From assembly GCA_009712635.1 (NCBI GenBank), contig WASS01000029.1:479276-543275 (forward strand): a DNA stretch of 64,000 bases. Reading direction: 5' to 3'. The notes beneath the pieces were generated by a model. The model was not told the DNA's origin. It searched no databases and saw nothing but the letters and a program-made list of their open reading frames with translations. The translations under genes were made by a program, and so were the position numbers. Each line of letters opens with the position of its first letter. The stretch's first letter is position 1. This DNA is from Hungatella sp. (GTDB lineage Bacteria; Bacillota; Clostridia; Lachnospirales; Lachnospiraceae). Positions 1-64,000 of this stretch are shown here, piece after piece.

Positions 1-53
1 AAAGAGTTTGCAAAGACGGTCCGGTATTTAAGGCTGAGGAGGTTGAATTCTAG
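1..53 (+). CDS. pyrK: Dihydroorotate dehydrogenase B electron-transfer subunit, 3' end only
   Basis: Only the last 16 codons and a TAG stop at 51-53 lie in the window (reading frame begins at base 3). The visible peptide end, RVCKDGPVFKAEEVEF, is the typical PyrK tail: the Cys belongs to the last part of the C-terminal 2Fe-2S cluster region and the VCKDGPVF pattern is conserved in the family. PyrK carries FAD and the iron-sulfur cluster and passes electrons from the PyrD FMN to NAD+. The stop codon directly abuts the pyrD start, as expected for the pyrK-pyrD pair of Firmicutes. Confidence 0.85.
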   Translation, partial: RVCKDGPVFKAEEVEF

Positions 54-956
54 ATGAATATGAAAGTAAATCTTGCCGGTGTTACATTAAACAATCCGGT
101 TATGACAGCCTCAGGCACTTTTGGTTCCGGTGAAGAATACAGCGAGCTTGTGGATTTAAACCGCCTGGGTGCAGTGGTGACGAAAGGAGTTGCCAATATT
201 CCCTGGGCAGGGAATCCAACTCCCAGAATTGCAGAAACTTATGGCGGAATGATTAATGCCATCGGACTTCAAAACCCCGGTATGGATGTATTTATTAAGC
301 GGGATATTCCATTTTTAAAGAAATATGATACGAAAATCATTGTCAATGTCTGCGGAAAGACCACGGAAGATTATATTGAAGTGGTGGAGCGGCTTTCGGA
401 TGAACCGGTGGATATGCTGGAGATTAACATTTCCTGCCCCAATGTAAAAGAGGGCGGAATTGCATTTGGCCAGGATCCAAAAGCGGTGGAAGCCATAACA
501 AGAGAGGTAAAGAAGTATGCAAAACAGCCTGTCATTATGAAGCTCAGCCCCAACGTAACGGATATCACTGTTATGGCAAAAGCTGCGGAAGCAGGCGGGG
601 CAGATGTCTTATCCATGATTAATACCCTGACAGGAATGAAGATCGATGTAAACCGGCGTACATTTGCAGTGGCCAATAAGACAGGCGGGTTATCCGGTCC
701 TGCAATCAAGCCAATTGCAGTGCGAATGGTTTATCAGGCAGCGTGTGCGGTTAAAATACCCATTATCGGAATGGGCGGAATTATGACTGCTGAGGATGCC
801 CTTGAATTTATACTTGCAGGAGCAACTGCTGTCTCTGTAGGAACAGCCAACTTTGTTAATCCTTATGCAACTACGGAAATCATTGCAGGTATTGAAGATT
901 ATATGTTAAAATATCAGGTAGAAAACATCAGCGAACTGATCGGTGCAGTACGATAA
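54..956 (+). CDS. pyrD: Dihydroorotate dehydrogenase B (NAD+), catalytic subunit
   Basis: Cytosolic FMN enzyme oxidising dihydroorotate to orotate in UMP synthesis, working as a PyrD2-PyrK2 heterotetramer. The 300-aa protein has the class 1B signature: NISCPN with the catalytic Cys128 (class 1B uses Cys where class 2 uses Ser), GLQNPG near residue 71, KLSPNVTDI near 163 and the FMN phosphate-binding GMGGI and GTANFVNP segments near the C-terminus. GAGG at 36-42 is the ribosome site for ATG 54; a second ATG lies two codons on (60), so the exact start may shift by 6 bases. It follows pyrK with no gap and precedes pyrE by 32 bases, so all three are probably co-transcribed. Confidence 0.95.
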   Translation: MNMKVNLAGVTLNNPVMTASGTFGSGEEYSELVDLNRLGAVVTKGVANIPWAGNPTPRIAETYGGMINAIGLQNPGMDVFIKRDIPFLKKYDTKIIVNVCGKTTEDYIEVVERLSDEPVDMLEINISCPNVKEGGIAFGQDPKAVEAITREVKKYAKQPVIMKLSPNVTDITVMAKAAEAGGADVLSMINTLTGMKIDVNRRTFAVANKTGGLSGPAIKPIAVRMVYQAACAVKIPIIGMGGIMTAEDALEFILAGATAVSVGTANFVNPYATTEIIAGIEDYMLKYQVENISELIGAVR

Positions 957-988
957 CGGAACGGTTTTTGAATAGAGAGGACAGAAAG

Positions 989-1666
989 ATGGAACAGTAT
1001 AAGCAGGAATTTATTGAATTTATGGTGGACAGTGATGTCCTTAAATTTGGAAGTTTTACACTGAAAAGCGGAAGAAAATCTCCATTTTTCATGAATGCCG
1101 GTTCCTATGTAACAGGAGCACAGTTAAAGAAGCTGGGTGAGTATTATGCCAAAGCGATACATGATAAGTTTGGTACTGATTTCGATGTACTGTTCGGACC
1201 AGCTTATAAAGGAATTCCCTTAAGCGTTGCAACTACAATCGCATTCCATGAACTGTATGGAAAGGAAATTAAATACTGCTCCAACAGAAAAGAAGAAAAA
1301 GACCATGGCGGCGATGCCGGAATTCTGCTTGGAAGTCCCATAAAGGATGGAGACAGAGTTGTTATTATTGAAGACGTGACCACATCCGGAAAGTCCATTG
1401 AAGAGACTTTTCCCATTATCAAAGCGCAGGGAGATGTAACGATTCTGGGTCTCATGGTTTCCTTAAACCGAATGGAGAAGGGAAAGACAGAGCAGAGTGC
1501 ACTGGATGAAATCCAGGAAAAATATGGATTTAAAGCATCTGCCATCGTATCTATGGCAGAAGTTATCGAACATCTTTATAACCGGGAATACAACGGACGA
1601 GTGCTGATTGATGATGAATTAAAGGCAGCAATTGATGATTATTATGAAGTGTATGGCGTAAAATAA
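989..1666 (+). CDS. pyrE: Orotate phosphoribosyltransferase
   Basis: Converts orotate and PRPP to orotidine monophosphate, the step after PyrD. The 225-aa protein carries the PRPP-binding motif VVIIEDVTTSGKS near residue 125 and the flexible catalytic loop SNRKEEKDHGGD near residue 95, with FGPAYKGIPL upstream. I chose ATG 989 because GAGAGG lies at a good distance before it; an in-frame TTG at 968 would add seven residues but has no ribosome site. It continues the pyrKD operon and is followed 12 bases later by a small membrane peptide gene. Confidence 0.95.
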   Translation: MEQYKQEFIEFMVDSDVLKFGSFTLKSGRKSPFFMNAGSYVTGAQLKKLGEYYAKAIHDKFGTDFDVLFGPAYKGIPLSVATTIAFHELYGKEIKYCSNRKEEKDHGGDAGILLGSPIKDGDRVVIIEDVTTSGKSIEETFPIIKAQGDVTILGLMVSLNRMEKGKTEQSALDEIQEKYGFKASAIVSMAEVIEHLYNREYNGRVLIDDELKAAIDDYYEVYGVK

Positions 1667-1678
1667 GGAGAGCAGGAT

Positions 1679-1828
1679 ATGGAAAGAGTATATAAAACCA
1701 TGAGAAATGCAGGTGCATTAAATATTGTTGTTGGAATTATAGTGACAGCCATCGGACTTGCTGCCGGTATCATTTCAATCGTAAACGGAGCAATCTTAAT
1801 GAAAAGAAAATCTGAAATTACATTTTAA
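1679..1828 (+). CDS. 49-aa single-pass membrane peptide downstream of pyrE
   Basis: Open frame of 49 codons starting ATG 1679 with AAGGAG at 1664-1670. The peptide starts MERVYKTMRNAGALNIVVG, has one long hydrophobic segment (about residues 13-41, rich in Ile, Val, Gly and Ala) and a short basic tail MKRKSEITF, so it should span the membrane once with the C-terminus inside. It sits 12 bases after pyrE and before a hairpin, so it is probably the last gene of the pyr operon. I do not recognise a functional family. The good ribosome site, operon position and clean membrane-protein pattern argue that it is real. Confidence 0.7.
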   Translation: MERVYKTMRNAGALNIVVGIIVTAIGLAAGIISIVNGAILMKRKSEITF

Positions 1829-1838
1829 CCGTTATCAC

Positions 1839-1887
1839 AAAAGCGGAGGCTGTCAGAATCCATAAATTCTGGCAGCTCTCTCCTTTT
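1839..1887 (+). terminator. Likely terminator after the pyr operon
   Basis: Inverted repeat with arms 1839-1859 and 1866-1887 (core CTGTCAGAAT against ATTCTGGCAG) and a six-base loop, flanked by AAAA on one side and TTTT on the other. The T run is short, so termination may be weak or bidirectional. Confidence 0.5.
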
Positions 1888-1907
1888 GGAATAAAGATGG
1901 AGCTGTT

Positions 1908-2399
1908 ATGATTAAAAATGCGACGAAACGGCAGAAATTTGGTTGGGTGATTTTTATAATTTACCTGATCTTTTTGGCGTATTTTCTGTTTTTCTCCGAT
2001 TATTTTGGAAGAAGCGGCCATATACGGGAGGAATACGCTTATAACCTGATTCCGCTGAAGGAAATTAAGAGATTTATTGTTTACCGCCATGTGGTGGGTT
2101 TTAAATCTTTCCTATTAAATGTGGTTGGGAATATAGTCTGTTTCATGCCTTTTGGTTTTTTTCTGCCGGTTATAAGCCGCAGGAGCCGCCGCTTTTTCAA
2201 TACAACGCTGCTCAGTTTTTTATTCAGTCTCTGCATTGAAACCACTCAGCTTATTTTCAAGGTGGGAAGTTTTGATGTGGATGATATGATTTTAAACTCC
2301 CTGGGAGGAATGATTGGATATATTTTTTATAAAATAGTACAGCACATAAGAGTAAGGAGGATGAGGCGTGGCAAAGCAGAAAAGAGTATCCTACATTAG
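1908..2399 (+). CDS. VanZ-like family membrane protein
   Basis: A 163-aa integral membrane protein with about four hydrophobic segments. It shows the VanZ-family pattern: NLIPLKEIKRF near residue 46, FLLNVVGNIVCFMPFGFFLP near 68, and the conserved acidic stretch ETTQLIFKVGSFDVDDMILNSLGG near 110 that defines the PF04892 domain. VanZ was named for low-level teicoplanin resistance, but most relatives have no known function and no vancomycin genes are present here. The ribosome site before ATG 1908 is weak (GGAG at 1898). The 3' end overlaps the next gene by 32 bases, pointing to translational coupling. Confidence 0.8.
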   Translation: MIKNATKRQKFGWVIFIIYLIFLAYFLFFSDYFGRSGHIREEYAYNLIPLKEIKRFIVYRHVVGFKSFLLNVVGNIVCFMPFGFFLPVISRRSRRFFNTTLLSFLFSLCIETTQLIFKVGSFDVDDMILNSLGGMIGYIFYKIVQHIRVRRMRRGKAEKSILH

Positions 2400-2688
2400 A
2401 AAACCGTATGCTAAAAATAGTTTTCTGGCGTTGGGACTGGCTTTAGGAGCACTGGTTTTAGGGATACTTGGAATATCCAGTGCTGCAATCACTGCAGGAC
2501 AGGCGCAGTTAAACGTTGCGGCTGTCTGCTTTTGCAGCATGTTGATTTCTATCTTTTCCCTGTTTTATGGTGTTCTTTCTTTCTTTGAAAAGGAAAAAAA
2601 ATACATACTGTCTAAGATCGGAATTGGCATCAGTGTTTTGCTGATTGTTTTTTGGATAGTTCTTCTTATTATTGGAATGAAGGGGTAA
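2368..2688 (+). CDS. Small three-helix membrane protein (DUF6142-like)
   Basis: A 106-aa protein with a basic N-terminus (MAKQKRVSYIRKPYAKNS) and three hydrophobic segments at about residues 19-45, 50-70 and 83-103. It starts with GTG 2368, with a perfect AAGGAGG at 2353-2360, inside the end of the VanZ-like gene. Similar VanZ-linked small proteins in Lachnospiraceae are, as far as I recall, called DUF6142; this assignment is from memory and unsure. No enzymatic motif is visible. The aminopeptidase gene starts four bases after its stop. Confidence 0.7.
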   Translation: MAKQKRVSYIRKPYAKNSFLALGLALGALVLGILGISSAAITAGQAQLNVAAVCFCSMLISIFSLFYGVLSFFEKEKKYILSKIGIGISVLLIVFWIVLLIIGMKG

Positions 2689-2692
2689 AAAA

Positions 2693-4768
2693 ATGGATAG
2701 TAGAAAAATGTTTGAACAGGAAAATGAAGGAATTATGGAACGGTTTCAATTGTCTATGGAGCGGATCAGTCAAATCTCTTCCGAGAAGACAGTGGCACAG
2801 CCATTTCATGATTATTTTACTAGGACAGCTTCATTTATATGCCTTATGGGGGAATACCTTGACTTTATAGAAGAGGGACAGCTTAATACGGCTTCCTTAC
2901 CTGAACTGAAAGAATGGAACTTAAAATTTTATGAGGACATTCTTCCTGACGCATATGAAACCAGTTATGCAAATCCAGCTTATGCAGTGGAAAAACTGGG
3001 AGACGGATTCGGACAGCTCCTTTGCTATCTTTATAAGGAGATCAGAGGGGATATTGTTTTTGTTCATGAAAACAGACTGACTGATATCACGATTTTAAAT
3101 GAAGCATTGATAGAAATCTATAACATGTTTGAAGAGGGAGTGCCGGAGGTGGCCTCTGTAAAGGAGGTTATTTACTGGTTTGTCAGTGATTATACGGACC
3201 ATACAGTGACTTTCCGCGTAAGAGAGGGCTTAGATCCTTCCCTTTCCTTTGCAACTGATATTATTCGGAACAGTGATTTAACGGATCTTCGCTATCTTTA
3301 CCGCTTTGGGGAATACATCTCGGATTCCGAGCTTAAAGTTGCAGATTATCTCAATTCCCTTCCAGAGGAGAAGGTTCGTCTGATGGCGGATACCTATACG
3401 GAAGGCTACAGAAAAGGCTTTCAGGTAATGGGCAGAGATTTATCCAAAAAGAAAGCAGTCCAGATTCGCTACGAGCTTGGCTTTGAACGTATGGTAAAAT
3501 ATGCCATGGAGAATTTTGAAAAGCTGGGGCTTAAGGTGATTTTATGCCGTGCTGCAGTCTGGGCAGTGAATACCAATGCAGGACGTAAAGCAGGCTATTA
3601 TAGTACATCACCAAACCGTCAGTATGATTATGATCACCGTTACGATGAAGCCATCTATGTCAATAAAGCCTTTAAAGACCGAAAAGCTTCTGTACTGAAA
3701 GTTGCATACGAGACATACAAAGATCTGGCTGCCGCTTTTGCAGGACCTGCAGTAATTCAGACGTTTGGAAAAGAAGGCTTCCAGCCGGTTAATAAACCGG
3801 AAGCCAACCACCTTGATCCAAAACAGGAGAAGCTTTCTGTAGAGATGTCCAGTGAAACAGCCAGAATTTTAAATGAGTATGTTCCCGGTGATGAAATCAG
3901 CTTTACCATCATCGCATTTCCTGTACCGGAAATCGGTGATAATTTTGAAGAGATATTTAATGAGACCATTGCCATCAATACCCTGGATTATGAAAAATAC
4001 AAAGGTCTGCAGCAGATCATTATTGATGCACTGGATGAAGCAGACTATGTGGAAATTACAGGAAAAGGGAATAATAAAACCCGTCTGACAGTGGCACTCC
4101 ATCATTTAAAAGACAGAGAAAAAGAAACGAATTTTGAAAACTGTGTGGCCGATGTAAATATTCCCCTTGGCGAAGTATTTACTTCCCCCAGACTGGCTGG
4201 AACAAGCGGTGTTTTAGAAGTCAGCACGGTTTACATTGCTGATTTCCAGTTTAAGGATCTGGTTATGACATTTGAAGACGGCATGATCAAAGACTATTCC
4301 TGCAGTAATTTTGAAGATCCTAAGGAAGGAAAAGAACTGATCAGACAGGTGATTTTAAAGAACCATGACACTCTGCCCATGGGTGAGTTTGCCATCGGAA
4401 CCAATACCACTGCTTACGCTATGGCAAGAAAGTTTGATATTCTTGATAAGCTCCCTATCTTAATTGTAGAGAAGATGGGACCACATTTTGCGGTTGGTGA
4501 TACGTGTTACAGCTGGTCGGAAGACAGCAAGCTGTATAACCCCAATGGCAAGGAGATTATCGCCAAGGAAAATGAGGTTTCGGCACTCAGAAAAGAGGAT
4601 GCATCCAAGGCATATTTTAACTGTCATACAGATATCACCATCCCTTATGCGGAACTGGATAAGATTGAAACGGTTTGCGGAGATGGAAAACGAACTTTGA
4701 TAATTGAAGATGGAAAATTTATATTAAAAGGTACGGAAGAATTAAATCTGCCATTTTCCGGGCTATAA
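2693..4768 (+). CDS. Leucyl aminopeptidase, M29 family
   Basis: A 691-aa cytosolic metallo-aminopeptidase of the thermophilic aminopeptidase family (M29), which removes N-terminal residues from peptides. The C-terminal half carries the family metal-site pattern in order: NIPLGEVFTSP (metal-binding Glu), EVSTVYI, HDTLPMGEFAIGTN (His and Glu), IVEKMGPHFAVGDTCY (Glu, His, Asp). The protein is much longer than the roughly 410-aa founding members; the extra N-terminal 280 residues are helical-looking and match the long clostridial form of this family. The start ATG 2693 lies just after the preceding gene (GAAGGGGTAAAAAA as ribosome site), so it is likely the third gene of a vanZ-like operon. Confidence 0.85.
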   Translation: MDSRKMFEQENEGIMERFQLSMERISQISSEKTVAQPFHDYFTRTASFICLMGEYLDFIEEGQLNTASLPELKEWNLKFYEDILPDAYETSYANPAYAVEKLGDGFGQLLCYLYKEIRGDIVFVHENRLTDITILNEALIEIYNMFEEGVPEVASVKEVIYWFVSDYTDHTVTFRVREGLDPSLSFATDIIRNSDLTDLRYLYRFGEYISDSELKVADYLNSLPEEKVRLMADTYTEGYRKGFQVMGRDLSKKKAVQIRYELGFERMVKYAMENFEKLGLKVILCRAAVWAVNTNAGRKAGYYSTSPNRQYDYDHRYDEAIYVNKAFKDRKASVLKVAYETYKDLAAAFAGPAVIQTFGKEGFQPVNKPEANHLDPKQEKLSVEMSSETARILNEYVPGDEISFTIIAFPVPEIGDNFEEIFNETIAINTLDYEKYKGLQQIIIDALDEADYVEITGKGNNKTRLTVALHHLKDREKETNFENCVADVNIPLGEVFTSPRLAGTSGVLEVSTVYIADFQFKDLVMTFEDGMIKDYSCSNFEDPKEGKELIRQVILKNHDTLPMGEFAIGTNTTAYAMARKFDILDKLPILIVEKMGPHFAVGDTCYSWSEDSKLYNPNGKEIIAKENEVSALRKEDASKAYFNCHTDITIPYAELDKIETVCGDGKRTLIIEDGKFILKGTEELNLPFSGL

Positions 4769-4876
4769 GCTTTCATAATTGAAAACTTGGAGATTTTCAT
4801 TAAGATATATTTATAATTGCCGATAATACACTATCGGTGTGAGGAATTTACAAAAGAGATAGTTGGAGGATACCAT

Positions 4877-6709
4877 ATGAAGAATTTAAAGATTGGCAAA
4901 AGAATTGCGGTCTCTTTTGGAATTATTTTTATTTTATTTTTAGTTGTATCAGGCACCTCGCTATACAGTCTGATCGTTAATAATTCCAGGTTTGTAGAAT
5001 TTTACAGCAACGGTCATGAGGTATCCATGCTGACGGTTGAGATGAGACGCAATGTCGAGTCAGCAGCAAAGAATGTGGGCTATGCAACCATGATTTCGGA
5101 TTTAATAAAAAAGGGTAACTATATTGACCAGTCTGAGGCAGATTTTAATGAATTAAAAGAAAATCTTCAACAGCTAAAAGTGAAATACAAGGGTGACAAA
5201 GCCTTGGTTGAAGATATCGAAAAGGCGCTAAGCGAAGCAGAGCCTTCCAAAGAAGAAGTCTTCACTCTTGCAAAAGACAATAGAACCAGGCAGGCAACAG
5301 AGGTTTTCTTTGAATCACTGGAACCTCGTTTTGACCAGATCCAGGCTGATCTGATCCAAATCAGTGATTCTGCCAAGCAGAGTGCTGACAGCGATTATAA
5401 AAGATCCCAGACTGATATGATCGGTACAGAGGTGATTGTTATTCTGCTTCAGATTATTGGAGCGGCAGCCACAATCATTCTTGCAGCAGCCATGACTAAG
5501 AGCATTGTTGCTCCTGTTAAGCAGATTGAAAAAGCAGCAGCAGAGATGTCAAAAGGCAGTCTTCATGTTGATTTAAATTATCAGTCAAAGGATGAACTTG
5601 GCGGCCTTGGCAACAGCATGCGTTCCACCATATTAAATATTGGCAGTATCATTGATGATATAATCTACATCCTTGGATCTATGGCAGCTGGAGATTTTAC
5701 GGTTGTTTCAAAGAACCAGGAACAGTATGTTCTGGATTATGAACCAATATTACTGGCAATCAGGAATATCAGGGATAATTTAAGCGATGCATTTACCCGG
5801 ATTAATGAATCCGCTGATTTAGTTGCAGGTGGTTCTGAGCAGGTATCATCCGGAGCTCAGGCTCTGTCTCAGGGAGCGACTGAACAGGCCTCTTCCATTC
5901 AGGAACTGGCGGCAACCATTAATGATATCTCCAATCAGATTAATAAAAATGCCGAGAACGCCAAAGAGGCACGGTTAAAATCAGAAGAAGCTGGTCTTAA
6001 TGTAACAAAGAGCAATCAGAAGATGATGGAAATGAATCAGGCCATGACTGAGATTAACACCAAATCCAGTGAGATCGGCAAGATCATTAAAACCATTGAG
6101 GATATCGCATTCCAGACCAATATTCTGGCATTAAATGCAGCGGTAGAAGCTGCAAGAGCCGGAGAGGCAGGAAAGGGGTTTGCTGTGGTAGCAGACGAAG
6201 TCCGCAACCTTGCAAGCAAGTCAGGAGAAGCTGCTAAGAATACCACAATTCTCATTGAAGAAAGCCTGCAGGCAGTAGAGAATGGTAACAGAATCACTGC
6301 TGAAACAGCAAAAGCCATGCAGGAGGTTGTAGAAGGAAGCCGCCGCATTAATATGATTATAGAAGAAATAGCTGCCGCTTCGGACAAACAGGCTGCCGCT
6401 GTTAATCAGGTTACTCTGGGAATCGATCAGATCTCCAGTGTGGTTCAGACCACTTCTGCTACAGCAGAACAGAGTGCGGCTGCCAGTGAAGAGTTATCCG
6501 GACAGGCACAGATTATGAAAAGCCTGATTCAGCAGTTTAAGGTACATGGCAGCACATCTGAAAAGAGCAGCCTGTCTTTAAACACGGAAAAGAAAGAAGC
6601 AGAGGCTGATTTTATTCCGGCTTATCAGGAAGAAGCAGAGTTTGAGCCGGTTGTCATTGACCCGGTATACTTCGAAGACTCCTCTTCATTTAAGAACAGC
6701 AAATATTAA
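4877..6709 (+). CDS. Methyl-accepting chemotaxis protein
   Basis: A 610-aa membrane chemoreceptor. Order: TM1 (about residues 9-31), an extracytoplasmic four-helix-type sensor domain (about 32-190), TM2 (about 191-215), a HAMP linker, and a long coiled-coil signalling domain whose hairpin tip holds the invariant [20 protein letters not shown] and [15 protein letters not shown] segments that contact CheA and CheW. No C-terminal NWETF-type CheR tether is present. ATG 4877 is preceded by TTGGAGGA; an in-frame TTG at 4817 lacks support. It stands alone with its own terminator, as do many clostridial receptors. The ligand cannot be read from the sensor domain. Confidence 0.92.
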
Positions 6710-6716
6710 ATAGAGG

Positions 6717-6774
6717 ACAGGTGTGAAAATCAGGAGGTTGTTTGTTCCTTCCGTTTTTTCACGCCTGTTTTTTT
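6717..6774 (+). terminator. Terminator after the chemoreceptor gene
   Basis: Arms ACAGGTGTGAAAA (6717-6729) and TTTTTCACGCCTGT (6755-6768), followed directly by a run of seven T. Confidence 0.85.
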
Positions 6775-6810
6775 CGTTACCGGGTATACTTAAAAATATA
6801 AAGAAAAATA

Positions 6811-6839
6811 TTGACGAGTCAGTGAAAAGCTAGTATTAT
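6811..6839 (+). promoter_or_regulatory. Sigma-A promoter for purEMND
   Basis: TTGACG at 6811-6816, 17-base spacer, TATTAT at 6834-6839 (TATAAT also present at 6837-6842). It is the first good promoter upstream of purE. Confidence 0.75.
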
Positions 6840-6840
6840 A

Positions 6841-6894
6841 ATTAATAAGTGCAAATTAATTAATAAGCACATAATATTAGATGGACTTATTAAT
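6841..6894 (+). repeat. Inverted repeat in the purE 5' untranslated region
   Basis: ATTAATAAGT (6841-6850) is repeated in perfect inverted form as ACTTATTAAT (6885-6894); a third, direct copy ATTAATAAGCAC lies at 6859-6870. The first arm starts right at the predicted transcription start, so this could be an operator or a leader hairpin. No known purine riboswitch core is visible. Confidence 0.6.
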
Positions 6895-6950
6895 AACATT
6901 ACTCTTAATAATGATTACACATGATTGGAAGAGAAAGAGGAGAAATTACT

Positions 6951-7466
6951 ATGGCAAATGTATCTATTGTTATGGGAAGTGATTCAGATATGCCTGTTAT
7001 GGCGCAGGCTGCAGAGGTTCTTGAAAAGCTGGGAGTAGAATTTGAAATGACTGTTATTTCTGCACACAGAGAACCGGATATATTTTTTGAATATGCGAAA
7101 ACAGCAGAAGCCAGAGGCATCAAAGTAATCATCGCCGGAGCAGGTAAAGCAGCTCACCTTCCGGGAATGTGTGCCGCATTATTTCCAATGCCTGTCATTG
7201 GTATTCCTATGAAGACCTCAGACCTGGGGGGAGTGGATTCCCTGTATTCCATCGTACAGATGCCTTCCGGTATTCCGGTAGCCACAGTTGCTATTAACGG
7301 AGGTACCAATGCTGGAATTCTGGCTGCAAAGATATTAGCTGCAGGAGATGCAGAGCTTTTGGCAAGGCTGAAGGATTATTCTGAGAATTTGAAGAATGAT
7401 GTAGTGAAAAAAGCAGAGAAACTGGATAAGATCGGGTATCGGGAATACTTGTCCCAGATGAAATAG
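6951..7466 (+). CDS. purE: N5-carboxyaminoimidazole ribonucleotide mutase (class I PurE)
   Basis: Moves the carboxyl group of N5-CAIR to give CAIR in purine synthesis. The 171-aa protein has the PurE signature: [10 protein letters not shown] near residue 8 (substrate phosphate-binding), SAHREPD with the catalytic His near 36, [11 protein letters not shown] near 64, and [32 protein letters not shown] near 93. ATG 6951 follows AGAGGAG at a good distance; an in-frame ATG at 6921 is less well placed. First gene of purE-purM-purN-purD, behind the promoter at 6811. Confidence 0.96.
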
Positions 7467-7492
7467 AGGAAGAAAAAGCGGAGGAAAAAGAG

Positions 7493-8518
7493 ATGGATTA
7501 TAAGAATGCCGGAGTTGATATTGAAGCTGGTTACAAATCGGTTGAATTAATGAAAAAGCATGTACAGGAAACCATGAGACCAGAGGTACTTGGCGGACTT
7601 GGCGGATTTTCAGGAGCGTTTTCCATGTCAGCATTCAAAGATATGGAGAAGCCCACCCTGGTGTCCGGAACCGACGGAGTAGGAACTAAGCTGAAGATAG
7701 CATTTCTTATGGATCAACATAATACCGTTGGTATTGACTGTGTGGCCATGTGCGTCAATGATATTGCCTGTGCAGGCGGTGAACCTCTGTTTTTCCTTGA
7801 CTATATTGCCTGCGGAAAGAATTATCCGGAAAAGATAGCTGAGATTGTCAGCGGTGTGGCAGAAGGCTGCAAGCAGGCAGGCGCTGCACTGATTGGAGGA
7901 GAAACTGCAGAGATGCCAGGTTTTTATCCTGAGGATGAATATGACCTTGCAGGTTTCGCAGTAGGAGTGGTTGATGAAAAAAATCTGATTACCGGTGAAA
8001 CCATCAAGGCTGGTGATGTTTTAATCGGCATTGCCTCCTCCGGTGTTCACAGCAATGGTTTTTCCCTTGTCCGCAAGGTGTTTGATGTGACAAAAGAGAA
8101 TTTAGATGTTTATTATGAAGAACTGGGTAAAACCCTTGGGGAATGCTTAATAGTGCCCACAAAAATTTATGTGAAAGCATTAAAAAGCGTAAAAGAGAGT
8201 GGTGTGAATATCAAAGGCTGCAGCCATATTACAGGAGGCGGATTCTACGAGAATATACCGCGTATGCTTCCAGATGGAATTTGTGCCGAAGTGGAGAAGA
8301 ACAGCTATGAAGTACCTGCGATCTTTAAACTCATGGAGGAAAAGGGCGAGGTAGCAGAAGAGATTATGTATAACACTTTTAACATGGGTATTGGTATGGT
8401 GCTGGCGGTGGATCCTGCCGATCAGGATAAGGCAATGGAGGCAATTAAAGCTGCAGGAGAAACCCCTTATGTAATCGGCTGTACAAAAGCCGGTGAGAAG
8501 GGTGTGGTCTTATGCTAA
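7493..8518 (+). CDS. purM: Phosphoribosylformylglycinamidine cyclo-ligase (AIR synthetase)
   Basis: ATP-dependent closure of FGAM to aminoimidazole ribonucleotide. The 341-aa protein shows the family order: [11 protein letters not shown] at the N-terminus, the [12 protein letters not shown] nucleotide loop near residue 60, [23 protein letters not shown] near 86, [12 protein letters not shown] near 137 and the C-terminal [21 protein letters not shown] lies nine bases before ATG 7493. Its last seven bases overlap the start of purN (ATG 8512), so the two are translationally coupled. Confidence 0.96.
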
Positions 8519-9114
8519 GAGTCGGCGTTCTGGTATCCGGCGGGGGAACCAATCTTCAGGCAGTTTTGGATGCCATTGACAGCGGGGAGATTCAAAACGC
8601 AGAAGTCAAAGTAGTCATCAGCAATAACAAAAGTGCCTACGCATTAGAACGTGCAAAGAATCATGGAATCGATGCTCTTTGCATTTCCCCTAAGGAATTT
8701 GAAAGCAGAACGCAGTTTCACGAGGAGTTATTATCAAAAATTGATGAGTACCATCTTGATTTAATCGTACTTGCAGGTTTTCTGGTTACCATTCCGGAAG
8801 CGATGATTCAGAAATACAGAAACCGCATTATCAATATTCATCCTTCCCTGATCCCTTCTTTTTGCGGAACCGGCTATTTTGGGCTGAAGGTTCACGAAGC
8901 CGCATTGGCCAGAGGTGTGAAGATTACAGGTGCTACCGTCCATTATGTTGATGAGGGAACGGATACAGGTCCCATTATTCTGCAAAAGGCAGTGGAAGTA
9001 AAGGAAGGCGATACGCCGGGAGAACTTCAGAAAAGAGTCATGGAAGAAGCGGAGTGGGTCATTCTTCCCCAGGCGATTGCACTGATAGCAAAGGAACAGG
9101 AGGAAAAAGCATGA
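8512..9114 (+). CDS. purN: Phosphoribosylglycinamide formyltransferase, folate-dependent
   Basis: Transfers the formyl group of 10-formyl-THF to GAR. The 200-aa protein has [17 protein letters not shown] at the N-terminus (phosphate loop), the catalytic stretch [12 protein letters not shown] with conserved Asn and His near residue 105, and the invariant Asp in [11 protein letters not shown] near 145. The start codon overlaps purM and the stop overlaps purD in an ATGA (9111-9114), so purMND are tightly coupled. Confidence 0.96.
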
Positions 9115-10385
9115 AGGTTCTGATCATTGGAGGCGGCGGCAGAGAGCATGCCATTGCATGGAAAGTTGCCCAGAGCCCTAAGGTTCAAAAGCTGTACTGC
9201 GCTCCGGGAAATGCCGGAATTGCTGAAATTGCAGAATGTGTTGACATCGGAGTGATGGATTTTGACAGTCAGGTGGAATTTGCCAGAAGCAAAGAGATTG
9301 ACCTGGTAATTGTTGGACCCGATGATCCTCTTGTGGCAGGTGCTGCTGATGCATTTTTAAATGCAGGAATCCGGGTATTTGGTCCGGAGAAAAAAGCTGC
9401 CTGTCTGGAAGGCTCCAAGTCTTTTTCTAAGGATCTGATGAAAAAATACGGAATACCCACGGCTGCTTACGAAACCTTTGATTCAGCAGAGGATGCACTT
9501 GTTTATCTGGAAACTGCCAAACTGCCGGTTGTTTTAAAGGCAGATGGTCTGGCTCTTGGCAAAGGTGTATTAATCTGCAATTCACTAGAAGAGGCAAAAG
9601 ACGGTGTCAGAACCCTGATGCTGGATAAGCAGTTCGGCTCTGCCGGTGACCGGATCGTAGTGGAAGAATTCATGGTTGGCCGGGAAGTGTCCGTACTTTC
9701 TTTTGTAGATGGCAAAAACATAAAGATAATGGCTTCTGCCCAGGATCATAAACGGGCTCAGGACGGAGATAAGGGTCTTAACACAGGCGGAATGGGAACA
9801 TTTTCCCCCAGTCCCTTCTATACAGAGGAGATAGATGCATTCTGCAAAAAACATATCTACCAGGCGACAGTGGATGCGATGCTGTCAGAGAACAGGAAAT
9901 TTAAGGGAATTATCTTTTTTGGTTTAATGCTGACAAACGAGGGACCTAAGGTTTTAGAATATAATGCAAGATTTGGTGATCCGGAAACACAGGTGGTACT
10001 TCCGAGAATGAAAAATGACATTGTAGAGGTGTTTGAGGCCTGTATCGATGGGACGCTAAATGACATTGACTTACAATTCGAAGACAATGCAGCGGTCTGT
10101 GTGGTTCTTGCTTCTGATGGTTATCCGGAGCATTATGAAAAAGGGTTTCCAATTAAAGGGCTGGAGCGTTTTAAAGGACAGAATGGATACTATGTATTCC
10201 ATGCAGGAAGCAGGTTTGATAAAGAGGGAATTCCCGTTACGAATGGTGGAAGAGTGCTTGGTGTGACAGCTCTTGGAGATAATTTAAAAGATGCGAGAGC
10301 CAACGCTTATGAAGCCGCTAAATGGGTGGATTTTGAAAATAAATACATGAGACATGATATTGGTAAGGCGATTGACGAAGCGTAA
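9111..10385 (+). CDS. purD: Phosphoribosylamine-glycine ligase (GAR synthetase)
   Basis: ATP-grasp enzyme joining glycine to phosphoribosylamine. The 424-aa protein starts [14 protein letters not shown], contains the ATP-grasp core VLKADGLALGKGV near residue 140, the signature QDHKRAQDGDKGLNTGGMG near 215 and the metal-binding EYNARFGDPETQ near 285. The start ATG 9111 overlaps the purN stop and follows GGAGG at 9099-9103. The operon ends here with a terminator; purF, purC, purB, purL and purH are not in the window. Confidence 0.96.
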   Translation: MKVLIIGGGGREHAIAWKVAQSPKVQKLYCAPGNAGIAEIAECVDIGVMDFDSQVEFARSKEIDLVIVGPDDPLVAGAADAFLNAGIRVFGPEKKAACLEGSKSFSKDLMKKYGIPTAAYETFDSAEDALVYLETAKLPVVLKADGLALGKGVLICNSLEEAKDGVRTLMLDKQFGSAGDRIVVEEFMVGREVSVLSFVDGKNIKIMASAQDHKRAQDGDKGLNTGGMGTFSPSPFYTEEIDAFCKKHIYQATVDAMLSENRKFKGIIFFGLMLTNEGPKVLEYNARFGDPETQVVLPRMKNDIVEVFEACIDGTLNDIDLQFEDNAAVCVVLASDGYPEHYEKGFPIKGLERFKGQNGYYVFHAGSRFDKEGIPVTNGGRVLGVTALGDNLKDARANAYEAAKWVDFENKYMRHDIGKAIDEA

Positions 10386-10417
10386 AACCGCCCCGTGTCA
10401 GCGGGTTTTTTGCATAA
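10386..10417 (+). terminator. Terminator after purD
   Basis: ACCGC and GCGGGT arms around CCCGTGTCA, followed by six T. The stem is short but GC-rich and placed right behind the purD stop. Confidence 0.65.
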
Positions 10418-10424
10418 AAAAACG

Positions 10425-10453
10425 TTGACACGACAGAATTTTCATGATATTGT
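10425..10453 (+). promoter_or_regulatory. Promoter of an orphan RNA unit between purD and the DUF4914-like gene
   Basis: Consensus TTGACA at 10425-10430, 17-base spacer, TATTGT at 10448-10453. It lies just behind the purD terminator and points toward the structured stretch 10460-10625. Confidence 0.65.
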
Positions 10454-10459
10454 ATCTCT

Positions 10460-10625
10460 ACAGTAGGACTTTGTTCTTTTAAAGTGTTTTTCTACATCAC
10501 TATCTGATGACGGCATAGGATAAGACTGGATTTACACAGTTTCATAGTACCGGAAGACATATAAAACGGGTTGCATAAAGGTGTAACTGAGCCGATATCC
10601 AGGTTACGGGTATCGGCTTTTCCCA
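10460..10625 (+). ncRNA. Unassigned structured RNA with own promoter and terminator (or a cis-acting leader)
   Basis: About 165 bases from the predicted start near 10460 to a clear intrinsic terminator (AGCCGATA at 10591-10598 against TATCGGCT at 10612-10619, then TTTT). No open frame with a ribosome site lies within. Pairings seen by eye: GTAG near 10463 with CTAC near 10493; and CTGGATTTACAC (10527-10538), whose two halves can pair with GTGTAA (10582-10587) and with ATCCAG inside the left terminator arm. The latter would exclude the terminator, as in riboswitch antiterminators. Size also suits a 6S-like RNA. I could not match it to a known class. Confidence 0.5.
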
Positions 10626-10696
10626 TAATGCCTGATAAAGGGAGGCTGATCGGCAGGAGTAAGAAAAATAAAGTTCATGTTTAAGGGTAGAGGGTA

Positions 10697-10844
10697 TGCC
10701 AAAATTTGGCAAAAAATGCTGGGCGAGTAATATGACGAAAAATGTCTAAAATAAACTATGTAATACTAATGTTTGGGGTTTTTAAACTACATAGTTTGTA
10801 CCAGTGCGGTCTTCGGTACAAACTTCAGGTGCATAATTATGCAC
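10697..10844 (+). promoter_or_regulatory. Control region with four successive inverted repeats before the DUF4914-like gene
   Basis: Four dyads in 150 bases: TGCCAAAATTTGGCA (10697-10711); AAACTATGTA (10753-10762) with TACATAGTTT (10788-10797); TTGTACC (10796-10802) with GGTACAA (10815-10821); and the perfect palindrome GTGCATAATTATGCAC (10829-10844), which ends six bases before the ribosome site GGAGG at 10851-10855. The first looks like a protein operator; the last three can also form consecutive hairpins in the leader RNA. The stretch AAAATAAACTATGTAATA (10748-10765) recurs with one change at 32990-33007 before the glycerol operon. Confidence 0.6.
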
Positions 10845-10860
10845 AGGAATGGAGGAAAAT

Positions 10861-12738
10861 ATGCTAGAATGTTTACGTAAATTAAATTTACCGGAGTATG
10901 TACAGGATATTTTAAATCAGTCACAAGGTGTGGTCATTCCAAAATCAAGAAATGAACTGTTAACTCTTGCTATGGGCGGCGATGAGAACGTTACATTCGA
11001 TGTTGATTATGAAGTGGAAGGCAAGGGAAGAGTTTTAGAGGCGACTGCAACCAAATGTAAAAATGGTATTGTAGTGAATTATATGGAAGATTACATGCGC
11101 AGACGTGATCCCAACTCCATGCTGATTGCAGATAAGAATCCTACGGATAAGCCAAGATATGAAGACGTTTATCACAAAGATTTTGAAATTCTCAGAATGG
11201 ATACCTTTGACTGGCTGAAAAATCAGGAACTGATATTTTTCCCATTTAAATCCGGCGGTCTGGAGTATGGTTATGATTCTGTTTTAGTGGCTCCGGCCAA
11301 CGCAGGATTTTTCGCAGCAGGCCTTGCAGATCTCCAGGGATTTTTAAACATAGACGAAATCACATATGATTTTAAACCGAGAGCAGTGGTTTTTCTCGCA
11401 CCGCCATTCCGTCATACACATTTTAATGGAAAACAGGTAGTGGTTCATAACCGTCTTCAGGGAATACATGAGGTATATGCCTATAATCTTTATCCAGGTC
11501 CAAGTGCCAAAAAAGGTATTTATGGCGTACTTTTAGACATTGGTGAGGAAGAAGGCTGGGTAACTGCCCATGCATCTGCAGTAAAGGTTATCACTCCTTA
11601 CGACAATGAAATTGTGATTATGCATGAAGGAGCTTCCGGCGGCGGAAAAAGTGAAATGCTGGAAGATATCCACAAAGAGATGGATGGAAGAGTTGTTTTA
11701 GGAAAAAACACGGTAACAGGAGAGAAGTATTTCTTAAATCTCTCAGAGACTTGTGATTTAATTCCTGTAACGGATGATATGGCACTGTGCCATCCCCAGA
11801 TGCAGCAGGGCAGTAAGAAGCTGGTTGTAAAGGATGCAGAATCCTCCTGGTTCTTAAGAGTGGATAATATTAAGCGTTACGGAGCTTCTCCCCAGTATGA
11901 AAGAATATTCATTCAGCCGGAAGAACCGTTAATCTTTTTAAATCTTCAGGGAGTACCGGAAGCGACTTGTCTGCCATGGGAGCATACCATGGACAGCACT
12001 GGTAAACCATGCCCTAATCCACGTGTAATTCTGCCAAGAAAACTGGTTCCAAACTCCATTGATGAGCCGGTTGAGGTTGATGTGAGAAGCTTTGGAGTCA
12101 GAACACCAGCCTGTACAAAGGCAACTCCGTCATACGGAATTATGGGTATTATGCATATCCTTCCTCCTGCTCTTGCCTGGCTGTGGCGTCTGGTAGCACC
12201 AAGAGGCTACAATAACCCAAGTATCATTGACTCCCAGGGAATGACCAGTGAAGGAGTCGGCTCCTACTGGCCATTTGCAACAGGTAAGATGGTAACACAG
12301 GCAAACCTTCTTCTGGATCAGATATTACAGTCTACCAACACCCGCTATGTTCTGATTCCTAATCAGCATATCGGAGCGTATGAAGTGAGCTTTATGCCTG
12401 AGTGGATCTCCAGAGAATATATTGCACGCCGCGGAAGCGCGAAGTTCAAACCAGAGCATCTGGTAGAAGCCCGCTGTCCTCTGTTAGGATTTGGTCTTGA
12501 TTCATTAAAGATTGACGGACAATATATCAGAAGAGCATTCTTAAGACCAGAGACTCAGCAGGAAGTGGGAATCGAAGGCTACGATGCAGGTGCTGAAATC
12601 TTAACTGAGTTCTTCAGACAGGAACTGGTTAAATACAATACAGATGACTTAAATCCGTTAGGAAAACAGATTATCGAGATGTTCATGAAGGGCGCAACGG
12701 TTCAGGATTATCTTGAAATTATGCCTATGAGATATTAA
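10861..12738 (+). CDS. DUF4914-like P-loop protein related to PEPCK / HPr kinase
   Basis: A soluble 625-aa protein. It has a Walker A-type loop GASGGGKS at about residues 257-264, preceded by VTAHASAVKV near 234; the combination with GKSE resembles HPr kinase/phosphorylase and ATP-type PEP carboxykinase (which has GLSGTGKT), so a PEPCK-fold nucleotide site is likely. I believe this is the DUF4914 family of Lachnospiraceae, from memory. It is not a standard PEPCK: the usual substrate-binding motifs are not evident, so the reaction is unknown. ATG 10861 has GGAGG five bases upstream; an in-frame ATG at 10849 lies before that site and is less likely. It is a single gene between a palindromic control region and a strong terminator. 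Confidence 0.75.
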   Translation: MLECLRKLNLPEYVQDILNQSQGVVIPKSRNELLTLAMGGDENVTFDVDYEVEGKGRVLEATATKCKNGIVVNYMEDYMRRRDPNSMLIADKNPTDKPRYEDVYHKDFEILRMDTFDWLKNQELIFFPFKSGGLEYGYDSVLVAPANAGFFAAGLADLQGFLNIDEITYDFKPRAVVFLAPPFRHTHFNGKQVVVHNRLQGIHEVYAYNLYPGPSAKKGIYGVLLDIGEEEGWVTAHASAVKVITPYDNEIVIMHEGASGGGKSEMLEDIHKEMDGRVVLGKNTVTGEKYFLNLSETCDLIPVTDDMALCHPQMQQGSKKLVVKDAESSWFLRVDNIKRYGASPQYERIFIQPEEPLIFLNLQGVPEATCLPWEHTMDSTGKPCPNPRVILPRKLVPNSIDEPVEVDVRSFGVRTPACTKATPSYGIMGIMHILPPALAWLWRLVAPRGYNNPSIIDSQGMTSEGVGSYWPFATGKMVTQANLLLDQILQSTNTRYVLIPNQHIGAYEVSFMPEWISREYIARRGSAKFKPEHLVEARCPLLGFGLDSLKIDGQYIRRAFLRPETQQEVGIEGYDAGAEILTEFFRQELVKYNTDDLNPLGKQIIEMFMKGATVQDYLEIMPMRY

Positions 12739-12741
12739 ATA

Positions 12742-12819
12742 AAAGACCGAATCAGGTCTTTATATAAGAAAGCGCAGCTCATAAGATGGGGGACATCCAT
12801 TGAGCTGCGCTTCTTTTTG
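12742..12819 (+). terminator. Two hairpins, the second a strong terminator
   Basis: A small hairpin AAAGACC / GGTCTTT at 12742-12761 is followed by a strong one, AAGCGCAGCTCA (12770-12781) against TGAGCTGCGCTT (12801-12812), ending in CTTTTT. The minus-strand oxidoreductase gene ends immediately beyond it. Confidence 0.85.
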
Positions 12820-13881
12820 TTATTTGTTATTTCTTAGGTATCGGATTCTGCCTGGACATTTATCAGGATTAATCCGCCACATACAGATTTTGCAATGAAT
12901 GCAGGCTCCTGTATCTTTTCCGTTTCTGGCGTCATTTGCCCAGTTGGGGTTAACCAAAGTTCCCCGTCCGATATTAACCATATCGATACCAGTTGCAGTT
13001 AATATCTCATCGGCCTGCTCTGGAGAAATGATTTCTCCCACAGTGAAAACTGGAACAGAGACCTGTTTTCTGATTTCCTGGGCTGCGTAAATTAAGTCCG
13101 TAAACGGGTAGCTATCCGGCTTAAATGGGTCTGAAAGCTGCATAAATCCAAAGGATATGTTGATAAAATCAATCCCGGCCGCCTGAAATATCTGGGCGTG
13201 ATCAATCCCGTCGGCCAGTGTGGGTTCAAACGCACCCAGCCGCATTCCCACGATAAAAGAATCAGGTGTTCGTTTCCGGATCTCTCTGATTATTTCCAGA
13301 GCAAACAGCGCCGGATTATTCCCATATTCATCATTTCGCACGTTCACCCGGCTGTTTAAGAACTGACTGATTAAATAGTTGTGGCATCCATGAAGCTCCA
13401 CTCCGTCATAACCTGCCTTATATGCCCGTTCTGCGGCATCTGCAAATGAGTTCTGAATCCGGTGCAATTCCAAACGTGTGAGTGCTCTGGATTTTTTCAA
13501 AGTTCCTTTCACCATACACTCGATATCACTGGGGCAGACGGTTTCTTCCATAAAGCCGAAGACGCCGCCGTGATGAATCTGTACAAAGATAGGTGTCCCT
13601 GTTTCATGAACCGCATTTGTGATTCTTTTCAGTCCTTCGATCTGCCCGTCTTCCCAGATTCCAATCTGTGAATCACAGAGTCTTCCGTCCTTTTCCACGC
13701 AGGTAGCCTCCTGAATAATGAGTCCCGGTCCGCCCTGGGCAATTGTACGGTAATGCTCGACCTGAATATCAGTTACATAGCCTGTTTCATCGGTACGGTT
13801 GTAAATTACCATGGGAGGTACGGCAATTCTGTTTTTTACCTCCAGATTACGAATCTTCATTGAATTAAATAATTTGTTCAT
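12820..13881 (-). CDS. NADH:flavin oxidoreductase, Old Yellow Enzyme family
   Basis: A 353-aa FMN-dependent TIM-barrel oxidoreductase of the OYE/YqjM type, reducing activated double bonds or nitro compounds with NAD(P)H. Visible family features: N-terminal LFNSMKIRNLEVKNRIAVPPM, FVQIHHGG near residue 98 (FMN contact), DGVELHGCHNYLISQFLNSRVN near 163 with the substrate-binding His-Asn, and IGRGTLVNPNW near the end (FMN phosphate). The C-terminal CIHCKICMWRINPDKCPG has four Cys, but the protein is too short to carry the large second domain of dienoyl-CoA reductases. ATG at 13881 follows GGAG; the start overlaps the MFS gene stop by 17 bases, so the two form an operon under TetR control. Confidence 0.85.
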   Translation of the reverse strand: MNKLFNSMKIRNLEVKNRIAVPPMVIYNRTDETGYVTDIQVEHYRTIAQGGPGLIIQEATCVEKDGRLCDSQIGIWEDGQIEGLKRITNAVHETGTPIFVQIHHGGVFGFMEETVCPSDIECMVKGTLKKSRALTRLELHRIQNSFADAAERAYKAGYDGVELHGCHNYLISQFLNSRVNVRNDEYGNNPALFALEIIREIRKRTPDSFIVGMRLGAFEPTLADGIDHAQIFQAAGIDFINISFGFMQLSDPFKPDSYPFTDLIYAAQEIRKQVSVPVFTVGEIISPEQADEILTATGIDMVNIGRGTLVNPNWANDARNGKDTGACIHCKICMWRINPDKCPGRIRYLRNNK

Positions 13882-15094
13882 TAATGATCTCCTTTTTATA
13901 ATTATGATTATATCCATTGTCAGTCAGAAAGTAAAGAAGGGCGATGAGTGGCATGGCCATTCCTATGAGAGAAGCGCCAGACCAGCTTGCATATGCATAA
14001 GCCCAGCCGCCCAGAAAAGAGCCAAGCGCCCCTCCGGTGAAGAAAACTGCCATAAATATGCCATTCATCCTTCCCCGGGTCTGATCACCCAGTTCGTAAA
14101 TTGCCTTCTGGCTCAGTACAAGATTTCCCGAAACGGCCATATCAAGAAGAAGTGCAGCTGCCAGAAAGACCATAAGGGAGATTCTGTTGGGAGATAAGAT
14201 CCCGTGGGTGAGCAGGAATGCCGCCGATGCAGTGAGGAAAGCCAGGAGGGTAAGGGGTTTTGTGAACCCTCTGTCAGCCAGCTTTCCGGCAACAGGGGAT
14301 ACCGCTGCGCCCCCCACACCAGCCAGAGAAAATAATGCAATTCCGGTCTGGGTCAGATGATAATGTTCTTCCAGCCACATGGGAGCCACAGTCCAGAAAA
14401 GACTGAAAGAGCAAAAGAGACAGGCCTGATACACCGCCCTGCGCCTTAGTACAGGTGTGTGAATTAACAGCGGTAACAAAGAAGCGATCAGACTGCGGTA
14501 TGACTGATTCTTCCGGGGACTGCGGGGAGGTAGCAGATACACCAGTAAAACTGCAATGACTGCCATGATACCGGCAGATAAAAGAAATACGCTCCGCCAG
14601 CCGGTAAATTGGGCAAGCAGGCTGGAAAGCGGACGTGCTGCCATGATACCAAGTAAAAGTCCGCTCATGACATTGCCCACCATACGTCCCTGCTCCTTCG
14701 CCGGAACCAGCGAGGCTGAGTAAGGAACTAATATCTGTGCAGATACAGAACCAAATCCGGTCAGGCAGGCTGCAAAAAGAAACATGCCGGTTTGGTGGGT
14801 GAGAGCACTAATGAGCAGACCGCAGGCAGCTGTCATCAGACCTAAGCCGGTTAAAAGCCGGTTTTCAGCCATATCGCTTAAAGGTACGATAAAAAGAAGT
14901 CCAATTACATATCCCAGCTGAGTCATGGTGACAATAAGCCCTGTCATTGATCTGGGCATGGAAAGGGAATCGCCGATCAATCCAGCAAGAGGCTGGGCGT
15001 AATATAAATTTGCGGCAATCAAACCGCAGGAGGCAGCCAGAAGGAACACCAGCCATTGAGGAGATTGATTTTTGTTCATTTTACTTTCTTTCAT
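13865..15094 (-). CDS. MFS transporter (drug or metabolite exporter type)
   Basis: A 409-aa major facilitator protein with 12 predicted membrane helices. The A-motif equivalent after TM2 is present (VPLSDMAENRLL near residue 71) and a second copy GKLADRGFTKPL lies after TM8. The N-terminus begins within a few residues of TM1, so no signal peptide. ATG 15094 has GAGG seven bases upstream, preferred to an internal ATG at 15079. It is first of a two-gene unit with the flavin oxidoreductase and is transcribed away from a tetR gene, the usual layout for a repressor-controlled efflux pump. The substrate is not evident. Confidence 0.85.
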   Translation of the reverse strand: MKESKMNKNQSPQWLVFLLAASCGLIAANLYYAQPLAGLIGDSLSMPRSMTGLIVTMTQLGYVIGLLFIVPLSDMAENRLLTGLGLMTAACGLLISALTHQTGMFLFAACLTGFGSVSAQILVPYSASLVPAKEQGRMVGNVMSGLLLGIMAARPLSSLLAQFTGWRSVFLLSAGIMAVIAVLLVYLLPPRSPRKNQSYRSLIASLLPLLIHTPVLRRRAVYQACLFCSFSLFWTVAPMWLEEHYHLTQTGIALFSLAGVGGAAVSPVAGKLADRGFTKPLTLLAFLTASAAFLLTHGILSPNRISLMVFLAAALLLDMAVSGNLVLSQKAIYELGDQTRGRMNGIFMAVFFTGGALGSFLGGWAYAYASWSGASLIGMAMPLIALLYFLTDNGYNHNYKKEIINEQII

Positions 15095-15122
15095 AAAGTT
15101 ACCTCATTTCTCTTGAATTATA

Positions 15123-15142
15123 TAAACTGTACGTATCGTTTA
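15123..15142. promoter_or_regulatory. Predicted TetR operator 1 (exporter side)
   Basis: Imperfect palindrome TAAACTGTACGTATCGTTTA, sharing the TAAAC...GTTTA frame with operator 2, 28 bases upstream of the exporter start. Confidence 0.55.
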
Positions 15143-15210
15143 GTAATTAAATCTTAATCCTGTTTTTTATAAATGTCAATTAATTTTCCTTGAAAAAAAT
15201 AAACGAAAGA

Positions 15211-15239
15211 TATATAATAAACGAAACGTTCATTATATA
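15211..15239. promoter_or_regulatory. Predicted TetR operator 2 (tetR side)
   Basis: A 29-base near-palindrome with centre AAACGAAACGTTC and outer arms TATATAAT / ATTATATA; 32 bases before tetR. Typical for an autoregulated TetR protein. Confidence 0.6.
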
Positions 15240-15270
15240 AAATTGCTAATAGAAAGGACAATAACTCAAT

Positions 15271-15846
15271 ATGGCAGGCAAGGGAAGACCGCGCAGTGAA
15301 TCAACAGAGAAAGCAATCCTTAATTCCGCCCACAGGCTGGTGACAGACCATGGATTTCAGGCTGTTACAATAGAAGGGATCGCCAAGCATGCAGGTGTGA
15401 GCAAAGCAACGATTTATAAATGGTGGCCTAATAAGGCGGCTGTAGTGGCAGACAGCTTTTTCACAACTCTAAAGGAACAGTATCCAGTGCCGGATACCGG
15501 TTCGGTAATAGAAGATCTGGTAATCCAGATCAGCAATCTTTCTTCGTTCCTGGCTTCGGATGAAGGACGGATCATAAGGGAATTGATTGCAGAAGGCCAG
15601 TCCGACTCTGATGTAGCAGAGGCTTACCAGTCCAGATATTTTTCACCTCGCAGAGAAGTTTCCAGAACGATTCTGGAACGTGGAGTTGATCGGGGGGAGA
15701 TGAAGAGCGGACTGAATCTGGAATTGTGTGTGGAAATGATTTATGCCCCATTGTTTTACCGGCTTTTAATTACCGGGGAGGGGATAGATGAAGGATTTTT
15801 GAGAAGTGTGGTTTCCTGTGTACTGAAAGGGCTGGGGGCGGTTTGA
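15271..15846 (+). CDS. TetR/AcrR family transcriptional regulator
   Basis: A 191-aa repressor. The N-terminal HTH reads AILNSAHRLVTDHGFQAVTIEGIAKHAGVSKATIYKWWPNKAAVVADSF in two parts around residues 14-62, with the classic GVSKATIYKWWPNK recognition helix. The C-terminal ligand-binding part is all helical, as in the family. It is divergent from the MFS exporter and oxidoreductase, with two related palindromes between them, so it most likely represses both units and is released by an exporter substrate. Confidence 0.9.
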   Translation: MAGKGRPRSESTEKAILNSAHRLVTDHGFQAVTIEGIAKHAGVSKATIYKWWPNKAAVVADSFFTTLKEQYPVPDTGSVIEDLVIQISNLSSFLASDEGRIIRELIAEGQSDSDVAEAYQSRYFSPRREVSRTILERGVDRGEMKSGLNLELCVEMIYAPLFYRLLITGEGIDEGFLRSVVSCVLKGLGAV

Positions 15847-15860
15847 GCATTTTGACGGCA

Positions 15861-15887
15861 ACATTACCCTAATGGGAAAAGTTTTTA
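15861..15887 (+). repeat. Upstream copy of the MerR-type promoter element
   Basis: ACATTACCCTAATGGGAAAA at 15861-15880, continuing to 15887, repeats the element at 15971-15997 (about 19 of 27 positions equal) 110 bases downstream. Its dyad is TTaCCCTaaTGGGaAA. No convincing -10 box follows, so it looks like a decayed or auxiliary copy. Confidence 0.55.
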
Positions 15888-15967
15888 CCTGGGAAATGTA
15901 TGACTGGAGAGATAGAACGATTAAAATGCAGAAAATATGGACATATGGTTCCCCGGATAATCAGGCA

Positions 15968-15999
15968 TTGACATTGCCCTAGAGGGAAACGCTTATAAT
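15968..15999 (+). promoter_or_regulatory. MerR-type promoter with long spacer before the EutS-EutP-EutS genes
   Basis: TTGACA at 15968-15973 and TATAAT at 15994-15999 are separated by 20 bases, too long for normal sigma-A use, and the spacer holds the dyad TTgCCCTagAGGGaAA (15974-15989). Overlong spacers filled by a dyad are the mark of promoters untwisted by MerR-family activators. No merR gene is in the window. Confidence 0.6.
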
Positions 16000-16042
16000 T
16001 AACTGGTAAAGTTTATATTTGCATGGATCGAGGTGGTATTAA

Positions 16043-16426
16043 ATGGGAAATGAATATGGAGCTTCACCAGAGCAGGGAGAGCAGATCCGTATCGTTCAGG
16101 AAACAGTGGCCGGAAGAGAAATTACTCTGGCTCATATTATCGGAGGACCGCTGCCAGTGGTATATCGTAAGCTGGGTTTAAATCCGGAAATTGATTACCG
16201 TTCATCTGCTATTGGAATTATGAATATGACTCCTCCGGAGTCAGCAGTCATTGCATCCGATATTGCGGTAAAGAGCGGAAATATTGATCTGGGATTTGCT
16301 GACCGGTTCAGCGGTACGCTGATTATAACCGGTGAAATTGCAGAGGTTCAGGCTGCGATTACGGAGATCGTACAGTATTTTCATGATGAACTTGGGTATG
16401 TGACCTGTCAGATTACAAAGCGGTGA
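16043..16426 (+). CDS. EutS/PduU-type bacterial microcompartment shell protein (copy 1)
   Basis: A 127-aa BMC-domain protein of the circularly permuted EutS/PduU class. It has the short N-terminal lead before RIVQETVAGREITLAHIIGG (PduU-like beta-barrel entry), then the body IGIMNMTPPESAVIASDIAVKSGNIDLGFADRFSGTLIITG in two parts around residues 58-98, and a C-terminal helix with YFHDELGY. Such hexamers tile the facets of ethanolamine or propanediol compartments. ATG 16043 follows AGGTGG. A second, longer copy (16893) lies on the far side of the GTPase gene; no signature enzyme gene is nearby. Confidence 0.88.
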   Translation: MGNEYGASPEQGEQIRIVQETVAGREITLAHIIGGPLPVVYRKLGLNPEIDYRSSAIGIMNMTPPESAVIASDIAVKSGNIDLGFADRFSGTLIITGEIAEVQAAITEIVQYFHDELGYVTCQITKR

Positions 16427-16430
16427 TAAG

Positions 16431-16871
16431 ATGAAAAAATTGTTTTTATGCGGAAGAAGTGAAGCAGGCAAGACTTCTCTGACCCAGGCATTAAAGGGAG
16501 AGCCGGTGGTTTATCATAAGACCCAGTATGTCAATCACTGGGATGTTACCATTGATACACCGGGAGAATACGTGGAAAATAAGAATATATCCATGCAGGC
16601 TCTCTACTGTTTTTCCTATGAGTCAGATGTCATTGGCCTGCTGTGCGGGGCAGATGAGCCCTTTAATCTCTTTCCGCCGGGGATTATCAATGCCTGCAAC
16701 CGGCCTATGATTGGTATCATAACTAAAATAGATGCTCCCGGGGCGAAGGTTGCCATGGTGCGGCAGTGGCTGGAGGAAGCCGGATGTGAACGGATTTTCC
16801 CAGTCAGCAGTATCACCGGGGAAGGCATTGCCTTGTTAAAGGAATATTTAGGGGAAGAGAAAAAAGGATAA
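16431..16871 (+). CDS. EutP/PduV-type small GTPase of microcompartment loci
   Basis: A 146-aa Ras-like P-loop protein. Walker A is GRSEAGKTSLTQAL at about residues 7-20, the switch/G3 region is TIDTPGEYVEN near 42-52, G4 is ITKID near 97-101 and the G5-like VSSITGEG lies near 124. EutP and PduV are associated with microcompartment operons; PduV has been tied to compartment positioning and EutP to acetate kinase activity, so the function here is uncertain. It starts four bases after the first shell gene, without a strong ribosome site, so translation is probably coupled. Confidence 0.85.
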   Translation: MKKLFLCGRSEAGKTSLTQALKGEPVVYHKTQYVNHWDVTIDTPGEYVENKNISMQALYCFSYESDVIGLLCGADEPFNLFPPGIINACNRPMIGIITKIDAPGAKVAMVRQWLEEAGCERIFPVSSITGEGIALLKEYLGEEKKG

Positions 16872-16892
16872 ACCCAGAAAGGGTGTGTTTAA

Positions 16893-17324
16893 ATGACAGA
16901 AAAGCGGCCTGATCAGGAAGCATTACAGCAGATTTTAGGAAAAACACACAGACATGGGGGAAATGAGCAGATGCGTGTGGTAAAAGTCTCCGTTTCCGGG
17001 AAAGAAATATCAATGGCCCATGTTATCGGAGTTTCCGAACCTTCTGTATATAAGAATCTGGGCCTGGATATAGGTACCCATGCAGGAGAGGACTTTAAAG
17101 GAATGTCAATCGGCACCATTCATATGTCCCCTCCGGAATCCACAGTTATTGCAGCAGATATCGCGGTAAAAGCCGGGTACGTGGAACTGGGATTTTTAGA
17201 CCGGTTCAGCGGTACCCTGATTTTGACTGGTCCTTTGGAGGAAGTGAAAACTGCTGTGTTTGAGATTATGAAATATTTTCATGAAGAGTTACAGTATAAG
17301 ACCTGTCCGGTCACAGTGAGATAG
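16893..17324 (+). CDS. EutS/PduU-type microcompartment shell protein (copy 2)
   Basis: A 143-aa paralogue of the protein at 16043. The cores align closely (SGKEISMAHVIGVSEPSVYKN, then SPPESTVIAADIAVKAG, then FLDRFSGTLILTG, then YFHEELQYKTCPVT), but this copy has about 25 extra N-terminal residues with KTHRHGGNEQMR. The two copies may build mixed hexamers or different facets. It is the last gene of the cluster, followed four bases later by a strong terminator. ATG 16893 follows GAAAGGG. Confidence 0.88.
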   Translation: MTEKRPDQEALQQILGKTHRHGGNEQMRVVKVSVSGKEISMAHVIGVSEPSVYKNLGLDIGTHAGEDFKGMSIGTIHMSPPESTVIAADIAVKAGYVELGFLDRFSGTLILTGPLEEVKTAVFEIMKYFHEELQYKTCPVTVR

Positions 17325-17327
17325 TAT

Positions 17328-17370
17328 AAAAGCGGTTCTGCAGCGAGTAAGGATGCAGGATCGCTTTTAT
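17328..17370 (+). terminator. Terminator after the microcompartment cluster
   Basis: AAAAGCG (17328-17334) pairs with CGCTTTT (17362-17368), with an inner CTGCA / TGCAG pair; short T-rich tail. It may also serve the converging lysR gene. Confidence 0.75.
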
Positions 17371-17380
17371 TCTGTTAAAA

Positions 17381-18307
17381 TCACTCCACAAAAACCGCCA
17401 GTCCATCCGCCCGGATTAAATCCTTTAACTCCTCCAGATAATTTCGGGCAAATATGCTTAAGTGTATCTTTGGATTCTCGATCCAGCCGATTCTCATACA
17501 TTCCGAGGTAACAAGAGGAACGGCTATAATATTATCTCCATTTAAGTTGCTGTTTAAGATTCCGCTGCAGATGGTATAGCCATTCAGTCCAATTAATAAA
17601 TTAAATAACGTAGCCCGGTCACTGACATAGATGATTTTCTTTCTTGGAACAATGCTTAATATCTCTTCAGAAAAATAGAAAGAGTTATTTTCCCCCTGTT
17701 CGAATGCCAGAAACGGATAGGGCAATAAATCCTCCATTGTTACAGATAAACGACTGGAAAGAGGATGGGATGAGCTGATAAATACATGGGGAGAAGCTTC
17801 AAACAAAGGGTGAAAAATCAGCCCGCTGTCTTTAAAGAGCTTTTCAAGTACCTTCTCATTGAAATCATTTAAATAAACAATACCAAGTTCACTTCTGAAA
17901 TTTTTCACATCCTCAATGATCTCAAACGTTCTTGTTTCCCGTAAGGTGAATTCATATTCGTCGTTGTCCTGCCTTTCCACCAGATTGACAAAAGCATTCA
18001 CAGCAAATGCGTAATGCTGGGTGGATATGGAGCAGATACGTTTTGCCGGAGTTTTTTTAAAATAATGCTGTTCCAGCAGATCAGCCTGTTCCAGAACCTG
18101 TCTTGCATAGGAAAGAAATTCACTACCGTCTAAGGAAAGAGAGATCCCTTTTGGATTTCTGTTAAATATGGTGATGCCATATTCCTGTTCCAGTTCTTTC
18201 ACTGAATTGGAAAGGCTGGGCTGGGTGATGAAAAGCTGTTTTGCTGCCTCTGATATAGAGCCGCAGTTTACAATGGTGATGATATAGCGAAGCTGCTGAA
18301 GCGTCAT
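17381..18307 (-). CDS. LysR-family regulator, likely MtaR/MetR-like for methionine
   Basis: A 308-aa LTTR. The winged HTH occupies residues 1-60 (LRYIITIVNCGSISEAAKQL then FITQPSLSNSVKELEQEYG), followed by a linker helix and a periplasmic-binding-protein-like effector domain (about 90-300). It is divergent from a MetE-like gene, and the space between holds TATAGTTTAAAACTATA, which matches the MET-box described for the LysR-type MtaR/MetR regulators of streptococci. I therefore infer that it senses a methionine-pathway metabolite such as homocysteine and activates the neighbour. ATG 18307 is preceded by GAGAGG at a slightly long distance. Confidence 0.82.
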   Translation of the reverse strand: MTLQQLRYIITIVNCGSISEAAKQLFITQPSLSNSVKELEQEYGITIFNRNPKGISLSLDGSEFLSYARQVLEQADLLEQHYFKKTPAKRICSISTQHYAFAVNAFVNLVERQDNDEYEFTLRETRTFEIIEDVKNFRSELGIVYLNDFNEKVLEKLFKDSGLIFHPLFEASPHVFISSSHPLSSRLSVTMEDLLPYPFLAFEQGENNSFYFSEEILSIVPRKKIIYVSDRATLFNLLIGLNGYTICSGILNSNLNGDNIIAVPLVTSECMRIGWIENPKIHLSIFARNYLEELKDLIRADGLAVFVE

Positions 18308-18358
18308 TGCATGGGATTCCTCTCTTTCTCGTTCTGTTTTTATTCTAACACAGAATGA

Positions 18359-18375
18359 TATAGTTTAAAACTATA
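18359..18375. promoter_or_regulatory. MET-box, predicted LysR-type operator
   Basis: Perfect palindrome TATAGTTTAAAACTATA, identical to the consensus TATAGTTTnAAACTATA reported for methionine genes of Lactobacillales. It lies 22 bases upstream of the predicted -35 box of the MetE-like gene, a normal activator position. Confidence 0.75.
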
Positions 18376-18397
18376 CCAGGTCATAAAAATATAGAAT

Positions 18398-18426
18398 TTT
18401 ACAGATATCCCTTTATCCGTTAGAAT
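18398..18426 (+). promoter_or_regulatory. Promoter of the MetE-like gene
   Basis: TTTACA at 18398-18403, 17-base spacer, TAGAAT at 18421-18426; transcription would start near 18433, 35 bases before the ATG. Confidence 0.65.
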
Positions 18427-18467
18427 AAAGAAAAACAAGACAGGAAAAAAGAGAGGAGAGTAATAGT

Positions 18468-19586
18468 ATGACACAGTTGAAAAAAAGAGCCCCATTTAAA
18501 TTTGATATAGTAGGAAGTTTTTTGCGTCCAGATTATTTAAAGGAGGCAAGAGAAGGCTGGAAAAATGGAACCGTCACAGAGGAAGAATTAAGAAAGACTG
18601 AGGACAGAGCCATCACAGAGCTGATCGAAAAGCAAAAAGAGGCAGGACTTCCCGTCATTACAGACGGAGAGTTTCGCAGAAGCTGGTGGCATCTGGATTT
18701 CATGTGGGGGCTTCAGGGTGTTAAGAAACTGGTAGTAGAACGTGGCTATGCGTTTCATGACGAAGTTACCAGAGGAGAATCTGCCGGCCTATGCGGGAAA
18801 ATCTCTGGGGTAAATCACCCCTTTGTAGAGCATTTTAAATTTGTTAAACTGTTTGAGGATGATTTAGTTACTGCAAGACAAACCATACCGGCACCAGCCC
18901 AGTTTCTTGCTGAACTGGAACGGGGAGATAATCTGGAACAGACAAAGTCTTACTATCCGGACGAGGAAGAACTGATCCGGGATATTGCATCTGCTTATCA
19001 CACCGTACTGGTTGATCTGTATGAAGCAGGCTGCAGAAATGTCCAGTTTGACGACTGTACCTGGGGAATGTTCTGTGACACAAAGTATTGGGAAGCCAGA
19101 CAGAAGGGATCAAAATCTGTTGCTTCCGAGGCAGAAAAGTATGTGAGACTGAACAATCTGGCAATGGAGAATCTGCCGGAAGATATGGTTATCAATACAC
19201 ATGTATGCAGAGGCAATTATCATTCCACCTGGGCTTCCTCCGGCGGATATGCTCCCATTGCCCCCCATTTATTTGGAAAAGAAAATGTTTCTGCTTACTA
19301 CCTGGAATTTGATGATGAGCGTTCGGGAGATTTCGAACCCCTTCATTATGTGGATGGAGATAAGCAGGTAGTCCTTGGCCTGATTACAACCAAATCCCCG
19401 GATTTAGAAGAAAAGTCACGAATCATTGAGCGAATCCGCAAGGCTTCCCGTTATATCCCCCTGGAACGCTTATCCTTAAGTCCCCAATGTGGTTTTGCAT
19501 CAACCGAAGAGGGAAATAAATTGACGGAAGAAGAGCAGTGGGAAAAAATAAAACTGGTAAAAGAAATTTCAGAAGAGGTCTGGTAA
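18468..19586 (+). CDS. MetE-like cobalamin-independent methionine synthase family protein (YxjG/YxjH type)
   Basis: A 372-aa protein equal to the C-terminal catalytic barrel of MetE. It begins with the YxjG-type IVGSFLRPDYLKEAR, then VITDGEFRRSWWHLDFMWGL near residue 64. Zinc-ligand segments are visible: NTHVCRGNYHSTW near 245 (His and Cys) and SPQCGFAS near 343 (Cys). Methyl transfer to homocysteine is therefore likely, but the short forms lack the N-terminal MetE domain that binds polyglutamyl folate, and their methyl donor is not settled. The MET-box and the divergent LysR gene support a methionine role. AGAGGAG precedes ATG 18468; a strong terminator follows. Confidence 0.85.
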   Translation: MTQLKKRAPFKFDIVGSFLRPDYLKEAREGWKNGTVTEEELRKTEDRAITELIEKQKEAGLPVITDGEFRRSWWHLDFMWGLQGVKKLVVERGYAFHDEVTRGESAGLCGKISGVNHPFVEHFKFVKLFEDDLVTARQTIPAPAQFLAELERGDNLEQTKSYYPDEEELIRDIASAYHTVLVDLYEAGCRNVQFDDCTWGMFCDTKYWEARQKGSKSVASEAEKYVRLNNLAMENLPEDMVINTHVCRGNYHSTWASSGGYAPIAPHLFGKENVSAYYLEFDDERSGDFEPLHYVDGDKQVVLGLITTKSPDLEEKSRIIERIRKASRYIPLERLSLSPQCGFASTEEGNKLTEEEQWEKIKLVKEISEEVW

Positions 19587-19596
19587 AATTATCTTT

Positions 19597-19642
19597 AAAA
19601 TGGTATTGTTGTTTGAGACATAAAAACAACAGTACCATTTTT
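19597..19642 (+). terminator. Terminator after the MetE-like gene
   Basis: AAAATGGTATTGTTGTTT (19597-19614) against AAAACAACAGTACCATTTTT (19623-19642) around a short loop, ending in T5. Confidence 0.88.
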
Positions 19643-19665
19643 AGTCTGGCAAAGGAGGGCGCACC

Positions 19666-20007
19666 ATGAATGTACAGATATTCGGAACCAAAAAGTGTTT
19701 TGATACGAAAAAAGCGGAACGTTATTTTAAAGAGCGTAAAATTCCGTATCAGTTGATTGATATGAAGGAAAAAGGAATGAGCAAAGGGGAATATAACAGT
19801 GTGAGACAGGCGGTGGGCGGTACGGATGCCATGCTTGATGAGAATTGCCGGGATCAGGATATTCTGGCTCTTATCAGATACATTGCTCCTGAGGATAAAG
19901 ATGATAAGATTTTAGAAAACCAGGAAGTGTTGAAAACTCCCATTGTCAGAAATGGAAAACAGGCAACAATCGGTTATCAGCCTGATACCTGGAAAGACTG
20001 GAAATAA
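19666..20007 (+). CDS. ArsC/Spx-family thioredoxin-fold protein
   Basis: A 113-aa protein of the ArsC-related family (thioredoxin-like fold). It has the N-terminal FGTKKCFDTKKAERYFKERKIPY with one active-site Cys (residue 11), not the CxxC of Spx, then the internal EVLKTPIVRNGKQATIGYQPDTW, where the conserved cis-Pro follows KT. Family members are annotated as arsenate reductase-like, but the usual HCG(T/S)SR arsenate motif is missing, so arsenate reduction is doubtful. AAAGGAGGGC precedes ATG 19666. It is a single gene in a stretch of small stress-type genes. Confidence 0.8.
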   Translation: MNVQIFGTKKCFDTKKAERYFKERKIPYQLIDMKEKGMSKGEYNSVRQAVGGTDAMLDENCRDQDILALIRYIAPEDKDDKILENQEVLKTPIVRNGKQATIGYQPDTWKDWK

Positions 20008-20100
20008 AAACTGACAGGTAGTGTACGGCTGCCAGATCATCTTGACATTATGGGTAAAATTACTTAAAATTAAGAAAACTACGAAAAGGAGCGGCATAAC

Positions 20101-20445
20101 ATGAAAACGGAAAAAAATCAAAGATGGGTATTCAATCAGGATATTGAAGGAGAGAAAGCAGGAGACGGTGTTGTCAGAAAGGTGCTGGCATACTGTGACG
20201 GCATGATGTGTGTGGAAAATCATTTTGAGCAGGGAGCCATTGGCAAGATGCATAATCACCCCCATACACAGATTACATATGTGGCCAGCGGTGCCTTTGA
20301 ATTTACCATCGGTGATGAAGTAAAGACAGTTAAGGCCGGAGATACTTTATTAAAACAGGATGGTGTGATGCATGGCTGTGTATGCCTGGAAAAAGGAATA
20401 TTGGTTGATATTTTCACCCCAATGAGAGAAGATTTTATATCATAA
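20101..20445 (+). CDS. Cupin-domain protein
   Basis: A 114-aa single-domain cupin. Motif 1 is GKMHNHPHTQITYVASGAFEFTIGDE in two parts near residues 45-70, with metal-ligand His residues and a Gln in place of the usual Glu; motif 2 is VKAGDTLLKQDGVMHGC near 80-96 with the last His. It is probably a small metal-binding barrel of the YlbA/quercetinase-like type, substrate unknown. AAAAGGAGC precedes ATG 20101, and it has its own terminator, so it is a single-gene unit. Confidence 0.82.
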   Translation: MKTEKNQRWVFNQDIEGEKAGDGVVRKVLAYCDGMMCVENHFEQGAIGKMHNHPHTQITYVASGAFEFTIGDEVKTVKAGDTLLKQDGVMHGCVCLEKGILVDIFTPMREDFIS

Positions 20446-20455
20446 AGCGTTTAAG

Positions 20456-20499
20456 AGATCTGTATTTTGCCTGAATCAAGGCAGAGACAGATCTTTTTC
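20456..20499 (+). terminator. Terminator after the cupin gene
   Basis: AGATCTGT (20456-20463) and ACAGATCT (20487-20494) with an inner TGCCT / AGGCA pair, then TTTTT. Confidence 0.85.
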
Positions 20500-20594
20500 C
20501 TCTTTTCGGATCAAAATGGATTGTCTAAAGTGACATGGTCACGGAAAAACTGGAAAAAATCTGTTAAGATCTAGAAAAAAACATGGAGGAAGCA

Positions 20595-20825
20595 ATGACG
20601 TTACAAAAAAACAAGAGGTATGCAGTTGTAGATGAGACCCATTGTGTCGCCTGCGGCAGCTGTATGAAAGAGTGTCCGAAAGGAGCCATTACAATACCAT
20701 GTGGGATCACAGCAAAAATAGACACGGAAAAATGTGTTGGCTGTGGTTTGTGTGCAAAGGCCTGTCCGGCATCAGTGATTCATATTGAAATACTGAAAAG
20801 GGGGGAAGAAGATGGGAACAAATAA
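20595..20825 (+). CDS. 2x[4Fe-4S] ferredoxin
   Basis: A 76-aa bacterial-type ferredoxin with two CxxCxxCxxxCP clusters: CVACGSCMKECPKG near residue 19 and CVGCGLCAKACPAS near 50. It carries low-potential electrons. I chose ATG 20595 because GGAGG lies five bases upstream; the in-frame ATG 20583 precedes that site. Its end overlaps the next gene, a NapH-like membrane iron-sulfur protein, by 14 bases, so the two are probably made together and may exchange electrons. Confidence 0.9.
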   Translation: MTLQKNKRYAVVDETHCVACGSCMKECPKGAITIPCGITAKIDTEKCVGCGLCAKACPASVIHIEILKRGEEDGNK

Positions 20826-21399
20826 GAAAAAAAACTGGTATGATTATCTCTGGCTGGCATCCTTGCTCTATCTGATTCTGGGTTTCTTTAATATTCTTTT
20901 TGCCTGGCTGGGACTCCTTTGTTTCCTGATTCCATTGGGAATCTCTGCAGTGAAGGGAAATAAAACCTATTGCAATCACTACTGCGGCAGAGGCCAGCTT
21001 TTGGATCTTCTTGGAAACAAACTGAAATTATCCCGGAAAAAAGATATCCCTGCATTGATAAGAAGCCGTGGATTCCGATACGGATTTCTCACCTTTTTTC
21101 TAATCATGTTTGGAAATATGCTGTTTACCACCTATCTGGTTTTTTCAGATGCAGGAAGCTTAAAGCAGGCAGTGCAGCTTTTATGGACCTTTAAACTTCC
21201 CTGGCATTTTGCTTATCATGGGACCATAGCAGCGGACTGGGTTGCCCAGTTTGCCTTTGGTTTCTACAGCGTCATGCTCACATCCACAGTGCTCGGTATT
21301 ATCACCATGGTTTTGTATAAACCAAGATCCTGGTGCGTATACTGTCCCATGGGAACCATGACACAGCAGATTTGTAAGTTAAAGGACAAATCATCATAA
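20812..21399 (+). CDS. NapH-like membrane protein with iron-sulfur Cys motifs
   Basis: A 195-aa integral membrane protein with about four hydrophobic segments (residues 12-30, 33-45, 85-112, 140-168). Two Cys clusters face one side: [15 protein letters not shown] near residue 54 and [14 protein letters not shown] near 175, the pattern of NapH/FixG-type membrane proteins (Fer4_5 domain), which pass electrons through the membrane. It overlaps the ferredoxin gene and is followed by rubredoxin, so a small electron-transfer unit is likely; the final acceptor is unknown. The ribosome site is GGGGGAAG before ATG 20812. Confidence 0.8.
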
Positions 21400-21404
21400 A
21401 TCTA

Positions 21405-21433
21405 TTGATAAAAAACATATTATATGCTATAAA
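21405..21433 (+). promoter_or_regulatory. Promoter of the rubredoxin gene
   Basis: TTGATA at 21405-21410, 17-base spacer, TATAAA at 21428-21433; the gene can thus be expressed apart from the ferredoxin pair. Confidence 0.6.
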
Positions 21434-21466
21434 AGAAGCACAGAGAAATGTAAGGAGGTGACAGGG

Positions 21467-21625
21467 ATGGCAAAGTATGTTTGTGAACCATGCGGATACG
21501 TATATGATCCAGAAATCGGTGATCCTGATTCTGGTATTGAGCCAGGCACTGCATTTGAGGATATTCCAGAGGATTGGGTTTGCCCAGTATGTGGAGTTGG
21601 TAAAGATATGTTTGTTGAAGAATAA
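21467..21625 (+). CDS. Rubredoxin
   Basis: A 52-aa protein with the standard rubredoxin layout: [20 protein letters not shown] at the N-terminus (first CxxCG pair), [20 protein letters not shown] for the second CxxCG pair; the four Cys bind one iron. Length and spacing fit the clostridial family exactly. It is a cytosolic one-electron carrier, often serving superoxide reductase, rubrerythrin or flavodiiron proteins, none of which lies here. TAAGGAGG precedes ATG 21467, and a strong terminator follows. Confidence 0.96.
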
Positions 21626-21653
21626 ACCTGCAGTCATCTTTGAACGGCAGACA

Positions 21654-21702
21654 TGCCTTCAAGCCACAGGCGATTTATTGCCTGGCTTGAAGGCTTTTTT
21701 AA
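21654..21702. terminator. Bidirectional terminator between rubredoxin and the S8 protease
   Basis: GCCTTCAAGCCA (21655-21666) against TGGCTTGAAGGC (21682-21693), then TTTTTT. The tail of the converging S8 gene runs into it. Confidence 0.9.
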
Positions 21703-23372
21703 TTACTGGTAAAACGCTCAAACAGCCGGTTTATATCAACCTGACCGTATCCCCATATATTGTTGGGATAGGTGTTTGCCGGATTTCTCACAGCACCGCT
21801 TATCATCAGACGGTTCACGTCATTGCCGGTGAGTCTGGGATAATTTCCCTTTACAATTCCCCATTCAAATACCATGGCAATGATTCCCGCTGCATGGGCA
21901 GCAGCAGCTCCCGTTCCGGTTGCAGTTCCGTAAAGTCCTCCCGGTACTGCACAGGTGAGTTCAAAGCCTGGAGCTGCAAGATCGGGTTTTACCTGACCCG
22001 TTCTTGTATAACCTCTTCCTGATTCTGGAAGAATGCTGTCATTTAACTGATTATAGGCAGCAACAGTCAATTGGTGTCTTGCATTCCCTGGTGATGTAAT
22101 GGTCGTATCCGGACTTGAATCCAGGAAAAAGGTATCATTTGATAAAAGACTACCGGCGGGAAGCCAGGAATGAAAGGAAAAAGCCTCATTTTCCGGACTC
22201 TGCGCCCGTAGATACCAGATTCCGGGAAGGGGATTATTAAAGCGCAGAAGAATCACCTGTTCCCCTGTCTCCTCTTCAAAAATAATATTATTCACATAGA
22301 TTGTAGTCTTATTAAAAATAAAGCTGAACTTTCTGCATTGGTTTAATCCCGGATAAACCGGCTGGGTAGATTCACGGTTGGGAGAGGAGATATCAATGGA
22401 AAGTCTGGCAGGTGCATAAGTCCAGATTTCCATGGCAAATAAGGTGTCACTGCTGCCGACTCTCAGCTCGATGTTATTGTAGTAAGGGGCAGCGGATGTG
22501 GAATTGTAGTAGTGACGCTGACTGTTTCCCTCATTGCCTGCAGCAACGGAGATTCCATTGCCGGGAAGAAGGGCCAAATGGTCTAAATAAGAGCTGGCTG
22601 CACCTCTTCCGTCATGACCGCCCTGATTGCTTGCGAGAGCAATACAGATGACCACAGGACGATTAAAGCGGGAAGCAACTGTAACGGCATAGCGAATCCC
22701 AAGAATTAAATCGGATTCCTGATAGCAGTTTGCATTTTCAGGGGCAAAGGCTACTTTTTTCAGAACAGGCTTTGCTTCCTTTAACTTAACGATCACCAGA
22801 TCAGATTGGGGAACCACTCCGCTAAAACCCTGCTGTTCGTTGGGGGAGCCAGCCAGAATACTGGCAATTGCAGTTCCATGTCCCAGCACATCGGTAGTGG
22901 GAACAACACTGAGAGGGTCTGGTGACTTGAGGGCAGCATTAATCTGTTCCCTGCTGTATTCAGTGCCAAAGGTAAATTCATTGGGGATTGTGCCTGACTG
23001 ATCGGTCTGATCCCACATGGTAAGAATCCGGGAAGTGCCGTCATTAAAGAGAAATGCCGGGTGACGGTAATCAATCCCAGTATCAATGACCGCTACCAAT
23101 ACCCCCTGCCCGTATAAAGCCAGAAAGGGATTTGTCTGTACCGTAGTAACTCCCGATTTTTCCAGGCTTATGGTTGAGGCAAGGGTGTAAAGGGTAGGAA
23201 AGCTGCTGTAAGAATGCTTTCCAAGGTCACAGGGATCTCCGTTGCCGGCGGGGATATGAAGCAGAGAGTTCTGTCTGTTTAAATAGGTGATATTATCACC
23301 GGTATCATAGGTTGGAGCCAGGGCGGTGCTGATCATTAAATCATAATAACTGTTATCCAGAATTTTTGACAA
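21699..23372 (-). CDS. Subtilisin-like S8 protein lacking the catalytic serine (Csp-like pseudoprotease)
   Basis: A 557-aa protein of the clostridial Csp-like S8A family, with a jelly-roll insertion between the His and Ser regions. The Asp (AVIDTGID, Asp97) and His (VLGHGTA, His165) of the triad and the oxyanion Asn (AAGNEGN) are present, but the GTSxA serine motif reads GTGAAAAHAAG, so residue 488 is Gly (codon GGA, plus-strand 21909-21911). It should therefore be proteolytically dead, like C. difficile CspC, a germination pseudoprotease. There is no signal peptide. Start is TTG at 23372 with GGAGG seven bases upstream. It follows the cell-wall amidase gene by 73 bases on the same strand. 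Confidence 0.85.
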   Translation of the reverse strand: MSKILDNSYYDLMISTALAPTYDTGDNITYLNRQNSLLHIPAGNGDPCDLGKHSYSSFPTLYTLASTISLEKSGVTTVQTNPFLALYGQGVLVAVIDTGIDYRHPAFLFNDGTSRILTMWDQTDQSGTIPNEFTFGTEYSREQINAALKSPDPLSVVPTTDVLGHGTAIASILAGSPNEQQGFSGVVPQSDLVIVKLKEAKPVLKKVAFAPENANCYQESDLILGIRYAVTVASRFNRPVVICIALASNQGGHDGRGAASSYLDHLALLPGNGISVAAGNEGNSQRHYYNSTSAAPYYNNIELRVGSSDTLFAMEIWTYAPARLSIDISSPNRESTQPVYPGLNQCRKFSFIFNKTTIYVNNIIFEEETGEQVILLRFNNPLPGIWYLRAQSPENEAFSFHSWLPAGSLLSNDTFFLDSSPDTTITSPGNARHQLTVAAYNQLNDSILPESGRGYTRTGQVKPDLAAPGFELTCAVPGGLYGTATGTGAAAAHAAGIIAMVFEWGIVKGNYPRLTGNDVNRLMISGAVRNPANTYPNNIWGYGQVDINRLFERFTSN

Positions 23373-23445
23373 ACCTGTTCCTCCCTGCCAGTTCGGGCCG
23401 TAATATATGATATATTTTATGCAGGAAGGCAGGGATTATGAGCTC

Positions 23446-24327
23446 TTAGTTGGCAGGTGGTGCCGAAACTGCAGCAGTGGCTGTTGTAAAAGTGGACTTT
23501 CCAGCTTTGTTTAAATATTCGATGATACCTTTGGCATCAGCCTCTCCCAGTTTCTTTAACTGCTCGTCGGTGGAGAGAAATCCGGTTAAGTCACTGATGT
23601 AGTTGATGTATCCATGTTCAATGATAAAGCCGCGGAGACCGTACATCTGGGAATATCGGGGGATTGCATAGTAATCAGCAGTACTTCCATCTGGATATAA
23701 GGTTCCGTTTTTGGAATCCTGAAGAATTAATCCTCTGTTGTGAAGCCCAAGACCGGTTAGCTGGTTTAAAATGGTATTTGCTGCATCCTGGGACTGAATG
23801 GCGACCTCATTGTTAAAACGTCCGGTTCTGGGAGACATGGAACTGGCGCCGTAAGCGTTCCTTGTGGTGCCGTTTCCTGCGATGGAATCCACGTGGAGGC
23901 TGACAAACAAGTCTGCGCGGACGGAAGCCGCGAAGGCAGCCCGCTGATCCAAAGGAACAGTGACCTCGGAACTGTCTTTCGTCATATAAACGGTATAGTT
24001 GGAGTTTTTCTCCAGATATTCTTTCGTATAATTGGCTATTTTCATTGTAATGATATCTTCATAATAGGTAACTCCGTCATATTCGAAGTGGCAGCCGGAG
24101 TAGTGACCGTCTGTTTTTCCGTGTCCAGGGTCTAAAACAACCACACAGTTGGATTTTAAACTCATTCCAGGACCGATCTCGGGCGCAGCATTATGGTTAA
24201 CCGGCGGAGCAAAGGCAGGTCCGGATTCTTCTTCCGCTTTTGCTGTGAAAACAACAGAAGATGAGAACAGGGCTGCAAGCATTATGACACCGGTAGTACG
24301 TTTAAAAATCTGATTAAAACGAAACAT
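23446..24327 (-). CDS. Secreted N-acetylmuramoyl-L-alanine amidase (Amidase_3)
   Basis: A 293-aa zinc amidase cutting the bond between muramic acid and the stem peptide. A signal peptide (about residues 1-31, MFRFNQIFKRTTGVIML then a hydrophobic run ending AKA) is followed by the Amidase_3 domain: VVLDPGHGKTDG (zinc His), YYEDIITMKIA (zinc Glu), FVSLHVDS (zinc His) and FIIEHGYINY (catalytic Glu). No cell-wall-binding repeats are visible, so it is a stand-alone catalytic domain; a role in sporulation, germination or wall turnover is possible. It is probably co-transcribed with the S8 pseudoprotease downstream. Confidence 0.9.
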   Translation of the reverse strand: MFRFNQIFKRTTGVIMLAALFSSSVVFTAKAEEESGPAFAPPVNHNAAPEIGPGMSLKSNCVVVLDPGHGKTDGHYSGCHFEYDGVTYYEDIITMKIANYTKEYLEKNSNYTVYMTKDSSEVTVPLDQRAAFAASVRADLFVSLHVDSIAGNGTTRNAYGASSMSPRTGRFNNEVAIQSQDAANTILNQLTGLGLHNRGLILQDSKNGTLYPDGSTADYYAIPRYSQMYGLRGFIIEHGYINYISDLTGFLSTDEQLKKLGEADAKGIIEYLNKAGKSTFTTATAAVSAPPAN

Positions 24328-24462
24328 GATAGATCCTCCTGAGCAATGGCATTTTGCCCAATATTATAGCACTAATTGTCAGAATCTGCAAATGGTATTC
24401 TATTAATTTTCCATATCCTGTGGTAGAATGGGGAGTGTAAAAAAGGAACAGGAGAACTGCTT

Positions 24463-25419
24463 ATGAACTATTACTTCGCCCCCATGGAGGGGATCACAGG
24501 ATACATTTACAGAAATGCACATCGTAAGTTTTTCAAGAATATAGATGTATACTTTACACCTTTTATTGTGCCGACCCAGAACCGTGAATTTTCTTCCAGG
24601 GAAAAAAATGATATTCTTCCGGAGCATAATGAGGGCGCAAGGACAATCCCCCAGATTATGACCAATCATTGGGAGGGATTCGTCTGGACTGCTTTGGAAC
24701 TTAAAAAATATGGATATGATGAGGTGAATCTAAATCTGGGCTGTCCATCTAAAACGGTTGTATCCAAGCAAAGAGGCTCCGGTTTTCTTGCAGTTCCTGA
24801 TCAGTTAGACCAGTTCCTGGACCGGATCTTTTCCATTGATATGAACATTTCCATTAAAACCAGAATCGGAAAGAACAGTCCGGAGGAATTTTACCGTCTT
24901 ATGGAAATCTATAACAAGTATCCTGTCAAGGAACTGATTATCCACCCCAGAATCCAAACAGATTTTTACCGGAATACTCCAAACTGGGACATGTTTCAGA
25001 TGGCAGTCACCGTTAGTAAAAATCCCGTCTGCTATAACGGAGATCTATTTACTCCCGGGGCTTATGACCGAATGGTTCAGACTTTTCCGTCTGTGGACCG
25101 GGTAATGCTTGGCAGGGGACTGATTGCCAATCCCATGCTTGCAGGAGAAATAAAAGGACAGGGATGTCTGGAAAAAGAGCAGCTGAGGGCATTTCATGAT
25201 GAAATTCTTTCTGGATACAAGGAGACGATTTTTGGTGACCGCAATCTGCTGTTTAAAATGAAAGAACTGTGGGCTTATATGCTTCAGTCTTTTGAAAACA
25301 GCGAAAAGCACGGGAAAAAGATACAAAAATCTCAGAATCTATCAGACTACACCTCTGCTGTAAATGCACTTTTTCAGGATCTGGAGTTAAAATCCGCTAT
25401 GGATTTTCTCCCCCGATAA
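24463..25419 (+). CDS. tRNA-dihydrouridine synthase
   Basis: A 318-aa flavin enzyme reducing specific uridines in tRNA D-loops. It has the Dus N-terminus FAPMEGITGYIYR, the catalytic Cys94 in NLNLGCPSKTVVSKQRGSGF, the KTRIG segment near residue 131, the catalytic-site His in LIIHPRIQ near 155, and the FMN phosphate stretch RVMLGRGLIANP near 213. It is divergent from the amidase gene. GGAACAGGAG precedes ATG 24463. Dus subtype cannot be told by eye. Confidence 0.9.
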   Translation: MNYYFAPMEGITGYIYRNAHRKFFKNIDVYFTPFIVPTQNREFSSREKNDILPEHNEGARTIPQIMTNHWEGFVWTALELKKYGYDEVNLNLGCPSKTVVSKQRGSGFLAVPDQLDQFLDRIFSIDMNISIKTRIGKNSPEEFYRLMEIYNKYPVKELIIHPRIQTDFYRNTPNWDMFQMAVTVSKNPVCYNGDLFTPGAYDRMVQTFPSVDRVMLGRGLIANPMLAGEIKGQGCLEKEQLRAFHDEILSGYKETIFGDRNLLFKMKELWAYMLQSFENSEKHGKKIQKSQNLSDYTSAVNALFQDLELKSAMDFLPR

Positions 25420-25439
25420 TTTTTTTACAAAGATAAAAA

Positions 25440-25484
25440 ACGAATATTTTGTGATGGGATGGTTGAAATTAACAATATCTTGTG
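25440..25484. promoter_or_regulatory. Tandem NrdR boxes upstream of nrdA
   Basis: CAATATCTTGTGG (25473-25485) matches 11 of 13 core positions of the NrdR consensus CwATATaTwGTGT, and GAATATTTTGTGA (25442-25454) matches 10. Corresponding bases are 31 apart, three helical turns, the usual spacing of paired NrdR boxes. Confidence 0.7.
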
Positions 25485-25556
25485 GTATATTCATGAATAT
25501 AGCTTTGATAACAGTTATTGATATTATTATAACGCAATAGAATGGCAGGAATCAGT

Positions 25557-27815
25557 ATGGATGAATTATACGGTAAAAATAAGATATTGGCATACTTTAA
25601 GGAAGTACCTGAATTAAGTCCGGTACTTGATGAGATAGAGCAGGAATGGGATACACCGTCATACGATCTTAACAAGCTTTACATTAAATTTATGACATTT
25701 TTTAAAGAGGACATGACTGGCAGAGAGAGACTTTCTGCACTGATACAGGCAGCAGTTGAGCTGACGACCCAGGAAGCTTCGGACTGGGAATACGTAAGTG
25801 CCAGAATTTATCTGGTTCAGTTTGGACGAATCCTGAAAGCAGAACTGAACAGGCATGGCTTAAAAAGCTTTTATGATAAAGTTGCTTACTTAACGGGAGA
25901 GAATCTGTATGGGAGCTACATTCTTGAAAATTACAGCGAGGAAGAACTAAACCGGTATGAAGCTTATATTGATCATACCAGAGACCGTCTGTTTAATTAC
26001 TCCGGACTGGAACTGGTGTTAAGCCGTTACGTAATTCATAGCAGGGAGAATGTTCCCCTTGAAACACCTCAGGAGATGTTTTTAGGGATTGCCATGCATC
26101 TTGCCATGCTGGAGAAGGTGGACCGGGACGGCTGGGTAAAGAGGTTTTATGATATGCTCAGCACATTAAAGGTAACCATGGCAACCCCCACCTTATCCAA
26201 TGCGAGAAAGCCCTACCATCAGCTTTCTTCCTGTTTTATCGATACAGTGCCGGACAGTCTGGATGGGATTTACCGAAGCATAGACAGCTTTGCCAAGATC
26301 AGCAAATTTGGCGGAGGCATGGGATTGTATTTTGGAAAGGTACGTGCAGCCGGAAGTTCCATACGGGGATTTAAAGGGGCGGCCGGTGGTGTGATCCGGT
26401 GGATCAAGCTTGCCAATGATACGGCTGTTGCAGTGGATCAGCTGGGAATGCGTCAGGGTGCGGTCGCGGTGTACTTAGACGTATGGCACAAAGATCTTCC
26501 GGAATTTTTAATGCTTAAGACCAATAACGGAGATGACCGCATGAAAGCCCACGATGTTTTCCCGGCAGTATGTTACCCTGATCTTTTCTGGCGGCAGGCG
26601 AAGGAAGATATGGAAAGTAACTGGTATCTGATGTGTCCTCACGAGATACTCACTGTAATGGGCTGGGCATTGGAAGACTGCTGGGGAGATTTGTGGGAGG
26701 AACGTTATATTCAATGTGTAAATGATGAAAGAATCCATAAGAGGGTTGTGCCGATTAAGGATATTATCCGACTGGTTTTAAAGAGTGCGGTCGAGACAGG
26801 AACTCCGTTTACATTTAATCGGGATGCAGTCAATAATTCCAATCCAAACAGCCATAAGGGAATCATCTACTGCAGCAATCTCTGTACGGAAATTGCCCAG
26901 AATATGAGTGCAGTGGAACAGGTAGAACAGAGCATGAAGACCGTGGACGGGGAAACGGTTGTAGTAACCGTGACAAAGCCCGGAGATTTTGTCGTCTGTA
27001 ATCTGGCCAGTTTATCCCTTGGAAAAATAGATGTAAATTCCAAAGATGAAATAACCGGGCTGGTACGCAGCGCAGTACGTGCTCTTGATAATGTCATTGA
27101 TCTTAACTTTTTCCCTGTTCCTTATGCAGAGGTCACCAATGAACGATACCGACCAATCGGTCTTGGAGTAAGCGGCTATCACCACATGCTTGCAAATAAT
27201 AAAATCGCCTGGGAATCCGAAGAGCATCTGGCTTTTGCAAATCAGGTTTTTGAAACCATAAATTATGCAGCGGTCGAGGCCAGCTGTGATCTTGCAAGAG
27301 AAAAAGGAAGCTATTCGTTCTTTGAAGGGAGCGACTGGCAGACGGGTGCTTTTTTTAAAAAACGGGGCTATGAATCCCGTGATTGGACCGAATTAGGCAA
27401 AAAAGTGAATGCATGGGGAATGAGAAACGGATGGCTGATTGCCATCGCCCCCACCAGCAGTACAAGCATGATTGCAGGAACAACGGCAGGACTTGATCCG
27501 ATTATGAGCCGGTACTATCTGGAAGAGAAAAAGAACGGACTGGTTCCAAGAGTTGCGCCTGGGCTTTCTCCGGATACATTCTGGCTATACAAAAATGCTC
27601 ATTATATTGACCAGACCTGGTCTGTAAAGGCAGCAGGGGTCAGACAGCGCCATATTGACCAGGCTCAGAGCATGAATTTGTATATCACAAATGATTATAC
27701 CTTAAGGCAGGTGCTTGGGCTGTACATTCTGGCGTGGGAATCAGGAGTAAAGACCATTTACTACATCCGCTCCAAAAGCCTTGAAGTGGACGACTGTGAA
27801 GCATGCTCCAGCTAA
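25557..27815 (+). CDS. nrdA: Class I ribonucleotide reductase, alpha subunit
   Basis: A 752-aa oxygen-dependent RNR large subunit that makes dNDPs. Active-site residues are visible: the first redox Cys in HQLSSCFIDT, the Asn-Cys-Glu triad in CSNLCTEIAQN, the partner Cys in VVCNLASLSLGK, the radical-transfer Tyr pair in GVKTIYYIRSK and the C-terminal shuttle Cys pair DDCEACSS. No ATP-cone is present at the N-terminus, so dATP overall inhibition through a cone is not expected. I chose ATG 25557 (AGGA six bases upstream) over ATG 25542, which lacks a ribosome site. It is followed by nrdB; no nrdI or nrdH lies nearby. Confidence 0.93.
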   Translation: MDELYGKNKILAYFKEVPELSPVLDEIEQEWDTPSYDLNKLYIKFMTFFKEDMTGRERLSALIQAAVELTTQEASDWEYVSARIYLVQFGRILKAELNRHGLKSFYDKVAYLTGENLYGSYILENYSEEELNRYEAYIDHTRDRLFNYSGLELVLSRYVIHSRENVPLETPQEMFLGIAMHLAMLEKVDRDGWVKRFYDMLSTLKVTMATPTLSNARKPYHQLSSCFIDTVPDSLDGIYRSIDSFAKISKFGGGMGLYFGKVRAAGSSIRGFKGAAGGVIRWIKLANDTAVAVDQLGMRQGAVAVYLDVWHKDLPEFLMLKTNNGDDRMKAHDVFPAVCYPDLFWRQAKEDMESNWYLMCPHEILTVMGWALEDCWGDLWEERYIQCVNDERIHKRVVPIKDIIRLVLKSAVETGTPFTFNRDAVNNSNPNSHKGIIYCSNLCTEIAQNMSAVEQVEQSMKTVDGETVVVTVTKPGDFVVCNLASLSLGKIDVNSKDEITGLVRSAVRALDNVIDLNFFPVPYAEVTNERYRPIGLGVSGYHHMLANNKIAWESEEHLAFANQVFETINYAAVEASCDLAREKGSYSFFEGSDWQTGAFFKKRGYESRDWTELGKKVNAWGMRNGWLIAIAPTSSTSMIAGTTAGLDPIMSRYYLEEKKNGLVPRVAPGLSPDTFWLYKNAHYIDQTWSVKAAGVRQRHIDQAQSMNLYITNDYTLRQVLGLYILAWESGVKTIYYIRSKSLEVDDCEACSS

Positions 27816-27862
27816 GAAGATAAGAAAATAAGACAATATAAAGGAGAGTGGAACCAGAACCC

Positions 27863-28906
27863 ATGGAACAGTTAAAGAAAAGACCTCTATTTAATCCGGA
27901 AGGATCCGTGGAAGTAAGAGATCGGCGCATGATCAATGGCAATACCACCAATTTAAATGATTTTAACAACATGAAATACGGCTGGGTAAGTGACTGGTAT
28001 CGTCAGGCTATGAATAATTTCTGGATACCGGAGGAGATTAATCTGTTAAGAGACAGCAAGGATTATCCTCTTTTAAGTCCGGGTGAGCGAAGGGCGTATG
28101 ATAAGATTTTATCATTTCTGGTGTTTTTAGACAGCATTCAGACAGCCAACTTACCAGCCATCAGCGAATATATAACAGCCAATGAGATCAATCTCTGTCT
28201 GGCGATTCAGACATTTCAGGAGGCAGTTCACAGCCAGAGCTACAGCTATATGCTGGATACCATCTGCGAACCCCAGACGAGAAATGAGGTTTTGTATCAG
28301 TGGAAGAATGATCCACATCTGCTGGCACGAAACACTTTTATCGGAGATCTGTATAATGAATTTCAGAAAGACAAGAGCAGCCGGGCATTTTTGAAAGCAG
28401 TAGTTGCCAACTTTATTCTGGAAGGAATCTATTTTTACAGTGGTTTTATGTTCTTCTACAATCTGGGACGAAATCATAAAATGACAGGTTCCTCTCAGGA
28501 GATCCGCTACATTAACCGGGATGAGAATACGCACCTATGGCTGTTCCGCAACATCATTCTGGAGCTGAAAAAGGAAGAACCCCAACTGTTTACCCCAGAA
28601 TGCGTCAGTGAGTACCGAAGCATGATCAAAGAAGGGTGTGAGCAGGAAATCGCATGGGGAATCTATGCCATTGGAGATGAGGTTCCCGGATTAACAAAGG
28701 AGATGATCACAGATTACATCATGTATCTGGGGAATTTCCGGTGTGAAAGTCTTGGCTGGGAGCGGATTTACGAGGGGCATGAAAGAGAGCCCGAGAGTAT
28801 GTCCTGGGTCAGCCAGTACAGCAATGCAAATTTAATAAAAACTGATTTTTTTGAAGCAAGAAGCACAGCATATGCCAAGAGCAGTGCCCTGATTGACGAT
28901 CTGTAA
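27863..28906 (+). CDS. nrdB: Class I ribonucleotide reductase, beta (radical) subunit
   Basis: A 347-aa ferritin-like protein holding the dimetal centre and radical for NrdA. Ligands appear in order: Asp in FLVFLDSIQ, Glu and His in FQEAVHSQSYSY with the radical Tyr in SQSYSYM, Glu in ILEGIYFYSGF, and Glu-xx-His in NRDENTHLWLF. The start is not certain: the ribosome site AAGGAGA (27841-27847) abuts a GTG at 27848 and lies 15 bases before ATG 27863. I give ATG 27863; the GTG would add five residues. It follows nrdA by 47 bases in one operon. Confidence 0.92.
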   Translation: MEQLKKRPLFNPEGSVEVRDRRMINGNTTNLNDFNNMKYGWVSDWYRQAMNNFWIPEEINLLRDSKDYPLLSPGERRAYDKILSFLVFLDSIQTANLPAISEYITANEINLCLAIQTFQEAVHSQSYSYMLDTICEPQTRNEVLYQWKNDPHLLARNTFIGDLYNEFQKDKSSRAFLKAVVANFILEGIYFYSGFMFFYNLGRNHKMTGSSQEIRYINRDENTHLWLFRNIILELKKEEPQLFTPECVSEYRSMIKEGCEQEIAWGIYAIGDEVPGLTKEMITDYIMYLGNFRCESLGWERIYEGHEREPESMSWVSQYSNANLIKTDFFEARSTAYAKSSALIDDL

Positions 28907-28923
28907 ATGGAACGCAGTGGATG

Positions 28924-28952
28924 TTGACATTTATTTTTTTTCGTGATACTAT
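28924..28952 (+). promoter_or_regulatory. Promoter of the tmRNA gene
   Basis: TTGACA at 28924-28929, 17-base spacer, TACTAT at 28947-28952, about 30 bases before the mature 5' end. Confidence 0.7.
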
Positions 28953-28981
28953 GATAATGCTCGCTTGAAGAGTACCAGTCA

Positions 28982-29321
28982 GGGGCAGTACTGGTTTCGA
29001 CAGGGGCTATGCAGCTGGTGAAGCTATCCGTATGCGATGCGTTAAATGGCAAACCTAAATATAAACGCTAACAATAATAAATTAGCTTTAGCTGCTTAAT
29101 GCAGCTTGTCGGCCTTAGAGCACTCACACTTTAAGATCCCGGCATCGACTATGTGAGAAACGACGTATGCAAAGCTTTGAGCATACGGGTGTATTATGAA
29201 GCTACTGAAGCAGCCAGGGTGTTAGTTCCCGGACTGTGGAGGGAATGTCAATGAACTAACTATGATAGTAGAAGAACAGGGAATTGGTTTTTGGACACGG
29301 GTTCAAATCCCGTCTGCTCCA
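28982..29321 (+). ncRNA. ssrA: Transfer-messenger RNA (tmRNA)
   Basis: Rescues stalled ribosomes and tags the nascent chain. The 5' GGGGCAG (28982-28988) pairs with CTGCTCC (29314-29320) as acceptor stem, followed by the discriminator A; CCA is not encoded. The 5' half has the typical CTGGTTTCGACAGGGG, and the 3' end has the T-arm GGGTTCAAATCCCG. The tag frame reads ANLNINANNNKLALAA then TAA (about 29051-29101), the ALAA ending being the protease signal. About 340 bases, one-piece form. Its 3' end is repeated at 29853-29879. Confidence 0.97.
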
Positions 29322-29326
29322 CTCAA
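29300..29326 (+). repeat. Putative attachment-site copy 1 (3' end of tmRNA)
   Basis: The 27 bases from GGTTCAAATCCCG through TGCTCCACTCAA at the tmRNA 3' end recur at 29853-29879 with 25 of 27 identities. tmRNA 3' ends are classic integrase targets. Confidence 0.7.
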
Positions 29327-29353
29327 AAAGTCTAGTAAATACTAGGCTTTTTT
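29325..29353 (+). terminator. Terminator of the tmRNA gene
   Basis: AAAAAG-CTAGTA and TACTAG-CTTTTTT arms directly behind the tmRNA 3' end. Confidence 0.85.
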
Positions 29354-29406
29354 AATTGTTGCGTTAGGTTCTGTAATAGTAAAAAAGTTCAAGAAGTAGA
29401 TTCCAC

Positions 29407-29433
29407 AGAGGCGGCTCAACTCCGTCTCTTTTC
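29407..29433 (+). terminator. Hairpin upstream of micropeptide gene 1
   Basis: AGAGGCGG (29407-29414) pairs with CCGTCTCT (29422-29429), then TTTT. It could end readthrough from tmRNA. A related hairpin lies behind micropeptide gene 2. Confidence 0.6.
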
Positions 29434-29475
29434 TTTTCCTGCCTGTAGTGGTATGATGAAGAGGGAGGGGAGAAT

Positions 29476-29571
29476 ATGTTATTAGTAATACTTAATATAA
29501 TTAACATAGTATTATTTATTTCAATTATTGTTGAAGCGATTAAATATTATAAAAAAAATAAAAAGAAGTAG
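29476..29571 (+). CDS. 31-aa membrane micropeptide 1 (type I toxin-like)
   Basis: A 31-codon frame with GGGAGGGGAG before ATG 29476. The peptide has one hydrophobic helix (about residues 2-19, VILNIINIVLFISIIV), then EAIKYYKKNKKK, a strongly basic tail. Size, single membrane helix and Lys-rich end resemble membrane toxins of type I toxin-antitoxin systems, but it matches none I know by sequence. A close paralogue follows at 29638; upstream both share TAGTGGTAT[G/C]AT-like promoter boxes (TGGTATGAT near 29447). The pair lies between two copies of the tmRNA 3' end. Confidence 0.65.
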   Translation: MLLVILNIINIVLFISIIVEAIKYYKKNKKK

Positions 29572-29637
29572 AGACGGTCAACCCATCATTTTTCTTTAAC
29601 AGCTATCAGTGGTATCATGTAAAGGGGAGGCGAGAAT

Positions 29638-29733
29638 ATGCTGGAAATATTAATTGATGTGATTGGTTTGTTAATTATTATATCCATTGTGGTAGAGGCA
29701 GTTAAATATTATAAGAAAACTAAAAAGAAATGA
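29638..29733 (+). CDS. 31-aa membrane micropeptide 2, paralogue of micropeptide 1
   Basis: Same length and layout as its neighbour: a hydrophobic helix (about residues 2-19, ILIDVIGLLIIISIVV) then EAVKYYKKTKKK. The C-terminal 13 residues differ from copy 1 only at two positions. GGGGAGG lies before ATG 29638 and the promoter-like AGTGGTATCATG near 29608. The two genes and their leaders look like a tandem duplication of about 160 bases. No antisense RNA promoter was established by eye, so the toxin-antitoxin reading is only an inference. Confidence 0.65.
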   Translation: MLEILIDVIGLLIIISIVVEAVKYYKKTKKK

Positions 29734-29743
29734 TCAGCCCAGC

Positions 29744-29768
29744 AGAGGCACCCCGGTGTCTCTTTTTT
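29744..29768 (+). terminator. Terminator after micropeptide gene 2
   Basis: AGAGGCACC (29744-29752) against GGTGTCTCT (29755-29763), followed by T6. Confidence 0.8.
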
Positions 29769-29852
29769 GTTATAAAAATCTGACTGATTGGAACGTGAAG
29801 TGAAGCACAAGGAATCCTGGTATATACTGATATTCCCTCTGTTTTTCTTTAC

Positions 29853-29879
29853 GGTTCAACTCCCGCCTGCTCCACTCAA
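29853..29879 (+). repeat. Putative attachment-site copy 2 (fragment of tmRNA 3' end)
   Basis: GGTTCAACTCCCG through TGCTCCACTCAA copies the T-arm and acceptor end of tmRNA (25/27 with 29300-29326) without any of the rest of the gene, as expected for the far att site left by an integrated element. Confidence 0.7.
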
Positions 29880-29941
29880 GGGATTTAGACGATTTTTTGC
29901 TATTTTTCAATAAACGATAATATTAAATAAGTAAAAAAATA

Positions 29942-29970
29942 TTGATATAATTTTATCGATGTCATATACT
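29942..29970 (+). promoter_or_regulatory. Promoter of the alcohol dehydrogenase gene
   Basis: TTGATA at 29942-29947, 17-base spacer, TATACT at 29965-29970. Confidence 0.7.
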
Positions 29971-30000
29971 CTTTTATATAACGAAAAGGAGGTATACATA

Positions 30001-31053
30001 ATGAAAGGTTTTGGAATGCACTCTATTGAAAAAGCGGGCTGGATTGAAAAAGAACGGCCGAAATGCGGGGTTTTAGACGCAATTATTCGCCCAATTGTAC
30101 TCGCACCATGTTCTTCTGACAACCATCTTCTTCATGGTGGCTTCGGAGAGCGTAAAGAGTTAATTCTTGGACATGAAGCTGTTGGTGAGATAGTAGAAGT
30201 GGGCAATTTGGTTAATAATTTTAAAACAGGTGATATAGTGGTTGTACCTTGCACTACTCCCAACTGGCTTGCTGAAAATGTACAAGGAGAATATAATGCA
30301 CATGATGAAGGACTCATGAAAAGTTTTAAATTTCTGGGTTCCAAAGACGGTACGTTTGCGGAATATTTTCATGTTAATCAGGCAGATGCCAATCTGGTCC
30401 TTCTGCCAGAAAACGTATTGCCGGAGGCTGCTTTAATGACAGTGGACATGATGTCTACTGGTTTTCATGGTGTAGAAAATGCAAATGTGAGATTTGGTGA
30501 TAAGGTTGTTGTAATCGGAATAGGTCCTGTTGGACTTATGGCAGTTGCAGGAGCCAAACTGCAGGGCGCTGGTCAGTTGATTGCAATTGGTACTCGTCCG
30601 AATTGTGTTAAAATTGCAAAGGAATACGGAGCAACAGACATAGTAAGCTACAAAGATGGCGATATCGTAAAACAGGTAATTGAATTAACCAAAGGCGGTG
30701 CTGATTCTGTCATTATTGCAGGAGGAAGCGGCGATATTCTTCGGCAGGCAGTTGAAATGACGGTTCCGGGAGGATATATTTCCAATGTTAATTTCTTTGA
30801 CGCTCAGGACGTGCTCTCTATGCCCACATCATCATGGGGCCTTGGCATGTCTGATAAAACGATTCGTGGTGGATTCTGTCCTGGTGGCGCCCGCCGAATA
30901 AGAAAATTGCTTAATTTGGTTCAATATGGTAGGATAGATACAACAAAACTGATCACACATCGATATAATGGCTTATCAAAGATTGAAGATGCTTTTTATT
31001 TAATGGATCAGAAACCAAAGGATCTGATTAAACCGGTAGTTTTTATTAATTAA
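30001..31053 (+). CDS. NADP-dependent secondary alcohol dehydrogenase (isopropanol dehydrogenase type)
   Basis: A 350-aa zinc enzyme interconverting secondary alcohols and ketones, closely resembling in layout the C. beijerinckii and Thermoanaerobacter brockii enzymes as I remember them (MKGFxMxxIxKxGWIEKERP start). Catalytic zinc ligands are Cys37 (APCSSD), His59 (GHEAVGE) and Asp149 (TVDMMSTGFHG). The Rossmann loop is VIGIGPVGLM; the following GTRP and a Tyr in IVSYKDG fit NADP preference. The structural-zinc Cys cluster of horse-liver-type ADHs is absent, as in this subfamily. AAAGGAGG precedes ATG 30001. It is a single gene with own promoter and terminator, right beside the tmRNA-derived repeat. 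Confidence 0.92.
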   Translation: MKGFGMHSIEKAGWIEKERPKCGVLDAIIRPIVLAPCSSDNHLLHGGFGERKELILGHEAVGEIVEVGNLVNNFKTGDIVVVPCTTPNWLAENVQGEYNAHDEGLMKSFKFLGSKDGTFAEYFHVNQADANLVLLPENVLPEAALMTVDMMSTGFHGVENANVRFGDKVVVIGIGPVGLMAVAGAKLQGAGQLIAIGTRPNCVKIAKEYGATDIVSYKDGDIVKQVIELTKGGADSVIIAGGSGDILRQAVEMTVPGGYISNVNFFDAQDVLSMPTSSWGLGMSDKTIRGGFCPGGARRIRKLLNLVQYGRIDTTKLITHRYNGLSKIEDAFYLMDQKPKDLIKPVVFIN

Positions 31054-31067
31054 CACCCACAAGTTTC

Positions 31068-31106
31068 ACTGGAAAAGTCTGAGGTTACCCAGACTTTTCC
31101 AGTTTC
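31068..31106 (+). terminator. Terminator after the alcohol dehydrogenase gene
   Basis: CTGGAAAAGTCTG (31069-31081) and CAGACTTTTCCAG (31090-31102), perfect 13-base arms, short T tail. Confidence 0.85.
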
Positions 31107-31148
31107 GGTGTGTGCAGCGTGCACTCGTTATGAAGAGAGAGAGTAAAT

Positions 31149-31592
31149 ATGATATTGATTGAAGTCAACGAACTAAATACGGTACTAATAAAACAACTTT
31201 TTGAAGTCTGGGACAAATCAGTTCGAGAAACACATTTATTTTTATCTGACTCAGAGATTAAAAATATATCCAGGTATATCCCACAGGCTTTGAGTTCAAT
31301 CGATCATTTGATTGTTGCATTTAATGATGAAAATAAACCAATTGCATTTATGGGAATTGAAGAAAGAAAATTAGAAATGCTTTTTGTTTCCCCCCAATTT
31401 CGTGGAAAGGGATTAGGAAAGCAGCTGATCCAATATGGGATAGAGAATTATTCCATAAATGAATTAGGAGTGAATGAACAAAACCCTCAAGCTAAAAAGT
31501 TCTATGAGCATATGGGATTTCAGGTTTATAAAAGAACTGACACGGATGAGCAGGGGAATCCTTATCCGATTTTATATATGAGGTTGGTTTAA
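31149..31592 (+). CDS. GNAT-family N-acetyltransferase
   Basis: A 147-aa acetyltransferase-fold protein. The acetyl-CoA pyrophosphate loop is visible as LFVSPQFRGKGLGKQLIQYGI near residues 77-97 (RGKGLG), and the C-terminal NEQNPQAKKFYEHMGFQVYKRT is the usual GNAT end. The substrate cannot be read. GAGAGAGAG precedes ATG 31149. Codon use is AT-rich compared with the flanking housekeeping genes, in keeping with an accessory stretch at 29.3-32.6 kb. Confidence 0.88.
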   Translation: MILIEVNELNTVLIKQLFEVWDKSVRETHLFLSDSEIKNISRYIPQALSSIDHLIVAFNDENKPIAFMGIEERKLEMLFVSPQFRGKGLGKQLIQYGIENYSINELGVNEQNPQAKKFYEHMGFQVYKRTDTDEQGNPYPILYMRLV

Positions 31593-31743
31593 AATTCAAG
31601 GGGAGCTCAGCAGAAGTCTATCGGAATATAAACATAATATGGGATAATGAAACAGAGCAAAACTGAGATTCATCAGTTTACTGATTTTTTCTGTAATGTA
31701 ATAACAACGTGACTAAGTTGAGCATGATAAGGAGGGGTTATGT

Positions 31744-32127
31744 ATGGAAAAGACAATTTATTCGATACTGGCAGTGTTTCCCACACCAGATATGGAAAAG
31801 ACCGCTAAATTTTATAATGAAGTTATGGGATTTAGAGTGGTTAAATATTTAGAGGTAAAGGAGCCCCATATCTGTCTTTACCGTGATCGTGTGGAAGTAG
31901 TTTTGACAAAAGCAAATACCGACAAAGTTTATACGAACAGAGAGTTGTATGGTTATGGGGAAGATTCTTATTTTATTACGGATAATCAGGAAGAATTGCA
32001 AAATGAATTTATAAGCAAAGGCGCTAAAATTGTTCGTCCGCTACAGATGACAGATTACAATAATTTGGAATTTGTGTTAGAAGACATAGACGGGCGGTGG
32101 ATTGCTTTTGGTATGAAACAAAAATAA
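31744..32127 (+). CDS. VOC-superfamily (glyoxalase/bleomycin-resistance fold) protein 1
   Basis: A 127-aa protein with one vicinal-oxygen-chelate pair of modules: SILAVFPTPDMEKTAKFYNEVMGFRVVKYLE at the start (strand, then the FYxxxxGF helix) and LEFVLEDIDGRWIAFGMK at the end, where the family Glu-containing strand lies. Members bind metals or sequester antibiotics; no substrate is indicated. AAGGAGGGG lies before ATG 31744. It shares size and fold with the next gene but not obvious sequence. Confidence 0.85.
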   Translation: MEKTIYSILAVFPTPDMEKTAKFYNEVMGFRVVKYLEVKEPHICLYRDRVEVVLTKANTDKVYTNRELYGYGEDSYFITDNQEELQNEFISKGAKIVRPLQMTDYNNLEFVLEDIDGRWIAFGMKQK

Positions 32128-32231
32128 TATGTACGTTTGTGAACTCAAATTTATATCTAATTATCATTAAGGTTTCAAGCATTCTCCTTCTTTGTTACTA
32201 TGAAAGAAATTAAGAGGAGGCAGTAACTGAA

Positions 32232-32615
32232 ATGAGTATAAAATTAAAAACAGTAATTTTAGAATGCTGGGATATACCGCAATTAGTGTCTTTTTACACA
32301 AGTCTTTTACATTGGCCGGTAGTATATGAATTAGAAACATTTGTAGGAATACATTCCAAAGAAGACGAAATGGGAATAGCTTTTCAGTATGATGAAAATT
32401 ATGTTCCCCCCACCTGGCCCACCAGACCGGGACAGCAACAGATGATGGCGCATTTGGATTTTGCTGTAGCGGATGAGCGTGAGCTTAAGGAAGCAGTGGA
32501 AAAAGCCATTATATTAGGTGCAAAAATAGCAGATGAACAGTATGGCGGTGAAGAATGGATTACTATGCAGGACCCCGCCGGACATCCGTTTTGTTTTGTT
32601 GTATGGAACCATTAA
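32232..32615 (+). CDS. VOC-superfamily protein 2
   Basis: A 127-aa protein of the glyoxalase-like fold: LKTVILECWDIPQLVSFYTSLLHWPVVYE at the start, AHLDFAVADERELKEAVEKAIILGAKIA in the middle and the typical VOC ending MQDPAGHPFCFVVW. Such proteins are often annotated as glyoxalase or PhnB-like; the actual substrate is unknown. AAGAGGAGG precedes ATG 32232. It ends the accessory stretch and is followed by a 640-base gene-free region. Confidence 0.85.
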   Translation: MSIKLKTVILECWDIPQLVSFYTSLLHWPVVYELETFVGIHSKEDEMGIAFQYDENYVPPTWPTRPGQQQMMAHLDFAVADERELKEAVEKAIILGAKIADEQYGGEEWITMQDPAGHPFCFVVWNH

Positions 32616-32989
32616 ATATAAGTGCTTCAGAGATATACTCAAAGAAATATTAAAAATTCAAATCCTCAGGACAGAGATGTTCAGGGGATTTAATTCTGTT
32701 AGTATTATGGCATACCATTGTAAATACCCATTCCTTATGCTAACATTTATACTAATTACAAAAGCCGGCAAATTTTTATTGTGTGCATTCCGCTTTACGT
32801 CCCAGGTTTGCCTGTATTATTAACAATGTGAAACAAATAACGAACATAACGCGCATCTAGTCTTATCCTGTTGATGATCACAGAGATTTAACTGCTTTTT
32901 TGTAGGATACATTCAATCATGTGACAGTACAAACCCGTTGAAACCAGTAGAAAACAGTCAAATGGCATGTATTAATTTGCAAAAAACCC
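32616..32989. other. Gene-free, AT-rich stretch
   Basis: No frame with a ribosome site, no hairpin with T run and no recognisable RNA was found here. It leads into the repeat and promoter region of the glycerol operon. Confidence 0.5.
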
Positions 32990-33112
32990 AAAATAAACTA
33001 TGCAATATGTATATAAAAAGAATTATGTTAAATAAAAAACGATGCAATACACACAATAAAATCAAAATAATTTAAAATAAATATTGCAATATGCACAAAT
33101 GTGTGCTATATT
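32990..33112 (+). promoter_or_regulatory. Three 42-bp phased repeats and promoter of the glycerol operon
   Basis: The motif [A/T]TGCAATA occurs at 33000-33007, 33042-33049 and 33084-33091, exactly 42 bases apart, each preceded by an AAATAA run. The third copy supplies a -35 box TTGCAA (33084-33089), with a 17-base spacer containing the dyad GCACAAATGTGTGC (33093-33106) and -10 TATATT (33107-33112). The phasing (four helical turns) suggests a protein binding on one face of the DNA. The first copy lies in AAAATAAACTATGCAATA, nearly identical to 10748-10765. Confidence 0.65.
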
Positions 33113-33136
33113 GTATATAAGTAAAATCCTAGAGAG

Positions 33137-33192
33137 AAGAGTGCAGATACGGCAGCAGAAATGCTGATTAGTCGTTATGCACTCTTTTTTTT
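33137..33192 (+). terminator. Leader terminator ahead of glpP, candidate GlpP antitermination site
   Basis: AAGAGTGCA (33137-33145) pairs with TGCACTCTT (33178-33186), followed by a T run, placed between the promoter and the first gene. In Bacillus, GlpP bound to glycerol-3-phosphate lets polymerase pass such a leader terminator of glp genes. Confidence 0.7.
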
Positions 33193-33254
33193 GAAAGAAA
33201 AAATATAATCATATTTACGAAAGCTGGTCAATAGACAAGTAAGGAGTGTTGAAG

Positions 33255-33827
33255 GTGGACAACAAATTATGGACTGTTATTGAAAACAACCCTATCATTG
33301 CTGCAGTAAAAGATATGGCTGGCTTAAGGAAATGTGCAGAATCAGATGTTAAAGTGATTTTCATATTATTTGGAGATGTTTGCAATATCAGTGAGATTGT
33401 AGCCCAAGTGAAAAAAGAAGATAACATCATTATGGTACATATGGACTTGCTGGTTGGCTTAAGCGGAAAGGAGGCTGCTGTTGATTTTATCAAAACACAT
33501 ACAAAAGCAGATGGAATTATAACCACCAAACAGTCTCTGATTCAGCGGGCAAAAGAGATTGGATTATATACGGTACTGAGATATTTTGTGATTGATTCCA
33601 TGGCTCTGGTGAATATTGAAAAGCAGAATGTTTCCTGTGGGGTACATCCGGATGTCATTGAGATCTTGCCGGGAGTTATGCCGAAAGTGATAAAGAAGGT
33701 CTGTAAAATCAGCAAAGTGCCTGTAATTGCAGGCGGGCTGATTTCAGATAAAGAAGATGTTATGTCAGCGTTAGGAAGCGGTGCGCTTTCCATATCAACC
33801 TCTGACCAGGCGGTATGGTTTATGTAG
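33255..33827 (+). CDS. glpP: Glycerol-3-phosphate-responsive antiterminator
   Basis: A 190-aa TIM-barrel-like RNA-binding regulator. The family start DNKLWTVIENNPIIAAVKDM, FILFGDVCNI, VHMDLLVGLSGKEAAVDFIK and the C-terminal VIAGGLISDKEDVMSALGSGALSISTS are all visible. It binds glycerol-3-phosphate and antiterminates glp leaders. Start is GTG 33255, with AAGGAG eight bases upstream; the GTG at 33246 lies on the ribosome site. First gene of glpP-dhaK-dhaL-dhaM-glpK-glpF behind a leader terminator, so it probably controls its own operon. Confidence 0.9.
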   Translation: MDNKLWTVIENNPIIAAVKDMAGLRKCAESDVKVIFILFGDVCNISEIVAQVKKEDNIIMVHMDLLVGLSGKEAAVDFIKTHTKADGIITTKQSLIQRAKEIGLYTVLRYFVIDSMALVNIEKQNVSCGVHPDVIEILPGVMPKVIKKVCKISKVPVIAGGLISDKEDVMSALGSGALSISTSDQAVWFM

Positions 33828-33868
33828 TGAAAAAGAAACAGTTTTTAATTGTGAGGAGGTAGTTAAAG

Positions 33869-34858
33869 ATGAAAAAGTTCTTGAATGACGTGGACCAGGC
33901 AGAGAAAGAAATGATTTTGGGACTTGTTAAAGCATATCCAAAGGATTTACGAAAGCTTGACTGCGGTAATGTAGTAGTCCGAAGGAATAAAAAAGAAAAT
34001 AAGGTTGCGCTGATCAGCGGCGGCGGAAGCGGGCATGAGCCTGCTCATGCAGGATATGTAGGAACTGGAATGCTAGATGCTGCAGTGGCAGGAGCAGTAT
34101 TTACCTCACCCACTCCCGACCAGATTTATGAAGGAATCAAAGAAATTGCAAATGATGCCGGTGTATTAATGGTGATTAAAAATTACACCGGTGATGTAAT
34201 GAATTTTGAAATGGCAGCAGAAATGGCAGAGGCCGATGGAATTCTGGTAAAACAGGTAATTGTAAATGATGACGTAGCTGTAAAAGACAGTTTATACACC
34301 GTAGGCAGAAGAGGTGTGGCAGGCACAGTGTTTGTACATAAGATAGCGGGAGCCGCAGCTGAGAGGGGAGATGATCTGGGGCAGGTCCAGGAAACAGCCA
34401 ATAAAGTAATCGCCAATGTCCGTACAATGGGGGCAGCAATCCGTCCGTGTACCGTACCCGCTGCAGGAAAACCGGGATTTGAACTGGCAGAGGATGAGAT
34501 GGAGGTTGGGATTGGAATTCATGGCGAGCCTGGTACTCACCGGGAAAAAATAAAAACAGCCAATGAAATCGTGGATCTGCTCCTTAATAAAATACTTGCT
34601 GATATTGATTATGAGGGGAGCGAAGTAGCGGTTATGGTTAATGGCTCTGGCGCGACTCCTCTGATGGAGCTGTTTATCATCAACAACCGGGTATCAGACG
34701 TTTTAAAAGAAAAGGGTATTTCTGTCTATAAGACTTACGTTGGTGAATACATGACCTCTATTGAGATGGAAGGATTTTCTGTTTCCCTGTTGAAATTAGA
34801 TGCGCAGTTAAAATCGCTGTTAGATGAAAAAGCTGATACACCCGCATGGAAAGCATGA
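33869..34858 (+). CDS. dhaK: Dihydroxyacetone kinase, substrate-binding subunit
   Basis: A 329-aa subunit that binds dihydroxyacetone as a hemiaminal on His218, seen here in GIGIHGEPGTH. Other family segments are ALISGGGSGHEPAHAGYVG near residue 48, FTSPTPDQI near 78 and MVIKNYTGD near 101. It works with DhaL (ADP-binding) and DhaM (PTS phosphoryl donor) so that PEP, not ATP, is the phosphate source. GAGGAGG precedes ATG 33869; the gene lies 41 bases after glpP. Confidence 0.96.
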   Translation: MKKFLNDVDQAEKEMILGLVKAYPKDLRKLDCGNVVVRRNKKENKVALISGGGSGHEPAHAGYVGTGMLDAAVAGAVFTSPTPDQIYEGIKEIANDAGVLMVIKNYTGDVMNFEMAAEMAEADGILVKQVIVNDDVAVKDSLYTVGRRGVAGTVFVHKIAGAAAERGDDLGQVQETANKVIANVRTMGAAIRPCTVPAAGKPGFELAEDEMEVGIGIHGEPGTHREKIKTANEIVDLLLNKILADIDYEGSEVAVMVNGSGATPLMELFIINNRVSDVLKEKGISVYKTYVGEYMTSIEMEGFSVSLLKLDAQLKSLLDEKADTPAWKA

Positions 34859-34876
34859 TGATAATGGAGTGATGAG

Positions 34877-35497
34877 ATGAACAAAGAAAAAATAATCCTG
34901 GTAATTGATCAGATGGCAGTTGCTATGGAAAAACAGAAAGAGTTTCTGACTGAGCTTGATAATGTGATTGGTGACGGGGACCACGGCATTAATATGGCAA
35001 GAGGTTTCTCAGAAGTAATCAAAAAAAGAGATTCACTGGCTAAGATGGATGCTGGTGATATGATAAAAAACCTTGGTATGATTTTGGTTTCTACGGTTGG
35101 AGGTGCCTCCGGTCCACTATATGGCACCGCTTTTATGAAAGCAGGAATGTTTCTAAAAGGGAAAGAAGATATTACGTTTCCCGATTTTTTAGAGGCTTTT
35201 CAGTGTGCCATTGATGGAGTTATGGCACGAGGAAAGGCTGCAGAGGGAGAAAAGACAATGCTTGATTCCATGCTGCCTGCAAAGCGTGCAATGGAACAGG
35301 AATGGACGATTTCTGGTGACGGGAAAAAGTCAATGGAGGCAGGTCTTACTGCTGCGAGAAAGGGAATGGAGGATACAAAGAAAATTATTGCAACAAAGGG
35401 AAGAGCGGCTTATCTGGGTGAACGCAGCATCGGCCATCAGGATCCCGGCGCAACGTCGTTTGTATTCCTTTTGGAAGCAATCGCTTCCCAGATGTGA
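34877..35497 (+). CDS. dhaL: Dihydroxyacetone kinase, ADP-binding subunit
   Basis: A 206-aa helical-barrel protein. The magnesium-ADP site is visible: the Asp residues of IGDGDHGINMARGF near residue 34, then STVGGASGPLYGTAF near 76, and the C-terminal GERSIGHQDPGATSF near 182. The bound ADP is rephosphorylated by DhaM and donates to the substrate on DhaK. It lies 18 bases after dhaK with GGAG before ATG 34877. Confidence 0.96.
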   Translation: MNKEKIILVIDQMAVAMEKQKEFLTELDNVIGDGDHGINMARGFSEVIKKRDSLAKMDAGDMIKNLGMILVSTVGGASGPLYGTAFMKAGMFLKGKEDITFPDFLEAFQCAIDGVMARGKAAEGEKTMLDSMLPAKRAMEQEWTISGDGKKSMEAGLTAARKGMEDTKKIIATKGRAAYLGERSIGHQDPGATSFVFLLEAIASQM

Positions 35498-35510
35498 CAG
35501 GAGGGAATAT

Positions 35511-35891
35511 ATGGTTGGTTTTGTAATTGTATCCCATAGCCGGCTGTTAGCTGAAAGTGTAGCTGATTTTACCAGACTCATGGCGGAGCGCGTCACAGTG
35601 ATTCCAGCCGGTGGACTGGAGGATGGGAGTTTTGGTACCAGCTATCAGCTTATTTCAGATGCAATAGAAGAGGCAAATAGCGGTGACGGTGTTTTGGTGC
35701 TTATGGATATGGGAAGTGCCGTGATGACAACAGAAATGGTGTTGGAATCCATGGAGAATCACAAAGTTAAAATGGTTGACTGTCCGTTGGTGGAAGGTGC
35801 TGTTGCTGGAACCATTGCAGCAGCAGGCGGTCAGTCTTTGGAATTGATATACCGGAATCTGACAAAATCAGGATATGTGAACAAGTTTTAA
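35511..35891 (+). CDS. dhaM: Dihydroxyacetone kinase phosphotransfer subunit (EIIA-Man domain)
   Basis: A 126-aa single-domain form of DhaM. The phosphorylated His is His9 in FVIVSHSRLLAESV, followed by GVLVLMDMGSAVMTTEMVLE near residue 63 and CPLVEGAVAGTIAAAGG near 88, all typical. It receives phosphate from HPr and charges DhaL. The E. coli form has extra HPr-like and EI-like domains that are missing here, as in many Firmicutes. CAGGAGGG precedes ATG 35511. Confidence 0.95.
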   Translation: MVGFVIVSHSRLLAESVADFTRLMAERVTVIPAGGLEDGSFGTSYQLISDAIEEANSGDGVLVLMDMGSAVMTTEMVLESMENHKVKMVDCPLVEGAVAGTIAAAGGQSLELIYRNLTKSGYVNKF

Positions 35892-35918
35892 AAGGTACGT
35901 AAAGTACTTATTAAATGA

Positions 35919-37436
<1,518 letters not shown>

Positions 37437-37476
37437 TATGGTTTCTATCAACCGAGATTTCAGGAGGTAAGGGAGT

Positions 37477-38187
37477 ATGTTGATTTTTATTTCAGAACTG
37501 ATCGGTACCATGTTGCTGATATTACTTGGTGATGGCGTAGTAGCAAACGTTACGTTAAATAAGTCGGGGATGAAAGGGGCCGGATCGGTCCAGATAACAT
37601 TTGCATGGGGTCTTGCAGTTATGCTGCCTGCCTTTATTTTCGGAGCCTCTTCTGGAGCACACTTTAATCCTGCATTAACCATCGCCCTGGCGGCAGAGGG
37701 ATCTGTAAGCTGGAATATAGTTCCAACATACATCATTGCACAATTACTTGGAGCATTTCTTGGAGCAACCCTGGTTTATGTGTTGTTTAAGGGGCAGTTT
37801 GATCTTACCGAAGATGCAGCGACAAAGCTGGGCGTGTTTTCCACCGGTCCATCTGTACCGAATACCGCACTGAATCTGTTAAGCGAAGCAGTTGGAACAT
37901 TCGTGCTAGTTTTTGCAATCAAAGGCATTGGAAATGTGGCAAACTTAGCTCCAGGCGTTGACAAACTTCTTGTATTTGGGATCATTGTCTCCGTTGGTAT
38001 GTCTCTTGGCGGTTTAACTGGATACGCCATTAATCCAGCCCGTGATTTATGCCCCAGGATCGCCCATGCATTACTTCCCATTAAAGGAAAAGGTGATTCC
38101 AATTGGAAATATTCCTGGATACCCGTAGTTGGTCCTGTGATTGGCGCTCTTGCAGCTGTGTTGCTATTCAACGTAATTCCCTGGTAG
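37477..38187 (+). CDS. glpF: Glycerol facilitator, MIP/aquaglyceroporin family
   Basis: A 236-aa membrane channel with six helices and two half-helices. Both pore motifs are intact: HFNPALTIAL near residue 67 and INPARDLCPRIAH near 185; the Asp after the second NPA is the mark of glycerol channels rather than water channels. It admits glycerol for GlpK. CAGGAGG precedes ATG 37477 and a strong terminator follows, closing the operon. Confidence 0.95.
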   Translation: MLIFISELIGTMLLILLGDGVVANVTLNKSGMKGAGSVQITFAWGLAVMLPAFIFGASSGAHFNPALTIALAAEGSVSWNIVPTYIIAQLLGAFLGATLVYVLFKGQFDLTEDAATKLGVFSTGPSVPNTALNLLSEAVGTFVLVFAIKGIGNVANLAPGVDKLLVFGIIVSVGMSLGGLTGYAINPARDLCPRIAHALLPIKGKGDSNWKYSWIPVVGPVIGALAAVLLFNVIPW

Positions 38188-38223
38188 AATAAAAAATTAA
38201 TATACAATACCGAAGTGAAATCG

Positions 38224-38270
38224 TAAGCCGGGTAAACTAGCAGGTCATTGCTGATTTACCCGGCTTATTC
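38224..38270 (+). terminator. Terminator of the glycerol operon
   Basis: TAAGCCGGGTAAA (38224-38236) against TTTACCCGGCTTA (38255-38267), perfect 13-base arms, then TTC. Confidence 0.85.
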
Positions 38271-38310
38271 TCATATGGGGCATAGGGCGGAAAAAGAGTT
38301 ATCTTTGTCC

Positions 38311-38350
38311 CATTTTATCATTGATTGTTGATGATTCAGTTGATAAAATG
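38311..38350. repeat. Inverted repeat upstream of the YcxB-like gene
   Basis: CATTTTATCA (38311-38320) and TGATAAAATG (38341-38350), perfect 10-base arms 20 bases apart, 33 bases before the ATG. It may be an operator or leader hairpin. Confidence 0.5.
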
Positions 38351-38382
38351 AAAAGGTAAAATATAGATTCAAGGGGAGAAAG

Positions 38383-38880
38383 ATGAAAAACAGATGTATA
38401 CACACTGAAAAGGTCATGAAGGAATACCATTATGCAGTCATGCTGGCTTATTACCGGAAGCTGATAATCCCGTTTTTAATTCTGTACTTATTGATGATTA
38501 TTAATTTTGTCATGAGATTTATGAAGCACGACATTGGAGCGTTAACCATATTTAATGTGGCAGCTCCAGTTTTTCTGGCAGGAGTATTGATTGCCAAGCT
38601 GGAAAAAGTGATCCGATTAAATCGGCGGCGTATGCAGGTAATGTACGGAAAATCTGATTGTGAATGCATGGCTGAATTTAAGGATTTCATCCTGATGACT
38701 ACAGAAAATAAAAATCAACGGGAGATTTCGTATCAACATATTTTAAAGCATATAGAGACTAAAAATTTGATTATACTTATGTTAGAAGGGCGAATGTTTA
38801 TTCCTCTTGATAAAAGTGGTTTTATCGAAGGAGATGTAGAAAGCTTCAGAAAATTTATAGATGGTAAAATAAAAAAATAA
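38383..38880 (+). CDS. YcxB-like membrane protein
   Basis: A 165-aa protein with two membrane helices (about residues 28-46 and 56-75) and a soluble C-terminal half. The end, QREISYQHILKHIETKNLIILMLEGRMFIPLDKSGF, is the YcxB-like C-terminal domain pattern (strand, ILxLxxRxFIPLxKxxF). Function is unknown in the family. AGGGGAG precedes ATG 38383. It is a single gene between terminators. Confidence 0.75.
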   Translation: MKNRCIHTEKVMKEYHYAVMLAYYRKLIIPFLILYLLMIINFVMRFMKHDIGALTIFNVAAPVFLAGVLIAKLEKVIRLNRRRMQVMYGKSDCECMAEFKDFILMTTENKNQREISYQHILKHIETKNLIILMLEGRMFIPLDKSGFIEGDVESFRKFIDGKIKK

Positions 38881-38884
38881 AGGC

Positions 38885-38936
38885 ATAATATAAAAATTGC
38901 AGATCTGTTGTTTCAGACCTGCAATTTTTATATTAT
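38885..38936. terminator. Bidirectional terminator between the YcxB-like and GNAT genes
   Basis: ATAATATAAAAATTGCAG (38885-38902) against CTGCAATTTTTATATTAT (38919-38936), AT-rich perfect 18-base arms with T-rich ends on both strands. Confidence 0.8.
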
Positions 38937-39209
38937 TTATTTCACCAAATCCTGATATTCCGGATGCTTTTCAAACCAGGTGATAGCATAGGAGCATGTC
39001 AGAACCGCTTTTTTTCCTTCCGAGCGCAGATGATCTGCCGCCGCTTTCATCAGCTGACCTGCGATGCCCTGTCCTCTGAGAGAATCATCCACAAAGGTAT
39101 GATTGATATTAACCGTGTTGTCATCTACGTCTGGAAATGTAACTTCAGCCAGCAGATTACTGTCTGAATGATAAAGTGCAATCTTATTAGGGGTGTAGGT
39201 AAAGTTCAT
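38937..39209 (-). CDS. Small GNAT-type N-acetyltransferase (YjdJ-like)
   Basis: A 90-aa protein of the short COG2388 acetyltransferase family. The CoA loop is FVDDSLRGQGIAGQLMKAAAD near residues 40-60, and the end LTCSYAITWFEKHPEYQDLV is the diagnostic C-terminal motif. Function of the family is unclear. The start ATG 39209 has AGGAGG upstream on the minus strand; a promoter TTGAAC - 17 - TATAAT can be read on the minus strand at 39272-39243. It ends inside the shared terminator. Confidence 0.88.
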   Translation of the reverse strand: MNFTYTPNKIALYHSDSNLLAEVTFPDVDDNTVNINHTFVDDSLRGQGIAGQLMKAAADHLRSEGKKAVLTCSYAITWFEKHPEYQDLVK

Positions 39210-39308
39210 ATATAATACCTCCTGTCTTGTGATGAAATGATTATAACATTTCATGAAGAAAGGTTCAAGAAGTTCTCTATGTATTATGATTCATAACGAA
39301 TTGAGGAC

Positions 39309-39358
39309 AAAAAAAGAGCATCGTAGAAATTGGGGAAACGATGCTCCAAAGAAGAGTT
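39309..39358 (-). ncRNA. Predicted tiny RNA, about 50 nt, minus strand
   Basis: A complete minus-strand unit with no frame: promoter at 39393-39365, predicted start near 39358, then a hairpin GGAGCATCGTT / ACGATGCTC (39347-39316) running into seven T (39315-39309). On the plus strand the hairpin has no T run, so it terminates minus-strand transcription only. The GNAT gene further along has a promoter of its own, so an sRNA seems likelier than an attenuator, but this is unproven. Confidence 0.45.
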
Positions 39359-39364
39359 ATAGTA

Positions 39365-39393
39365 AGTATAACCTAAAAACATCATTATGTAAA
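39365..39393 (-). promoter_or_regulatory. Minus-strand promoter of the tiny RNA
   Basis: Reads on the minus strand as TTTACA (39393-39388), 17-base spacer, TATACT (39370-39365). Confidence 0.55.
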
Positions 39394-39608
39394 GCTGAAA
39401 ATATGTGAGAAGTGTGGAAATTTTGTGAATAAAACGTATTATTGTGATATTGACGCATTCATAAAAAAAATTATTTTATATGATGTTTTACTGAAATATT
39501 TTAATACCTTTTCTTTACAAAACATGACATACAGCTGTCTTTTTTTCTGTGATAGGATGTTTTTGCGTTCAATGAATTTTGCGCAGTCTGATACTGGAGG
39601 AATGAAGT

Positions 39609-39983
39609 ATGAATGATAGAAAAAGAATGAATCTCTATTGGAAGTATGTGGCGGAACAAAATGCAGATGAGCTTTTGAAATTTTTTCATGAGAATGGGGT
39701 AATCCGTTGGCATTGTACAAATGAACAGTTCACTGTTCCTGAATTTATAAAAGCCAACTGTGAATATCCGGGGAAATGGAATGGTGCAATGGAACGAATG
39801 GAGCAGAATGGTGATCAGATTATTACTGCAGCCCATATCTGGTCTTCTGAGGTATCATTCCATGTTGTTTCATTTTTTCAAGTGGAACAAGGTAAGATTA
39901 CACAGTTGGATGAGTATTGGGGCGATGATAGTGAAATTCCTGAATGGCGGCGGAACATGAAATTAGGCATGCCGATTCTATGA
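39609..39983 (+). CDS. SnoaL-like / NTF2-fold protein
   Basis: A 124-aa single-domain protein. The opening helix MNLYWKYVAEQNADELLKFFHENGVIRWH and the ending SFFQVEQGKITQLDEYWGDDSEIPEWR have the SnoaL-like cone-fold pattern, where the final strand reads FxxxxGKIxxxxEYW. Members are small cyclases, isomerases or of unknown role; nothing shows the substrate. GGAGG precedes ATG 39609. It is a single gene without clear neighbours in an operon. Confidence 0.78.
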   Translation: MNDRKRMNLYWKYVAEQNADELLKFFHENGVIRWHCTNEQFTVPEFIKANCEYPGKWNGAMERMEQNGDQIITAAHIWSSEVSFHVVSFFQVEQGKITQLDEYWGDDSEIPEWRRNMKLGMPIL

Positions 39984-40140
39984 AAGGTATTTTAAATTTT
40001 CTCTATCTATGGGTACAGAATAGGAAACTATTTGTTAATTTAAAGACAGTGCAGGGAATCACATGAGATGACCGCTCCGGTTACTCTTCTTGACTGCGGG
40101 GGGTGTTGGAGTTAATATACTTAAAAAGGGGGTGTTTCTT

Positions 40141-40473
40141 ATGAGTGAAGACATACAAAATTATATGAATAAATACAGTGACGAAATAAAACAGCTCTTT
40201 ATGAAAATAAGAGAACAGATTATGGAAAGCGTACCATGTGAAGCAGAGGAGCGGCTGTGGGCTAAATTACCAAGCTATTATGTGGGAGATAAGTTTGTCC
40301 GTATTATCCCGTTTAAAGATCATCTCAATATTGAGGCTTCCGCGTTATTGTCCCATAAGACCGAGCTGGAGCAATATAAAATGACGCCCAAAGGGATGCT
40401 TAAAATCTATTTGAATCAGGAACCTGTTTCTCTGTTTCAAACAATTTTTCAGGAAACGCTTATGGGGAAATAA
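40141..40473 (+). CDS. DUF1801-like protein
   Basis: A 110-aa soluble protein. The pattern IQNYMNKYSDEIKQLFMKIREQIMES followed by AEERLWAKLPSYYVGDKFVRIIPFKDHLNIEA is that of the DUF1801/YdhG family (sometimes called iron chaperone-like), where the mid-domain WxxPxY is changed to WAKLPSYY. Function unknown. ATG 40141 is chosen over an upstream in-frame start because AAAGGGGG lies at the right distance. The next gene is convergent. Confidence 0.75.
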   Translation: MSEDIQNYMNKYSDEIKQLFMKIREQIMESVPCEAEERLWAKLPSYYVGDKFVRIIPFKDHLNIEASALLSHKTELEQYKMTPKGMLKIYLNQEPVSLFQTIFQETLMGK

Positions 40474-40488
40474 TCCGGATTCTATGTA

Positions 40489-40659
40489 TTACAGTTTTTT
40501 TCTGAAAAATCCCTTTTGAAATAACATACCAAATACAATTCCCATTGCTAATCCGATAAAAAGATTATTAATTACTGAAGCGCAGATCAAACCAACGCTG
40601 ATGCCCAGTACCAGGCCGTTCTGGTCAGAGTTATTTTTGTTAAAATATGAATTTGGCAT
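40489..40659 (-). CDS. 56-aa small membrane protein
   Basis: A minus-strand frame of 56 codons with AAGGGG nine bases before its ATG at 40659. The peptide starts MPNSYFNKNNSDQNGLVLG, has one Gly-rich hydrophobic region (about residues 15-47, with GISVGLICASVINNLFIG and GLAMGIVFGML) that could form a helical hairpin, and ends in the basic QKGFFRKKL. Glycine spacing of the G-x-x-x-G type suggests helix packing. I know no function. It is convergent with the DUF1801-like gene and divergent from the glycosylase gene. Confidence 0.65.
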   Translation of the reverse strand: MPNSYFNKNNSDQNGLVLGISVGLICASVINNLFIGLAMGIVFGMLFQKGFFRKKL

Positions 40660-40773
40660 TCTATATTACCCCTTATGTTTTTTTACTATATTACATCAGT
40701 AATTACGTGAAGTACACTGGTATTTTCTGAGAGTAATACATAAATAAGGGACATTTGCAAAGAGAGGGAAGAG

Positions 40774-41973
40774 ATGGAAATGATAACTTTTACAAAGAGA
40801 CAGGCATGCCGTTTTCTGCTTCTAAAGCAGGGACTGCTTGGAGACTATCGGTTTGAGGGGAAGCAGGGAATTATGGAATTTATCCGTCAGGCAGGCTGTA
40901 TCCAGTTTGATCCTGTGGATGTGTGCGGTAAAAATGCTGAGTTGGTTTTGCAGTCACGGATAAAACGATTTTCCAAAGACATGCTTTCTGATCTCTTATA
41001 TCAGGACCGGGTACTAGTTGATTATTTTGACAAAAACCTTTCAATTATTCCAGTTGGTGACTGGCCGTATTTTGAACGCTTCCGGGAGCAGCACCGGCAG
41101 TGGGAGAGAAGTCATGAAGCAGTTCGTGGGGCTCGGGCTCAGGTGAGAGAACATATCGCAGATCACGGTCCGGTGTGTTCCGGGGATCTTGATATGCCGG
41201 ATAAGGTGGACTGGTACTGGAGCCGTACCAAACTGTCCAGAGCAGTGCTGGAGCATATGTATTTTACCGGAGAGCTGGCTGTTCATCACAAAGCGGGATC
41301 CATCAAGTACTATGATCTGATTGAAAACTGTATCCCCAGGACAATTTTATCAGACCCTGAGCCTTACCCGGATGAGCATGACCATCAGACATGGCGTGTT
41401 TTGCGCAGAATCGGCTCAGTAGGCCTGTTATGGAACAGGGCTTCGGATGCATGGCTGAACATCGGAGGACTAAAATCATCGGAGAGAAGCGCAGCATTTA
41501 CCCGGCTTCTTAAAGAAGGGAAGATAGAAACGGTCCATGTAGAGGGAATGAAAGAGGAACTTTATATGCTGGCGCAGGACATTCCCCTTGCCAGGCAGTG
41601 TGAAGAACATACAAGCTGGAAAAAAAGATGTGAATTTATAGCACCATTAGATAATTTAATGTGGGACCGGAAGTTAATACAGGCACTTTTTGGATTTGAT
41701 TATAAATGGGAGATATACACACCGGCAGATAAGCGCAGATACGGTCACTATGTGCTGCCAGTCATTTACGGTGATCGTTTTATCGGCAGAATTGAGGCAT
41801 CTGCTGATACGAAAAAACAGACATTGCTGGTAAAAAATATATGGTTTGAGCCAGATGTGAAACGGACGAAGCGGATGGATGAAGCCATTGATGCAGCAAT
41901 CAGGAGATTTTCACTATTTAATCAATGCAAAGATATTAGAATAGAAAAATCAGACCAGAATGGAGAAATATAA
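40774..41973 (+). CDS. Winged-helix DNA glycosylase, AlkX/YcaQ-like (HTH_42)
   Basis: A 399-aa protein of the HTH_42 family (E. coli YcaQ/AlkX, Streptomyces AlkZ), glycosylases that unhook DNA interstrand crosslinks and other alkylated bases. The catalytic motif is Gln-hydrophobic-Asp in AlkX-type proteins and is visible as QFDPVD (Gln44-Phe45-Asp46). Three tandem winged helices are expected; a typical beta-region FIAPLDNLMWDRKLIQALFGFDYKWEIYTP occurs near residues 287-316. GAGGGAAGAG precedes ATG 40774. It is followed two bases after its stop by a cupin gene, so the pair is likely an operon. Confidence 0.85.
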   Translation: MEMITFTKRQACRFLLLKQGLLGDYRFEGKQGIMEFIRQAGCIQFDPVDVCGKNAELVLQSRIKRFSKDMLSDLLYQDRVLVDYFDKNLSIIPVGDWPYFERFREQHRQWERSHEAVRGARAQVREHIADHGPVCSGDLDMPDKVDWYWSRTKLSRAVLEHMYFTGELAVHHKAGSIKYYDLIENCIPRTILSDPEPYPDEHDHQTWRVLRRIGSVGLLWNRASDAWLNIGGLKSSERSAAFTRLLKEGKIETVHVEGMKEELYMLAQDIPLARQCEEHTSWKKRCEFIAPLDNLMWDRKLIQALFGFDYKWEIYTPADKRRYGHYVLPVIYGDRFIGRIEASADTKKQTLLVKNIWFEPDVKRTKRMDEAIDAAIRRFSLFNQCKDIRIEKSDQNGEI

Positions 41974-41975
41974 AA

Positions 41976-42428
41976 ATGAATATAGAAAAATTATCAAAGC
42001 AGTTTATTTGGAGTGATGAAGCAGGACTGGTTACTAAATCATTAGGGGATGCAGCAGGAAGCCAGAAACTTTATGTAAATATTGATTCCGTTCCTCCGGG
42101 GGCATTCAGCACGAAATACCATAGCCATTCACAGCAGGAGGAGTTTTTTCTGATTTTGTCCGGAAAAGGGACTTTGCGGTTAAACGGACAGGAACAGGAA
42201 GTAGGAAAAGATGATTTTATTGCAAAACCAGCGGGAAAAAACATCGCTCATACATTCTTTAATTCCGGTAATGAAGCTTTGGTAATTCTTGATGTGGGAA
42301 CAAAGGAGAATGAGGATACCTGCTATTATCCCGATGAAGATGTCTATATGCAAAAGTCCAATGGTTTAAGACGTGTATTTAAAGGAAAACAACTAGATGA
42401 AACATGGTCATCCGATCCTAATTGTTAG
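41976..42428 (+). CDS. Cupin-domain protein
   Basis: A 150-aa cupin. Motif 1 is KYHSHSQQEEFFLILSGKGTLRLNG in two parts near residues 48-72 (two His and a Glu as metal ligands); motif 2 is DDFIAKPAGKNIAHTFFN near 85-102 (last His). It belongs to the small cupin_2-type proteins often linked with sugar or phosphomannose isomerase names, but the substrate is unknown. The ATG lies three bases after the glycosylase stop with GGAG upstream, so expression is coupled to it. Confidence 0.82.
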   Translation: MNIEKLSKQFIWSDEAGLVTKSLGDAAGSQKLYVNIDSVPPGAFSTKYHSHSQQEEFFLILSGKGTLRLNGQEQEVGKDDFIAKPAGKNIAHTFFNSGNEALVILDVGTKENEDTCYYPDEDVYMQKSNGLRRVFKGKQLDETWSSDPNC

Positions 42429-42553
42429 GAGAATAGTCCGGCAATACAAATGGAAAAAATTACCAATTCCATTTTATGGAAATAATATTGATTTTTACTC
42501 CAATAATTGCTAATATATGGTCAGAATACCAGAATCAGCAAGGAGACTTAAAT

Positions 42554-42784
42554 ATGGCTAGAGGAGTAAGAAAATCATCACTGGAAAAGCTTCAGAAGGA
42601 ATTGGCAGACGTACAGGAATCAATTCAGCAGCACAAGAATTCAATTACTGAATTAATAGAAAAAGAAAAGGAAATCCAGGAAAAGATCAGTCTGGAACAG
42701 TTTAAGGAAGTATCTTCCATTCTGGATCAGCAGAAGATGTCTATCACGGATTTAAAAGAATTCCTGATATCCAGGACAAAATAA
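42554..42784 (+). CDS. 76-aa coiled-coil protein of unknown function
   Basis: A highly charged helical protein starting MARGVRKSSLEKLQKELADV. Nearly the whole length (about residues 8-55) has heptad-type hydrophobic spacing with many Glu, Lys and Gln, predicting a coiled coil, then ends in KMSITDLKEFLISRTK. No Cys or catalytic motif. AAGGAGA precedes ATG 42554; an upstream in-frame ATG (42476) is less likely. A terminator follows closely. I do not recognise the family. Confidence 0.7.
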   Translation: MARGVRKSSLEKLQKELADVQESIQQHKNSITELIEKEKEIQEKISLEQFKEVSSILDQQKMSITDLKEFLISRTK

Positions 42785-42796
42785 GAACAGTTTTAT

Positions 42797-42827
42797 GAGA
42801 GGTACCGTTTGGTATCTCTTATTTTTT
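42797..42827 (+). terminator. Terminator after the coiled-coil gene
   Basis: AGAGGTACC and GGTATCTCT arms around GTTT, followed by TATTTTTT. Confidence 0.8.
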
Positions 42828-42920
42828 GCAAATGAATCATAATCCAAATTGATTGCCAGCTGGAAAAAATTGGTGTATCCTTAAAGATATGTATTGATTA
42901 ACCCACTGGAGGAGAGAGTT

Positions 42921-43631
42921 ATGATTCGAATTGCAATCGTGGATGATGATGCAGGAAGTGTATTACAGCTAAAAGAATACTTACTCCGGTATCAGAGCGA
43001 GCGAAATGAGATGTTTAGCATTCTCACTTTTTCTGACGGAGATGAAATCGTTGAAAATTATAAAGCAGAATACGATATTATTTTACTGGATATAGAAATG
43101 AGATTTATGGACGGGATGACGGCAGCACAGCTGATCCGGGAAAAAGATCCGGAGGTGATTCTCATTTTTATCACCAATATGGCACAGTATGCTATTAAAG
43201 GTTACACTGTCCGGGCAACCGATTATGTGTTAAAACCAGTCTCCTATTTTTCTTTTTCCCAGAGACTTGATAAGGTAATCGGGCGTATCAACCGGAATGT
43301 GAAAAAATATATGGCAGTTAATATAAAGGGAGGTACGGTGAAACTGTATCTGCCGGATATTTATTATATTGAGAGTCTGGGACACAGGCTTATTTTTCAT
43401 ACACTGACAGGAGAATATGTGACCTTTGGGGCAATGAAAGAGGTAGAGGAAAGACTGAAGGGTTTAAATTTCTTCCGCTGCAGTAAGGGATATCTGTTAA
43501 ACCTGGAACATGTGGAAAGCGTGCAGGAGGGCTGTGTGCTGATGAAGGGAGCCCGGCTGTCCATCAGCAGAACCAGGAAGAAGGAGTTTATGGAGGAACT
43601 GACCAATTATCTGGGAGGGGCTTTATCATGA
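42921..43631 (+). CDS. LytTR-family response regulator
   Basis: A 236-aa two-component regulator. The receiver domain (1-120) has the acidic pocket IVDDDAG, the phospho-acceptor Asp in YDIILLDIEM and the Lys in YVLKPV. The output domain (about 135-235) is LytTR: VKLYLPDIYYIESLGHRLIFHT, then FFRCSKGYLLNLEHVESV and the final GARLSISRTRKKEF, which binds DNA by beta strands. GGAGGAGAG precedes ATG 42921. It overlaps the histidine kinase gene by four bases and likely controls the glycosidase genes downstream, where a VirR-like box is seen. Confidence 0.92.
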   Translation: MIRIAIVDDDAGSVLQLKEYLLRYQSERNEMFSILTFSDGDEIVENYKAEYDIILLDIEMRFMDGMTAAQLIREKDPEVILIFITNMAQYAIKGYTVRATDYVLKPVSYFSFSQRLDKVIGRINRNVKKYMAVNIKGGTVKLYLPDIYYIESLGHRLIFHTLTGEYVTFGAMKEVEERLKGLNFFRCSKGYLLNLEHVESVQEGCVLMKGARLSISRTRKKEFMEELTNYLGGALS

Positions 43632-44938
43632 ACCATATTGCGCTGACAGAGATTCCAAGGCTGTACACGGGGATCGCGGAATGGGCTGCATGCACCATCT
43701 ATGTTTTGAATCTGAAAAGGAAATTGAAAGGGCCTTCCCTGGTGGCAGTTATGTGTGCTGCCTGCCTTTTGCAATGCGGGATACAGCTGGCGGCAGGTAC
43801 CTTTCCCAAGTCACTGTGGATTCCCGGAATGCTTCTGGCAATCGGGCTGATGCAGGTATATTTTATGATCACCTGTGAGGTTACGGCTGGCAGTGCAGGG
43901 TACTACTGCGTCCGGTCATTTATTCTGGCAGAATTTACGGCATCTTTAGAGTGGCAGCTTTATTATAATGCTGTATTAAGTACCCAGATATCGGAGATAT
44001 GGCTGGATATTCTTGTTTTTTTCTTCGTCTTCGGAGCTGTCTTTGGAGGCGCTTATTTCTTGGAAAGAAAACATATCCGGAAGGAAACGATTACGCTGAA
44101 AGAACTGCTGTTTGTGACCGCTACCGGTGCAACTGTATTTTTTGTCAGCAATTTAAGCTTTGTATATTCCAATTCCCCATTCAGCAGCCAGATTACAAAA
44201 GAGATCTTTAACATCAGGACTCTGGTGGATCTAAGCGGTCTTGTCATCCTTTTTGCATATCACATATTAAGACAGGAGATGCAGGTAAAATATGATTTAG
44301 AGGCTATGCGTAACATCCTGCAGAGTCAGTATTCCCAGTACCGCAAATCCGGGGAAAGCATCGAGATGGTCAACCGGAAATACCATGATTTAAAACATCA
44401 GATCGCTGTTTTAAGAGCAGAACAGGACTCGGAGAAACGTCTGGCATTCTTAGACGAAATGGAAAGCGAAATCCGTACCTATGAGGCCCAGAACAAAACA
44501 GGCAATTCCGTGGTGGATACCATACTCACCGGGAAAAGTATGACCTGTCAGAGGCATGAGATCGAGCTGACCTCTGTGGTAGATGGGAAGCTGTTAAATT
44601 TCATCCATGTGATGGACATTTGTACCATTCTTGGGAATGCGTTGGATAACGCCATTGAATGTGCCATACAAATTGAAGAAAAGGAAAAGCGGCTGATTCA
44701 CGTGGAAGTCCTATCCAAAAAAGACTTTGTTGTTCTGCGGTTCGAGAATTATTTTGAAGGAAATATTCAGTTTGAGAATAATCAGCCAGCCACGACTAAG
44801 GCCAATAAGGAGTATCATGGATATGGCATTAAAAGCATTAAATATACGGTTAAAAAATACAATGGCTGGGTGACCATTGATACAAAGGATAACTGGTTTA
44901 AACTAAATGTAGTCATTCCCCTTCCCAGAGAGGATTAA
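43628..44938 (+). CDS. Sensor histidine kinase, AgrC/GHKL type
   Basis: A 436-aa membrane kinase. About six membrane helices fill residues 5-210; the phospho-acceptor His is in NRKYHDLKHQIAVLRAE (about residue 256), and the ATPase domain has the N box ILGNALDNAIECAIQ and G box YHGYGIKSIKYTVKKYNG. This is the layout of AgrC/ComD-like quorum or peptide sensors, but no peptide precursor gene is seen beside it. Partner of the LytTR regulator (ATGA overlap). Confidence 0.9.
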   Translation: MNHIALTEIPRLYTGIAEWAACTIYVLNLKRKLKGPSLVAVMCAACLLQCGIQLAAGTFPKSLWIPGMLLAIGLMQVYFMITCEVTAGSAGYYCVRSFILAEFTASLEWQLYYNAVLSTQISEIWLDILVFFFVFGAVFGGAYFLERKHIRKETITLKELLFVTATGATVFFVSNLSFVYSNSPFSSQITKEIFNIRTLVDLSGLVILFAYHILRQEMQVKYDLEAMRNILQSQYSQYRKSGESIEMVNRKYHDLKHQIAVLRAEQDSEKRLAFLDEMESEIRTYEAQNKTGNSVVDTILTGKSMTCQRHEIELTSVVDGKLLNFIHVMDICTILGNALDNAIECAIQIEEKEKRLIHVEVLSKKDFVVLRFENYFEGNIQFENNQPATTKANKEYHGYGIKSIKYTVKKYNGWVTIDTKDNWFKLNVVIPLPRED

Positions 44939-44950
44939 GTAAATAATCCG

Positions 44951-44990
44951 GCAGTGCCGCCTATCCACCCGGACAGGCGGCACTGCTTTT
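44951..44990 (+). terminator. Terminator after the two-component system
   Basis: GCAGTGCCGCCT (44951-44962) against AGGCGGCACTGC (44975-44986), then TTTT. Confidence 0.88.
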
Positions 44991-45006
44991 CATGCAGAAA
45001 AACCGA

Positions 45007-45017
45007 CCAGTTGTGCA
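45007..45017 (+). promoter_or_regulatory. Possible LytTR (VirR-like) binding box
   Basis: CCAGTTGTGCA resembles the Clostridium perfringens VirR box CCAGTTNTNCAC. A weaker similarity (ACTGTGC) lies 30 bases on, not at the usual spacing, so only one half-site is convincing. Confidence 0.35.
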
Positions 45018-45090
45018 ATTGGCAGTCCGGTCCGCCATAACTGTGCTAAAGTAAGAATACAAAAACGATGTATGGAGGAGGATGAAAGAA

Positions 45091-47958
45091 ATGTTACAGA
45101 TCAATATTGATGATGTGCTAAAAATCGTCAAGCTGTGTGTACCATATCTCATTGGCTTTGCCGTAGTTTTGGCAGCTGCGGTCGTAGTCATGGTGGTATG
45201 CCGAAAGAGGAAGGGGTCTACAAGATATCTGATCCGTAAAAACAGTCTTATGGCTATGCTTCTTGCTTTGGTTGTGGTTGTAAACTTAATCTGCTGGGGA
45301 CCAATGTCCAATTTGATTTCACTGGCAACCGGCAGCGGAACTATTTCACAGGAAACATCTGACGAGGCAACCGCTCTTTGTACCGAGATTGCCAGGGAAG
45401 GGATTGTTCTTTTAAAAAATGATGCAGGCCTTCTTCCCTTAAAGACTTCTTCCAACTTAAACGTATTTGGCTGGGCATCCACAAACCCGTGCTATGGAGG
45501 AACAGGCTCCGGATCTTTGTCAAAGGCATATGAGACGGAGTCACTGCTTCAGGGTCTTACAGATGCGGGCTTTAAACTGAATACCAGCCTGACTGATTTC
45601 TATACAGCGTACCGGACAGACCGCCCAAGCGTTGGTATGTGGGATCAGGACTGGACGCTGCCGGAGCCTGCAGCAGATACCTATGGCGATAAGCTAATGG
45701 AAGATGCCAAAGCTTTTTCCGATACGGCTATGGTAGTTATTACCCGCGTTGGCGGAGAGGGGGCAGATCTTCCCACAGATGTAAGCAAGGTTACATACAC
45801 CGATAACTCCAAGGATTACAAGGATTTTGAACCAGGGGAACATTATCTGCAGTTAAGCAGGACAGAGAAAAATCTGATGGATCTGGTTTGCTCAAGTTTT
45901 GACAATGTCATTGTGGTATACAACGGTGCCAACGCCATGGAACTTGGCTTTGTCAATGATTACAGCCAGATAAAAGGAGTTCTCTGGTGTCCGGGTACCG
46001 GTCAGTCCGGTTTTAAAGGACTGGGTGAGATTATGAGCGGAGCCGTCAATCCATCAGGAAAAACAAGTGATACTTTTGCGGCTGATTTGACAAAAGCACC
46101 TAATTACAATAACTTTGGAAGTTTCACCTACGACAACATGGACGAATTCAAAGGCAAGGCATTTAAAGGAGCGGATACCTATCCCAGCTTTGTCAACTAT
46201 ACGGAAGGTATTTACACAGGCTATCGTTTCTACGAGACGGCAGCAGCAGAAGGACTGATTGATTATAAAAAAGAGGTTATCTATCCCTTTGGCTATGGAT
46301 TGTCCTACACGTCCTTTCAGCAGGAAATGGGACAATTAACAGAGCAGGACGGAACAATTGCATTTGATGTGACAGTAACCAACACAGGGAATAATCCGGG
46401 TAAGGATGTAGTGGAGGTCTATTACAATCCGCCTTATACCAATAAGGGAATTGAAAAAGCTTCCGCAAACCTGATCGCATTTGATAAAACCGATGTTTTA
46501 AAACCAGGGGACTCTCAGACCATCAGGATATCCGTTCAGGCGGAAGACATGGCTTCCTTTGATGAGACTGTAAACGGCTGCTATGTATTGGAATCCGGTG
46601 ATTATGGCATATCGATCCGGTCTGATTCCCACAATATCATTGCAGAACAGAAGTATCACGTACCAGAAACTGTGATATATAATGAGTCTGCACCACGTAC
46701 TTCAGATAAAGCAGTTGCAGGTAATCAGTTTAAAGATGCCAGCGGAGATCTGACCTATCTTTCCCGTGCAGATGGATTTGCCAACTATGAAAAAGCCACG
46801 GCAGCGCCCCAAAATATGAGCATGCCGGAGAAATACAAGAAAACCTTTGTAAACAACAGCAATTACGATCCGGCAGCCCACAACAATGACAGTGATCCCA
46901 TGCCGGTGACAGGAGCAAAGAACGGGATAAAGCTTGCTGATATGCGGGGACTGTCCTTTGATGACCCCAAGTGGGAGAAGCTGCTTGACCAGCTGACGGT
47001 GAGTGATATGGATGCGCTGACTGCAATCGGAGGTTATCAGACCTCAGAGGCAAAAAGTGTGAATAAAGTTGGAACCGTAGACTGTGACGGCCCTGCTTCC
47101 ATCAATAACAACTTTACCGGGACCGGATCCATCGGTTTTCCATCTGCCGTTATGATTGCCAGCACCTGGAATCATGATATTGCAGAGGCTTTTGGAGAAA
47201 AGATTGGAAAGATGGCGGATGAAATGAAGGTGTCCGGCTGGTATGCACCGGCCATGAATATCCACCGCTGTGCATTTGCAGGCCGTAACTTTGAGTACTA
47301 TTCTGAGGACGGTGTACTTTCCGGACAGATGGCAGCCAAAGCAGTGGCTGGAGCAGAAAAGCACGGAGTTTATGCGTATATCAAACATTTTGCATTAAAT
47401 GACCAGGAAACCAACCGTCTTAATATGCTTTGTACCTGGTCCAATGAGCAGGCAATCCGTGAGATTTATCTAAAGCCTTTTGAAATCGCGGTAAAAGAAG
47501 GTCATGCAAAGGCAGTTATGTCCTCCTTTAATTATATAGGAACCGTGTATTCCGGTGCCAATAATACGCTGCTTAATACGGTTTTGCGCGATGAATGGGG
47601 ATTTCAGGGATTTGTTCTTACCGATTATTTTGGAGGTTATGGATTCCAGAATGCTGATCAGGAGATCCGCAACGGTAATGACGCCATGTTAGTTGCCTAT
47701 GATACGGAAACAAATCATGTAAGAGACAAGGCCAGTGCTACCAGCTTAAATGCCATGAGAAAGTCTAGTAAAAATATTATGTATACAGTAGTAAACAGCC
47801 GTGCCTATGATGGAAACAATGCAAATGTGAGCCTGCTGATGTGGCAGATTGCGGCAATTATCATTGATGTAATTCTGGCAGCCGGAATCATTATTTTAGA
47901 AATAAGAATTATTAAAAATTATAAAAAGCGGCTGGAAAAGGAAGGAATGACAGAATGA
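45091..47958 (+). CDS. Membrane-anchored GH3 glycosidase with reversed domain order
   Basis: A 955-aa beta-glucosidase-type GH3 protein. Two N-terminal membrane helices (about residues 11-37 and 52-72) with a basic loop RKRKGSTRYLIRKN between them, and one C-terminal helix (about 920-942) before a basic tail, place the catalytic part outside the cell by the positive-inside rule. Domains are permuted: GH3 C-terminal sandwich first (GIVLLKNDAGLLPL, then PFGYGLSYT and a FnIII-like domain near 400-515), then the N-terminal TIM barrel (VDCDGPASINNNF near 670 to GFVLTDYFGG, the latter with the nucleophile Asp). Reversed order is known in Butyrivibrio and Ruminococcus enzymes. ATG 45091 is nine bases from GGAGGAGG. 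It overlaps the next gene in ATGA. Confidence 0.88.
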   Translation: MLQINIDDVLKIVKLCVPYLIGFAVVLAAAVVVMVVCRKRKGSTRYLIRKNSLMAMLLALVVVVNLICWGPMSNLISLATGSGTISQETSDEATALCTEIAREGIVLLKNDAGLLPLKTSSNLNVFGWASTNPCYGGTGSGSLSKAYETESLLQGLTDAGFKLNTSLTDFYTAYRTDRPSVGMWDQDWTLPEPAADTYGDKLMEDAKAFSDTAMVVITRVGGEGADLPTDVSKVTYTDNSKDYKDFEPGEHYLQLSRTEKNLMDLVCSSFDNVIVVYNGANAMELGFVNDYSQIKGVLWCPGTGQSGFKGLGEIMSGAVNPSGKTSDTFAADLTKAPNYNNFGSFTYDNMDEFKGKAFKGADTYPSFVNYTEGIYTGYRFYETAAAEGLIDYKKEVIYPFGYGLSYTSFQQEMGQLTEQDGTIAFDVTVTNTGNNPGKDVVEVYYNPPYTNKGIEKASANLIAFDKTDVLKPGDSQTIRISVQAEDMASFDETVNGCYVLESGDYGISIRSDSHNIIAEQKYHVPETVIYNESAPRTSDKAVAGNQFKDASGDLTYLSRADGFANYEKATAAPQNMSMPEKYKKTFVNNSNYDPAAHNNDSDPMPVTGAKNGIKLADMRGLSFDDPKWEKLLDQLTVSDMDALTAIGGYQTSEAKSVNKVGTVDCDGPASINNNFTGTGSIGFPSAVMIASTWNHDIAEAFGEKIGKMADEMKVSGWYAPAMNIHRCAFAGRNFEYYSEDGVLSGQMAAKAVAGAEKHGVYAYIKHFALNDQETNRLNMLCTWSNEQAIREIYLKPFEIAVKEGHAKAVMSSFNYIGTVYSGANNTLLNTVLRDEWGFQGFVLTDYFGGYGFQNADQEIRNGNDAMLVAYDTETNHVRDKASATSLNAMRKSSKNIMYTVVNSRAYDGNNANVSLLMWQIAAIIIDVILAAGIIILEIRIIKNYKKRLEKEGMTE

Positions 47959-50378
47959 AACATGAGGATATCATCCGAAAAATGACAATGGAGGAAAAGG
48001 CGGCTTTCTTAAGCGGAAAAAACGTCTGGCAGTCCAGGAATATCGACCGGCTTGGAATTCCTTCCATATTTTGTGCGGATGGACCCCATGGAGTGCGTAA
48101 ACAGGCCGGCGCAGGGGATCATTTAGGACTCAATGCCTCCCTGCCGGCGACCTGTTTCCCCACGGCTGCTACCGTGGCAAACAGCTGGGATGAGGATCTT
48201 GCAGAGGAAATCGGAAAGGCCCTTGGAGAAGAGGCTTCCAGCCAGGACGTAAATGTCCTGCTAGGGCCGGGGCTGAATATCAAGCGAAGTCCTCTTTGCG
48301 GAAGAAATTTTGAATATTTTTCAGAAGATCCCCTTTTATCCGGTAAGATGGCTGCGGCTTATATCAGGGGAATCCAAAGTGAGGGAGTTTACGCCTGCCC
48401 CAAGCATTTTGCAGTCAACAGCCAGGAGCGGCTTCGGATGTCCGTTGACTCCGTCCTTGACGAACGGACACTCAGAGAGATTTACCTGGAAGGTTTTGAA
48501 ATTGCGGTAAAAGAGGGCGGCGCAAAATCCATCATGACCAGCTACAACGCAGTCAATGGGGTTTATGCCAATGAGAATAAACATCTGCTAAAGGATATTC
48601 TGCGCACTGACTGGAAATTTGACGGAATTGTCATCACAGACTGGGGCGGTTCCAACAACCACGTGGAGGGAGTTCTGGCCGGTTCTGATTTAGAGATGCC
48701 GGCACCCGGGCTGGGTTCTGCAAGAGAGCTGTTAGCGGCATTAGAAAACGGCACACTTACCATGGAGGAACTGGATTCCTGTGTGGATGATTTATTAGAT
48801 GCTGTTCTGGACCTTACAGCGGCTCCCCAGAATAAAAAGAAATCCTTTGACAAGGAAGCCCATCATAAACTGGCAAGAAAGGCATCTTTGGAAAGCATTG
48901 TACTTCTTAAAAATGACGATGGTCTGCTTCCGTTAAATTCCGGTTGTAAGGTAGCCGTAATCGGAGATTTTGCATTTATCCCCCGTTATCAGGGGGCAGG
49001 ATCTTCCATTGTCAATCCACTGTCTCTGGAGACCATTGAGTCAGTAATTAAGAGTGCCCCTTTAAATCTGGTGGGATGCTCTAAAGGATATGAACGAAAC
49101 GGCAAAGAGGATGAAGCGCTGAAAAACCAGGCACTTGCCCTGGCAGCAAAAGCCGATGCAGTTCTTTACTGTTTCGGGCTTGATGAACTCAGTGAATCCG
49201 AGGGGCAGGACCGGACCCATCTGGAAATACCAGGGAACCAGATCAGCCTGCTGAAAGATCTGGCCAGGGTCAATCCCAACATTGTTGGAGTATTAAGTGC
49301 AGGATCTGTAATAGAGTTGCCGTGGCAGTCCTGCTGCAAATCCATTCTCCATGGTTACTTAGGCGGCCAGGCCGGAGCGGGAGCCATGATATCAGTTATA
49401 ACCGGCGAGGTCAATCCCTCCGGCCGGTTAGCAGAAAGCTATCCCATGAACCTTACGGATACCCCCGCATATCATTATTTTCCGGGGAAGGAACGCTGTG
49501 CAGAATACAGGGAAGGGATCTTTGTGGGTTACCGGTATTATAATACGGCAGGGATACCCGTCCGTTACCCCTTTGGTTTCGGATTATCCTACACAACATT
49601 TGATTATTCCGGTCTGCAGTTATTGGAAGACCGTGTTCGTTTTACCATCAGCAACAAGGGGGACAGGGATGGGAAAGAGGTGGCCCAGCTCTATGTAGGC
49701 GGGCCTGAGAAAACAATTTTCCGTCCGGTAAAAGAATTAAAAGGCTTTGTAAAGGTTGATTTAAAAGCAGGGGAGAGTAAGACGGTGGAGATCCTCTTTG
49801 ACGACAAGACGTTCCGGTACTGGAATGTGGCGACAGAACACTTTGAAGTGGAAAACGGAGATTATACCATATCCATTGGAGCCAGCGTGGAAGATTTAAG
49901 ATTAAGCGGGACGATCACTCTTTCTGGCACCACCGATGTACTGCCATATGCACCGGAAAAAATGAAATCTTATTATTCCGGGCGAATTGCTGATGTTGCC
50001 CCAGAAGAATTTGAAATGCTGCTAGGACGCCCCATCCCCAACGGGAAATGGAGCGGAGAGCTGGGAATTAATGATGCATTCTGCCAGATGTACTATGCAA
50101 AGAGCCGGCTGGCAAGACTTATTTACGCCATTTTGACGGGACTGAAAAATAAAAGTGAAGCAAAGGGTAAACCGGATTTGAACCTCCTTTTTATTTACAG
50201 CATGCCGTTTCGGGGAATTGCAAAAATGACAAATGGCGTGGTCAGCATGGAAATGGCAGAGGGAATGGTTCTTGTTGTTAACGGACATTTCCTGAAAGGG
50301 ATTAAAAAAGTGATCGGAGGCTTTTTCTCCAATGCAAAAGCGAACAGGATTTATGAAAAGAAGCTGTCTGGGAAATAG
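47955..50378 (+). CDS. GH3 glycosidase, canonical domain order, cytoplasmic
   Basis: An 807-aa protein without signal peptide or membrane helix. TIM barrel first: CADGPHGVRKQ near residue 39, KHFAVNSQE near 154 and the nucleophile Asp in GIVITDWGG near 230. Then the sandwich domain (SIVLLKNDDGLLPLN near 313) with the likely acid/base Glu in ELSESEGQDRTHLEIP near 415, and the FnIII-like domain after RYPFGFGLSYTTFDYS near 540. An extra C-terminal region of about 140 residues follows. It probably cleaves imported beta-glycosides, though the exact sugar is unknown. Translation is coupled to the membrane GH3 upstream (ATGA). Confidence 0.9.
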   Translation: MKHEDIIRKMTMEEKAAFLSGKNVWQSRNIDRLGIPSIFCADGPHGVRKQAGAGDHLGLNASLPATCFPTAATVANSWDEDLAEEIGKALGEEASSQDVNVLLGPGLNIKRSPLCGRNFEYFSEDPLLSGKMAAAYIRGIQSEGVYACPKHFAVNSQERLRMSVDSVLDERTLREIYLEGFEIAVKEGGAKSIMTSYNAVNGVYANENKHLLKDILRTDWKFDGIVITDWGGSNNHVEGVLAGSDLEMPAPGLGSARELLAALENGTLTMEELDSCVDDLLDAVLDLTAAPQNKKKSFDKEAHHKLARKASLESIVLLKNDDGLLPLNSGCKVAVIGDFAFIPRYQGAGSSIVNPLSLETIESVIKSAPLNLVGCSKGYERNGKEDEALKNQALALAAKADAVLYCFGLDELSESEGQDRTHLEIPGNQISLLKDLARVNPNIVGVLSAGSVIELPWQSCCKSILHGYLGGQAGAGAMISVITGEVNPSGRLAESYPMNLTDTPAYHYFPGKERCAEYREGIFVGYRYYNTAGIPVRYPFGFGLSYTTFDYSGLQLLEDRVRFTISNKGDRDGKEVAQLYVGGPEKTIFRPVKELKGFVKVDLKAGESKTVEILFDDKTFRYWNVATEHFEVENGDYTISIGASVEDLRLSGTITLSGTTDVLPYAPEKMKSYYSGRIADVAPEEFEMLLGRPIPNGKWSGELGINDAFCQMYYAKSRLARLIYAILTGLKNKSEAKGKPDLNLLFIYSMPFRGIAKMTNGVVSMEMAEGMVLVVNGHFLKGIKKVIGGFFSNAKANRIYEKKLSGK

Positions 50379-50392
50379 ATTGGAGTGATGGA

Positions 50393-50986
50393 ATGCTGAC
50401 AGGCTTAAAAAAAGGATGGAAGTCGTTTACAGACAGACATCCCGCAATGGCACAATTTATAATATTTTTTATGGTATCCAACGGGGTTACGGTCCTGCAG
50501 ATGATATTAATGCCGGTTTTCAGGAATGTATTTGAAATGACCGCTCTTGTAAATACCAATTTCCAGATCGGCCACATCGGTTCCAACTTAGATGGCTCTC
50601 CTTACTATATTTTTAATTACGGGGCAGGAACACTTTCCATGGGCGGAGGCGGAGGACTTGCATACTTTCTGGCAGTGGAAATTACCATGGCAATTGCACA
50701 GGTGATCAATTTCTTTCTTCAGAGAAATGTGACATTCAAAGCCAATAACGGTATTTTTAAAGCAGCCGTGTGGTATGTGATCGCCTATGTGATCATTACC
50801 ATCGGCGCAGCTGCCCTGCAGGGACTTTATAAGGCTCCGGTCTATGATCTCTTTATGAACAGGTTTCATTTAGGCAGGAGCGGCGAGACCATGGCAGATG
50901 TGATCACAATGCTGATTAATTCAGCTGTTTCATTCTGGGTCTTTTTCCCCATTTTTCGCATTATTTTTAAAAATAAGGAAGCTTAA
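50393..50986 (+). CDS. GtrA-like family membrane protein
   Basis: A 197-aa membrane protein with four helices. The GtrA signature is visible in the helix-loop VINFFLQRNVTFK near residue 104 and in MAQFIIFFMVSNGVTVLQM near 19. GtrA-type proteins flip or help flip polyprenyl-phosphate sugars in glycosylation of envelope polymers. The region between helices 1 and 2 holds an unusual Gly-rich insert (GAGTLSMGGGGGLAYF near 78). It lies 14 bases after the cytoplasmic GH3 gene in the same operon, linking the glycosidases to envelope glycans. Confidence 0.82.
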   Translation: MLTGLKKGWKSFTDRHPAMAQFIIFFMVSNGVTVLQMILMPVFRNVFEMTALVNTNFQIGHIGSNLDGSPYYIFNYGAGTLSMGGGGGLAYFLAVEITMAIAQVINFFLQRNVTFKANNGIFKAAVWYVIAYVIITIGAAALQGLYKAPVYDLFMNRFHLGRSGETMADVITMLINSAVSFWVFFPIFRIIFKNKEA

Positions 50987-51024
50987 AGCGGTATTTGCAG
51001 GAGCCGGCTCCGTTTTTGGGGCAG

Positions 51025-51054
51025 TTCACATCTTGTCTCTGCATTCCATATAAT
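51025..51054 (+). promoter_or_regulatory. Promoter of a second orphan RNA unit
   Basis: TTCACA at 51025-51030, 18-base spacer, TATAAT at 51049-51054, about 40 bases after the GtrA-like gene. Confidence 0.55.
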
Positions 51055-51060
51055 AAAGTG

Positions 51061-51283
51061 TACAGCAGATAAATCAAAATGCACAAATGGCTAGTGAAAC
51101 TTTTACGTCGCAGAAAGCTCTTTGCTGTCAGGAACATTTAAATACCTAAGTGTATTAACTAAAAGGTGTGAACGTTGAACTGCTTTTTCGAATCTTGCTG
51201 GAATAACTGTAATGGGAACTGCAGCGGCGACGATTGTAGTTAAAATAAGCGGAAGTCAGGTGGTATCGGCTTCCGCTTTTCAC
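51061..51283 (+). ncRNA. Unassigned structured RNA of about 220 nt
   Basis: A frame-free stretch between the promoter at 51025 and a clear terminator (AAGCGGAAG at 51245-51253 against CTTCCGCTT at 51271-51279, then TTTT). A long-range pairing closes the middle: AACT then CGTCGC (near 51099-51113) with GCGACG then AGTT (near 51226-51241). Inside are small hairpins such as AATAC / GTATT near 51150. Size and closed-rod look would suit 6S RNA or the raiA-type clostridial RNAs, but I could not confirm any known class by eye. Confidence 0.5.
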
Positions 51284-51370
51284 TTGTACAAAATAGAAAA
51301 CAGACACAATTAAAGGGCAGGCTGCATATTCTGAATGGTACTATAAAAATATTAAAGGAAATTCAGAACG

Positions 51371-52153
51371 ATGCAAAGGGGGAAATACTACCGGGATTGC
51401 CTGCCGGTAAGGGAACCATATTACTGCCTGAAAGCAGTCAGGAAAGAAAGAAACGTACTAAGAGCGTGGATAAAAGGCATAATGTGGTATAAACAGGCAC
51501 TGAAGCAGGAACCGCTGATTACAACGAAAGTAAAATGTGTGGCACAGCAGACCGGTGTGAATATGGTCGGTACCCAGTGCCGGATCAAGTCAATGAGCTC
51601 TTATTTAAAAAAATTCTACCGCAAATATAGCCAGACAGGGCAGGCGTGGGAAATTAACGACATACTGCGTTACACCTACACCATTTCTCCGGAAGTTCTT
51701 TCAGAAAAAGTATTAAAAATTATAGAGATCTACAAAAAATCTGGTTATATTACGGTTGAAATTGAGAATTACTGGCTTGACAATCAAAATCCCTATAATG
51801 GAATCAATACCATACTGCGGTCACCACAGGGGCAGACGTTTGAACTTCAGTATCATACACCGGAAAGCTTCGGTATAAAGAGCGGAAAAATCCATGAATT
51901 ATATGAGAAACAAAGACTGATAAAGGATGTCAGCAGCAGGGAATACATAGAACTGGGGGATCAGATGTTTGAACTTTCTGATTCTATGGAAATTCCCAAG
52001 GGCATAGAAAAAGTGCAGTTCTTTGGATATGAGAACGAGGAATGGGTGAGACCGGGATTGTCTCTGGGATATTTTTATCCCGATGCTCCGGAATTTGACC
52101 GCTATGAAGTCATTACAGAAACAAAGGCAAAACGGCTTTTAGATAAAAAATGA
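51371..52153 (+). CDS. RelA/SpoT-domain protein without hydrolase or regulatory domains
   Basis: A 260-aa protein with a (p)ppGpp-synthetase-like nucleotidyltransferase fold: GTQCRIKSMSSYLKKFYRKY at residues 67-86, INDILRYTYTI at 95-105 (Asp97 in the metal-binding place), NPYNGINTIL near 140 and FELQYHTPES at 157-166 (Glu158). The classic GxH after Tyr is replaced by Gly-Ile-Asn. It lacks the HD, TGS and ACT domains of Rel, so it is either a small alarmone synthetase or one of the diverged RelA/SpoT-domain proteins whose activity is unproven. AAAGGAA lies ten bases before ATG 51371. It is the first gene after the orphan RNA and precedes the SOS cassette. Confidence 0.75.
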   Translation: MQRGKYYRDCLPVREPYYCLKAVRKERNVLRAWIKGIMWYKQALKQEPLITTKVKCVAQQTGVNMVGTQCRIKSMSSYLKKFYRKYSQTGQAWEINDILRYTYTISPEVLSEKVLKIIEIYKKSGYITVEIENYWLDNQNPYNGINTILRSPQGQTFELQYHTPESFGIKSGKIHELYEKQRLIKDVSSREYIELGDQMFELSDSMEIPKGIEKVQFFGYENEEWVRPGLSLGYFYPDAPEFDRYEVITETKAKRLLDKK

Positions 52154-52200
52154 AAGGGTGTATTCCGATAAAAATACATCCTTTTATTTCCACTATTAAT

Positions 52201-52214
52201 CGAACATACATTCG
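52201..52214. promoter_or_regulatory. SOS box (LexA operator) upstream of dinB
   Basis: CGAACATACATTCG matches the Gram-positive LexA consensus CGAACrnryGTTCG with one change, 27 bases before the dinB start and next to a TATTATA -10-like stretch. Confidence 0.75.
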
Positions 52215-52240
52215 GTTATTATATACTCAGAGGTGAGTAT

Positions 52241-53521
52241 ATGAATCGGGTTATTTTTCATATTGATGTAAATTCTGCGTTTTTAAGCTGGGAAGCAGTT
52301 TATCGTTTAAAGCATCTTTCGGGAAATCTGGATCTGCGGCTGGTGCCATCCGCAGTGGGAGGAGATGTGACCATGCGTCATGGAATTATTCTGGCGAAGA
52401 GCATCCCGGCAAAGAAGTATGGCATCCACACTGGTCAGTCCGTTACGGAGGCGCTTCAGAAGTGTCCAAAACTTTTACTGGTTCCGCCCAACTATAATTT
52501 GTATCAGCGGTCCTCGGAGAGTTTTATCCGCATTTTGAAGGAGTATTCTCCCACAGTAGAGCAATATTCCATTGATGAGGCATACATGGATATGACGGGA
52601 ATGGAAGCACTGTTTGGAGAACCCCGGAAAGCAGCTTTGGAAATCGGGAGGAGAATCAGAGAAGAACTGGGCTTTACCGTTAATATTGGGATTGCTGATA
52701 ATAAAGTCCTGGCAAAGATGGCTTCGGATTTTAAAAAGCCGGACCGGGTTCATACGCTGTGGACCGGAGAAATCCAGGAAAAACTCTGGCCATTGCCGGT
52801 CAGTGAACTGTTTTTTGTAGGCAGGGCCACATTTCGCAAGCTTAGCCAGCTGGGAATAAAAACAATCAAAGATCTGGCAGAAACCGACCCTGGACTCATA
52901 AAAAGCCATTTTGGCAAGATGGGAGAGGTGATCTGGTGCTTTGCCAATGGACTGGATTTTTCAGCGGTAGAACCAGTTCCGCCGCCCAATAAAGGATACG
53001 GCAACAGCACCACCATCGCTTTTGATGTAGCAGATAAGGAACATGCCCATCTGGTGCTGTTATCTCTTGCGGAAACCCTGGCTGCAAGACTTCGGTCGGA
53101 TAACGTCCGCGCCGGAGTGTTAGCCGTGGGAATCAAGGACTGGGATTTTCACTATTACAGCCATCAGACCATTCTTTCTTCCCCTACCAATATAACAGAA
53201 GAGATCTTTCAAACAGCCTGCCAGGTATTTGATGAGGCATGGGATGAACAGCCGGTCCGCCACCTTGGAATTCACACAACCCGGATTACCAATGGGAGTG
53301 ACCGGCAGCTTGGCCTGTTTGACACAGGAGACTATGAAAAGCAGCAGCGTCTTGATGAGACCGTGGATGAAATCAGAAAACGGTTCGGCAATGATTCGAT
53401 TATAAGAGCCTCCTTTTTAACATCACCGCAGAATACGGCAGCACACTGTCTGGATCATATGGGAGGCGGAATCAGCAGGGAAAAAAGGACTGTGGATTAC
53501 AGCAGACAGACTATTTTATAA
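52241..53521 (+). CDS. dinB: DNA polymerase IV (Y family, DinB)
   Basis: A 426-aa translesion polymerase. Catalytic metal ligands are Asp9 in VIFHIDVNSAFLSWE and Asp112-Glu113 in YSIDEAYMDM; NIGIADNKVLAKMASDFKKPD near residue 148 and the little-finger domain follow. A beta-clamp-binding motif QLGLFD sits near residue 365, before the C-terminal tail. AGAGGTGAG precedes ATG 52241. The SOS box upstream indicates LexA control, and the gene leads a unit with an unknown protein and an SRAP peptidase-like protein. Confidence 0.93.
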   Translation: MNRVIFHIDVNSAFLSWEAVYRLKHLSGNLDLRLVPSAVGGDVTMRHGIILAKSIPAKKYGIHTGQSVTEALQKCPKLLLVPPNYNLYQRSSESFIRILKEYSPTVEQYSIDEAYMDMTGMEALFGEPRKAALEIGRRIREELGFTVNIGIADNKVLAKMASDFKKPDRVHTLWTGEIQEKLWPLPVSELFFVGRATFRKLSQLGIKTIKDLAETDPGLIKSHFGKMGEVIWCFANGLDFSAVEPVPPPNKGYGNSTTIAFDVADKEHAHLVLLSLAETLAARLRSDNVRAGVLAVGIKDWDFHYYSHQTILSSPTNITEEIFQTACQVFDEAWDEQPVRHLGIHTTRITNGSDRQLGLFDTGDYEKQQRLDETVDEIRKRFGNDSIIRASFLTSPQNTAAHCLDHMGGGISREKRTVDYSRQTIL

Positions 53522-53539
53522 AAACAGGAAGTGAGAAGG

Positions 53540-53857
53540 ATGTCCACTTTTGGAATCGGGATCAATGCAGGGGCGATTGACAGCGGAGAAATAAAAGGTA
53601 AAATGTATCATATAGCCTGTAAGGCGTGGTTTACAGCCAGCTGTAATTTAAGACCGTTAAGTTTTAAATTTGAAGGCGATGACGGAGAGATTCAGACGGT
53701 AAGGGAAATCACGGTAAAACACAGCGAAAATAAAATTTATTCAGGAATTCCTTCCAAAGAATATGGGTGCGAAGCCATAATCGGAGGAATACGCCATGAA
53801 TTTAAACTGATTTTTTACATGGAAGCCTGCAAATGGGTTATGATATTACCAGAATAG
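53540..53857 (+). CDS. Unknown 105-aa protein in the SOS cassette
   Basis: Starts MSTFGIGINAGAIDSGEI at ATG 53540, with AGGA upstream (a GTG at 53531 would add three residues). The protein looks like a compact beta-rich domain with alternating strands (TASCNLRPLSFKFEG, VREITVKHSENKIYSG, AIIGGIRHEFKLIFYM), four Cys spread without a CxxC pair, and no membrane helix. I do not recognise the family. It lies 18 bases after dinB and 21 bases before the SRAP gene, so it is probably LexA-controlled and may have a role in lesion handling. Confidence 0.7.
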   Translation: MSTFGIGINAGAIDSGEIKGKMYHIACKAWFTASCNLRPLSFKFEGDDGEIQTVREITVKHSENKIYSGIPSKEYGCEAIIGGIRHEFKLIFYMEACKWVMILPE

Positions 53858-53878
53858 AATACAGGGAGGGAGAATGGC

Positions 53879-54466
53879 ATGTGCGGAAGGTATTATGTAG
53901 ATGATGAGACAGCACGGGAGATTGAACAGCTGGTAAGAGAAATTGACAACAAAATAAACAGAGAGCGCCTGACCGGTGACGTTTATCCCACCAGCCAGGC
54001 AATGGTTCTTATCAGCAGGGACCGCCAGGTAATGCCTGTCCGGCAGCGCTTCGGATTTGAGAACTTTCAGAAAAAGGGTGTGATTTTTAATGCAAGATCG
54101 GAGTCTGTGCTTCAAAAGCCCATGTTTCGTGAAAGCATTCTCTTACGCAGGGCAGTCATACCATGCAGCGGATTTTATGAATGGAGTAAAAACAAGGAAA
54201 AAGCGGCATTTTACAGAGAACATCATCCCACCATGTTTCTGGCTGGCTTTTATCAGCGGGCTGAGGAAGAACGTTTCGTAATTCTCACAACCAATGCCAA
54301 TTCTTTTGTGGCACCGGTTCATGACCGGATGCCGCTGATACTGGAAAAAGATGAGATCAGGGACTGGCTTTCGGACAAAGAAGTGTTCCGGGATATGCTG
54401 GAGGAGAGGCAGATTCCGCTGAAGCGGCGTCAGGAATATGAGCAGCAGGAGCTCAAGCTCTTTTAA
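53879..54466 (+). CDS. SRAP-domain protein (YedK/HMCES-like abasic-site crosslinker)
   Basis: A 195-aa SOS-response-associated peptidase family protein. The N-terminal Cys2 (MCGRYYV) becomes residue 1 after Met removal and forms a thiazolidine with abasic sites in single-stranded DNA. Other active residues are visible: Asn71, Arg73 and Glu75 in FNARSES, Glu101 in GFYEW and His148 in APVHDRMPLIL. Protein length is slightly under the usual 220. AGGGAGGGAG precedes ATG 53879. Grouped with dinB behind an SOS box. Confidence 0.92.
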   Translation: MCGRYYVDDETAREIEQLVREIDNKINRERLTGDVYPTSQAMVLISRDRQVMPVRQRFGFENFQKKGVIFNARSESVLQKPMFRESILLRRAVIPCSGFYEWSKNKEKAAFYREHHPTMFLAGFYQRAEEERFVILTTNANSFVAPVHDRMPLILEKDEIRDWLSDKEVFRDMLEERQIPLKRRQEYEQQELKLF

Positions 54467-54540
54467 CCCTAATTGAGATTTTATATCAAAAACTTACAAA
54501 AAAAATTGGTTTTGCCGTCTGAATTCCATTAAAAAAAGGA

Positions 54541-54569
54541 TTGTAAAGGAAATCAGGCGGTGTTATAAT
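54541..54569 (+). promoter_or_regulatory. Promoter of the MarR-ABC operon
   Basis: TTGTAA at 54541-54546, 17-base spacer, TATAAT at 54564-54569. Confidence 0.7.
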
Positions 54570-54576
54570 TTTATAT

Positions 54577-54606
54577 AGTTAATTAGCTAACTATTAACAA
54601 GCTAAC
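54577..54606. promoter_or_regulatory. Predicted MarR operator at the transcription start
   Basis: AGTTAATTAGCTAACT (54577-54592) has arms AGTTA / TAACT and overlaps the predicted start; a partial copy AACAAGCTAAC follows to 54606. Position suits autorepression. Confidence 0.6.
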
Positions 54607-54622
54607 AAAAGGAGGCGTGAGA

Positions 54623-55126
54623 ATGAAACCGATGTGCCACTTTGGAGCGGAAGGACCAATGGGAATGAGCTCACCGATGCACAGCGTTATGACAAAATAT
54701 ATGAAGATCATGAAGATGCACCGGTGTATTTTAGATGAACAGGGAAAACAAACCGGAGTATACCGAAGCCAGCATCAGATTTTAATGATGCTTTATGAAC
54801 ATTCCAATGTGTCACAAAAGGAGATTGCAAAACGCCTTTACGTTTCCACTGCCACCATAGCGGTATCAGTAAAGAAACTGGAAAAAGGAGGTTACATTAC
54901 CCGGATCGTCGACAAAGAGGATAATCGGATGAATCAATTGTGTCTGACAGAGAAAGGGAGGGATATGGTAAGCAAAAGCCGGGAATATTTCCGTAATGTA
55001 GAAATGAAGATGTTTCAGGGCTTTTCCGATGAAGATTTAATGAATATGGGCAAGGTTCTGGACCGTATTTACGACAATTTATCCCAAATACCTGTAGAAA
55101 AGGACATGGCAGAAAGAGAGGAATAA
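54623..55126 (+). CDS. MarR-family transcriptional regulator
   Basis: A 167-aa winged-helix regulator. The DNA-binding core is GVYRSQHQILMMLYEHSNVSQKEIAKRL then YVSTATIAVSVKKLEKGGYITRI and the wing DKEDNRMNQLCLTEKGRDMV, in order at about residues 39-115. The N-terminus is unusual, rich in Met and His (MKPMCHFGAEGPMGMSSPMH). ATG 54623 follows GGAGG; a GTG at 54617 is possible. It heads an operon with two ABC exporter genes, the common repressor-plus-pump design, with a palindrome at the transcription start. Confidence 0.9.
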   Translation: MKPMCHFGAEGPMGMSSPMHSVMTKYMKIMKMHRCILDEQGKQTGVYRSQHQILMMLYEHSNVSQKEIAKRLYVSTATIAVSVKKLEKGGYITRIVDKEDNRMNQLCLTEKGRDMVSKSREYFRNVEMKMFQGFSDEDLMNMGKVLDRIYDNLSQIPVEKDMAEREE

Positions 55127-55130
55127 CAAC

Positions 55131-56864
55131 TTGAAACGATACTGGAAATATATAAGACCCTATCTGGGTGCCTTTATTCTGGCTCCTGTTTTGATGCTTA
55201 CGGAAGTGTTCGGCGAGATACTGCTGCCCAGGCTGACTTCCATGATCATCAATAACGGAGTGCTGGTAAGAGATGAAACATATATTGCAAAAATGGGCAT
55301 TATCATGGTTCTCATTGCTGTAGTCATGGCAATCGGCGGAATCGGAGCCGCTTATTTCTCGGCAAAGGCTTCCATCAGCTTCAGCTCTGATTTAAGAAAA
55401 GATGTTTTTCATAAGGTTCAGGAATTTTCTTTTAAAAATATTGATGATTTCAGTACCGGATCACTGGTGACCAGGCTTACCAATGACATTCAGCAGATTC
55501 AAAACGTCGTGATGTTAAACCTTCGTATGATGTTTCGGGCTCCCGGCATGCTGATTGGAGGGTTAATCATGGCATATTTAATGAACAGGCAGCTGGTCAG
55601 CATTCTTCTTGTGGTGATTCCGGTGCTGGTCATTATAATTGCCATTATACTGATCATAGCATTTCCCCGGTTCGAGGTCATGCAAAAGAAGATCGACCGT
55701 TTAAACTCCGGTGTACAGGAGGCGTTAACCAATGTCAGGGTAATAAAATCCTTTGTCAGAGAAAGCCATGAGGAAGAAAAGTTTCAGGCCACCAACCGGG
55801 ACTTAAAAGAAGGCAGCTTAAATGCCATGAAGGTAGTGATCACTTCCATGCCCTTAATGATGCTGATGATGAACATCACCACCATTGCGGTCGTGTGGTA
55901 TGGAGGGAATTTAATTATCGCAGGCAGAATGCCTGTGGGTGATTTAACTGCATTTACCATATACATTGTTCAGATTCTCATGTCTCTGATGATGCTTTCC
56001 ATGGTATTTTTACAGGCGTCCCGTGCCATGGCCTCTTTAAAGAGAGTAAAAGAGGTTTTAGATACGGAAATTGACTTGACAGATGAACATGCTTCTCAAA
56101 AATCAGCACAGATTACTGACGGAAAAGTAGAATTTCGCAATGTCTGCTTCCAATACACCCAGGACGATCTTGTTCTGGATCATATCAATTTCACTGCAGA
56201 TCCCGGTGAGACCATTGGTATTATCGGTGCGACCGGAAGCGGCAAGACATCCCTGGTTCAGCTTATCCCCCGACTTTACGATGCTGGGGAAGGCGAAGTG
56301 CTGGTAGACGGGATTAATGTAAAAGATTATTCCATCCGGCATTTAAGAGAAAGTGTAGGTATGGTTCTTCAGAAAAATGTTCTTTTTTCCGGGACTATTG
56401 AAGAAAATTTACGATGGGGAAATGAAACGGCTGATCTGGATGAAATAGTCCTGATGTCAGAAAGCGCTCAGGCTCATGGATTTATCTCCAGTTTCAAAGA
56501 AGGGTATGAAACCGATCTGGGGCAGGGCGGCTCCAATGTCTCAGGTGGACAAAAACAAAGGCTGTGTATTGCCAGAACCCTTTTAAAGAAGCCTAAAATT
56601 CTCATTCTTGATGACAGCACCTCTGCAGTGGATACTGCAACTGAAGCAAAGATCAGGCAGAGTTTTACAACCACACTGAAAGATACCACAAAATTTATCA
56701 TTGCTCAGAGAATTGGATCAGTGGAAAATGCGGATAAAATAATCGTTCTTGACGAAGGGAAAATTGCAGGGATTGGAACGCATCAAGAACTGATGGAAAC
56801 CTGTGAGGCTTATCAGGAAATATATTATTCACAAAAAGACCGGGAAAAGGAGGCAGGTGCATAA
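55131..56864 (+). CDS. ABC exporter half-transporter with degenerate Walker B (heterodimer subunit 1)
   Basis: A 577-aa protein with six membrane helices (about residues 15-300) and a C-terminal ATPase domain: Walker A GATGSGKTS near 365, Q loop MVLQKNVLF, signature NVSGGQKQR and Walker B ILILDDSTSAVDT. The residue after the Walker B Asp is Asp rather than the catalytic Glu, so the site it completes is degenerate, as in BmrC/TM287-like subunits. The H loop His is also replaced (IIAQRIGS). Start is TTG 55131 with GAGAGGA upstream. It overlaps the next gene by one base (TAATG), and the pair should form a heterodimeric multidrug exporter under the MarR protein. Confidence 0.9.
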   Translation: MKRYWKYIRPYLGAFILAPVLMLTEVFGEILLPRLTSMIINNGVLVRDETYIAKMGIIMVLIAVVMAIGGIGAAYFSAKASISFSSDLRKDVFHKVQEFSFKNIDDFSTGSLVTRLTNDIQQIQNVVMLNLRMMFRAPGMLIGGLIMAYLMNRQLVSILLVVIPVLVIIIAIILIIAFPRFEVMQKKIDRLNSGVQEALTNVRVIKSFVRESHEEEKFQATNRDLKEGSLNAMKVVITSMPLMMLMMNITTIAVVWYGGNLIIAGRMPVGDLTAFTIYIVQILMSLMMLSMVFLQASRAMASLKRVKEVLDTEIDLTDEHASQKSAQITDGKVEFRNVCFQYTQDDLVLDHINFTADPGETIGIIGATGSGKTSLVQLIPRLYDAGEGEVLVDGINVKDYSIRHLRESVGMVLQKNVLFSGTIEENLRWGNETADLDEIVLMSESAQAHGFISSFKEGYETDLGQGGSNVSGGQKQRLCIARTLLKKPKILILDDSTSAVDTATEAKIRQSFTTTLKDTTKFIIAQRIGSVENADKIIVLDEGKIAGIGTHQELMETCEAYQEIYYSQKDREKEAGA

Positions 56865-58744
56865 TGGAAGAACAAAAGAAGATAGAAAGCTTAAAAAGGC
56901 GTTACGGCCGGTCTGCCTCAGCTCAAAAAGGCGAGAGAGGTCCCGGAGGTCCTGGAGGCCCCGGTCATGGTAGACCCATGAAAAAAGGCACTCCCAAGAA
57001 TGCCAATGCAACTGCCAGACGTCTCCTGTCTTATTTAAGAGAATACAGACCCCAGATGGCAATCGCATTCGTGTGTGTAGTGATAGGAACTCTTTCTAAT
57101 TTAGGCGGCTCTTATATGCTGCGGCCCATTATGAATCAGTTTATTGCACCTTTAGACGGAAGCAGAGGAGATGTAGCAGGTCTTGCAAAAGGGCTGGCAG
57201 TTATGGCGGCGGTTTTCCTGGTGGGAGTAGCGGCCAACTATGCCCAGTCAAGAATCATGATATCGGTTGCCCAGAATGCCCTTGAAAAAATAAGAGATGA
57301 TTTATTTAAAAAGATGCAGACCCTCCCGATACGGTTTTATGATACCAACAATACCGGAGATTTAATGAGCCGTTTCAGCAATGATGTGGATACCATCGGT
57401 CAGATGTTAAGCAATACCTTAATCCAGCTCTTCTCAGGAGCATTAAGTATTGTGGGAACGCTGTTTCTTATGATCTATACCAATATCTGGCTGACACTGG
57501 TGACTCTGGTGCTGATACCGCTTATGATAAAGGCAGCAGGAATGATCGGTGCGAGAAGCCAGAAGTATTTCAGCGCTCAGCAAAGCTCTCTGGGTGCAGT
57601 AAATGGATATATTGAGGAGACAATCAGCGGACAGAAAGTGGTAAAGGTATTCTGCCATGAAGATGATGCAGAAGAGGAATTTGGAATTCTCAATGATGAT
57701 TTGAAGAATAACATGATAAAAGCCCAGTTTTTCGGCGGTGTCATGATGCCAATCATGTTTAACCTAAGTCAGTTAAATTATATATTAACTGCCTGCATCG
57801 GAGCACTTTTATGTGTAATAAAAGGATTTGACGTTGGCGGACTGACAGTATTTTTAAACTTTTCCAGACAGTTCAGCCGGCCAATTAATGAAATTTCCAT
57901 GCAGATCAGCAACGTTTTCTCTGCTCTTGCAGGAGCGGAGCGGGTATTTGCAATTATGGATGAAAGCCCTGAGCCTGCAGACGTGGAAGATGCAAAAGTG
58001 ATGGATCCAATGAATGGGTTTGTGGAATTGAAGAACGTAACCTTTGGCTATAATCCGGATAAAGTCATTTTAAAAGACATCAGCCTATATGCAAAACCAG
58101 GTCAGAAGATTGCCTTTGTAGGTTCGACCGGAGCGGGTAAAACAACAATTACCAATTTGTTAAACCGTTTTTACGATATACAGGGCGGAGAAATTAACAT
58201 TGACGGAGTGAATATCAGAAATATAAAAAGAGAAAATCTCCGGGAGAACATCGCCATGGTGCTCCAGGACACCCATTTGTTTACAGGAACCGTAATGGAG
58301 AATATTCGTTATGGAAGACTGGATGCCACAGATGAAGAAGTGATTGAGGCGGCAAAAACAGCCTCTGCCTATTCCTTTATCATGAGACTGCATGACGGAT
58401 TTCAAACGGTTTTAGAAGGAGATGGAGCTAATTTAAGCCAGGGTCAGAGACAGCTTCTTAACATAGCAAGAGCTGCTATCTCCAAAGCCCCCATTTTAAT
58501 CCTTGACGAGGCAACAAGTTCCGTAGATACAAGAACAGAAAAGCATATTGAACGAGGGATGGATCGCCTTATGACCAACCGGACCACCTTTGTAATCGCT
58601 CACCGCCTGTCCACAGTCAGAAATGCCAATGCCATTATGGTACTGGAAAATGGTGAGATCATCGAACGGGGGGATCACGAGGAACTTTTAAATCATAAAG
58701 GACGATATTATCAACTTTACACCGGAGCAGCAGAACTGGATTAA
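56864..58744 (+). CDS. ABC exporter half-transporter, catalytically competent (heterodimer subunit 2)
   Basis: A 626-aa protein: a flexible Gly/Pro-rich N-terminus (GERGPGGPGGPGHGRP near residue 24), six membrane helices (about 60-350), then the ATPase with Walker A GSTGAGKTT near 420, signature NLSQGQRQL, Walker B ILILDEATSSVDT with the catalytic Glu, and H loop FVIAHRLST. It supplies the intact catalytic Glu to the pair. The signature Gly-Gly is Gln-Gly here. Heterodimeric exporters of this type (BmrCD, LmrCD, TM287/288) expel drugs; the substrate is not known here. Confidence 0.92.
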   Translation: MEEQKKIESLKRRYGRSASAQKGERGPGGPGGPGHGRPMKKGTPKNANATARRLLSYLREYRPQMAIAFVCVVIGTLSNLGGSYMLRPIMNQFIAPLDGSRGDVAGLAKGLAVMAAVFLVGVAANYAQSRIMISVAQNALEKIRDDLFKKMQTLPIRFYDTNNTGDLMSRFSNDVDTIGQMLSNTLIQLFSGALSIVGTLFLMIYTNIWLTLVTLVLIPLMIKAAGMIGARSQKYFSAQQSSLGAVNGYIEETISGQKVVKVFCHEDDAEEEFGILNDDLKNNMIKAQFFGGVMMPIMFNLSQLNYILTACIGALLCVIKGFDVGGLTVFLNFSRQFSRPINEISMQISNVFSALAGAERVFAIMDESPEPADVEDAKVMDPMNGFVELKNVTFGYNPDKVILKDISLYAKPGQKIAFVGSTGAGKTTITNLLNRFYDIQGGEINIDGVNIRNIKRENLRENIAMVLQDTHLFTGTVMENIRYGRLDATDEEVIEAAKTASAYSFIMRLHDGFQTVLEGDGANLSQGQRQLLNIARAAISKAPILILDEATSSVDTRTEKHIERGMDRLMTNRTTFVIAHRLSTVRNANAIMVLENGEIIERGDHEELLNHKGRYYQLYTGAAELD

Positions 58745-58771
58745 TCCATGGTTTTTACCAGGTAAATTCAT

Positions 58772-58841
58772 AAGGGAGCATTGGGCAAAGCTATGAATAG
58801 AAAGGGATTTCTATTCATAACATACTCAATGTTCCTTTTTT
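58772..58841 (+). terminator. Terminator of the MarR-ABC operon
   Basis: AAGGGAGCATTG (58772-58783) against CAATGTTCCTT (58827-58837) with a nested TATGAATAGAAA / TTTCTATTCATA hairpin, then T6. Confidence 0.85.
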
Positions 58842-59065
58842 GTTATTATTTATTTTAATAAATAAAAGGGTTTATTAATGAAAAATATTTATGAATAATG
58901 AATTTGATTTTTCAGAAAAAAGAAAAAATTAACAAAAATTTAACAAAGAAATATGTATAAAAATAAAAATATGAATTGGAAAATTTAATTATTTTGTTTT
59001 TTTATGTGTACAAGCAGAGCTGATTGTTTTTTTTGGTATACAAAAGCAATGGTTACAATGTTTAA
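58842..59065. other. AT-rich gene-free stretch upstream of rnf
   Basis: Very AT-rich, no frame with a ribosome site. A possible weak promoter ends in TACAAT at 59054-59059, just before the Rex-type site. Nothing else could be assigned. Confidence 0.4.
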
Positions 59066-59083
59066 TTGTTTAACATTTAACAA
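59066..59083. promoter_or_regulatory. Rex-type operator (NADH/NAD+ sensor) upstream of rnf
   Basis: TTGTTTAACATTTAACAA differs from the Rex consensus TTGTTAAnnnnTTAACAA at one base. It lies seven bases after the TACAAT box and 202 bases before rnfC. Confidence 0.7.
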
Positions 59084-59168
59084 TGAATTCTGATATTAAT
59101 AGAAGCAATACCTCCTTCCAATGGTAAGAATTACAATTGGAACACAGTATACAATATGTAATTTCGGA

Positions 59169-59197
59169 TTGTTTCAACTAACAGATTGTGTTATACT
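59169..59197 (+). promoter_or_regulatory. Proximal promoter of the rnf operon
   Basis: TTGTTT at 59169-59174, 17-base spacer, TATACT at 59192-59197. Confidence 0.6.
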
Positions 59198-59206
59198 TAT
59201 TCCGGT

Positions 59207-59228
59207 GACAAAATGAGAAAATTTTGTC
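59207..59228 (+). repeat. Hairpin at the 5' end of the rnf message
   Basis: GACAAAAT (59207-59214) and ATTTTGTC (59221-59228), perfect arms, flanked by CCGG / CGGG. It begins at the predicted transcript start and has no T run, so it may stabilise the message. Confidence 0.55.
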
Positions 59229-59267
59229 GGGAGAGATAAAGAATTGTAAAGAAAGAGGGTTAGTCTA

Positions 59268-60590
59268 ATGGGTTTGGCTACATTTAAAGGCGGCATTCAC
59301 ACCTATGAGGGAAAAGAATTGTCGGAAAATAAACCTGTGCAGGTTCTGCAGCCAAAAGGCGAGATGGTGTTCCCGCTGTCCCAGCATATCGGTGCGCCTG
59401 CAAAGCCTCTGGTGGCGGCAGGAGATCAGGTACTGGTTGGTCAGAAGATCGGGGAGGCAGGCGGTTTTATTTCAGCCTGTGTGATCAGTTCTGTTTCAGG
59501 AACAGTAAAAACCATTGAGCCAAGAATGGTTGCCAACGGCTCTATGGTGATGTCAATTATTGTTGAGAATGACGGCAAATATCAGGAGGCAGAAGGTTTT
59601 GGAAAACAGCGGGATCCCAAATCCCTGTCAAAGGAAGAAATACGTGATATCGTAAAAGAGGCCGGCATAGTAGGTCTTGGCGGTGCAGGATTTCCCACAC
59701 ATGTAAAGCTTACACCGAAGGATGAGACAAAGATTGATACGATTATCGTAAACGGAGCAGAATGCGAACCATATCTGACCTCCGATTATCGGATGATGAT
59801 GGAAGAGCCGGAAAGTATCATAAAAGGATTAAATATTATCCTGCAGCTGTTTGATAATGCCAAAGGTGTAATCGGAATTGAAAACAACAAACCGGAAGCA
59901 ATCAGAGTGATGACGGAGCTTGTAAAAGATGAGCCAAGAATCACGGTTTGCCCCTTAAAGACAAAATATCCACAGGGTGGAGAGCGCGCTCTGATCTATG
60001 CGGTGACAGGAAGAAAGATTAACTCTTCTATGCTTCCTGCTGACGCAGGCTGCATCGTGGATAACGTGGATACGGTTATATCCATTTACAATGCAGTTGC
60101 AAAATCAACTCCTTTAATCAGAAGAATTATAACAGTGACCGGCGATGCGATTGCAAACCCACAGAACTATAACGTGAGGACAGGAACAAATTATGCCGAG
60201 CTGTTAGAGGCTTCCGGCGGATTTAAAACAGAACCGGAAAAAGTAATTTCCGGAGGACCGATGATGGGACAGGCGTTGTTTAACATGAATATCCCTGTTA
60301 CCAAGACTTCCTCTGCGCTTACCTGTATGTCAAAGGATGAGGTTGCACTGAGTGCACCTACTGCCTGCATCCGCTGCGGCAGATGTGTCAATGTATGTCC
60401 AAGCCACGTGGTTCCACAGATGATGATGCAGGCAGCTATGAGATCTGACATAGATACATTTGTAAAATTAGATGGTATGGAATGCTGCGAATGCGGCTGT
60501 TGTGCATATGCCTGTCCGGCAAAACTGCCATTAACCCAGGCGTTTAAAGAGATGCGCAAAACAGTGATCGCAAGCAGAAAAAAAGCGTAG
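59268..60590 (+). CDS. rnfC: Rnf complex subunit C (NADH-binding, iron-sulfur)
   Basis: A 440-aa peripheral subunit of the Rnf complex, which couples ferredoxin oxidation by NAD+ to Na+ or H+ export. The NAD/FMN-binding Rossmann region has GIVGLGGAGFPTHVKL near residue 130 and NGAECEPYLTSDYR near 165, shared with NuoF-like proteins. Two 4Fe-4S motifs follow: CIRCGRCVNVCPSH near 370 and CCECGCCAYACPAK near 409. GAAAGAGGG precedes ATG 59268. First of rnfCDGEAB. Confidence 0.96.
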   Translation: MGLATFKGGIHTYEGKELSENKPVQVLQPKGEMVFPLSQHIGAPAKPLVAAGDQVLVGQKIGEAGGFISACVISSVSGTVKTIEPRMVANGSMVMSIIVENDGKYQEAEGFGKQRDPKSLSKEEIRDIVKEAGIVGLGGAGFPTHVKLTPKDETKIDTIIVNGAECEPYLTSDYRMMMEEPESIIKGLNIILQLFDNAKGVIGIENNKPEAIRVMTELVKDEPRITVCPLKTKYPQGGERALIYAVTGRKINSSMLPADAGCIVDNVDTVISIYNAVAKSTPLIRRIITVTGDAIANPQNYNVRTGTNYAELLEASGGFKTEPEKVISGGPMMGQALFNMNIPVTKTSSALTCMSKDEVALSAPTACIRCGRCVNVCPSHVVPQMMMQAAMRSDIDTFVKLDGMECCECGCCAYACPAKLPLTQAFKEMRKTVIASRKKA

Positions 60591-60601
60591 GAGAGTGAAG
60601 T

Positions 60602-61525
60602 ATGAGTAAATTATTAAACGTATCATCATCACCTCATGTCAGGGACCATGTAACATCTCAGAATATTATGCTGGATGTTGCAATTGCCATGATCCCGGCT
60701 ACTGCGTATGGTGTATATCAGTTTGGAGTAAAAGCTGCCCTGGTGTTGCTTGTCAGCATTTTATCCTGTGTATTAAGTGAATATGTTTTTGAAACCCTTA
60801 TGGGAAAACCAGTAACTGTCAGTGACGGCAGTGCACTTGTAACCGGAATGATTCTTGGACTTAACATGCCTCCGGCAATTCCGTTATGGATGCCATTTTT
60901 AGGCGGTGTGTTTGCGATTATTGTTGTAAAACAGCTTTACGGCGGTCTGGGACAGAACTTTATGAACCCTGCCCTTGCGGCAAGATGTTTTCTTCTGATC
61001 TCTTTTGCAGGTCCTATGACCACGTTTACATACAATGACGCGGTTGTAAGTCCGACTCCTCTTGCAGCGTTTAAAGCTGGTCAGTCAGTTGATGTGGCTG
61101 CTATGTTTATCGGAAAAATTCCTGGAACAATCGGAGAAGTTTCCATTATCGCCCTTCTGATTGGTGCGGCGTATTTAATCGCAAGAAAAGTAATATCAAT
61201 CCGTATTCCGGCTGCCTATTTAATTACATTTTCTCTGTTTGTATTTGTGTTTGGACAACATGACCTGATGTACGTCCTGACTCACTTATGCGGCGGCGGT
61301 ATCATATTTGGTGCATTCTTTATGGCAACCGATTATGTAACAAGTCCTGTTACAACAAAGGGCCAGATCTATTTTGGAATTCTTTTAGGTGTGCTTACCG
61401 GTCTGTTCCGTCTTTTCGGAGGTTCTGCAGAGGGAGTTTCTTATGCAATCATCATCAGCAATATTCTGGTTCCGCTGATTGAGAAGATTTCACTTCCAAA
61501 AGCATTTGGAAAGGAGGGCAAATAA
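60602..61525 (+). CDS. rnfD: Rnf complex subunit D (membrane flavoprotein)
   Basis: A 307-aa membrane protein with about nine helices. The start LLNVSSSPHVRDHVTSQNIMLDVAIAMIPA is typical. The segment SDGSALVTGMILGLNMPP near residue 77 and the covalent FMN site in ATDYVTSPVTTKGQ near 243 (Thr in SPVT, equivalent to the SxT motif of NqrB/RnfD) are visible. It passes electrons within the membrane arm. GGAGAGTGA precedes ATG 60602; 11 bases after rnfC. Confidence 0.95.
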   Translation: MSKLLNVSSSPHVRDHVTSQNIMLDVAIAMIPATAYGVYQFGVKAALVLLVSILSCVLSEYVFETLMGKPVTVSDGSALVTGMILGLNMPPAIPLWMPFLGGVFAIIVVKQLYGGLGQNFMNPALAARCFLLISFAGPMTTFTYNDAVVSPTPLAAFKAGQSVDVAAMFIGKIPGTIGEVSIIALLIGAAYLIARKVISIRIPAAYLITFSLFVFVFGQHDLMYVLTHLCGGGIIFGAFFMATDYVTSPVTTKGQIYFGILLGVLTGLFRLFGGSAEGVSYAIIISNILVPLIEKISLPKAFGKEGK

Positions 61526-61526
61526 G

Positions 61527-62141
61527 ATGAAGAGTGGCGGATATATGAAAGACGCGTTGATTTTATTTGTCATTACTCTGGTTTCCGGATTCCTGTTAGG
61601 CGGTGCTTATCAGATTACCAAAGCTCCTATTGAGAAGGCAACTCTGGCTGCCAACATTGTGGCATACAAAGCAGTATTTCCGGAAGCAGATGATTTTAAG
61701 ACTGATGATAAGATGAAAGCTGCCATTGAAACCTGCAACACAGATCTTACCACACAGGACTTCGGTAAGGTAGGCGTGAACAATGCTCTTCAGGCGGTAG
61801 ACGCAAGCGGTACACTGCTTGGCTATGTTATCACTTCCCATTCCGATGACAGCTACGGCGGCACAATCGAACTGTCTGTAGGAATTAAAGCCGATGGAAG
61901 CATAAGCGGAATTGAATTTCTGGCAATCAGCGATACCCCAGGCTTAGGTCTGAAAGCAAAAGATCCTGCATTTAAAGACCAGTATACAGGTAAAAATGCG
62001 GAGTCACTTACTGTTACCAAGTCAGGTAATGCAGGGGACGCTGAAATCAATGCCATCAGCGGTGCTACCATTACATCAAGCGCTACTACCAATGCGGTTA
62101 ATGCAGCATTGTATTATGTGCATCACTATATGAATCAGTAG
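61527..62141 (+). CDS. rnfG: Rnf complex subunit G (covalent FMN protein)
   Basis: A 204-aa protein with one N-terminal membrane helix (about residues 9-29) and an extracytoplasmic FMN-binding domain. The covalent flavin site is the Thr in ISGATITSSATTNAV near residue 180, and DTPGLGLKAKDPAFKDQYTGK near 130 is typical of RnfG/NqrC. ATG 61527 lies one base after the rnfD stop with GGAGGG upstream; the longer frame from 61479 overlaps rnfD and is not supported. Confidence 0.95.
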   Translation: MKSGGYMKDALILFVITLVSGFLLGGAYQITKAPIEKATLAANIVAYKAVFPEADDFKTDDKMKAAIETCNTDLTTQDFGKVGVNNALQAVDASGTLLGYVITSHSDDSYGGTIELSVGIKADGSISGIEFLAISDTPGLGLKAKDPAFKDQYTGKNAESLTVTKSGNAGDAEINAISGATITSSATTNAVNAALYYVHHYMNQ

Positions 62142-62152
62142 GAGGTGGGAAG

Positions 62153-62947
62153 ATGAACAACAAATGTACAGAACGTTTATTTAACGGTATCGTAAAAGAG
62201 AACCCGACCTTCGTGCTGATGCTCGGTATGTGTCCGACTCTGGCTGTTACCACATCTGCAGTAAACGGAGCAGGTATGGGACTTTCCACGACTGTGGTAC
62301 TGTTATTTTCCAATATGATTATTTCTGCTATGCGTAAGATCATTCCGGACCGTGTGAGAATTCCGGCTTACATTGTTATTGTAGCAACTCTCGTTACGAT
62401 TGTGCAGCTGCTTTTACAGGCTTATGTACCCAGCCTTTATTCAGCTCTTGGAATCTATATTCCTCTGATCGTAGTTAACTGTATTATCTTAGGTCGTGCG
62501 GAATCCTATGCTTCCAAGAACGACGTGGTGGCATCCACATTTGACGGAATCGGTATGGGACTTGGTTTCACGGTAGCATTAACCTGTATCGGTCTTATTC
62601 GTGAAATCCTGGGTTCCGGTGCTGTATTCGGGCACACCATCATTCCGGAGAATTACCACATTGCTATTTTTGTTCTGGCTCCTGGTGCATTCTTTGTGCT
62701 TTCTATTTTAACTGCTCTGCAGAATAAGTTCAAAGCTCCGTCTGCAACCAACGGATCTGTTCCGCAGTCTAAGTTAGCCTGTGGAGGTAACTGTATGTCC
62801 TGTACTGGTTCTTCCTGTATGTCAAATCATGAAGTATTGGAAACCAGAAAAAAACAGGCAGAGGAAGAAGCGCTTGCGGCTAAAAAAGCAGAAGCTGCCA
62901 GAAAAGAAGCAGAATCAGCATCTGCAGCTTCCAAGAAAGACGAATAG
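62153..62947 (+). CDS. rnfE: Rnf complex subunit E with Cys-rich C-terminal extension
   Basis: A 264-aa membrane protein. Residues 1-195 are the regular RnfE/NqrD-like six-helix core (NPTFVLMLGMCPTLAVTTSA near 14, with the core Cys; YIPLIVVNCIILGRAES near 103). Unlike short RnfE proteins, it continues with LACGGNCMSCTGSSCMSN near 206 (four Cys) and a charged Ala/Glu/Lys-rich helical tail of about 40 residues. The Cys group could hold a metal or cluster at the cytoplasmic face; this is only an inference. AGGAGGTGG precedes ATG 62153. Confidence 0.94.
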   Translation: MNNKCTERLFNGIVKENPTFVLMLGMCPTLAVTTSAVNGAGMGLSTTVVLLFSNMIISAMRKIIPDRVRIPAYIVIVATLVTIVQLLLQAYVPSLYSALGIYIPLIVVNCIILGRAESYASKNDVVASTFDGIGMGLGFTVALTCIGLIREILGSGAVFGHTIIPENYHIAIFVLAPGAFFVLSILTALQNKFKAPSATNGSVPQSKLACGGNCMSCTGSSCMSNHEVLETRKKQAEEEALAAKKAEAARKEAESASAASKKDE

Positions 62948-62959
62948 GAGAGTGGATCG

Positions 62960-63535
62960 ATGAAAGAATTATTATTAATTGCCATTGGCTCCGCACTGGT
63001 CAACAACGTTGTGCTTAGCCAGTTCCTCGGCCTTTGTCCATTCCTTGGAGTTTCCAAAAACGTGAAAACTTCTGCCGGCATGGGCGCGGCTGTTATCTTT
63101 GTTATTACCATTGCATCATTTGCTACCAGTGTTATATATAAGAGCATATTGGTTGGACTTCATCTGGAATTTTTACAGACCATTGTTTTTATTCTTGTAA
63201 TTGCTGCACTGGTGCAGTTTGTAGAAATGTTTTTAAAGAAATCCATGCCCGCTCTTTATGAGGCACTTGGAGTATATCTTCCCCTGATCACAACCAACTG
63301 CGCAGTTTTAGGTGTGGCTCTGACCAATGTTCAGAAAGATTATAACATTCTGGAGAGTGTTATCAATGGTGTGGGTATATCCGTTGGCTTCACCATTGCC
63401 ATTATAATGCTGGCTGGTGTCCGTGAAAGAATCGAATATAATGACGTTCCTCATTCCTTTAAGGGATCACCGATTGTTCTGATTACCTCTGGCCTGATGG
63501 CGATTGCATTTTTCGGATTTTCCGGATTAATTTAG
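62960..63535 (+). CDS. rnfA: Rnf complex subunit A
   Basis: A 191-aa membrane protein, six helices, homologous to RnfE in inverted topology. NNVVLSQFLGLCPFLGVSKN near residue 15 and YLPLITTNCAVLGVAL near 100 supply the two Cys that ligate the 2Fe-2S cluster between RnfA and RnfE in known structures. AGGAGAG precedes ATG 62960, 12 bases after rnfE. Confidence 0.96.
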   Translation: MKELLLIAIGSALVNNVVLSQFLGLCPFLGVSKNVKTSAGMGAAVIFVITIASFATSVIYKSILVGLHLEFLQTIVFILVIAALVQFVEMFLKKSMPALYEALGVYLPLITTNCAVLGVALTNVQKDYNILESVINGVGISVGFTIAIIMLAGVRERIEYNDVPHSFKGSPIVLITSGLMAIAFFGFSGLI

Positions 63536-63554
63536 AAGGGGGAGACGAAAGAAT

Positions 63555-64000
63555 ATGATAACAGGAATTATTTATGCGGCGGCCGTTGTGGGCATTATCG
63601 GTATTCTGATTGGCGTATTCCTCGGCATTGCAAGTGAGAAATTCAAAGTCGAAGTTGACGAAAAAGAAATTCTTGTCAGGGATGAGCTGCCAGGAAACAA
63701 CTGCGGCGGCTGTGGATATGCAGGCTGTGATGCTCTTGCAAAAGCCATTGCGGCAGGTCAGGCTGACGTTGGTGCCTGTCCTGTAGGCGGCGCTGCCGTA
63801 GCAGAAAAAATTGGCGAAATCATGGGCGTTTCCGCAGGTGTTACTGATAAAAAAGTTGCTTTTGTAAAATGCAAAGGCAGCTGTGATAAGACGAAAGTAC
63901 AGTATAATTACTATGGCATTGATGACTGCCGCAAGATCTCGGTTGTGCCGGGCTCTGGTGAGAAGTCATGTGTTTATGGCTGTATGGGATACGGATCCTG
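63555..64000 (+). CDS. rnfB: Rnf complex subunit B, 5' part (cut by window end)
   Basis: The first 148 codons of the ferredoxin-accepting subunit. One N-terminal membrane helix (about residues 3-25), then the cluster-binding LPGNNCGGCGYAGCDALAKA near residue 46 and CPVGG near 75, typical of RnfB. The following VKCKGSCDKTKVQYNYYGIDDC and YGCMGYGSC begin the region that in clostridia is followed by several 4Fe-4S ferredoxin motifs, which lie past the window. AGGGGGAG precedes ATG 63555. Confidence 0.95.
   Translation, partial: MITGIIYAAAVVGIIGILIGVFLGIASEKFKVEVDEKEILVRDELPGNNCGGCGYAGCDALAKAIAAGQADVGACPVGGAAVAEKIGEIMGVSAGVTDKKVAFVKCKGSCDKTKVQYNYYGIDDCRKISVVPGSGEKSCVYGCMGYGS

Follow-up and report, generated by a model that had tools for sequence, protein, structure and literature searches.

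Islander, which defines genomic islands integrated in tRNA and tmRNA genes, rejects, by its published description, candidates that lack an integrase open reading frame (ORF) or are shorter than 2 kb (PMC4383910). For the islands specific for ssrA in Dehalococcoides, the published account describes the 3' end of the tmRNA gene as the target and a direct repeat of 20 bp at the far border (PMC3146451). The locus described here lies behind the tmRNA gene in a window of 64,000 nucleotides (the whole stretch of DNA that was analysed) from Hungatella sp. It resembles the islands described for Islander in that a full gene and a displaced 3' fragment in the same orientation mark its ends, and in that a tyrosine integrase, here only a trace, stands beside the restored gene. 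However, the segment holds no integrase ORF and falls below 2 kb, and so would be rejected under the rules given in PMC4383910; a finder with that integrase filter and 2-kb limit necessarily misses this size class. With the Dehalococcoides islands the segment shares a tmRNA 3' target, a repeat at the far border, and varied contents. In contrast, the islands in PMC3146451 that have an integration module encode a CcrB-like serine recombinase and are arranged in tandem, whereas the segment contains the trace of a tyrosine integrase and phage DNA. Our literature search found nothing on tmRNA, integrase, attachment site, and Lachnospiraceae together. The decay of prophages at tmRNA genes is a well-known process, of which this segment is a new example, and it shows how far such a prophage can shrink while staying recognisable.

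The tmRNA gene (ssrA, tag ANNNKLALAA) is on the forward strand, at 28982 to 29322 by ARAGORN and 28982 to 29324 by Rfam (RF00023, 144.5 bits). Its 3' end at 29300 to 29326 (core copy 1) recurs on the same strand at 29853 to 29879 (core copy 2) with 25 of 27 bases identical and two mismatches, as the preliminary description of this DNA had stated. With up to three mismatches allowed, the 27-mer occurred in the 64-kb window only at these two places, and it had no match in 100 dinucleotide shuffles. Copy 2 lacks one G of the T-stem immediately 5' of the core. A degenerate 24-base core pattern (at most one mismatch), searched in 25 genus genomes, was found once in 22 genomes and twice in two, the genome of the window (G000) and G017, and was absent from G019; read backward, the pattern had no match in any of the 25. 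This search found no third copy in G000. A complete tmRNA gene with a displaced 3' fragment in the same orientation is the arrangement by which a tmRNA-integrated prophage or island is recognised, and a prophage in G167, discussed below, is arranged alike. On sequence grounds, copy 1 reads as the attL and copy 2 as the attR of a decayed prophage; the same assignment had been proposed from the repeats themselves, and comparisons of both borders with relatives bear it out.

At the left border, folding and a terminator scan found a hairpin with a T run directly 3' of the tmRNA gene, at 29325 to 29352. Read on the minus strand, the same bases (29327 to 29357) appear to be the fossil end of a tyrosine integrase gene (KKA and a stop codon). 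This assignment comes from a by-eye comparison with G012, where a broken tyrosine integrase gene lies directly behind the tmRNA gene, in the same place as the trace in the window. The antisense strand of the hairpin in G012 forms the end of the pseudogene, FRFHDLRHYGASI..ESMQHDMQHENKKA and a stop codon, which lies within the hairpin; the antisense end used for the comparison was MQHDMQHENKKA and stop. The match of this G012 fragment to PF00589 is marginal, at 27.2 bits against a cut-off of 27.1. By the same comparison, the integrase stop codon in the window sits inside the first hairpin of the segment, and roughly the last four codons (IKKA and stop) are retained, a trace of about 30 bases that rests on comparison with relatives. 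Shorter remnants of the same codons are readable in G004, G020, G021, and G022, among others. The bases at 29358 to 29365 were dropped as a candidate for the integrase end, since locus L059 of G020 shows the end of a micropeptide ORF there. The integrase-end repeats GTGTTGCAT were not readable in the window. Because only these last codons of an integrase gene are left inside, we filed the segment as a relic rather than an island.

Hairpins of this family stand behind the tmRNA gene in the window and in 13 of the 23 relatives read, with other sequence in the remaining 10, as counted by eye and then again by script over the 23 loci. A gap-free pattern of the tmRNA end plus hairpin matched only 4 of 25 genomes, probably because gaps were disallowed. 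The hairpin is common to deep branches of the genus and absent from G018, inside the window's own clade, which implies that it was gained, lost, or exchanged more than once. At the integrase stop it can serve as a terminator for the tmRNA gene, and it probably works as one. The segment suggests a tmRNA terminator of phage origin that outlasted the phage itself.

At the right border, the 34 bp before copy 2 (29819 to 29852, plus strand) are common to the window and G017, with different contents between the two ends, and presumably represent the right end of the lost element; a 26-base pattern of this end had no match in IMG/VR. Behind copy 2, G017 continues with AAGTCGACAAAAGGGATTTGGGCGATTTTTTT and then a dehydrogenase gene. 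AAGTCGACAAAAGGGATTTGGGCGATTTTTTT pairs in a terminator-like manner, with a folding energy not better than that of shuffles. In G018, the space from the tmRNA gene to this dehydrogenase gene is taken up by another element, which encodes a large serine recombinase (PF07508, PF00239) and whose far border runs straight into a near-identical copy of AAGTCGACAAAAGGGATTTGGGCGATTTTTTT; the two G018 contigs concerned probably carry one element. The presence of the same terminator in G017 and at the border of a different element in G018 is as expected of the native tmRNA terminator. The window has it at 29880 to 29910 (plus strand), where about 17 bases of the first arm are missing by comparison with G017; presumably dispensable now, it has decayed. 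Judged against both genomes, host sequence, that is, the native terminator and flank, continues behind the displaced fragment. G003, G015, and G023 are without copy 2 and have different junctions. The serine-recombinase element of G018 (L070 and L034) itself borders on the same tmRNA end, at a CTCCAC core; one side encodes an ArdA-like protein, and the other has genes that look phage-like by eye.

Between these borders lies phage-derived DNA. The bases at 29758 to 29803 (plus strand) match many places in the genus, and 13 of 16 loci examined contained the match. Wherever at least 40 of the 46 bases aligned (11 loci), a phage gene of the same strand began 1–12 bp downstream of it in every case; the two shortest of the 13 matches (L242 and L249) had no packaging gene behind them. 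The gene that follows is a terminase small subunit by profile in seven loci (L055, L062, L063, L239, L241, L243, and L245) and by BLAST to L063 in L244. For the other three (L060, L064, and L240), assignment to the terminase small subunit from position alone was rejected, as the genes matched phrog_2412, a phage family of unknown function; a terminase large subunit comes after it in L060 and L064, and reading by eye shows one in L240 as well. In IMG/VR, the motif in a degenerate 34-base version occurred in 10 contigs, some of them near-duplicates, and all 10 had such an ORF at once behind it. By BLAST, six of these ORFs are like terminase small subunits and four are like the phrog_2412 kind; in two of the six the likeness spans just 61 aa, with an HNH part behind. 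The window has thus kept DNA found in prophages directly upstream of the first packaging gene, and the gene itself is gone.

The preliminary description had listed two micropeptide genes and hairpins with no enclosed integrase gene, and the ORF list and terminator scan agree with it; between the repeats the list contains no ORF of 50 aa or more. Micropeptide 1 (29476 to 29571, plus strand) has 31 aa and is hydrophobic with a Lys-rich tail; its relatives are in G003 and phage contig L251. Micropeptide 2 (29638 to 29733, plus strand), also of 31 aa, has a relative in phage contig L252 with 26 of 31 residues identical (DNA 85% over 144 bp), which stands about 180 bp before a terminase small-subunit gene. 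The 3' part of a third micropeptide ORF, ending in ALGSVIVKKFKK and a stop codon, lies at about 29358 to 29399 on the plus strand; it was found through a BLAST match of 29366–29441 to L059 of G020, where the full ORF has 24 aa, and its frame and first bases were read by eye. The scan placed three terminator-like hairpins on the plus strand of the segment. Besides the one behind the tmRNA gene, these are at 29407 to 29429, of a kind seen by comparison upstream of packaging genes in relatives' prophages, and at 29744 to 29763, after micropeptide 2, both also supported by folding. Promoter-like matches occur on the minus strand of the segment, but do not count as evidence of a type I toxin–antitoxin system, in which a toxic small membrane peptide is paired with an antisense RNA.

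A G023 prophage (L077) and L251, like L252, have relatives of the micropeptides directly ahead of terminase genes. In the genus, 3 of 25 genomes have micropeptides of this kind (G000 twice, G003, and G023). In a survey of 299 evenly drawn genomes of the family, 4 gave a match; one is G000, and the other three matches are weak and fall within longer open frames. Counted by eye, micropeptide 1 differs from its G003 copy at three silent and three changing positions, which says nothing for selection. Membership in a known family was rejected, as Pfam gave no family over its cut-off (DUF5684 and YldA being nearest) and NCBIfam and PHROGs none at all. By their sequence context, the micropeptides are phage genes that are probably idle now. 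The segment directs attention to them as a small family of membrane micropeptides encoded immediately ahead of phage packaging genes. In G020 (L059/L074, G020:C99), the 24-aa relative of the third micropeptide has its own ribosome site and terminator-like sequence and is located among ordinary chromosomal genes, outside a prophage.

The G012 integrase fragment matched in 17 of 250 family genomes, G000 among them, and in 10 of these loci the match lies no more than about 300 bp from a tRNA or tmRNA gene called by ARAGORN. For example, G167, of another genus in the same family, carries a prophage of 41.86 kb at its tmRNA gene. The G167 integrase is intact (357 aa, with PF00589 and PF14659 above cut-off) and ends about 27 bp from the tmRNA gene, and the tmRNA-end core is repeated in 28 exact bases 41,860 bp away, at the prophage's far border. 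An integrase identical to it, beside a tmRNA gene with the same tag, is found in the IMG/VR record IMGVR_UViG_2561511066_000003. A scan of named genomes gave at least 80 integrase loci, and among the 37, mostly the closest, that were given to ARAGORN, two (L160 and L161) have the integrase converging on a tmRNA gene. Together with G167, these loci indicate that integrases of this kind target tmRNA genes, among many tRNA genes.

Like the segment, the G167 prophage has an integrase stop beside the tmRNA gene, the core (28 bp in G167) at both borders, and another flank behind attR; the GTGTTGCAT repeats of this kind of integrase are present in it. Unlike the segment, the prophage is intact and belongs to another genus. 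Relatives with a full island between the same repeats had been named as a check on the reading of the repeats; a full prophage with a tyrosine integrase was found in this other genus, but none of the relatives read has one between exactly the window's two ends. In G000, the fragment has a single match at E ≤ 1e-20, a truncated integrase (207–212 aa) beside a tRNA-Ala-like sequence. This locus (L096, G000:C20, about 64950–65625) also has the same hairpin, and the adjoining degenerate tRNA-Ala(GGC)-like sequence received no ARAGORN call.

The integrase trace, the native terminator, and the phage DNA agree, and they mark the two repeats as attL and attR of a decayed prophage. The segment is very probably the scar of a temperate phage that integrated in the tmRNA 3' end. 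A lost island that kept its small genes, as had been suggested, is in keeping with the border comparisons, the integrase fossil, and the phage DNA inside; sequence comparison establishes the two borders, that the contents come from a phage, and that an intact counterpart exists in another genus. A temperate phage whose tyrosine integrase was of the kind that targets tRNA and tmRNA genes would have entered the tmRNA 3' end, its attP bringing a tmRNA end of about 27 bp that restored the gene, while the host's own 3' end and terminator would have been displaced, becoming attR at the far border. Pointing toward the tmRNA gene, the integrase gene would have had its stop inside a hairpin usable as a tmRNA terminator. 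Later deletions, in an order that we can only infer, would have stripped nearly all of the phage DNA. Besides attR, they would have left the last integrase codons, some 34 bp from the right end of the phage, and a stretch that had preceded the packaging genes and includes two open micropeptide genes, a truncated one, and terminators. Several observations speak against this account: the lack of a full prophage between exactly these ends in the relatives read and of a right-end match in IMG/VR, the shortness of the integrase trace and the marginal Pfam score of the G012 fragment, and the scattered distribution of the hairpin. In addition, the varied contents of the gap fit one insertion followed by deletions only awkwardly, in G020 the relative of the third micropeptide is outside any prophage, and of the 13 matches to 29758–29803 two have no packaging gene behind them and three are followed by phrog_2412. 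The segment shows no sign of present movement, and its excision appears unlikely given the damaged core and ends.

It is possible, though rather unlikely, that the site was occupied by several different phages or islands in turn, with the outer ends left by other elements than the inner phage piece; this would be a variant of the prophage relic. The contents vary among close relatives, G018 has a serine-recombinase element at the same tmRNA gene, and 10 of the 23 relatives have other DNA behind it. However, one phage contig (L252, L266, and L270) joins a relative of micropeptide 2 and a terminase small subunit to an integrase of the right kind, so a single element suffices for the window, and one phage was probably the source of all pieces. 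The integrase at the end of this contig is 48% identical to the G012 fragment and ends in MQHEMQHDKKKAL, and several stretches of the contig align with the remains in G012; it stops at the integrase stop codon, with its own integration site beyond the contig. Two further motif contigs (L253 and L254) have integrases of another kind, 28–31% identical to the G012 fragment. We consider it improbable that the tmRNA flank is a swap site where host recombination shuffles pieces left by successive phages and islands between strains, with the micropeptides kept for a benefit to the cell, for example by excluding related phages.

A miniature element that is still mobile, a 553-bp unit excised and moved by an integrase in trans, had been offered as an alternative to the scar and found no support. 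Its borders are both recognisable, the unit is short, and in G017 other DNA lies within the same pair of ends. However, the segment occurs at full length nowhere else in the 25 genus genomes, where G017 alone has a further copy of the core, the core is damaged, with copy 2 short of a T-stem base, the terminator behind copy 2 is broken, and the GTGTTGCAT repeats cannot be read. G000 has at least 13 Pfam integrase matches, but its one match to this kind of integrase is truncated, and action of a G000 integrase in trans on the segment is unlikely. In the absence of further copies we rejected the miniature element as very improbable. A tmRNA 3' end that was simply duplicated in place and fixed, with no mobile element involved, would fit the want of an enclosed integrase gene, but this explanation was rejected as scarcely credible given the integrase fossil at copy 1, the native terminator at copy 2, the phage DNA between them, and the intact counterpart with phage genes in the G167 prophage.

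The prophage relic does not appear to extend to the genes at 30.0–32.6 kb, which encode a zinc dehydrogenase, a GNAT protein, and two glyoxalase-fold proteins. G003, G015, G017, G018, and G023 all have the dehydrogenase gene and most of those next to it, whatever precedes them, and G004 keeps only the last of these genes. Judging from this distribution, they look like the clade's own flank and not cargo of the insert, and the idea that they arrived later behind the second site is not indicated. In an nrdB tree of 16 genomes, in which three inner forks stay open, G018 falls in one clade with G000, G003, G015, G017, and G023 (support 99/100), so G018 probably once had the scar and lost it, or else acquired a site free of it. 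The gap contents differ among these close relatives, with an alpha/beta hydrolase in G015 and G017 and another antisense stretch in G003 and G023. The hydrolase gene (about 320 aa; L035 1373–2335 in G017, L032 in G015) takes the place of the window's contents from the tmRNA end to the right flank, and its nearest models are proline iminopeptidases, far below their cut-offs.

A short motif also recurred at the 3' ends of the integrase genes. Among 58 loci, 30 passed our filter and 11 of these have TGCAACAC there (L080, L082, L084, L085, L087, L093, L111, L112, L114, L115, and L143), a count in which L082/L111 and L114/L115/L143 look like duplicates. Six of the 11 have it twice, then mostly 12 bp apart. 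The motif had 17 matches in 5,400 bp, against 0.05 per kb across the same loci. It overlaps the last integrase codons in all three reading frames (MQHEMQHE, CNTECNT, and NATRNAT), and looks like an integrase arm site retained at the DNA level.
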